Of a stretch of 23,485 nucleotides of DNA, positions 1 to 23,485 are shown one piece after another. A program made the translations under genes and the position numbers. Under the pieces are notes generated by a model. It was not told the origin of the DNA. It did not search any database and saw nothing but the letters and a program-made list of their open reading frames with translations. Position 1 is the stretch's first letter. Each line of letters starts with the position of its first letter. This DNA comes from a virus, in IMG/VR virus record IMGVR_UViG_3300042304_001247, positions 1-23,485 of that record; one strand, given 5' to 3'.

Positions 1-1
1 T

Positions 2-604
2 GGTACAACTTATAGAATGTTAGATTGGTCTAGAAGAAATAGTGCTAAGAGCTTTACGTTAGCATCGACCGCTGCTGTGTATGGAGAAACAGAACAAATA
101 CCTGTTAAAGAAACAGATGAATTGAATCCTATTTCTCCATACGCTGAATGGAAATTAAAAGCTGAAGATTGTTTAAGCATGTACAAATCATATTTTACAT
201 GTACAGCACTCAGATTCTTTAATGTCTATGGCAACGGTCAAAGTAGCACTGGAAGTTATGCTCCAGCTGTTGCAAGATTTTTAGATCAATATAGATCTGA
301 ACAACCAATAACAGTGACAGGTTCTGGCTTACAAACCAGAGATTATGTCAATGTTAATGATATATGTTCAGCACTATATGAATCTGGAAAAAGAATTGGA
401 CCATTCTTAATAATGAATGTTGGATCAGGCAAAGAAATAGCTATCTTAGACATAGCAAAAGCCTTTGAAACAAATATAACATTCATTGATAAAAGAAAAG
501 AACCAATGAGATCTGGAGCTGATATTACTTTAATTAAAAGTAAATTAGCATGGAGACCAAAGGAAAATATCTTTGAATGGATCAAACATAATTTAGATCT
601 TTGA
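2..604 (+). CDS. NAD-dependent sugar-nucleotide epimerase/dehydratase, 5'-truncated
   Basis: This is the C-terminal two thirds of an extended short-chain dehydrogenase, the family that epimerises or dehydrates nucleotide sugars such as UDP-glucose or ADP-heptose. The reading frame is open to the left edge (GTTYRMLDW...), so the Rossmann NAD-binding N-terminus lies outside the window and the ATG at 17 is probably internal. Visible family marks are STAAVYGE (the catalytic Ser/Thr strand), the catalytic YxxxK as SPYAEWK, the conserved RFFNVYG, and TRDYVNVNDIC near the sugar-binding loop. In phages such enzymes usually supply sugars for glycosylating virion proteins or DNA, or modify host surface sugars; the substrate cannot be told. 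Family call is firm. Confidence 0.88.
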   Translation, partial: GTTYRMLDWSRRNSAKSFTLASTAAVYGETEQIPVKETDELNPISPYAEWKLKAEDCLSMYKSYFTCTALRFFNVYGNGQSSTGSYAPAVARFLDQYRSEQPITVTGSGLQTRDYVNVNDICSALYESGKRIGPFLIMNVGSGKEIAILDIAKAFETNITFIDKRKEPMRSGADITLIKSKLAWRPKENIFEWIKHNLDL

Positions 605-623
605 CATATTGGTAAAATAAAGA
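595..623 (+). promoter_or_regulatory. boxA-like / TTTGACATA leader element at head of tRNA array
   Basis: The stretch overlapping the epimerase stop reads AGATCTTTGACATATTGG. The core CTTTGACATA recurs at 1016-1025. It resembles the boxA antitermination signal (E. coli TGCTCTTTAACA) in the form seen before Bacteroidetes rRNA genes. It sits directly upstream of the tRNA array. It could instead be a TTTG-type promoter element. Confidence 0.35.
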
Positions 624-627
624 AATT

Positions 628-682
628 AGGATGCATACAGCAAATTTAAAAACTTTTATTGGAAAAAGCAAAACTGCATCCT
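628..682 (+). other. leader hairpin before the first tRNA
   Basis: AGGATGCA (628-635) and TGCATCCT (675-682) are perfect 8-bp complements separated by 39 nt, with a smaller CTTTT/AAAAG pairing inside. The structure ends 7 nt before tRNA-Ile and may be a processing stem for the tRNA precursor. No coding potential is seen here. Confidence 0.45.
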
Positions 683-689
683 GTTAAAT

Positions 690-763
690 AGACACTTAGC
701 TCAATTGGTTAGAGCATTCGCCTGATACGCGAAAGGTTACAAGTTCGATTCTTGTAGTGTCTA
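690..763 (+). tRNA. tRNA-Ile (GAU)
   Basis: The cloverleaf is complete. Acceptor AGACACT pairs perfectly with AGTGTCT, the anticodon stem is TTCGC/GCGAA with loop CTGATAC (GAU at 724-726), the T arm is ACAAG-TTCGATT-CTTGT, and the discriminator is A763. The 3' CCA is not encoded, so it must be added after transcription. Confidence 0.95.
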
Positions 764-928
764 CGCAGAAATCCAACACAACGACGACTTGCAAACAAAG
801 TATTCTAGTGATAGAAGCAGTCATCCAAGTATGATTTGGAACGTGCACTGGTAGGCAACCAACCTATATTATGATACGAGCTAATACTTGTGGATTAAAG
901 GTGACGATCAGGAAAGACTGATAATTTT
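764..928 (+). other. tRNA spacer with candidate structured RNA
   Basis: This is a 165-nt spacer with no gene-like reading frame. Pairings read directly are CAAGTAT (826-832) with ATACTTG (884-890), extended by UCC/GGA across one bulged base, and CAGTC (818-822) with GACTG (916-920) as an outer stem. There is also TAGG/CCTA (852-855/863-866) inside, and an alternative ATCAG/CTGAT hairpin at 907-922. This is weaker than the spacer RNA at 1759-1901, and base pairing by chance is not excluded. Confidence 0.35.
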
Positions 929-1000
929 GGTCTCATAGTTAATCGGCTATAATATTGCCCTGTCACGGCAAAGTGCCGGGTTCGATTCCCGGTGGGACCG
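929..1000 (+). tRNA. tRNA-Asp (GUC)
   Basis: The acceptor GGTCTCA pairs with TGGGACC (one G-U), the anticodon stem is TTGCC/GGCAA with loop CTGTCAC giving GUC at 962-964, and the T arm is CCGGG-TTCGATT-CCCGG. The discriminator is G1000, the usual Asp identity base. CCA is not encoded. Confidence 0.95.
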
Positions 1001-1011
1001 CAAACGATTGT

Positions 1012-1023
1012 TGTTCTTTGACA
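1012..1023 (+). promoter_or_regulatory. boxA-like antitermination element
   Basis: TGTTCTTTGACA closely matches the rRNA boxA form (E. coli TGCTCTTTAACA) that loads NusB/NusE. It lies between tRNA-Asp and the small membrane gene at 1049 and repeats the element at 595-606. The functional reading is inference by analogy. Confidence 0.4.
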
Positions 1024-1048
1024 TACTAAAAAATAAAAATTAAAAAAT

Positions 1049-1399
1049 ATGGATACAATATCATTTATTTTAGGAATGTCCTCGGTGGTGGTTATCGCAA
1101 TTGCGGTGGTTGCTGTCACAGGATTTTTTAAGGTCAGAAATGTTGAGAAACAATTCAATAACTACGAACAAAACTTTATGGTTGAGTTTGATAGTAGAAC
1201 AAAAGAAATTCACGATAATATAAATTATGTAAATAATGATTTAAATCGTAGAATTGATGAAGAAGGCAATGAATTAAATCGTAGAATTGATAACACAGAA
1301 AGAGAAATCTTTTCCCAATTAGATTCTCGATTAGATAAATTGGAAACTAAATTGACAGACACAATTAAAAACGGTTGTGATCCTGTTAAAAATAATTAA
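1049..1399 (+). CDS. small membrane-anchored coiled-coil protein
   Basis: A 116-residue protein with one N-terminal membrane segment at about residues 5-26 (FILGMSSVVVIAIAVVAVTG), followed by a long charged helical region. The helical part contains a near-duplicated unit: LNRRIDEEGNE followed by LNRRIDNTERE, and then heptad-like LDSRLDKLETKL, so it is a likely parallel coiled coil. Orientation is probably N-out/C-in or the reverse; this cannot be resolved. It is embedded in the tRNA array and presumably co-transcribed with it. Small membrane coiled-coil proteins of this type are common in large phages of Bacteroidetes and marine hosts, sometimes near lysis genes, but I do not recognise a function. 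The ATG is preceded by an A/T-only leader. Confidence 0.75.
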   Translation: MDTISFILGMSSVVVIAIAVVAVTGFFKVRNVEKQFNNYEQNFMVEFDSRTKEIHDNINYVNNDLNRRIDEEGNELNRRIDNTEREIFSQLDSRLDKLETKLTDTIKNGCDPVKNN

Positions 1400-1447
1400 C
1401 GAGTCATAAGACATAATAAATAAATCGTTAAAGACAATAATCGTTAT

Positions 1448-1521
1448 TACCCTTTCGTCTAATGGCAGGACAGCTGGTTTTGGTCCAGCTAATCGAGGTT
1501 CGAGTCCTTGAGGGGTAACCA
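1448..1521 (+). tRNA. tRNA-Gln (UUG), CCA encoded
   Basis: The acceptor TACCCTT pairs with AGGGGTA (one G-U), the anticodon stem is GCTGG/CCAGC with loop TTTTGGT giving UUG, and the T arm is CGAGG-TTCGAGT-CCTTG. The discriminator is A1518, followed by an encoded CCA at 1519-1521. Confidence 0.94.
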
Positions 1522-1526
1522 AACAT

Positions 1527-1602
1527 AGCGGGTTGGTAGAAGTGGTATCTCGCGAGCCTCATAAGCTCGAGGTCGGGGGTTCGAATCCCTCACCCGCAAC
1601 CA
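1527..1602 (+). tRNA. tRNA-Met-type (CAU), CCA encoded
   Basis: The anticodon stem CGAGC/GCTCG carries loop CTCATAA (CAU). The T arm is GGGGG-TTCGAAT-CCCTC and ACCCGCA-A-CCA ends the molecule at 1602. Six acceptor pairs form (GCGGGT/ACCCGC), but the first position is A1527 opposite A1598, so 1-72 is unpaired. That is a hallmark of initiator tRNA, though the usual three G-C pairs of an initiator anticodon stem are absent. The D stem (GAGA/TCTC) needs one extra U. It could be an initiator, an elongator Met, or an Ile tRNA with lysidine-modified CAU. Confidence 0.85.
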
Positions 1603-1604
1603 AA

Positions 1605-1681
1605 TGAAGTGTAGCTCAGTGACATTAATGAGAGCAAGTCGTAAAAGACCGTGACGGTAGGTTGAATTCCTCCCACTTCAT
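1605..1681 (+). tRNA. tRNA-like gene with degenerate core, isotype undetermined
   Basis: A perfect 7-bp acceptor (TGAAGTG/CACTTCA), a D stem GCTC/GAGC and a T arm GTAGG-TTGAATT-CCTCC (4 of 5 pairs) give a tRNA outline. However, the D loop is 14 nt and lacks the usual GG, and holds the palindrome CATTAATG. Only a 3-bp anticodon stem (GTC/GAC around GTAAAA) can be drawn, so no anticodon can be assigned. The T loop lacks the invariant TTC. It may be a decayed tRNA or a tRNA mimic; the intact acceptor argues against simple decay. Confidence 0.5.
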
Positions 1682-1685
1682 ATTT

Positions 1686-1757
1686 GGTCCCATCGTCTAT
1701 CGGTTAGGACATCAGGTTTTCATCCTGAAAAGTCGGGTTCGACTCCCGGTGGGACTA
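1686..1757 (+). tRNA. tRNA-Glu (UUC)
   Basis: The acceptor GGTCCCA pairs with TGGGACT (a G-U at 1-72), the anticodon stem TCAGG/CCTGA carries loop TTTTCAT (UUC), and the T arm is TCGGG-TTCGACT-CCCGG. The discriminator is A1757. CCA is not encoded. The spacer RNA at 1759 begins one base further on. Confidence 0.94.
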
Positions 1758-1758
1758 C

Positions 1759-1901
1759 TAAGAATAACTGTCACTCCATTCAATGTGATGTCGACAATCA
1801 CGAATGGATCAAAGTGTTCATCACCCTCAGCCTAGGCCTAGAGAAAACTCTAATGAAGCTGTTAAGATTGGAGCGAGACGGGTACTCCAAAGTTATTCTT
1901 A
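1759..1901 (+). ncRNA. 143-nt closed, multibranched RNA between tRNA-Glu and tRNA-Ala
   Basis: The spacer is closed by an 11-bp perfect terminal helix, TAAGAATAACT (1759-1769) with AGTTATTCTTA (1891-1901). Inside are three nested units readable by eye. The first is TCCATTC/GAATGGA (1775-1781/1802-1808) with GTGAT/ATCAC stacked inside it. The second is CAGC/GCTG enclosing a TAGAG-AAAA-CTCTA hairpin near 1836-1862. The third is GGAG/CTCC at about 1870-1888. The ends abut the flanking tRNAs within 1-3 nt, so cleavage of both tRNAs would release it as a discrete RNA. It has no tRNA features and no plausible reading frame. The closest known precedent is the stable RNAs C and D in the T4 tRNA cluster; no homology to them is claimed. 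Confidence 0.65.
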
Positions 1902-1904
1902 AAT

Positions 1905-1978
1905 GGGGAATTAGCTCAGCTGGCTAGAGCGCCTGCCTTGCACGCAGGAGGTCATCGGTTCGACTCCGATATTCTCCA
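1905..1978 (+). tRNA. tRNA-Ala (UGC)
   Basis: The acceptor GGGGAAT pairs with ATTCTCC and carries the G3-U70 wobble that alanyl-tRNA synthetase reads. The anticodon stem CCTGC/GCAGG carries loop CTTGCAC (UGC), and the T arm is ATCGG-TTCGACT-CCGAT. The discriminator is A1978. CCA is not encoded. Confidence 0.95.
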
Positions 1979-1979
1979 C

Positions 1980-2183
1980 TATTGATGATGAAATAGTAAT
2001 TAAACGAGTATCCAGAGGGAACACTGCCAGAATCCCACAACAGATAGGACGGAGAAAAGTTAATGAAAGACAATGGCGCATCGGGAACTCACACAGGCCG
2101 CAATCTGTAATCGAGTATGAAGAGTACATACCAATAGCTCTCTTTATCCCGCAATGGTAAGAAAAATGGTCGACTCATCAATA
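1980..2183 (+). ncRNA. about 204-nt spacer RNA closed by a 9-bp terminal helix
   Basis: TATTGATGA (1980-1988) is a perfect complement of TCATCAATA (2175-2183), and the two arms sit immediately next to tRNA-Ala and tRNA-Asn. Interior pairings include GGGA/TCCC in the first third and ACAGAT/ATCTGT spanning about 2039-2108. The base composition is visibly richer in G and C than neighbouring genes. The internal fold is less obvious than that of the RNA at 1759-1901. No gene-like frame is seen on either strand. Confidence 0.5.
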
Positions 2184-2186
2184 AAT

Positions 2187-2258
2187 TCCTCGGTAGCTCA
2201 GCGGTAGAGCACGCGACTGTTAATCGTGTGGTCGTAGGTTCAAATCCTACCCGGGGAG
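2187..2258 (+). tRNA. tRNA-Asn (GUU)
   Basis: The acceptor TCCTCGG pairs with CCGGGGA (one U-G), the anticodon stem CGCGA/TCGTG carries loop CTGTTAA (GUU), and the T arm is GTAGG-TTCAAAT-CCTAC. The discriminator is G2258. CCA is not encoded. Confidence 0.95.
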
Positions 2259-2265
2259 CAACTTA

Positions 2266-2363
2266 AAACCGATTCGGGTTCGACGTAAAATGGATCCTGC
2301 GCCTTGAAATATAGACAAAACGTCATTAAATATCCATCATTGAAGGTGTCATCGGTGACCTTC
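2266..2363 (+). ncRNA. spacer RNA with candidate pseudoknot and 3' hairpin
   Basis: Two complementary pairs interleave: GACGT (2282-2286) with ACGTC (2320-2324), and ATGGAT (2290-2295) with ATCCAT (2332-2337). This is the A-B-A'-B' order of an H-type pseudoknot. It is followed by the hairpin GAAGGT (2342-2347) / ACCTTC (2358-2363) with a CA/TG extension. A short AACC/GGTT hairpin opens the region at 2267. The region lies between tRNA-Asn and tRNA-Gly. Short stems could arise by chance; the pseudoknot is a hypothesis. Confidence 0.4.
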
Positions 2364-2368
2364 TAATT

Positions 2369-2444
2369 GCGAATATCGTATAATGGCTTATTACTCCAGC
2401 CTTCCAAGTTGGAGATCTCAGTTCGATTCTGAGTATTCGCTCCA
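2369..2444 (+). tRNA. tRNA-Gly (UCC), CCA encoded
   Basis: The acceptor GCGAATA/TATTCGC is perfect, the anticodon stem CCAGC/GTTGG carries loop CTTCCAA (UCC), and the T arm is CTCAG-TTCGATT-CTGAG. The discriminator is U (2441), as in bacterial tRNA-Gly, followed by encoded CCA at 2442-2444. Confidence 0.95.
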
Positions 2445-2468
2445 AATTTTACCAATATGTAAATAAAT

Positions 2469-2550
2469 GCCTGAGTGGTGGAATTGGTAGTCACGCCAGA
2501 TTTAGGATCTGGTGCCGAAAGGCGTGTCGGTTCGAGTCCGACCTTGGGTA
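2469..2550 (+). tRNA. tRNA-Leu (UAG)
   Basis: A class II tRNA with a long variable arm (TGCCGAAAGGCG). The anticodon stem CCAGA/TCTGG carries loop TTTAGGA (UAG), and the T arm is GTCGG-TTCGAGT-CCGAC. The acceptor GCCTGAG/CTTGGGT contains three G-U pairs, unusually weak. The discriminator is A2550. CCA is not encoded. Confidence 0.93.
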
Positions 2551-2576
2551 CAAAAATAATAGATATATAAGCCAAT

Positions 2577-3275
2577 ATGTCAAAGTTAAAATCATTTTCT
2601 GAATTCGCTGGATTTAAAGAAGTCGATGCTCTTGGTTACGGCAACGAAGCTAAGAAACATCGCTTAACATATTCCAAAGAAAAACCAGTTATCATTAAGA
2701 TGACCAAAGAAAATGGTGTCTATGAACAACTCTTACACTTTCAAAATCCAAGAAATTCAAGTCAAGAAACTCTTTCTGAAATAGAAGAAAATATATCTTT
2801 GCAAAAAGAATTAAGCGATTCAGAAATTGAGTTTATTAAAAGAGCTGAAACTGACATGTTACTTTTAATCAATGAAAGATTAATTGAACTAGGTGGAACT
2901 GATGAGATGCTTCTTCTACAAGCAGTAACTGCATTTACAGATCCTTTGCTTTATAAGTTAAAACATTTTTATAATAGACCAAGACCTGCTCAATTAGCAA
3001 GAGCATTAGATTTAGAATTGTATCCTGTAATTCCTACTAATGCCTCAAGTGCAGCTTATCCAAGTGGACATGCTCTTGATTCATATACATGTGGTTGGAT
3101 CATTGGTCAAAAATATCCTGAATTAGCTGATCAAATTTCAACTTTTTGTGAAGAAGTAGCTTTTACCAGAATTCAGGCTGGTGTACACTACAGATCTGAT
3201 GCTGATTTTTCTAAAATCATCTTTGATAAATTAGTAGAATCACAGACAATAACCTTGGATTATTTTTTATTGTAA
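2577..3275 (+). CDS. PAP2-superfamily phosphatase with capsid-targeting-like N-terminus
   Basis: A 232-residue protein carrying the full three-part signature of the PAP2/class A acid phosphatase superfamily. K127-x6-R134-P135 (KLKHFYNRPRP) is motif 1, PSGH at 162-165 is motif 2, and R198-x5-H204-x3-D208 is motif 3, with Thr replacing the usual Ser before Arg. These residues form the phospho-histidine active site that removes phosphate from lipids, nucleotides or small phosphoesters. There is no signal peptide or membrane helix, unlike most PAP2 enzymes, so it is likely soluble. The first residues, MSKLKSFSEFAGFKEVDA, match the tag shared with four other proteins here and may direct packaging into the prohead. 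The 3' end overlaps the convergent gene by 9 nt. Family call is firm; substrate and packaging are inference. Confidence 0.85.
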   Translation: MSKLKSFSEFAGFKEVDALGYGNEAKKHRLTYSKEKPVIIKMTKENGVYEQLLHFQNPRNSSQETLSEIEENISLQKELSDSEIEFIKRAETDMLLLINERLIELGGTDEMLLLQAVTAFTDPLLYKLKHFYNRPRPAQLARALDLELYPVIPTNASSAAYPSGHALDSYTCGWIIGQKYPELADQISTFCEEVAFTRIQAGVHYRSDADFSKIIFDKLVESQTITLDYFLL

Positions 3276-4223
3276 GCCAAAAGCCCAATTCGCTTCATTA
3301 TAAGAAGTCCAATAGCCATTAGCGTTTAATTCAGTTTTGGCAGTTGCTGCGTTAGCTGGACTAACTGTTACTAGAGTTTGTGCTAATTGTAAAAAAGCTG
3401 TATCATTCTTTGCACATCTTAAAAACTTGATATTGGCATTCTTGTTACCAAGAAAGTTAAAGCCATTTGGAACACTGTATTTTGAATTACTTTCAATAGT
3501 CATAACACCGTTTTGAGCTGGAGATAAACCAGGATATATCGCAGCGCCACCTGCGTCTATGCCAAATAAGTTTAAACCACCTGCACCTGCTGGAGATGCA
3601 GTTGGTGAATTATTCCAATTGCCACCATTTACTCTAATCCAACATGCATCATCTGTGGGTGATATTGCCATATCAATAATATCTCCATTTACCCAAGTTG
3701 GAGTACCTGACGACATGCCTAGGCCCGCGAATTGAATTGCGTTGGCATGCCAAAAGTTTCCATTACTAGAAAATCCAATACTAGCTGTATTATTTCCTAG
3801 AGGACTATTAGTCTTTGTTCCATCATTACCAATACCAATATAAGACAATCCAGTTCCGGAAGTACATTTGACACTAAACATTATTGATGATCCATCAAGT
3901 GGGCTTAATGTAAGCACTGATTGAATTACTGTGGTTCCTTGAGTAGCTGTTGTATTAGAATTACTTAATGTAATATTACTACCCATTACATTTGGATCTA
4001 AATAAAGATTATCGACTGGAAATTGAGTAGGTTGATTATTATTGGTATTATATACAGCAATGATATATCCTGGAACTTCATCTGGACCAGCATACCAATC
4101 TAATCCACCTAAGCCATCGTAATTTTGATTATCCACACCGATAACGATATTTCCCACTACAGATGTTCCAATAGGAGGACTTCCAGGATTTTGTGTGATT
4201 GCAAAGGGTCTAAATTGTGCCAT
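3267..4223 (-). CDS. tail-fibre-like structural protein
   Basis: A 318-residue protein rich in Gly, Asn, Ser and Thr with few charged residues, the composition of beta-rich phage fibres. The N-terminal part (PPIGTSVVGNIVIGVD, then DGLGGLDWYAGPDEVPGYIIA) resembles a repeat seen in structural proteins of Bacteroidetes phages. The middle (FWHANAIQFAGLG through WIRVNGGNWNN) resembles the SPRY/concanavalin-like lectin fold found in receptor-binding tips. The C-terminal ATAKTELNANGYWTSYNEANW is also typical of such proteins. It is the only minus-strand gene in the window. It is divergent from the gene at 4287, with which it shares a symmetric ATATATA element, and it convergently overlaps the PAP2 gene by 9 nt. 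A role in host recognition is likely but inferred. Confidence 0.7.
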   Translation of the reverse strand: MAQFRPFAITQNPGSPPIGTSVVGNIVIGVDNQNYDGLGGLDWYAGPDEVPGYIIAVYNTNNNQPTQFPVDNLYLDPNVMGSNITLSNSNTTATQGTTVIQSVLTLSPLDGSSIMFSVKCTSGTGLSYIGIGNDGTKTNSPLGNNTASIGFSSNGNFWHANAIQFAGLGMSSGTPTWVNGDIIDMAISPTDDACWIRVNGGNWNNSPTASPAGAGGLNLFGIDAGGAAIYPGLSPAQNGVMTIESNSKYSVPNGFNFLGNKNANIKFLRCAKNDTAFLQLAQTLVTVSPANAATAKTELNANGYWTSYNEANWAFGLQ

Positions 4224-4240
4224 TTAATATGATTATTTTC

Positions 4241-4268
4241 TTCTATATATTCAAAAAGATATATAGAA
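4241..4268. promoter_or_regulatory. divergent promoter candidate: inverted ATATATAGAA repeat
   Basis: TTCTATATAT (4241-4250) and ATATATAGAA (4259-4268) form a perfect 10-bp inverted repeat separated by 8 nt. It lies between the divergent starts at 4223 (minus) and 4287 (plus). Each arm lies about 20 nt upstream of the start it would serve. The same [GA]ATATATA[GA] motif recurs at 11011, 12537 and 20838, so it is a candidate phage late promoter. No transcript data support it. Confidence 0.5.
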
Positions 4269-4286
4269 AAACAAAGTACATCTACC

Positions 4287-5330
4287 GTGGAATTATTAAC
4301 TTACGAATCATTTATAAACAGTTCTAAGATCGTTGAATCTAGAAGACAACTACTAATAAACATCTTTAATCAATTTGAAGATATTAAGCCGATTATGAAC
4401 GAGGCTATTGCTATCATAGAACTTGGATCTTTAGACGAGGCTTTCGAAGGAGAAATCAATGAAGAAAGCATCATGGCTAAAATGAAAGATAAATTAGCTC
4501 AAGCTGTTGCTGTTGCAAAAGAAAAAGGCAAAGAAGCCTTGACTGGAGCTCAACAAAAAATTATTCAATTAGGTGGAAGTATTGGTAGTGTTATTAAATT
4601 AATGATTGGTAAATTAAAAGAATGGATTTCAGCTGCATTTACAGCTGCTAAAGGATTTTATGCCAAAGCTGCTCAAGCTAAATCAGCTGATATTAAGGAT
4701 ATGGTTAGTAAAGCAAGCGATGATACAAAGAATTTAATGATTAAAGAAATAGGACATTTAAAAACAGTTACTTCTTCTACTGCTTCATGGGTAATGAGTG
4801 GATTTTCTAAAGATGCAACTAAAGCTGCGGCTGAAGCTGCTAAAGAAGATGTTAAAGAATCATTTGAATTGGTAATTTTAGAATCTATTAATGAAGCTGT
4901 TTTATCAGGTGAATTGGACTTTACAGATCTTTTAGAATCTGATGGTCACAGTGCTGGAATTCCGTTTGTTAGTGCTATTGCACATAAAATGCACCATATT
5001 CCTCCATTTAATCTATTAGACAAAGTAAAACAAGGAGCTGAGAAAGTTGCCTCCGGAGTTTTAAATAAACTTTCATATTATGCAACTGAATTAGCAGGTG
5101 CTCCAGGCCCATTTAAATTTGTTGCTCTGGCCGCCATTATTGGTATTATAGCTGAAGTACAGTTTAAAGGTATTGCAAAACATGCAGTTTTACACGCTGT
5201 TCCTGGATTAGGTTTAATGGCTTCTATTATATCTAACGTTGCAATGGCATTAGCCGTTGTTGGTATTGTTGAAGCGCTTATCGCTAAAAAAGATGGCGAT
5301 GAAGAAGGTCACGACAAAGCTGAAGCCTAA
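4287..5330 (+). CDS. helical membrane protein with internal-protein-like tag and several prohead-protease-like sites
   Basis: A 347-residue protein with a GTG start; no in-frame ATG lies upstream before the promoter motif, and the tag-like N-terminus MELLTYESFINSS supports this start. The middle (residues 60-190) is Ala/Lys-rich and helical. Residues about 276-290 and 302-333 are strongly hydrophobic (VALAAIIGIIAE; LGLMASIISNVAMALAVVGIVEALI) and should insert into membranes. Sites fitting the T4 prohead protease pattern (L/I-x-E followed by a small residue) occur as LDE-A (after residue 51) and INE-A (after 203), with a looser MNE-A after 39. It could be an injected membrane-active internal protein or a scaffold component. 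I recognise no family. It is divergently transcribed from the tail-fibre-like gene. Confidence 0.65.
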   Translation: MELLTYESFINSSKIVESRRQLLINIFNQFEDIKPIMNEAIAIIELGSLDEAFEGEINEESIMAKMKDKLAQAVAVAKEKGKEALTGAQQKIIQLGGSIGSVIKLMIGKLKEWISAAFTAAKGFYAKAAQAKSADIKDMVSKASDDTKNLMIKEIGHLKTVTSSTASWVMSGFSKDATKAAAEAAKEDVKESFELVILESINEAVLSGELDFTDLLESDGHSAGIPFVSAIAHKMHHIPPFNLLDKVKQGAEKVASGVLNKLSYYATELAGAPGPFKFVALAAIIGIIAEVQFKGIAKHAVLHAVPGLGLMASIISNVAMALAVVGIVEALIAKKDGDEEGHDKAEA

Positions 5331-5340
5331 CTGAAACATT

Positions 5341-5373
5341 ATTTTATTAGGGAGTATAACTCTAAAATAAAAT
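5341..5373 (+). promoter_or_regulatory. intergenic inverted repeat
   Basis: ATTTTATT...GAGT-ATA-ACTC...AATAAAAT forms a long imperfect hairpin with a three-base internal mismatch. It ends 3 nt before the ATG of the M42 peptidase gene. It might terminate the upstream transcript or regulate translation. It lacks the U-tract of an intrinsic terminator. Confidence 0.35.
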
Positions 5374-5376
5374 TAC

Positions 5377-6471
5377 ATGGACTCAAAAGAATTTCTTTAC
5401 AATTATCTAAACGCATTTTCACCAGTTGGTCAAGAGACCGAAGGACAGAAAATTTGGGCAGATTATATTAGACCATTTGCCGATCAAGTAAAAGTCGATG
5501 CTTATGGTACTGCTTATGGCATCTTAAAAGGCAGCACAGCTGACCAAGATTTATCGCACAGATACGCTGAGCCATATCGAGTAGTTTTAGAAGCACATTG
5601 TGATGAAATTGCATGGATCATTACTCAAATCGAAAAAGACGGTTACGTTCGAGTTAAAAGAGCTGGTGGATCTGATAATATGATCGCAGCTTCAAAATCT
5701 GTGATCGTACATACTCATAAAGGTCAAAAAGTTAAAGCATTCTTTGGTTCTCCAGCAGTTCATGTTAGAGAAAAATACACCGAAATGGGACCAGATCAGC
5801 ATGAATTATGGTTGGATTTTGGAGTTGATTCAGCTGACAAAGTAAAAGAACTTGGAGTTGAAGTTGGCTGTATGGTTACTTTTGACGATCAGTTTAGTGA
5901 GTTAGGTGACTATTATGTTGGTCGTTCATTGGATAATAAGATTGGTGGTTATATCATCGCTGAAGCTCTTTTACGCATTTCAAAAATGAATCATCGTTTA
6001 CCATTTGACTTATATGTAGTTAACTCAGTCCAAGAAGAGGTTGGCTTATTTGGAGCTCGTATGATTGCTCAAACTATCAAAGCTGATATTGCATTAGTAC
6101 ATGATGTTTGTCACAATACGAATCATCCAATGATGAATAAAGCCAAAGATGGCGATATTGAAGGTGGCAAAGGACCTTGTGTTGAATATACTGCACAAAA
6201 CCATCGCAAACTGATCAAACTTTATCGCGATACAGCCCATGATCTTGAGATACCACTTCAATTAACAGTTGGATCTTATGGAAATGATACAGTTTCTTTC
6301 TTCTTAGAGAATACTCCGACTGCAATTTTAGCAACACCATTGAAATACATGCACACAACGGTTGAAATGGCACATAAAGATGACGTTGAAAACGCTATTA
6401 CACTATTTGTCAATACTTTATTAAACCTAACGGTTTATGAAATCGAATCTATAAAAAATCCTAGAATCTAA
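5377..6471 (+). CDS. M42-family metallo-aminopeptidase
   Basis: A 364-residue, full-length member of the M42 glutamyl/deblocking aminopeptidase family, which usually forms tetrahedral dodecamers and trims peptides with two metal ions. The metal and catalytic residues are in the right order. H74 and D76 lie in EAHCDEI, D186 in GRSLDNKIGG bridges the metals, and E220/E221 in VQEEVGLFGA are the catalytic base and ligand. D243 lies in VHDVCH and H326 in YMHTTVEMAHKDDV. There is no signal peptide, so it is cytoplasmic or virion-internal. Phage copies of this cellular family are uncommon, and transfer from a bacterial or archaeal source is likely. The stop codon overlaps the start of the next gene (TAATG). 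The family call is strong; its purpose in infection is unknown. Confidence 0.9.
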   Translation: MDSKEFLYNYLNAFSPVGQETEGQKIWADYIRPFADQVKVDAYGTAYGILKGSTADQDLSHRYAEPYRVVLEAHCDEIAWIITQIEKDGYVRVKRAGGSDNMIAASKSVIVHTHKGQKVKAFFGSPAVHVREKYTEMGPDQHELWLDFGVDSADKVKELGVEVGCMVTFDDQFSELGDYYVGRSLDNKIGGYIIAEALLRISKMNHRLPFDLYVVNSVQEEVGLFGARMIAQTIKADIALVHDVCHNTNHPMMNKAKDGDIEGGKGPCVEYTAQNHRKLIKLYRDTAHDLEIPLQLTVGSYGNDTVSFFLENTPTAILATPLKYMHTTVEMAHKDDVENAITLFVNTLLNLTVYEIESIKNPRI

Positions 6472-6653
6472 TGGAAACCTACATTATTGTAAAAAACATC
6501 ACAACTGAAACTGGCACACTTCCAGTCCTAATTCTAGATGGTCACTCTGAAATATTAGAATTTGACGATTTAGAAAAAGCTGAAGATACCAGGCAAATGC
6601 TACAAGAAAATAGTGATTCAGGTCATGTTTATACGATCAGAACTATCAAATGA
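6471..6653 (+). CDS. small hypothetical protein
   Basis: A 60-residue acidic protein with no recognised family. Its ATG shares one base with the stop of the M42 peptidase gene (TAATG), so the two are probably translationally coupled. The sequence alternates short beta-like stretches (YIIVKNI, LPVLILDG) with an acidic helical segment (FDDLEKAEDTRQMLQEN) and a C-terminal strand (HVYTIRTIK). This would suit a small alpha/beta fold. No signal peptide or membrane segment is present. Confidence 0.6.
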   Translation: METYIIVKNITTETGTLPVLILDGHSEILEFDDLEKAEDTRQMLQENSDSGHVYTIRTIK

Positions 6654-6702
6654 AACAATTCCAAACAGCTTCGTATAAAATCTGTAACTTAAAAAATAAA
6701 GT

Positions 6703-7122
6703 ATGACCGTTTACCATTCATTTAAGAGATTATCACAGAAGTTGGCAATTAGAATGCATAGGGCTATGGATCCTGCACAGCACACTCAGCCAACAGAGTT
6801 TGAATTTGAAACTTTAGCAATTTGCAGATCACTAATTAATAGATCTAATTCAGAATTGTTAATTTCACCATTATCTGGTAAAAGATTTATCAAAAATTCA
6901 GATTCACAAATCTACTTTATTATTCAAGATGGCATGGTTGATATTATTAATCACACTTATTCTTATAATGTCAAAATTACTTTAAAGGCTTATCAGCGTT
7001 TGGTTAATGCCTTTGATATGGAAGTAGAATCTCGTCGCCAAGAAATGGAAGATGAGATCAGATCAAATGTAAAGCATTCATTAAAAACCATTTTTCAAAC
7101 ACTTTCAAATGAAGCAATCTAA
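6703..7122 (+). CDS. hypothetical protein
   Basis: A 139-residue soluble protein that I do not recognise. The N-terminus is basic and amphipathic (HSFKRLSQKLAIRMHRAM), the middle is alpha/beta (LLISPLSGKRFIKNSD, QIYFIIQDGMVDIIN), and the C-terminus is a long charged helix (FDMEVESRRQEMEDEIRSN) that could form a coiled coil. The middle segment reads like a small beta-hairpin unit that reports on a substrate or partner. The 3' end overlaps the next gene by 14 nt, suggesting one operon with the membrane protein that follows. Confidence 0.6.
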   Translation: MTVYHSFKRLSQKLAIRMHRAMDPAQHTQPTEFEFETLAICRSLINRSNSELLISPLSGKRFIKNSDSQIYFIIQDGMVDIINHTYSYNVKITLKAYQRLVNAFDMEVESRRQEMEDEIRSNVKHSLKTIFQTLSNEAI

Positions 7123-7363
7123 ACTGCTATTCCTAGGAGGCGCATTTACCATATTATTAATTGTTGGCTTTTGTGGCATGATTATTTGGGCATTTATTAC
7201 TAAAAGCGATAATGTACCATTTCAATCAGTCAAAGAAAAGAAAGATTCAGTAGCAATTGAGATCAAAGAAGTAAAAGTGCCAGTTTATGTTCATGACACA
7301 GTTACAATTAAAATTCCATGTCGTAAACAACACTGTGAAATAAAAACAGACACTGCACAATAA
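7109..7363 (+). CDS. small single-pass membrane protein
   Basis: An 84-residue protein with a Lys-rich start and one hydrophobic helix at about residues 6-30 (LLFLGGAFTILLIVGFCGMI...). A Lys/Val-rich extracytoplasmic or cytoplasmic tail follows, with two Cys (CRKQHC) near the end. The size and layout recall spanin-like or other small phage inner-membrane proteins, but no lipobox partner lies nested within it. It overlaps the previous gene by 14 nt, so it is translationally coupled to it. Function unknown. Confidence 0.6.
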   Translation: MKQSKLLFLGGAFTILLIVGFCGMIIWAFITKSDNVPFQSVKEKKDSVAIEIKEVKVPVYVHDTVTIKIPCRKQHCEIKTDTAQ

Positions 7364-7400
7364 TTTTGAAACAAAAAAGAAAACAAATATATAATTAACA

Positions 7401-7577
7401 ATGGAAAACTACAACAAAATCATCGCAGTTCTAGAAGAAGCTAGAGCAGATGCAGAAAAATTCTTTGAAAAAGGAAATAAAGCAGCTGGCACACGTGTTC
7501 GTAAAGCAATGCAAGATGTTAAAGCATTAGCACAAGCAGTACGCACAGAAGTTTCTGAAAAGAACAAAGAAGCGTAA
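7401..7577 (+). CDS. histone H1-like (Hc1-type) DNA-binding protein
   Basis: A 58-residue helical protein, MENYNKIIAVLEEARADA onward, containing FFEKGNKAAGTRVRKAMQDV. This matches the short histone H1-like proteins that are widespread in Bacteroidetes and their phages (KGNKAAGTRVRKAMQD is the signature). These bind DNA non-specifically through Lys/Arg on an amphipathic helix. In a phage it could help compact DNA or displace host nucleoid proteins. An AATATATAA motif lies 8 nt upstream of the ATG. The gene stands alone between the small membrane protein and the RNA block at 7578, and its frame ends 11 nt before the first stem of that RNA. The host-range inference leans partly on this gene. Confidence 0.82.
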   Translation: MENYNKIIAVLEEARADAEKFFEKGNKAAGTRVRKAMQDVKALAQAVRTEVSEKNKEA

Positions 7578-7587
7578 AACGCATTAA

Positions 7588-7710
7588 AGGTTTCTTACAG
7601 CAATAAAACAGCATATAGAACCGGTACATTGTAGGTTCGAGTCCTACCTCTTATCGAAAGATAATTGTGGCGAAATTGGTAAACGCGCTGGTAAGCAAAA
7701 ACAGAAACCT
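7588..7710 (+). ncRNA. tRNA-like RNA with halves in permuted order
   Basis: Reading 5' to 3', the region holds first a T arm (GTAGG-TTCGAGT-CCTAC, 7631-7647) and a 3' acceptor strand (CTCTTATC, 7648-7655). A GAAA linker (7656-7659) follows. Then come a 5' acceptor strand (GATAATTG, 7660-7667), TG, and a canonical D arm (GCG-AAATTGGTAAA-CGC, 7670-7686). The acceptor strands pair 6 of 8. The outer ends are joined by two helices, TTACAGC (7595-7601) with GCTG-g-TAA (7687-7694) and AGGTTTC (7588-7594) with GAAACCT (7704-7710). This is the topology of a circularly permuted tRNA, but no proper anticodon loop is visible. It could also be a recombined tRNA remnant. Confidence 0.45.
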
Positions 7711-7786
7711 GACCTTATTGGGATACCTACAGCAACTACACAAAACTTCAATCTATAATGAACCAAAATGTGTATCCCGTTATTTT
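7711..7786 (+). other. structured leader before tRNA-Thr
   Basis: GGGATAC (7720-7726) and GTATCCC (7772-7778) are perfect 7-bp complements enclosing 45 nt. The 3' arm ends 8 nt before tRNA-Thr, so it may be a processing stem or part of the preceding RNA. No gene-like frame is seen. Confidence 0.4.
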
Positions 7787-7859
7787 GCCTCCTTAGCTCA
7801 GCTGGTAGAGCAACTGATTTGTAATCAGTAGGTCGCTGGTTCGATCCCGGCAGGAGGCT
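7787..7859 (+). tRNA. tRNA-Thr (UGU)
   Basis: The acceptor GCCTCCT/AGGAGGC is perfect, the anticodon stem ACTGA/TCAGT carries loop TTTGTAA (UGU), and the T arm is GCTGG-TTCGATC-CCGGC. The discriminator is U7859. CCA is not encoded. Confidence 0.94.
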
Positions 7860-7897
7860 CACCTAACTTTTTTACCTTTTACATAGATATATAGTTT

Positions 7898-8587
7898 ATG
7901 GAAAAGTTAAAAAAGAAACAAGCCACTAGAAGAAAATATCATTACATTTATAAAACAATCTGTATCATTACAAATAAATTTTATATTGGAATGCACTCAA
8001 CTGACAACTTAGAAGATGGTTATATTGGTTCAGGTAAAAGACTTTGGTACTCAATAAACAAATACGGCAAAGAAAATCATACTTGTGAGATATTAGAGTT
8101 CTTAGAATCAAGAGAACTTTTAAAAGAAAAAGAAAAACAATTAGTTAATCAGGATCTTTTAAATGATTCAATGTGTATGAATCTTGCAATTGGTGGAGAA
8201 GGAGGCCATGGCTCTAAATTTTTAACTAAAGAACAATTAGCAAAAGGCGGTAAAAATTCTATGGCTATTATAAAATTACTTAGAGAAACTGATCCAGAAT
8301 ATGCTAAAATAAATAGTAAGTCTATATCAAAGTCATATTATAAGGCGATTGAAGAGGGAAGAAGAATACCAAAAGCTTGGGGTAATTGGACTGGTAGGAA
8401 ACACAAATTAGAAACTATTGAAAAATTAAAAGGTCATAGTCATCAAGTTGGTTTAAATAATTCCCAATATGGAAAATGTTGGATAACAAATGGAATTGAA
8501 AGCCAAAAGATTTACAAAGGCGATTCTATTCCAGAAGGCTGGAAATTAGGTCGTAAACAAATTTTGAAACAAAATAAAAACAATTAA
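7898..8587 (+). CDS. GIY-YIG free-standing homing endonuclease
   Basis: A 229-residue protein with an N-terminal GIY-YIG nuclease domain (YHYIYKT at 14-20, FYIGMHS at 28-34, DGYIGSGKRLWYSINKYG at about 40-57). It is followed by NUMOD-type DNA-binding modules (WTGRKHKLETIEKLKG, YGKCWITNGIESQKI, IPEGWKLGRK) in the C-terminal third. Such enzymes, like the T4 Seg family, cut a specific site in a related phage lacking the gene and spread it by repair. Its place beside tRNA-Thr and structured RNAs suggests insertion into a tRNA/ncRNA locus. It may have recombined the neighbouring RNA genes. AGATATATAG lies just upstream of the ATG. It has typical length for the family; the target is unknown. Confidence 0.88.
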   Translation: MEKLKKKQATRRKYHYIYKTICIITNKFYIGMHSTDNLEDGYIGSGKRLWYSINKYGKENHTCEILEFLESRELLKEKEKQLVNQDLLNDSMCMNLAIGGEGGHGSKFLTKEQLAKGGKNSMAIIKLLRETDPEYAKINSKSISKSYYKAIEEGRRIPKAWGNWTGRKHKLETIEKLKGHSHQVGLNNSQYGKCWITNGIESQKIYKGDSIPEGWKLGRKQILKQNKNN

Positions 8588-8597
8588 TATAACTATT

Positions 8598-8765
8598 ATG
8601 AACAAAGAACAATTTTTAGGATTTTTACGTCACACTTTAACTGTATTAGGTGGTGTATTAGTAGCAAGAGGTTATATGGATGATTCAATGTTAGCTGAAG
8701 GTGCAGGTATTATTACTGCTCTTGTAGGTTTTATTTGGTCAGCAGCTTCTAAGAAAACAGTATAA
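8598..8765 (+). CDS. holin-like small membrane protein (Pam3 gp28 type)
   Basis: A 55-residue protein, MNKEQFLGFLRHTLTVLG onward, with two hydrophobic helices at about residues 9-24 (LRHTLTVLGGVLVARG) and 34-50 (GAGIITALVGFIWSAAS). They are separated by a short acidic turn, and a Lys-rich tail (SKKTV) follows. Length and pattern match the small holins of the Pam3 gp28-like family, which sit in the inner membrane and time endolysin release. The endolysin of this window lies 6.6 kb downstream at 15224, not adjacent, so the lysis genes are dispersed. It follows the homing endonuclease by 10 nt. The identification is by overall likeness and hydropathy. Confidence 0.68.
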   Translation: MNKEQFLGFLRHTLTVLGGVLVARGYMDDSMLAEGAGIITALVGFIWSAASKKTV

Positions 8766-8846
8766 TTATATGGTGTCTCGGTACGCTCTGACGAAAGTTA
8801 ACGACGAGGTCTCGGTTGGCAGACGGCCTCTGATCCAACCCACATT
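8766..8846 (+). other. structured leader before tRNA-Gly(ACC)
   Basis: A stacked hairpin is seen: GGTTGG (8814-8819) with CCAACC (8835-8840), continuing as CAGA (8820-8823) with TCTG (8829-8832) around CGGCC. A second element upstream pairs CTCG (8777-8780) with CGAG (8805-8808) around a TGAC-GAAA-GTTA tetraloop hairpin. It ends 6 nt before the tRNA. Confidence 0.45.
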
Positions 8847-8922
8847 GCGAAAGTAGCTCAGCTGGTAGAGCTCCAGTTTACCAAACTGGAGGTCGCGGGT
8901 TCGAATCCCGTCTTTCGCTCCA
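8847..8922 (+). tRNA. tRNA-Gly with rare anticodon ACC, CCA encoded
   Basis: The acceptor GCGAAAG/CTTTCGC is perfect, the anticodon stem CCAGT/ACTGG carries loop TTACCAA, and the T arm is GCGGG-TTCGAAT-CCCGT. U73 (8919) is followed by encoded CCA. With T at position 33, the anticodon is ACC, reading GGU. G1-C72, C2-G71, C35, C36 and U73 are all glycine identity elements, supporting Gly. A34 is very unusual for a bacterial or phage tRNA-Gly. Confidence 0.85.
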
Positions 8923-8940
8923 CTTTTAATTCAAAACAAA

Positions 8941-9270
8941 ATGACTGAAAACGAAATTTTCAAATTCGGTGAGATTCAATATCTAACAGGACGCTTAGAT
9001 GAACTTTACTACAAAGCATTACCAAATGTCTTAGATCTACATGGTAACAGAGGTATTGATGCCAGAATCGGTAAATACTTAGATAAGTTAAAATCAGTTG
9101 ATGAGACAGCTTATTATCTTTACATGGTCGAGCATACTAATAGATCTCATGCCAGAACCAAAAGTCAAAAAGTAATTAAGAATATTTTAACTGAAGTTTT
9201 GGATCACGTGTCAGATGAGCCCTTAAAAGAAAAGATTCAAAGACATTTACATAAATACAGAAATGTATAA
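8941..9270 (+). CDS. hypothetical helical protein
   Basis: A 109-residue soluble, mostly helical protein that I do not recognise. Several segments look amphipathic (GEIQYLTGRLDELYYKAL, GKYLDKLKSVDETAYYLYMV, VIKNILTEVLDHVS, LKEKIQRHLHKY), and the mixed His/Lys-rich end could bind nucleic acid. It has no signal peptide. It follows tRNA-Gly(ACC) by 18 nt and may be on the same transcript. Its 3' end overlaps the next small gene by 8 nt. Confidence 0.6.
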   Translation: MTENEIFKFGEIQYLTGRLDELYYKALPNVLDLHGNRGIDARIGKYLDKLKSVDETAYYLYMVEHTNRSHARTKSQKVIKNILTEVLDHVSDEPLKEKIQRHLHKYRNV

Positions 9271-9388
9271 GATAATTTTAATGTTTTGTGCAGTTTTCAT
9301 GGTGTTGGTATTTGTAATGGAATATCCAACATGGAGACGAGCAAAAAGAAAAGCCAAAAGAAAAGCAGAACGAGAGAGAAATAAATAA
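9263..9388 (+). CDS. 41-residue membrane miniprotein
   Basis: A short frame, MYKIILMFCAVFMVLVFVME, followed by a strongly basic tail (WRRAKRKAKRKAERERNK). A single membrane helix with a positively charged cytoplasmic tail is the evident design. It overlaps the stop of the upstream gene by 8 nt and ends 3 nt before the secreted nuclease gene, so it sits in a tight operon, which supports its reality. Function unknown; it could be a membrane disruptor or an accessory lysis factor. Confidence 0.55.
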   Translation: MYKIILMFCAVFMVLVFVMEYPTWRRAKRKAKRKAERERNK

Positions 9389-9391
9389 GTC

Positions 9392-9985
9392 ATGAAGAAA
9401 CTATTATTGATAGCACTGCTATTAATTACAAATTTAACATACGCACAACACAGAAGAGACTCAGTTAGAATTAAGACTGATATTTTTGAAGTAGTTTATT
9501 CAGAAGTTTTAGAACAACCAAGATGGATTCAATATTATGTTGAATGTCCAGATGGAACAGCCCCAAGATCTGGCTTAGAATTTAGATCTTATCCCAAAGT
9601 TAAAACATCTGATGATTCAGATTACGTAAATAATGTTTACGACAAAGGTCACATGGCACCAGCTGCCGATTTTGCATGTGATAGGTTTACAATAGCCAAA
9701 ACATTTACTTATATCAATTGTGCTCTGCAACACCAAGATTTAAACAGAGGTGTTTGGAAAAACTTAGAAGTTTTCGAAAGAAATTTAGCTTTACGTGGCA
9801 TAAAGGTAAAAGTTACTATTAAAGTTGATTTTACCAATGCAAAGAAATTATCCACAGGAGCCACAATCCCAACAGGCTTTTGGAAAATGATAGAAGCAGA
9901 CGGAAAGGTTTATGAATTTTACTTTCTAAACGTAACTCCTACAAAATCAGATTTCATGTTATATCAAACTAATTGCTGTAAATAA
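9392..9985 (+). CDS. secreted DNA/RNA non-specific endonuclease (NUC1/Serratia type)
   Basis: A 197-residue protein with a clear signal peptide (MKKLLLIALLLITNLTYA, cut near residue 18). The catalytic core of the beta-beta-alpha-metal nucleases is intact: YDKGHMAPAADF with general base H87, and N118 plus E126 in LNRGVWKNLEVFE, the metal ligand pair with the expected spacing of eight. These enzymes cut DNA and RNA with Mg2+. Export to the periplasm suggests roles in degrading host or competitor DNA after lysis, or in superinfection exclusion. Its stop codon overlaps the start of the following gene (TAATG). The family call is strong; secretion by a phage is unusual but clearly encoded. Confidence 0.87.
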   Translation: MKKLLLIALLLITNLTYAQHRRDSVRIKTDIFEVVYSEVLEQPRWIQYYVECPDGTAPRSGLEFRSYPKVKTSDDSDYVNNVYDKGHMAPAADFACDRFTIAKTFTYINCALQHQDLNRGVWKNLEVFERNLALRGIKVKVTIKVDFTNAKKLSTGATIPTGFWKMIEADGKVYEFYFLNVTPTKSDFMLYQTNCCK

Positions 9986-10608
9986 TGCAATCAAATACAA
10001 ACCAAAATCGAGTACTACATATTGTAACTCGATGCAGTAGAATAAACAATATCATAACAGTTGGTCAATCTATTCCAGTAAAAGATGATGGAATACAATG
10101 GCATATTATCTTTGATGCAAACGTCTTAAAAGATGTTAGTACTGAGATTCTTAGCACATTGCAACGAGATTATAATGCTAAATTATACTTTGAATATTCT
10201 CAAAATGATTATCTTTACACAAGAATGAATAATGTCATTATTGATAATATCAAAGATGGTTGGGTATATTCTTTAGATGATGACAATATTTTACACCAAG
10301 AGCTGTTTGACAATTTTAAATTAAATTTAGATTTTTGTGAACAGTCTAACTTATTTGCAATGATTTTTAATCAAGATGTTTCATACAAAGATTGGACAGA
10401 TCTTGATGTTAGGTTTGCAAAACCAGAGAATATGCGAGTTACTAAAATTGATCTAGCCCAATTTATTTTACACAGAACTGTCTTTAATAATTTTGAGTTT
10501 GAAGCTAGATATGATGCAGATGGTCGATTTATAGAGAGACTGTACGAAAACAACCCAGATAGATTTTTATTCATAGACAAGATTCTATCATACTATAATT
10601 ATTTATAA
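9985..10608 (+). CDS. GT-A-like glycosyltransferase candidate
   Basis: A 207-residue protein starting within the stop of the nuclease gene (TAATG). The N-terminus (VLHIVTRCSRINNIITVGQSI) and the YSLDDDNILH segment at about residues 95-104 resemble GT-A glycosyltransferases, where a DxD motif holds the metal and sugar nucleotide. Here the acidic triplet is D98-D99-D100. Further on, DKILSYYNYL matches the usual C-terminal end of small phage glycosyltransferases. It lacks the clear acceptor-side motifs needed for a firm subfamily. With the epimerase at the left edge, it would fit a sugar-decoration pathway, but the two genes are 9 kb apart. Confidence 0.5.
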   Translation: MQSNTNQNRVLHIVTRCSRINNIITVGQSIPVKDDGIQWHIIFDANVLKDVSTEILSTLQRDYNAKLYFEYSQNDYLYTRMNNVIIDNIKDGWVYSLDDDNILHQELFDNFKLNLDFCEQSNLFAMIFNQDVSYKDWTDLDVRFAKPENMRVTKIDLAQFILHRTVFNNFEFEARYDADGRFIERLYENNPDRFLFIDKILSYYNYL

Positions 10609-11019
10609 ATGATGCAATTATTAAACACACACCCTATTAAGAAGTCCGATTTGGGCTTTCATGGCAATTTATTTGGTGGTAAACTAATGAGCTGGATTGA
10701 TTCAGCTGCAGCTTCTTATGCCATGGAATATTGTCACAATAGAAGAATGGTTACTGTTAGAATCGATGAATGCATCTTTAAAAAACCAGCAAAAGAAGGC
10801 AGTTTATTAAAGATCTACGGCCGAATGGAAAAGATTGGCACTACAAGTTGTGAACTTTACATGGAAGCCAGATCATTTAATGTTTACACTCATGGTGAAG
10901 AGGTGATTCTTGAAACTAATATTACATTTGTTCGTATAGATGAAGATGGCAATCCAATTCCAATCAGTGACAAAGTAAAAAAGCAGTTTAATGAAACAAA
11001 AGTAAAGAATGATATATAA
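10609..11019 (+). CDS. YciA-like hotdog-fold acyl-CoA thioesterase
   Basis: A 136-residue single hotdog domain. The N-terminal FHGNLFGGKLMSWIDSAAA matches the YciA/acyl-CoA thioester hydrolase signature (GGxLMxxxD with D31 as the likely catalytic acid). Also present are VTVRIDECIFKKPAKEGSL, the beta-strand region before the second part of the fold, and VILETNITFVRIDEDGNP near the end. Such enzymes release CoA from acyl-CoA in the cytoplasm. Two ATGs stand in tandem right after the preceding stop, and the first was taken. A thioesterase in a phage is unusual; it could alter membrane lipid precursors during infection. Downstream begins the non-coding RNA region. Confidence 0.83.
   Translation: MMQLLNTHPIKKSDLGFHGNLFGGKLMSWIDSAAASYAMEYCHNRRMVTVRIDECIFKKPAKEGSLLKIYGRMEKIGTTSCELYMEARSFNVYTHGEEVILETNITFVRIDEDGNPIPISDKVKKQFNETKVKNDI
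11011..11019 (+). promoter_or_regulatory. GATATATAA motif, candidate promoter of the 11036-11300 RNA
   Basis: The motif overlaps the stop codon of the thioesterase gene and matches the [GA]ATATATA[GA] element upstream of genes at 4287, 12566 and 20866. What follows is not a protein gene but a structured non-coding region, which favours a promoter over a translation signal. Confidence 0.4.
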
Positions 11020-11035
11020 ATATCAAAGAAAACGT

Positions 11036-11300
11036 TCTTAAAGATATTGGACCCAAGGTATACGCTGCACCGATATAAAGTATAATAACAGAGTTGAATA
11101 CGCAGTCACACAAAGTTATACCTTGCCTACAAGTTTGGAGCAACCTGAGTTTAGCGACTCAGATATGGCCGCGGTAATGATAGAGTAAAGGTAATTTAGT
11201 CGACCTCTACAGGCTTAGTCCCTCTGTACACCACTATCATCGTGCATCATGCTGTGAAGAGATGCTTTATAATGGGTAAGTGCTGAGCTTCAAACTTTTT
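11036..11300 (+). ncRNA. structured non-coding RNA, about 265 nt
   Basis: The 310-base gap between protein genes at 11019 and 11330 holds no gene-like frame but many perfect pairings. CAAGGTATA (11054-11062) pairs with TATACCTTG (11117-11125), enclosing CTGC/GCAG. Next are the hairpin CTGAGT-TTAGCG-ACTCAG (11145-11162) and ATGATAG (11177-11183) with CTATCAT (11234-11240) enclosing TACAG/CTGTA. GCATC/GATGC (11244-11265) follows. The stems are arranged side by side in order without conflict. GC content is visibly higher than in neighbouring genes, and a promoter-like GATATATAA lies just upstream. I find no tmRNA, RNase P or group I intron signature. Ends are approximate. Confidence 0.6.
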
Positions 11301-11329
11301 TATTTTAAAGAACATTAAACGAAAATAAT

Positions 11330-11785
11330 ATGTATTGGTATAAACTGTATAAAGAAATAAGATTGTGGTATATTTTCCGCAAAGTAGCCAAAGCTAATGA
11401 AGAATTCTTAGCTAATAACAATTTGCGAGTTGATTGGATCGGTAGGATCTATACCGTTCTTAATATGCCACCAGAAGTTTTGGCTTCTCCTGAAATAGCT
11501 CAAGAAGGTTGGGTATTTCAACAACTTCCAAAAATGACCAAAGTTTTAATGGAAATGGGTATTGCTGAAGCAGCCTTTCCTTCTATGGAAAAAATAGAAG
11601 GCACTGATGGCTTTTTAGTTGTCTTATGGCCAGAATTCGATAGACTTTCTTTTTGGTCTATTCTAGGTCACACTGTTTTGACTACAGTTATCATCATCCT
11701 TGCAAAATTAGGATTTAACTTAGCTGCCAATCATTGGGAAGCTATTAGTCAAATGTGTTCTAACACCTGGAATTACATTTTTTAA
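11330..11785 (+). CDS. hypothetical membrane protein
   Basis: A 151-residue protein with an aromatic, basic N-terminus (MYWYKLYKEIRLWYIFRK), a soluble middle (IGRIYTVLNMPPEVL, QQLPKMTKVLMEMGIAEAAF) and one membrane helix at about residues 107-129 (LSFWSILGHTVLTTVIIILA). The middle is reminiscent of conserved structural-region proteins in large Bacteroidetes phages, but I cannot name it. It follows the non-coding RNA by about 30 nt. Its stop codon overlaps the start of the nuclease gene (TAATG), so the two are likely co-translated. Confidence 0.6.
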   Translation: MYWYKLYKEIRLWYIFRKVAKANEEFLANNNLRVDWIGRIYTVLNMPPEVLASPEIAQEGWVFQQLPKMTKVLMEMGIAEAAFPSMEKIEGTDGFLVVLWPEFDRLSFWSILGHTVLTTVIIILAKLGFNLAANHWEAISQMCSNTWNYIF

Positions 11786-12546
11786 TGCAAACAATTAATA
11801 GAAGAGAAATTGGTGGCTTAAGGTTTTATGAAGTCTCAGACGACAATAAAATCATTGGCTTATTTCCATCTATCACAACTGTATTAGGTCAAACAAAAGA
11901 CCAATCAGGTTTAGATAAGTGGAAGAAAAGAGTTGGTGAATCTGAAGCCAATCGAATTTCGACTCTGTCTATGAATAGAGGAACAGTAATGCATCGCTTA
12001 CTTGAACTTTACAAACCAATTCCGGGTACTCAACAGGAAAAACTAGCAGATCTTAAAATATTAGCAGCAACTGATCATGAGGTCAATCAATTCAAAGATC
12101 ATGAATCTGGTGAATTGTTTTTGTCCGAGGGTTGGAAATTCTTTATGAAGTTTTGGTATAATTCATCTAGAACTTTATCCAGAGTCGAAGAGGTCTTAAC
12201 AGCCGAAGAATTCTTATGGACTGCTAGAATGGGTGGTTATGCTGGTACAGTTGATAATGTTTCCAAGACATTTGACAAAGGTGTTTTGATTATTGACTAC
12301 AAAAACAGTCGTAGACCAAAAGAAGAGCAATGGATCCAAGATTACTTTATGCAAGGATCTGCCTATTACATTGCTTATTGGGACAGGACTGGAATTAAAC
12401 CAAATGGGGTTGAAATTTGGATAGCAAACGAAGAGGATGCTATACCCCAAGTATTTTCTTTAGATGACTCTGATGTTAAGTTTTATTTTAAAGAATTTGT
12501 TAAACGCCTAAAACAATTCCACTTTCAACGTGGTACGAATATATAG
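11785..12546 (+). CDS. PD-(D/E)XK nuclease (RecB/Cas4/MGME1-like exonuclease)
   Basis: A 253-residue protein with the RecB-like nuclease layout. GTVMHRLLELY places H70 in motif I. Acidic residues follow around EEVLTAEEFLW (141-142), GYAGTVDN gives D157, LIIDYKNSRR gives D171-x-K173, and QDYFMQGSAYYIAY carries Q190 of the QxxxY motif. This is the arrangement of phage exonucleases and mitochondrial MGME1, which process DNA ends with divalent metal. Expected roles are recombination, replication fork processing or packaging-end maturation. It overlaps the start of the previous gene's stop (TAATG). Its own last codons coincide with the promoter-like GAATATATAG at 12537. Confident at superfamily level. 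Confidence 0.83.
   Translation: MQTINRREIGGLRFYEVSDDNKIIGLFPSITTVLGQTKDQSGLDKWKKRVGESEANRISTLSMNRGTVMHRLLELYKPIPGTQQEKLADLKILAATDHEVNQFKDHESGELFLSEGWKFFMKFWYNSSRTLSRVEEVLTAEEFLWTARMGGYAGTVDNVSKTFDKGVLIIDYKNSRRPKEEQWIQDYFMQGSAYYIAYWDRTGIKPNGVEIWIANEEDAIPQVFSLDDSDVKFYFKEFVKRLKQFHFQRGTNI
12537..12546 (+). promoter_or_regulatory. GAATATATAG promoter candidate
   Basis: The motif coincides with the last codons and stop of the nuclease gene. It is followed by the same AAAAACAAA run seen after the motif at 4258 (ATATATAGAAAAACAAA in both), and lies 20 nt before the ATG at 12566. This extended sharing between two sites makes it the best-supported pair for the motif. Confidence 0.5.
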
Positions 12547-12565
12547 AAAAACAAAACCATAAATT

Positions 12566-12874
12566 ATGAATAAATTAAACGATTTCGTAACAAAACATTT
12601 TACTAAGATTGTAGTAATTATGTTAGTAGTATTATTCTTTAGATCTTGCGGAGACGGAGGAACTAAAGGTTTAAACAAACGTATTGACACTTTGACTGAA
12701 AAGGTTGAAGTTCTTGAAAACAAGATCGATGCTAGAGCAACCACAACTGATTTAATGATCGAAGGCCTAAAAGCTGAAAAGAGAATGATTCAGTCAACTG
12801 ACAGAAAAATGTTAGATGTAACTAGACAAAGCGTTATTGATACTGAAATAGAAAAATTAGAGAAGTCTAAATAA
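12566..12874 (+). CDS. small membrane coiled-coil protein
   Basis: A 102-residue protein with one membrane helix at residues 14-25 (KIVVIMLVVLFF). A Gly/Cys turn (RSCGDGGTKG) and a long heptad-bearing helix (LNKRIDTLTEKVEVLENKID) follow. The domain order is the same as in the protein at 1049, but the two do not align residue by residue. It may oligomerise at the host membrane. The four genes from 12566 to 14496 are tightly packed or overlapping and all of this membrane/small type, suggesting a single operon driven by the motif at 12537. Function unknown. Confidence 0.7.
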   Translation: MNKLNDFVTKHFTKIVVIMLVVLFFRSCGDGGTKGLNKRIDTLTEKVEVLENKIDARATTTDLMIEGLKAEKRMIQSTDRKMLDVTRQSVIDTEIEKLEKSK

Positions 12875-12876
12875 TA

Positions 12877-13056
12877 ATGGCTAAAGTAGTCAAATCGAGA
12901 GGATTAGGCGACGATATTGCTAAATTTACATCAGCAACTGGAATTGATAAGTTAGCTGAAAAATTAGCAAAGTTGGCTGGTGCTAATGATTGTGGCTGCG
13001 ATGGCAGACAAGACAATTTAAATAAGTTGTTTCCAAAAAAGACAAAGAAAAAATGA
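12877..13056 (+). CDS. small conserved CGC-motif protein
   Basis: A 59-residue protein, MAKVVKSRGLGDDIAKFT onward, containing SRGLGD, FTSATGIDKLAEKLAKLAG, a Cys-Gly-Cys (DCGCDGRQDNLNKLF) and a Lys-rich end (PKKTKKK). Proteins with this exact order of motifs (GLGD-x-I-x-KFT-x-ATGI, CGC, LN-x-xFP) recur in Bacteroidetes phages, with no function known to me. The CGC pair might bind metal. It starts 2 nt after the upstream gene's stop and shares ATGA with the start of the next gene, so its reality is well supported by packing. Confidence 0.7.
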   Translation: MAKVVKSRGLGDDIAKFTSATGIDKLAEKLAKLAGANDCGCDGRQDNLNKLFPKKTKKK

Positions 13057-14033
13057 ATCAAAGTAAATTAGTAAATAGATTTGTAATAGGTACTTTTGTT
13101 ACCTTATACCTGTTGGTTTCTACCATCTCAACAATTCACGTTATTGACTTCTTCGCGATGTCAAATCCATATTGGTTAGCAGTTACATTAGCAATTGCCT
13201 TTGAAGTTGGTGCAGCAGCATCTTTAGCTTCGTTAGTAGTTTTAGATAAAATGAACAAGGGTTTGATCTGGGCATTGTTTATCACTATTACTTTGATGCA
13301 AATGCAAGGAAACATGTACTACGCATTTAAGAATCTTAATAACTACCAATCATGGGTAGAATTATTTAACTTAGTTGATGAGGATCCTTTATACCAAAAA
13401 AGAATCTTATCATTTGTGTCTGGTGCTATCTTACCTTTGGTTGCTTTAGGATTTATTAAGTCATTGGTTGATTATATCAAACCTAGTGAAGAAAAACCTG
13501 CAATTGCTATAGAAGAGAATGTAGAATCAATGAGAGAGTTAGTTAAAGCTTATGATGATTTAGCTGAAGAAATGAAAGATTGGGAAGAAGCTTCATTGAC
13601 AGATTTTGTTGATGAGTGGGAAGAATCTACATTGACAGATTTACAAGATCTTGTTGAAGAAAAAACAGAGATCGAAGAAGAAAAAGCAGAGATCGAAGAA
13701 ATGATTGAAACAGAATCAGCAACTGAAGAGGTTTTAGAAGAAAGAATTGAAGAAGTTTTAGAAAGAGAAGAATCATTAGAATCTAAGATCGAAGAAGTAA
13801 CTGAAGATATGACTAACGATTATATTTTTGGAAAGCAAATCTATCAAGATGCTATTAATAAAACAGCCAGAGCAAATGCTATTCTTAATGCTAGAAAATC
13901 TAAGATTGAGGATCCAATTGCCAAAGAAGAATCTATCATAGAAGAATCACCATCAGAAAGAGAAATAAGAACCAATAAAATAAGTTCAACAGGTGCAAGA
14001 AGACCTAGTGGTGGATCAGTTGGAATGTACTAA
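13053..14033 (+). CDS. four-helix membrane protein with acidic coiled-coil tail
   Basis: A 326-residue protein. The N-terminal half holds four probable membrane helices at about residues 11-34, 41-65, 70-86 and 118-138. The C-terminal half is extremely Glu-rich and helical. It contains a repeat-like run (ASLTDFVDEWEE, then STLTDLQDLVEE) and strong heptads (EKTEIEEEKAEIEEMIETE; EERIEEVLEREESLESKIEE), so a cytoplasmic coiled coil is likely. The end is basic and flexible (TGARRPSGGSVGMY). It starts by ATGA overlap with the gene upstream. A membrane anchor or scaffold is plausible; no family is recognised. Confidence 0.75.
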   Translation: MNQSKLVNRFVIGTFVTLYLLVSTISTIHVIDFFAMSNPYWLAVTLAIAFEVGAAASLASLVVLDKMNKGLIWALFITITLMQMQGNMYYAFKNLNNYQSWVELFNLVDEDPLYQKRILSFVSGAILPLVALGFIKSLVDYIKPSEEKPAIAIEENVESMRELVKAYDDLAEEMKDWEEASLTDFVDEWEESTLTDLQDLVEEKTEIEEEKAEIEEMIETESATEEVLEERIEEVLEREESLESKIEEVTEDMTNDYIFGKQIYQDAINKTARANAILNARKSKIEDPIAKEESIIEESPSEREIRTNKISSTGARRPSGGSVGMY

Positions 14034-14496
14034 TACATTTGTTATTCCAGATGATTTTATTCTACAAAGCCTTTATATTTCTAATCAATTAGAAAAGAGT
14101 GCTTTTTTAGAAATAGTCAAAGAAAATAGTAGATTTGTTGCAGATAATTTATATCACATCGCAAATGATATAAAAACCAGACAACAGATCATAATCTATG
14201 ATGGTGAATTACCGTATTTCTTTGAAGCTACTATTAATACTGAAACAGCATATATTGGTCAAGCAAGATACCAAGCACAAAGAGTTTATTTTACAAAGAA
14301 GTTATTAACCAGAGGACCTAAATACAAAATTAAAGTTAGAATAGAAGGCAAAGGATTTGATGTTAATCAAACCTATTTTACAACTACTTATGAATCTAGC
14401 AATCCAGTTTTAATCACAAGAAAGATCAATTCACTATTAGAATACTTAAATTCAGGTAAACATTTAGATTTTATCCCGAAACAAATTCAAAGTTAA
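13993..14496 (+). CDS. hypothetical protein
   Basis: A protein of up to 167 residues with no recognised family. The first in-frame start is GTG at 13993, but that forces a 41-nt overlap with the previous gene. A TTG at 14020 (LECTNTFVIPDDFILQ) gives a 14-nt overlap, more like the neighbours, and no ATG is available, so the start is unsure. The body mixes helices (FLEIVKENSRFVADNLYHI) with beta strands (RQQIIIYDGELPYFFEATI; YKIKVRIEGKGFDVNQTYF). It ends with a short helix (NSLLEYLNSGKHLDF). It is probably a soluble alpha/beta protein. Confidence 0.55.
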   Translation: MQEDLVVDQLECTNTFVIPDDFILQSLYISNQLEKSAFLEIVKENSRFVADNLYHIANDIKTRQQIIIYDGELPYFFEATINTETAYIGQARYQAQRVYFTKKLLTRGPKYKIKVRIEGKGFDVNQTYFTTTYESSNPVLITRKINSLLEYLNSGKHLDFIPKQIQS

Positions 14497-14528
14497 TCAT
14501 ATAAAGTAATACATTTAAACTATATAAT

Positions 14529-14756
14529 ATGTCACAAGAACAAACAACACAAGAAGCACCAGTAGCTGTAATGACTGATGGTCAAGCAATTCACTTATTG
14601 ATCCAAGGAGTTAAAGCAGCTCAATCTAAAGGTGGAATCTACACATTAAACGATGCAGCTCTTTTAAACAAAGCAGTTGAGCATTTTGATTTTATCTTTA
14701 AGGCTACTGAAGCCGAACAAGCTGAACCAGAACAAGCTGAATCAGTAGAAAAGTAA
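14529..14756 (+). CDS. small hypothetical protein
   Basis: A 75-residue protein. The N-terminus is low-complexity (MSQEQTTQEAPVAVMT), a helical core follows (QAIHLLIQGVKAAQSKGG, then LNDAALLNKAVEHFDFIF), and it ends in an EQAEPEQAE repeat. The core looks like two packed helices with a Gly turn, a form common in small phage structural or accessory proteins. The start follows an A/T-only leader ending in TATATAAT. Function unknown. Confidence 0.6.
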   Translation: MSQEQTTQEAPVAVMTDGQAIHLLIQGVKAAQSKGGIYTLNDAALLNKAVEHFDFIFKATEAEQAEPEQAESVEK

Positions 14757-14778
14757 AAATACTTCACTTTTTCTTAAG

Positions 14779-14800
14779 CTTACTAGATACATATAGTAAG
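14779..14800. promoter_or_regulatory. intergenic inverted repeat
   Basis: CTTACTA (14779-14785) and TAGTAAG (14794-14800) form a perfect 7-bp hairpin with an 8-nt loop (GATACATA), 20 nt upstream of the ATG at 14821. There is no U-tract, so it is more likely an operator or 5' UTR structure than a terminator. Confidence 0.35.
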
Positions 14801-14820
14801 TCAAAAATAATTTTTAGATT

Positions 14821-15126
14821 ATGGAACAAAGCGCATCAAAAATAGACGTATTTTTATCTCTATTCAAGGATTTTGATTTAACAGTTACATACAGAGATGG
14901 ACACTCTATTCCCAATTTTGAAAAAGAGGCTCTAGAAATTGAAAGAAATAATGTAAAGATTAAAAAAGATCTTGAAAAAGCTTTGAAAAGAGCACAAGAA
15001 GATTATTCTCTCGCAAGAAAAATGTTTAAAACTGGTAAGGTTACCAAAGAAGAACTTATAGACTTTGAATGGAGAATATTTGAGCTTAAAGAACAAATTA
15101 ACCAAATTGATCAAGGTGAGTATTAA
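14821..15126 (+). CDS. coiled-coil hypothetical protein
   Basis: A 101-residue protein whose C-terminal 70 residues form a long charged helix (FEKEALEIERNNVKIKKDLE onward to LKEQINQIDQ) with a Gly/Thr break (KTGKVTKEE). That suggests a helical hairpin or antiparallel coiled coil. The N-terminus (VFLSLFKDFDLTVTYRDGHS) is a short alpha/beta lead. The last codons and stop lie inside a strong intrinsic terminator, so this gene ends its transcription unit. Function unknown. Confidence 0.65.
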   Translation: MEQSASKIDVFLSLFKDFDLTVTYRDGHSIPNFEKEALEIERNNVKIKKDLEKALKRAQEDYSLARKMFKTGKVTKEELIDFEWRIFELKEQINQIDQGEY

Positions 15127-15140
15127 TACTCACCTTTTTT
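15115..15140 (+). terminator. intrinsic terminator overlapping a stop codon
   Basis: GGTGAGTATT (15115-15124) and AATACTCACC (15125-15134) are perfect complements, followed by TTTTTT. The stop codon of the coiled-coil gene is inside the stem. It separates the 12566-15126 block from the endolysin gene. Confidence 0.88.
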
Positions 15141-15192
15141 ATTTTACGAAAGTACCATATTTGTATAGACTGTTACGATAGATATGTAGAAG

Positions 15193-15204
15193 AGAAGATC
15201 TTCT
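15193..15204. promoter_or_regulatory. 12-bp palindrome upstream of the endolysin gene
   Basis: AGAAGATCTTCT is a perfect palindrome 19 nt before the ATG at 15224. The 97-base gap also contains a TATTTGTATAGACTG stretch that could hold a promoter. A dimeric regulator site is possible; nothing else supports it. Confidence 0.3.
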
Positions 15205-15223
15205 AAAAATTAAAACATTAAAA

Positions 15224-16138
15224 ATGTTTACTACACTTAAACTTGATTCTACTGGCGAAAACGTTAGACACTTACAAAGCTTTTTAAAACTTAAAGTGGA
15301 TGGTGATTTTGGCTCAAATACTGAAAAGGCTGTTAAAGAATGGCAAAAGAAAAAAGGTTTGCTTGATGATGGTATTGTTGGTCCTAAAACTTGGGCAGCA
15401 ATGGGTCTTAAAGATACGTTATTAACAACAGATCAATCTGAAAAATCATATAAAACAACAGATGGACTCGTTATTAATAAGTTTAGACTAAGTGCTAATG
15501 AGTATATGCCAGGTCCAACTAAAAAAGAATATATTTTTATACACCACACAGCTGGTTGGAATGATCCTTATAAAACCATCACAGACTGGGAAAAAGATGA
15601 TCGCGGTAGAGTAGGAACACAATATGTTATTGGTGGACCAAATGTTAAGAACGGGGATTTAACATTTGATGGTACGGTGGTAGAATGTTTTGATGACAAG
15701 GCATACGCTGGTCATTTAGGTGCAGTTAACTCTCATTATATGCACACTCACTCAGTTGGCATTGAAATCTGTAACTTTGGGTTCTTAAAGCCATCAGGTG
15801 CAGGTTATATTACTTATACTGGTCAAATCGTAGATGAAGATCAAGTTACTGATTTAGGCTATGAGTTTAGAAGTTACAGATACTGGCACAAATACTCAGA
15901 TGCACAATTAGCTAATCTTAAAAAACTAATTAGACATATTGCAAAGATGCATAATATTGATATGACAAAGGGTCTTTTAGACAGATTAGAAGAAATGGAA
16001 GAGGATGAAGCATTTGAATATGATATTAATATCTCAAATGGTAATGTCAAAGGAATCCTAAGTCATACTAATGTTAGAAAGGACAAAATGGATGTTTATC
16101 CTTGTCCAAGGCTTATTGCAATGCTTAGAAATCTATAA
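15224..16138 (+). CDS. endolysin: peptidoglycan-binding domain plus N-acetylmuramoyl-L-alanine amidase
   Basis: A 304-residue protein that cuts the amide bond between muramic acid and the peptide stem at the end of infection. Residues 1-60 form a PG_binding_1 domain (GENVRHLQSFLKLKVDGDFG, TEKAVKEWQKKKGLLDDGIV, GPKTWAAMG). Residues about 100-304 form an Amidase_2/PGRP-type domain. FIHHTAGW supplies the first zinc ligand (H107), H281 in LSHTNVRKDKMD the second, and D290 probably the third. YVIGG, DGTVVE and HSVGIEICN are the usual core strands. A helical insertion (LLDRLEEMEEDEAFEYD) precedes the last motif. There is no signal peptide, so release would depend on a holin, perhaps the one at 8598. 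Confidence 0.92.
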   Translation: MFTTLKLDSTGENVRHLQSFLKLKVDGDFGSNTEKAVKEWQKKKGLLDDGIVGPKTWAAMGLKDTLLTTDQSEKSYKTTDGLVINKFRLSANEYMPGPTKKEYIFIHHTAGWNDPYKTITDWEKDDRGRVGTQYVIGGPNVKNGDLTFDGTVVECFDDKAYAGHLGAVNSHYMHTHSVGIEICNFGFLKPSGAGYITYTGQIVDEDQVTDLGYEFRSYRYWHKYSDAQLANLKKLIRHIAKMHNIDMTKGLLDRLEEMEEDEAFEYDINISNGNVKGILSHTNVRKDKMDVYPCPRLIAMLRNL

Positions 16139-16176
16139 TTTGAAACTTTCATTGTTTGGTGTATACAATCTAAACA

Positions 16177-17043
16177 ATGAAACGTATATTGATGTTGTTG
16201 ATGCTTTTGGTCTCCTTAGCTACAGCAAATGCAAAATGTGATTGGAGTTCACTCAAGCTTCAACAATGGAATAATCGTAATGTTTATAAATGGTATGTAA
16301 GCGGCAAAGTATTAGATGATACTTGTGTTGATTACAGGTTTATGATTTACGATTTTCAAACCAAGAAAACCGATACTGTATTTGATAACAGAGGTATTTG
16401 TGAAGTTCAATTTAACAAAAAGGGCAAATACAAAATGTATTTGAAAGTTTGGAACAGATGCAAAAAATGTGATACAGCTCTTTATCGTGAAGTAAACATC
16501 ATCTATTTTCCAAAATGTACATTTACCTATGGCATGAGAAGTTCTAAAGGTAATAACTGCGCTGATAGTATGGTCGGTGAAATGAGTTTGGGACCTTGGA
16601 TTAAAGGTGATACTTGTTGGCAGTGGTGGAATTATATTTACAATAGTAAAGAATTAAATGCCTTATCGCAAAGTGATTGGGATTCAATGTCAAATGAGCA
16701 ATTATACAACTATTACGATTTTAACGATACGGGCATGATATTTTATCAAGGTCCTGCTAATTCAGCTCGTAGAATTGAATACAAATTTCCACGTGATGGA
16801 AAATACTTAGTGGTAACTCAATGGTATAACAAATGTTTAAGTCAAGATACATTCTTCTTTACGCGCATCACTGTTAAATGCAATAAAGTAACAAGCGTTG
16901 AGACACTTGCCAAAGGAGAACCTAAATTGATTGGTATATTTGATATGATGGGACGTCCAGTTAATAATGCCCGTGACAATGAGATAACTATCTACTTGTA
17001 TGGTGATGGTACAACTCGCAAAATAGTTAGATTGAAAAACTAA
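16177..17043 (+). CDS. secreted protein with T9SS-like C-terminal sorting domain
   Basis: A 288-residue protein with a signal peptide (MKRILMLLMLLVSLATANA, cut near 19). The body is Cys- and aromatic-rich with two PKD-like segments (FNKKGKYKMYLKVWNRC...; FPRDGKYLVVTQWYNKC...DT) typical of surface beta-sandwich proteins. The last 45 residues (SVETLAKGEPKLIGIFDMMG, RPVNN..., then TIYLYGDGTTRKIVRLK) have the IxDMxGRxV and G-T-x-K-I-V pattern of type A C-terminal domains recognised by the Bacteroidetes type 9 secretion system. If genuine, the phage exports this protein through the host's own machinery to the cell surface. A strong terminator follows. Function unknown; superinfection exclusion or surface masking are possibilities. 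Confidence 0.68.
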   Translation: MKRILMLLMLLVSLATANAKCDWSSLKLQQWNNRNVYKWYVSGKVLDDTCVDYRFMIYDFQTKKTDTVFDNRGICEVQFNKKGKYKMYLKVWNRCKKCDTALYREVNIIYFPKCTFTYGMRSSKGNNCADSMVGEMSLGPWIKGDTCWQWWNYIYNSKELNALSQSDWDSMSNEQLYNYYDFNDTGMIFYQGPANSARRIEYKFPRDGKYLVVTQWYNKCLSQDTFFFTRITVKCNKVTSVETLAKGEPKLIGIFDMMGRPVNNARDNEITIYLYGDGTTRKIVRLKN

Positions 17044-17137
17044 TTGTTCGTAACTTTTTAGAAAATAATTCAGCCCAAATTTTTTAGTTTGGGCTTTTTT
17101 ATGTATATTAGCTGTATAATTAAAAGATAAATAACTT
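17043..17137 (+). repeat. intergenic terminator-promoter cassette, copy A
   Basis: The cassette begins with ATTGTTCGTAACTTT (17043-17057), which overlaps the preceding stop codon. Then follow a terminator, TTTTTTATG, and GTATATTAGCTGTATAATT just before the next ATG. Copies B (17956) and C (22100) share the same order, and copy D (23173) shares the last part. Copy A lacks the TCAAA segment between ATG and the promoter-like part, consistent with a small deletion. Confidence 0.65.
17072..17101 (+). terminator. intrinsic terminator
   Basis: AGCCCAAA (17072-17079) pairs perfectly with TTTGGGCT (17088-17095), followed by a run of T. It ends transcription of the secreted-protein gene. Confidence 0.9.
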
Positions 17138-17956
17138 ATGAAAGCAATAAAATCCTATCAACAATTTGTAAATGAGGCAAAAAGCACAGGCTTAATTTAT
17201 ACCATCTTAGATGCATTAGAACCAACTGTCTTAACTATGGTTAATGAAGTTGAAGCTTGGTTCATTAAAAAGTTTGAACGTCCTTTTTCTGATTTTGATA
17301 GAGAAATGACTCATCTTCAGGTTATAGCTGACTTAGTTAAATCAATTGAATATTATACAGAGCCAACAGATACTTTGCTTTCAATCACACCATCTACATC
17401 TCGTAAAGGTAACATTGAAATCTCTGCTCAAATTCAAAGAGGAACTGAAACATACAGTTTAAAGACAGAAGCTATTATTGCTGGTGGTTATAATATTCAA
17501 CGAGCTCATTATCGTTACCTAACAAGCACAAAATTGCCAAGAACTGGCAGATCAGAAATCAGCAAAGAATACACTGAAAAGATCAAGAAAATGACCAAAG
17601 CTGAAAAGCTAAATTTCGAGATTGAGAATTTGGAAAGAGACATTACACGAGTTAAAGAAAAACTAGCTAAAAACAGTCCAATGACTGATGCTCAAATTGA
17701 ACAAGAGCTAATCGATACTCAATATTGGGCTTATAAAGACAATCCAACATGGGACGAATTGATCAAAAGAGATGCTGCTAAAAACTATAATAACTCTGAA
17801 GAAGAATACAATGCAAGTATAGCAAAAAACAAAGCTGGTGGTATTGAATTCTGGAAAACACAAAACGTTCAATGGCCTACCACCAGATTGAAATCTTTGG
17901 AAAAAGATGTTATCAAGCTTAGAGGCAAATTAGAAGTAATAACTGCTTCAATCTAA
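17138..17956 (+). CDS. hypothetical protein with capsid-targeting-like N-terminus
   Basis: A 272-residue protein beginning MKAIKSYQQFVNEAKS, nearly the same as the T4 internal-protein tag MKTYQEFIAEA as I recall it, with a probable prohead-protease site after E13 (FVNE-A). The rest has an alpha/beta middle with a beta-rich part (TLLSITPSTSRKGNIEISAQ, QRGTETYSLKTEAIIAGG). A long coiled-coil region follows (KAEKLNFEIENLERDITRVK), and another helix closes the protein (LKSLEKDVIKLRGKLEVI). No enzyme motif is seen. It is transcribed alone, between cassette copies A and B. It is likely a packaged internal protein, but this is inference from the tag. Confidence 0.65.
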   Translation: MKAIKSYQQFVNEAKSTGLIYTILDALEPTVLTMVNEVEAWFIKKFERPFSDFDREMTHLQVIADLVKSIEYYTEPTDTLLSITPSTSRKGNIEISAQIQRGTETYSLKTEAIIAGGYNIQRAHYRYLTSTKLPRTGRSEISKEYTEKIKKMTKAEKLNFEIENLERDITRVKEKLAKNSPMTDAQIEQELIDTQYWAYKDNPTWDELIKRDAAKNYNNSEEEYNASIAKNKAGGIEFWKTQNVQWPTTRLKSLEKDVIKLRGKLEVITASI

Positions 17957-18056
17957 TTGTTCGTAACTTTTTAAGATCCGGGTGAATTTATTTTCATCCG
18001 GATTTTTTTATGTCAAATGTTTTGTGTATATTTACAGTATAATTAAAAGAAAGAAA
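17956..18056 (+). repeat. intergenic terminator-promoter cassette, copy B
   Basis: This copy contains ATTGTTCGTAACTTT (17956-17970), the terminator at 17976-18009, TTTTTTTATGTCAAA, and TGTATATTTACAGTATAAT ahead of the CCA-enzyme gene. It is nearly identical to copy C at 22100-22199. Confidence 0.7.
17976..18009 (+). terminator. intrinsic terminator
   Basis: ATCCGGGTGAA (17976-17986) pairs with TTCATCCGGAT (17993-18003) with one G-U, followed by a T run. Compared with the copy at 22120, one G-C pair is replaced by A-T on both arms, a compensatory change. Confidence 0.9.
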
Positions 18057-18800
18057 ATGCCACAGATATTTAAAGTAGGAGGATGTGTAAGGGACAAGTT
18101 TCTTGGATTAGAATCCAAAGATATAGATTTTACATTTGTATTGGATGACTTATCCGGATCAGTCCAGGAAGGTTTCGCAACAATGGAAGATCATCTTAAA
18201 CAAGAAGGTTTTGAAGTGTTCTTGAGCACTCCAGACTGTTTTACTATTAGGGCTAAGTTTCCTAAAGGGCACCAATTTAGTGGCCTAGTGGCTGACTTTG
18301 TAATGGCTCGTAAAGAAGTTGGTTACATGGAAGGAACTCGTCAGCCTATTCTAGAACTTGGAACTCTGGCCGATGATTTACTTCGTCGAGATTTTACAGT
18401 CAATGCTTTAACTGAAGACATTGATGGAAACATTATTGATCTTTTTGGTGGTCAAGAGGACCTAAAACAAGGTTTGCTTAGAACACCGTTGCCTGCAAAA
18501 ATGACTATGATGGATGATCCATTGAGAATCATGAGGGCTTTGAGGTTTAAAATCACTAAAGGATTTAGCATCCATGATGATATTTGGATGGCAATGATGC
18601 AACCTGAAATCTTAGAAAAATTAAGAACGACAGTTAGTGCTGAAAGAATTCGCGATGAGGTTTTCAAAATGATGAAGCATGACACTGTTGCAACTATCAA
18701 ATTGCTACATTTAGTCGATGCTCAATCAATCCCAGGCTTTTTAGACTTGGTCTTTGATCGAGGCATGTGGTTAAAACCAACTTTTGAAAAGAAACAATAA
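18057..18800 (+). CDS. tRNA nucleotidyltransferase (CCA-adding enzyme), short form
   Basis: A 247-residue class II nucleotidyltransferase. FKVGGCVRDKFLGLESKDID holds the GG and RRD-type head motif and the D22-x-D24 metal pair. RRDFTVNAL at 110-118 is motif B, DDPLRIMRALRF at 153-164 follows, and ERIRDEVFKMM at 196-206 is the neck motif. The enzyme builds or repairs the 3' CCA of tRNAs without a template. It is about 150 residues shorter than typical bacterial enzymes because the C-terminal body/tail is missing. An in-frame extension upstream to 17982 falls inside the terminator, so the ATG at 18057 is the start. Seven of the eleven tRNAs with an assigned anticodon here lack encoded CCA, giving it clear work. 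Confidence 0.9.
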   Translation: MPQIFKVGGCVRDKFLGLESKDIDFTFVLDDLSGSVQEGFATMEDHLKQEGFEVFLSTPDCFTIRAKFPKGHQFSGLVADFVMARKEVGYMEGTRQPILELGTLADDLLRRDFTVNALTEDIDGNIIDLFGGQEDLKQGLLRTPLPAKMTMMDDPLRIMRALRFKITKGFSIHDDIWMAMMQPEILEKLRTTVSAERIRDEVFKMMKHDTVATIKLLHLVDAQSIPGFLDLVFDRGMWLKPTFEKKQ

Positions 18801-18838
18801 GATAAGTTGTTATATAATTAAATAAAAACAAGTATTAT

Positions 18839-19375
18839 ATGGCAACTACAGCACAATTAATGGCAGCTCTTGAAAAATTAACCGCAGATGGTGAGAAATT
18901 TCCAGGCATGCCTTCAGTAAAAACTATTATTGAAAACTATATCAAAAAGAAATACCCTGAGTATGAACAATTTGATACAGCTGCTGAAAGAAAGAAATTC
19001 ATCGATGACACTTATAAAGTGGTAGAACAAGAAGTTAAGATGCAAATTTATGTGGTTAAATCTACTTATGCTAATATAAAAGCTGGTATAACACAAGTAC
19101 AAGATACTATTAAAGCTACTATTGCGAGTGCTGCTATTCCTTCGGTTTTACCAAATGCGGGCGGACCTTCATTACCAAATCCTTTAAGTACATTACAAGA
19201 AGCCAGTGCAAAAGTTAATCAAATGTTGGCTATCTTAAATAACTTAGTTAATCAATTTGTTGGCTTGTTAGGAGCAGCAATCAAAATTGAATTAACAGTA
19301 CCAGATGCTGTAGTGGCTTTGATCGATATAATAGCAACACTAAGACAAGCTATTTTAGCAATCCCAAAAGTATAA
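18839..19375 (+). CDS. hypothetical helical protein, probably structural
   Basis: A 178-residue Ala-rich helical protein with no recognised family. Residues 1-75 are charged and helical (LMAALEKLTADGEKFPG; IIENYIKKKYPEYEQFDTAA). A flexible Pro/Gly linker follows (PSVLPNAGGPSLPNPLSTLQ), then hydrophobic helices (VNQMLAILNNLVNQFVGLLG; VVALIDIIATLRQAILAIP) that may associate with a membrane or oligomerise. No signal peptide. It lies between the CCA enzyme and the RNA ligase but shows no RNA-related motif. The composition recalls phage baseplate or tail-tube accessory proteins; this is only an impression. Confidence 0.6.
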   Translation: MATTAQLMAALEKLTADGEKFPGMPSVKTIIENYIKKKYPEYEQFDTAAERKKFIDDTYKVVEQEVKMQIYVVKSTYANIKAGITQVQDTIKATIASAAIPSVLPNAGGPSLPNPLSTLQEASAKVNQMLAILNNLVNQFVGLLGAAIKIELTVPDAVVALIDIIATLRQAILAIPKV

Positions 19376-19389
19376 TCAAATAAAACATA

Positions 19390-20520
19390 ATGGAAAGAAA
19401 ACTAGCATCTGTACAGAGAATCGCTAGCATTAGACCAATTGAGGGTGCTGATGCTATCGAAGTGGCAAGAATCAACAACTGGGATGTTGTTGTTAAAAAG
19501 AACGAGTTTAAAGAAGGAGAACTTTGTGTTTACTTTGAAATTGATTCATTCTTACCAATCAGAGAAGAGTTTGAATTCTTACGTAAGAGCTCATTTAAAA
19601 AGATGGGTGACCAAGAAGGATTTCGCTTAAAGACTATTAGACTAAGAGGCCAAGTTTCTCAAGGTTTAGTAGTTCCTATTACTATCTTAAATGGTGATTA
19701 CATTATTGGAATCTCTCAACAACCACACGGAGATCAATTACAATTAGGACCTTATGATGATGCTTTAGTAATCGAAGAAGGTGCAGATGTAACTGAATTG
19801 TTAGGCGTAGAGAAATATGAACCACCAATTCCAGCTGAATTGTCTGGTAAAGTCAAAGGTTACTTTCCATCATTTATTCATAAAACTGATGAAGAACGAG
19901 TTCAAAACTTGGTTAAAGAATATGCACAATGGAAAGAACAAGATCTGGACTTCTATGTGACTGAGAAATTAGATGGATCTTCAGCAACTTATTACTATAA
20001 TAATGGTGTCTTTGGTGTATGTTCAAGAAACTTAGAACTAGCAGAACCTGAAGAATTTGTAGCAGGAATGGTAATGTGTGATGACGGTATCGAAAGACCA
20101 CGTCAACAAAATTCATTTTGGAAAGTAGCTCAAGAATTAGGACTCAAAGAAAAGTTAGAAGCTTATGGTCGAAATATCTCTATTCAAGGCGAATTGATTG
20201 GTGAAGGGATCCAAGGAAATCCTTACAAAATCAAGGGACAAACTGTTAGATTCTTTAATGTATTTGATATTGATACACAAGAGTACTATGGTTTACCAAT
20301 GTTCTTAGCAACTATGCAACATACTTTAAAATTGGAAACTGTACCAGTATTGGAATTTCCATGTAAGTTACCAGATACTATCGATGAATTATTGGCTTAT
20401 GCTGATGCAAAATCAGTCCTAAATCCTAATTTCGATAGAGAAGGCGTAGTTATTAGAAGTTTGGATCGTAAGATTAGTTTTAAAGCTATTTCGAATAAGT
20501 TTTTAATGAATGAAAAGTAA
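19390..20520 (+). CDS. RNA ligase, Rnl5/DraRnl-like
   Basis: A 376-residue ATP-dependent ligase. Residues 1-150 form an N-terminal OB-like domain (LASVQRIASIRPIEGADAIE, LCVYFEIDSFLP, GLVVPI) as in Deinococcus Rnl5. The nucleotidyltransferase motifs follow in order: motif I EKLDGSSAT with nucleophile K193, QGELIGEG (E268), motif III FFNVFDI, motif IV REGVVIR (E351), and motif V SFKAIS with K365. Rnl5 enzymes seal 3'-OH/5'-phosphate nicks in RNA strands. Here it may reseal tRNAs or other RNAs cut by host defence nucleases. The stop overlaps the next start (TAATG). An N-terminal OB domain separates it from T4 Rnl1 and Rnl2. Confidence 0.87.
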   Translation: MERKLASVQRIASIRPIEGADAIEVARINNWDVVVKKNEFKEGELCVYFEIDSFLPIREEFEFLRKSSFKKMGDQEGFRLKTIRLRGQVSQGLVVPITILNGDYIIGISQQPHGDQLQLGPYDDALVIEEGADVTELLGVEKYEPPIPAELSGKVKGYFPSFIHKTDEERVQNLVKEYAQWKEQDLDFYVTEKLDGSSATYYYNNGVFGVCSRNLELAEPEEFVAGMVMCDDGIERPRQQNSFWKVAQELGLKEKLEAYGRNISIQGELIGEGIQGNPYKIKGQTVRFFNVFDIDTQEYYGLPMFLATMQHTLKLETVPVLEFPCKLPDTIDELLAYADAKSVLNPNFDREGVVIRSLDRKISFKAISNKFLMNEK

Positions 20521-20846
20521 TGGATAACAGGAATATTTTAAAGGCATTGACATTTATCTTATCAGAAAGAGGCGTAGGTAAAACTGAATTGTTAAAAAGA
20601 GGTATTAGTAATTACGATCGACCTTTTATTTATGTGTGCATGAACAAAGAAGCTGGATTAGATGCATTTCATGGTAAACCAAACCCAAATGCTAAGTTGG
20701 TTGCAATAGACAGAATAGAAGAATTGATTGGCGAACACAAACCAGTTATTGTAGATCAAGAGGTTATCAGAAAGATCTGTGCAGATTCGTGGCTGTATAT
20801 GTCCAAATTAGAATTGCTTATTAAACCATCTAATATCGATATATAA
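20520..20846 (+). CDS. hypothetical protein with P-loop-like motif
   Basis: A 108-residue protein coupled to the RNA ligase by a shared TAATG. LTFILSERGVGKTELLKRGI at about residues 10-29 resembles a Walker A loop (S-x-R-G-V-G-K-T), and FIYVCMN and KPVIVDQEVI could be the following strands, but a convincing Walker B is not seen. The protein is too short for a full NTPase. It could be a truncated P-loop protein or a partner of the ligase, for example a remnant polynucleotide kinase; the second idea is speculative. Its last codons contain the GATATATAA motif at 20838. Confidence 0.55.
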   Translation: MDNRNILKALTFILSERGVGKTELLKRGISNYDRPFIYVCMNKEAGLDAFHGKPNPNAKLVAIDRIEELIGEHKPVIVDQEVIRKICADSWLYMSKLELLIKPSNIDI

Positions 20847-20859
20847 CTTAAAATAAGTT
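20838..20859 (+). promoter_or_regulatory. GATATATAA promoter candidate plus small hairpin
   Basis: GATATATAA (20838-20846) overlaps a stop codon, as at 11011 and 12537. It runs into the hairpin AACTTA-AAA-TAAGTT (20845-20859), 6 nt before the ATG of the tagged peptidase gene. Confidence 0.4.
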
Positions 20860-20865
20860 AAATCA

Positions 20866-21471
20866 ATGAAACATATTAAATTATTTGAAGATTTTTTAAA
20901 TGAAGCAACTCCTTCTGAAATTATAAAAGATTTGGATAAAGTAAGACATGACTTGATTAAAAAAGTAGATGTATTAATTGCTAAAAAGAAAAAACTTTAT
21001 TCTAATATAGATATTGAATCGCCGATGAGTGCTGATGAGAAAGAATTAGAGAAGGATATACAATCTATATTTTCACAAATCCAACAAATAATTCAACAAA
21101 AAAGAAAATTAAAAGAGTCGGTAAACGAAGCTGCAATAACATCTGATAAAATCAAACAATATTATTCTGCAATCTGTAAAGCTGAAGGCGTAGATGAAAT
21201 TCCATTGAGATTCGAATCAGTTAAATTCGGTGGTGCATCAACTACATATAATCCAAAAACAAACAAAGCACTTTACATTTCTTTCGATGTTAGTAAAATG
21301 CACGATGCTGAATATGCTATTTTGCATGAATTAACACATCAAATAAAATTACAAACCGAAGGTGATCCATATCTTGGTAAAAAAGATCAATCTGCTAAAT
21401 TTAAGAAATTAGAGAATGCCATGATTGATAAATACATGTACTCTAGTTATTCCAATATACTTTGGAAATAA
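20866..21471 (+). CDS. HExxH metallopeptidase with capsid-targeting-like N-terminus
   Basis: A 201-residue protein. It starts MKHIKLFEDFLNEATPS, the clearest copy of the shared tag, with L-N-E-A matching the T4 prohead-protease cut pattern after E13. Residues 18-82 are a coiled coil rich in Lys. A second cut-like site, ESVNE-AA, follows at E88. The C-terminal domain from about 90 carries HELTH at 154-158 (AILHELTHQIKL) with catalytic E155, so it is a zinc-dependent peptidase with a small, unclassified fold. A model is that the pro-region is removed in the capsid and the mature peptidase is injected. It is coupled to the 2H phosphoesterase gene downstream. Confidence 0.75.
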   Translation: MKHIKLFEDFLNEATPSEIIKDLDKVRHDLIKKVDVLIAKKKKLYSNIDIESPMSADEKELEKDIQSIFSQIQQIIQQKRKLKESVNEAAITSDKIKQYYSAICKAEGVDEIPLRFESVKFGGASTTYNPKTNKALYISFDVSKMHDAEYAILHELTHQIKLQTEGDPYLGKKDQSAKFKKLENAMIDKYMYSSYSNILWK

Positions 21472-21491
21472 AAAATTATAAAAATAAATTG

Positions 21492-22094
21492 ATGAAAAAT
21501 ATTAGACTATTCGAACAATTTGTTAAGGATCTAGTCGAGAAAAAGGGCGACACATACAATTCAAGTTGTGCTATGTTGTACTTTGACTTTCCACAACTTG
21601 CAGAAATTCATTCCAAAATAGACGAAGAAGATCTTTACACCGAAGAAGAGGACAGAACATTTGGTTTAGAAGATGAACCGCATTGTACATTACTTTATGG
21701 TTTAGAAAACACAGTTACTCCAGATCAAATCGAACAAATAGTTAAGGGTATCAAATTTGGTAAGCTTAGACTTTACAATATGTCACTATTTGAAAATGGT
21801 AAGTATGATGTTTTAAAGTTTGATGTAGGCTATACTGATAAGAAATCTTCATTCTTGCATGATTGTAACGAAGAATTGACTAAGTTACCGTATAAGAGTG
21901 ATTTCCCAGATTATCATCCTCACATGACAGTAGCATACTTAAAACCAGGAATGGGAGACAAATATACAATGGCATTTAAAAACGAAGAGCATGAGGTTTA
22001 TCCTAATCACATCATTTTTAGTGAGCCAGATAATACCAAGACTCAAATTGCAATTGATACGCTTTTGCCACCAGACAAAGCCAGAATGGATTAA
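21492..22094 (+). CDS. 2H phosphoesterase with capsid-targeting-like N-terminus
   Basis: A 200-residue protein with the two H-x-T motifs of the 2H phosphoesterase/RNA ligase-like superfamily: H64-C-T66 (DEPHCTLLYGL) and H144-M-T146 (YHPHMTVAYLKPG), 80 residues apart. These enzymes hydrolyse or form 2',3'-cyclic or 2'-5' linked phosphates. Known phage members such as Acb1 destroy CBASS cyclic-nucleotide signals. The start MKNIRLFEQFVKDLVEK fits the shared tag, although no NE-A follows. An upstream TTG in frame at 21462 would overlap the peptidase gene and is rejected because the tag starts at the ATG. The tag suggests delivery into the host; the substrate is unknown. Confidence 0.8.
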   Translation: MKNIRLFEQFVKDLVEKKGDTYNSSCAMLYFDFPQLAEIHSKIDEEDLYTEEEDRTFGLEDEPHCTLLYGLENTVTPDQIEQIVKGIKFGKLRLYNMSLFENGKYDVLKFDVGYTDKKSSFLHDCNEELTKLPYKSDFPDYHPHMTVAYLKPGMGDKYTMAFKNEEHEVYPNHIIFSEPDNTKTQIAIDTLLPPDKARMD

Positions 22095-22099
22095 TTCAA

Positions 22100-22199
22100 A
22101 TTGTTCGTAACTTTATTAGATCCAGGTGAATTTATTTTCATCTGGATTTTTTTATGTCAAAAACTTTTTGTATATTTACAGTATAATCAAACAAACAAC
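22100..22199 (+). repeat. intergenic terminator-promoter cassette, copy C
   Basis: Contains ATTGTTCGTAACTTT (22100-22114), the terminator at 22120-22153, TTTTTTTATGTCAAAA, and TGTATATTTACAGTATAAT before the next ATG. It is nearly the same as copy B, 4.1 kb away. Confidence 0.7.
22120..22153 (+). terminator. intrinsic terminator
   Basis: ATCCAGGTGAA (22120-22130) pairs with TTCATCTGGAT (22137-22147) with one G-U, followed by seven T. It ends the transcript of the tagged peptidase and 2H phosphoesterase genes. Confidence 0.9.
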
Positions 22200-22379
22200 A
22201 TGTATAAAGAAGAATTAAAAGCAGAAGCAATCAGAATTATCAAAGCAAATCCTGAACTTAAATCAGAAATACAAGAATTGTATTCGTTAGCCCTTTCAGA
22301 GATTGAAGAAGGTGGATCAGAATCACATGAATGTGATTTAGCTTATAATGATATGTTAGAACTTGAAAGAGAAGCATAA
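22200..22379 (+). CDS. small hypothetical helical protein
   Basis: A 59-residue acidic protein, MYKEELKAEAIRIIKANP onward, of two or three helices (LKSEIQELYSLALSEIEEGG; YNDMLELEREA). The frame is open further upstream, but that part is the terminator-promoter cassette, so the ATG at 22200 is the start. Its last base is shared with the start of the next gene (TAATG). A helix-turn-helix is not evident. Function unknown. Confidence 0.6.
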   Translation: MYKEELKAEAIRIIKANPELKSEIQELYSLALSEIEEGGSESHECDLAYNDMLELEREA

Positions 22380-23023
22380 TGATAAACAACTTAGATGTAA
22401 TCAAACCATTATTAAACTTCGAAAAGAAGGGTGACTTTTACATGCTTTATGTTTTTAAGCGTAAAAAGGACCAACCTGAAGCCGAACGAGACAATCATCA
22501 ATCAGTAAGAACTATTAAGTCTTATTGTATTGAAAGTATTGATCATTTAGAACGTAGATGGGATGAGATCAAACAATTGTGTGAGATGTTTAAAGCTCGT
22601 GCTTATATTCATGTTCAAAAACAAAATCACTTTGATGTTAGTTTAAACATGATGGTTGCACTTGCTCAGAGAATTCAAGATGGTAACACAAATCAAAAAG
22701 GTTTGTTTGATTCAGTTGTTGGTCAGATCAAGACTCAAGAAAAACGTTGGATTGTTGACATTGATACCAAAGATGAGTCATTTAATAGAGAAATTCAATT
22801 ATTCATTAATACTCAGTGTCTGCCATTTGGAATGAAGATTATTGCTAATATTCCAACTAAAAATGGGGTTCATTTAATCACTGAACGCTTTGATGTTAAG
22901 ACTTTTAGTGAAAAGTATCCAGAGATTGACATCCAAAAGAAGAATCCAACCCTATTATATTACCCAAACAGTTTAGACTATGAAGAAGACATTAATGCTT
23001 TTGTTAATATTAGCGTTTACTAG
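22379..23023 (+). CDS. hypothetical protein, possibly primase-fold-like
   Basis: A 214-residue protein. RWIVDIDTKD (D-x-D, at about residues 125-134) followed 45 residues later by GVHLITERFD recalls motifs I and II of archaeo-eukaryotic primases (hhhDhD and s-x-H). The flanking IPTKNG and TLLYYP segments would suit the palm. The N-terminal part (YCIESIDHLERRWDEIKQLC) is helical and basic. Without a clear third acidic motif this is only a suggestion; it may be an inactive relative or an unrelated phage protein. It starts in the stop of the small gene upstream and overlaps the lipoprotein gene by 44 nt at its end. Confidence 0.45.
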   Translation: MINNLDVIKPLLNFEKKGDFYMLYVFKRKKDQPEAERDNHQSVRTIKSYCIESIDHLERRWDEIKQLCEMFKARAYIHVQKQNHFDVSLNMMVALAQRIQDGNTNQKGLFDSVVGQIKTQEKRWIVDIDTKDESFNREIQLFINTQCLPFGMKIIANIPTKNGVHLITERFDVKTFSEKYPEIDIQKKNPTLLYYPNSLDYEEDINAFVNISVY

Positions 23024-23171
23024 TTGCGAAAAGGATCAGATTATTGTACCAAAGCAAATAGCAACTGAAACAAGCATCAAAGAAACAAAGAAGCCCAAGA
23101 AAAAACTTGGGTTTTTTAAACGATTGAAGGCCAGAAGGTTAGCAAAAAAAGCTAAAAATGTTCGCAAGTAA
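22980..23171 (+). CDS. small lipoprotein
   Basis: A 63-residue protein with a lipoprotein signal peptide: MKKTLMLLLILAFTSCEKDQ, with lipobox FTSC and Cys 16 as the lipidated residue. The mature part is Thr-rich and then very basic (KKPKKKLGFFKRLKARRLAK onward). Acidic residues right after the Cys (CEKD) fit the Bacteroidetes lipoprotein export signal, which favours surface exposure. Small phage lipoproteins often act in spanin pairs or superinfection exclusion. It overlaps the gene upstream by 44 nt in another frame. A hairpin with a T run sits inside its coding region. Confidence 0.7.
   Translation: MKKTLMLLLILAFTSCEKDQIIVPKQIATETSIKETKKPKKKLGFFKRLKARRLAKKAKNVRK
23094..23117 (+). terminator. 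terminator-like hairpin inside the lipoprotein gene
   Basis: CCCAAG (23094-23099) and CTTGGG (23106-23111) pair perfectly around six A and are followed by TTTTTT. It lies 54 nt before the stop codon of the lipoprotein frame. It may partially terminate transcription, or the frame may be translated only from read-through RNA. Confidence 0.55.
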
Positions 23172-23172
23172 A

Positions 23173-23220
23173 TTTTTTTATGTCAAAACTTATTAGTATA
23201 TTAGCTCTATAATTAAAAGA
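23173..23220 (+). promoter_or_regulatory. promoter-like part of cassette, copy D
   Basis: TTTTTTTATGTCAAAACTTATTAGTATATTAGCTCTATAATTAAAAG repeats, without its own terminator, the promoter-like end of copies A-C. It lies just upstream of the ATG at 23228. Confidence 0.5.
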
Positions 23221-23227
23221 TAAAGAT

Positions 23228-23431
23228 ATGGAAAATACATTAGAACAAACCAAAAAATACTACTTCCAAGGAATTAGATGGGTACCAGGATATGACGATT
23301 TTGACTTTGATGATTGCGAAGTTGATGCAGTTGATGAGAAATCAGCATGGGATAAATTATTCCAATTTACAAAAAAATGGACGTGGAAGAGAGTAAGTTT
23401 AACACACATTGATAACATTAAAATAGTTTAA
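23228..23431 (+). CDS. small hypothetical protein
   Basis: A 67-residue acidic, aromatic-rich protein. The strand-like YYFQGIRWVPGYDD, an acidic run (FDFDDCEVDAVDEKSAW) and a helix (AWDKLFQFTKKW) suggest a small alpha/beta fold. No family is recognised. It has its own promoter-like sequence (cassette copy D) and ends 1 nt before the next ATG. Confidence 0.6.
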   Translation: MENTLEQTKKYYFQGIRWVPGYDDFDFDDCEVDAVDEKSAWDKLFQFTKKWTWKRVSLTHIDNIKIV

Positions 23432-23432
23432 G

Positions 23433-23485
23433 ATGAAAATAACTTTAGAAAAAGGACAAAGGGTTTTCTTTACTAGTGATACTCA
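23433..23485 (+). CDS. calcineurin-like phosphoesterase, 3'-truncated
   Basis: Only 17 residues are in the window: MKITLEKGQRVFFTSDT. VFFTSDTH-like starts are typical of the first motif (DxH) of calcineurin-like metallophosphoesterases of small size, where the Asp and the His just beyond the edge bind metal. The frame is open to the end of the window. The call depends on a short N-terminal match. Confidence 0.5.
   Translation, partial: MKITLEKGQRVFFTSDT

Follow-up and report, generated by a model that had tools for sequence, protein, structure and literature searches.

A tagged 2H phosphoesterase of large phages: a possible head-packaged enzyme against host nucleotide signaling

The 2H gene and its neighborhood

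The stretch of DNA analyzed here, which we call the window, comprises 23,485 nucleotides of IMG/VR record IMGVR_UViG_3300042304_001247 and belongs to a phage contig. Its sequence recurs in a longer relative of 75,410 bases (G001), where it occupies 12841-36325 to within one base. At 21492..22094 on the plus strand, an open ATG frame of 200 codons encodes a 2H phosphoesterase of 200 amino acids. Translation and alignment place its first catalytic motif, H64-C-T66 (PHCT), at 21681..21689 (+) and the second, H144-M-T146 (PHMT), at 21921..21929 (+), the latter inside the stretch FPDYHPHMTVAY, whose counterpart in T4 Acb1 is FDDYTPHITLSY. The preliminary description of this DNA had placed the protein in the 2H superfamily on the strength of H-x-T motifs at H64 and H144, and the assignment holds: both motifs are found at these residues, both histidines and both threonines are invariant in an alignment of 53 relatives, and the AlphaFold2 model fits 2H structures. 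F100, D106, V107, K109, Y141, P143 and Y149 are likewise invariant in the 53-row alignment.

Directly adjoining the 2H gene is a gene whose N-terminal tag, discussed below, was picked up by our tag scan (20866..21471, +; MKHIKLFEDFLNE followed by Ala). Its product carries a C-terminal HELTH metalloprotease-like motif and has distant relatives in Bacteroides phages. HExxH metalloprotease-like motifs are found in tagged small proteins directly upstream of 2H at window positions 20866-21471, at L060:9535-9936 and at L062:5541-5942, in two distant lineages. Profile matches identified an ATP-dependent RNA ligase about 1 kb upstream of 2H (PHA02142/phrog_968; 19390..20520, +) and a tRNA nucleotidyltransferase (PolyA_pol head domain; 18057..18800, +), both untagged. 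The tag scan also returned a gene at 17138..17956 (+; MKAIKSYQQFVNE followed by Ala), whose relatives in G006 and G014 carry similar tags. Elsewhere, the window holds eleven tRNA genes (690-2551 and 7787-8922) and a PAP2-family phosphatase with the tag-like start MSKLKSFSEF (2577-3275).

The dN/dS ratios of ~0.05-0.3 in six pairs of 2H relatives indicate that the gene is real and under purifying selection. A first scan gave 64 viral loci with 2H relatives and a profile scan at least 525 confirmed stretches; the family has hundreds of phage relatives. An origin as an ordinary bacterial LigT was ruled out because two MAG contigs were the sole carriers of close relatives among the 84,980 prokaryote genomes searched.

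Fold and enzyme family

With an alignment as input, AlphaFold2 modeled the window protein at a mean pLDDT of 85. The core is confident, its ten-residue blocks between residues 21 and 190 scoring pLDDT 83-96, and the helix of the N-terminal tag is separate and of low confidence. The confident Foldseek matches in the PDB are 2H-fold enzymes, namely poxvirus cGAMP phosphodiesterase (E 5.6e-6), Acb1 (1.5e-4), Usb1, plant CPDase and LigT. The structural comparison proposed in the preliminary description therefore returned a 2H fold, with matches well beyond the bacterial 2'-5' RNA ligases; since TM-scores are similar across these substrate classes, the fold identifies a 2H enzyme, does not discriminate between substrates and confirms none of them.

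The Pfam entries 2_5_RNA_ligase2 and Acb1 (PF23474) each match 53 of 53 members at E<=0.1, and the window protein scores 26.4 bits with the former and 24.3 bits with the latter. Both values are under the cut-off of 27, so the protein is Acb1-like rather than a certified Acb1; a divergent relative, L058, scores 31.7 bits against Pfam Acb1 (cut-off 27). The LigT or 2'-5' RNA ligase family (RNA 2',3'-cyclic phosphodiesterase) is alike in fold and motifs, but its equivalog model, TIGR02258, matches all members weakly, and the window protein clearly fails it, at 25.5 bits against a cut-off of 65.7. The CPDase family profile matches 2 of the 53 members, again weakly. All 53 match phrog_755, to which T4 57B/Acb1 belongs (E 5e-68) and which bears the label 'RNA ligase' though it is the Acb1 family. 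The best solved chains by sequence profile are the Acb1 entries 7t26 (E 5.1e-4) and 9q2g (2.3e-3), followed by the archaeal LigT-like 1vdx (0.033); phmmer with the single window protein gave no match in the PDB, and Acb1 was found by profile only. By profile, the nearest family of the window protein is T4 57B/Acb1.

An hhalign comparison of the 2H profile with eight Acb1 sequences (96.6%, E 7e-10, 74 columns aligned) lines up the invariant F100 with the conserved Trp of T4 Acb1, and F138 with the aromatic residue six positions before the second His. In the published Acb1 structure, the base-stacking residues are W74 and F107 (PMC9117128), for which F100 and F138 are the counterparts by alignment alone. 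The C-terminal adenine-contact Glu and lid Trp of Acb1 lie outside the 74 columns, which end earlier, and no residue map to Acb1 Tyr12, Glu141 and Trp147 was obtainable from sequence; the 2H family has a conserved YSxPDGxK stretch in the region of this Glu and lid Trp. Overall, T4 Acb1 (gp57B, anti-CBASS) has the same 2H fold, HxT pair and PHROG as the window protein, together with the DYxPHxTx(A/S)Y stretch and the two aligned aromatics, but it starts without the tag pattern. In the T4 genome (NC_000866, 73591-74410), the Acb1 gene 57B directly adjoins ipI, the gene of a packaged internal protein.

An N-terminal tag shared with many other proteins

Alignment, shared-tag scans and comparison with T4 delimit a capsid-targeting-like tag at the N-terminus of the window protein, MKNIRLFEQFVKDLVE (21492..21539, +), which ends in phi-x-E (LVE followed by K). 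The protein start reads MKNIRLFEQFVKD-LVE-KKG, with Asp at canonical position 13, where most relatives and neighbors have the cleavage Glu; the E16 column is nearly invariant among relatives. In the tag matrix described below, this tag reaches 7.0 bits, whereas canonical 2H tags reach 16-21, and we regard the window copy as real but atypical and degenerate. In T4 IPIII, Asp at the matching position inhibits processing and leaves targeting (PMC9026906), so that cleavage of the window protein, if any, may fall between E16 and K17.

Most 2H relatives have a short extension before the core that ends in phi-x-E. The motif occurs shortly before the core in 45 of 46 distinct extensions, compared with 41% of equally long internal windows. 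Because the extensions are related by descent, the corresponding binomial P of 1.6e-16 exaggerates their independence. A strict tag pattern matches 37 of 90 non-redundant 2H proteins; as it misses shorter tags and other dialects, counts based on it are lower bounds, while looser patterns admit false positives. Close relatives that lack the tag also exist (start MSEKQTYDYGC...). Tenacibaculum phage PTm1, one of the nearest cultured phages as judged by its major capsid protein, was considered as a cultured tagged relative and rejected: its 2H protein is untagged and a scan of its genome found no such tag set.

The tag is found on many proteins other than 2H. Protein starts similar to the 2H tag of the same genome, with 2H counted, number 15 in G001, 25 in G006 (256 kb) and 32 in G014 (234 kb), and the corresponding numbers of internal methionines with a 2H-like tag are 0 of 286, 0 of 1038 and 0 of 855. 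In related phages the tag type is MKxIKLFEEFxNE, on mostly unrelated proteins, and in a set of 59 tagged, mostly unrelated proteins Glu13 alone is near-invariant besides Met1. No other protein with a tag resembling that of its own 2H was found in G020 and G012. An adjacent tagged gene is present at 22 of the 37 strictly tagged 2H loci versus 3 of the 53 others (90 non-redundant loci, kinship ignored). Neighbors also agree in dialect: MKFKSYKNWLNES stands beside MHKFITFKNWLSEE at L060, and in the 405-kb phage G021 the 2H protein starts MHKFITFKNWLSEE and its neighbors MKFKSYKNWLNES and MKFYAYRKWLNEKF. 2H wears the local tag in G021 and, as described below, in G013, where other tag dialects are in use. 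We found neither a virion proteome for these phages nor a paper on a capsid-targeting tag in uncultured phages.

Comparison with T4 and the prohead

The internal proteins IPII and IPIII, bearers of the T4 capsid-targeting sequence, begin MKTYQEFIAE followed by A. According to T4 genetics, targeting depends mainly on residues 4 and 7, and processing on residues 8 and 10 (PMC9026906); the tag pattern F-x-E-F-[VIL]-x-E followed by A has the same residue types at T4's spacing. We built a tag matrix of eight columns from 49 non-2H tags, with neither 2H nor T4 sequences in the training set, whose anchoring pattern was picked by eye. Run over T4, the matrix ranks IPIII first and IPII second of 1158 start candidates, with the scaffold gp22 sixth.

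T4 IPI, IPII and IPIII thus resemble the 2H protein in their short N-terminal tag, [FY]xEF[ILV]xE followed by A, and 2H-related genomes likewise have an S77 prohead protease (PF03420), which is present in 12 of 22 long records of relatives; it was not found in G001, the 75-kb relative of the window, which is itself a fragment. G006 and G014 each have a small, prohead-core-like gene with a tag (MKKLIKTFEQFIFEAE and MKIIKTFEEFTSSLQE), flanked by a portal-like gene on one side and the S77 protease on the other, at the position of T4 genes 67 and 68. In G013, the gene directly following the protease encodes an acidic, scaffold-like protein with the C-terminus FLRMQKLAGII, and the tag of the 2H protein is FKRMQELAGIIVEE (start MESQEFKRMQELAGIIVEE). 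The scaffold-like protein and another protein of G013 (56256-57491 and 138667-140091) end RMQKLAGII and RMKKLAGL, which suggests that core-binding motifs can be C-terminal as well as N-terminal. The T4 system differs in that the 2H-type tag is usually three residues longer, that far more proteins per genome are tagged, and that the putative 2H cargo is a recognizable enzyme.

The tag could instead be another N-terminal element, such as a localization, translation or phage-compartment signal, with 2H acting as an ordinary intracellular enzyme. Untagged 2H homologues in phages PTm1 and Molly would fit this reading, which the retrieval of IPII and IPIII by the matrix, the phi-x-E end, the S77 protease, the tag on the prohead-core-like gene and the agreement of the G013 scaffold-like end with the 2H tag all argue against; we give it a small chance. 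The packaging-like N-terminus noted in the preliminary description is borne out by much of the same evidence, along with the spread of the tag over many cargo genes and an operon of tagged genes, and from its sequence the 2H protein is likely to be packaged into the head.

Tagged operons, Tad3 and RNA genes

The operon in question, at locus L008, has 14 tagged genes in 7.1 kb, 2H among them. Two genes upstream of 2H (L008:8925-9686) is a tagged homologue of Tad3, a Type I Thoeris inhibitor, recognized by Pfam (8e-19) and by PDB entry 9b7d (E 2.5e-35 over residues 45-249, i.e. behind the tag). Further tagged neighbors are a GNAT acetyltransferase, a zeta-toxin-like P-loop kinase (AAA_33) and an ATP-grasp protein. 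Tagged Tad3 homologues in or near the 2H operon are also seen in L007, L018, L027 and G004. Across 27 records, Tad3 is present in five, tagged in G004 and untagged in G018, and it was not found in G001; a literature search returned no paper on Tad3.

The tagged Tad3 in the 2H operon would also suit another role against Thoeris-like systems, in which the packaged 2H enzyme and Tad3 cooperate and the substrate of 2H is a signal or by-product of the ADP-ribose type (e.g. ADP-ribose 1'',2''-cyclic phosphate or a TIR product). Plant CPDase, which acts on AppR>p, is among the better fold matches, but the weak CPDase profile matches to just two members speak against such a substrate, and we consider it improbable.

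RNA metabolism offers another partner for a packaged 2H enzyme. Injected 2H might open the 2',3'-cyclic phosphates that ribonucleases, among them the anticodon nucleases of the host, leave behind, after which phage RNA ligase and tRNA nucleotidyltransferase would restore the tRNAs early in infection; a role in RNA-end healing has previously been proposed for jumbo-phage 2H enzymes (PMC7824862). In about 27 relatives, an RNA ligase lies 1-5 kb upstream of 2H on the same strand, and the window adds the tRNA nucleotidyltransferase and its 11 tRNAs. Two tagged proteins fit as well, the P-loop kinase of the L008 operon and one that matches a polynucleotide-kinase PHROG. On the other side, the 2H sequence is nearer to Acb1 than to LigT-type structures, the ligase and nucleotidyltransferase are untagged and so would not be co-delivered with 2H, and no RNA ligase was found in the 2H-bearing G013 (174 kb), G020 (150 kb) and G021 (405 kb), records that may be incomplete. 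The preliminary description had named RNA-end processing in company with the ligase as its alternative, and it stays live, with the linkage to ligase and nucleotidyltransferase for it and the Acb1 affinity against; we judge it rather unlikely.

Fusions of 2H point both ways. L058:6725-10858 is a single frame of ~1378 amino acids with tRNA nucleotidyltransferase, ART-PolyVal (an ADP-ribosyltransferase domain), an apparent second HxT-pair domain and 2H; the first of these favors RNA-end healing, and LNE motifs between the domains hint at a polyprotein that would be packaged and then cleaved by the prohead protease. At L072:14995-16308, 2H is fused to an RNase_T/DnaQ-like exonuclease, and the fusion has the tag-like start MKLKKYKQFIKES.

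A proposed role in disarming host signaling

We propose that the phage loads a 2H-fold phosphodiesterase into its head. The N-terminal tag would work like the T4 capsid-targeting sequence by binding the core of the prohead. In most relatives it would be removed after the phi-x-E site by a prohead protease of the T4 type (S77). The mature 2H protein would be left among the DNA in the head and enter the host with the genome, where it would most likely cut immune nucleotide second messengers (a cyclic oligonucleotide of the CBASS type or something related) from DNA entry on. Further tagged cargo, for instance Tad3 against Thoeris, would act alongside it.

The sequences themselves show the 2H motifs and predicted fold, the shared tag and its presence on a core-like gene, the protease in related genomes and the tagged Tad3 neighbor in relatives; physical packaging, cleavage, injection and substrate are inferred from them. 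For the injected anti-signaling enzyme suggested in the preliminary description, packaging and injection are well supported on these grounds, and the anti-signaling part is plausible but circumstantial, with Acb1 nearest by profile and a tagged Tad3 in the operon of relatives. Given packaging, we put an anti-signaling substrate at about even, ahead of RNA-end repair because of the Acb1 affinity and the company of Tad3. The whole explanation, a head-packaged and injected 2H enzyme that cuts host immune nucleotide signals, we place somewhat short of an even chance.

A precedent for the kind of strategy exists in phiKZ, whose Tad1 is described as an injected sponge against CBASS and Thoeris (PMC13282480). 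The concept is the one proposed here for 2H, a jumbo phage that brings in an anti-signaling protein together with its DNA, but Tad1 sequesters signals and is no enzyme. The kind is therefore already known, and a tag-marked enzyme cargo would be a new variation on it. More tentatively, a T4-related lineage of large phages may fill its heads with an exchangeable set of ~15 to 30 tagged proteins. With a Thoeris inhibitor among them, and a 2H nuclease to degrade nucleotide alarm signals, these phages would disarm signal-based immunity at DNA entry.

If this is true, the N-terminal tag would reveal from sequence alone which proteins large uncultured phages inject, most of them without known function. 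The old question of what phage internal proteins do would then become a list of candidate anti-defense proteins, with a catalytic anti-signaling enzyme and a Thoeris inhibitor as its first entries.
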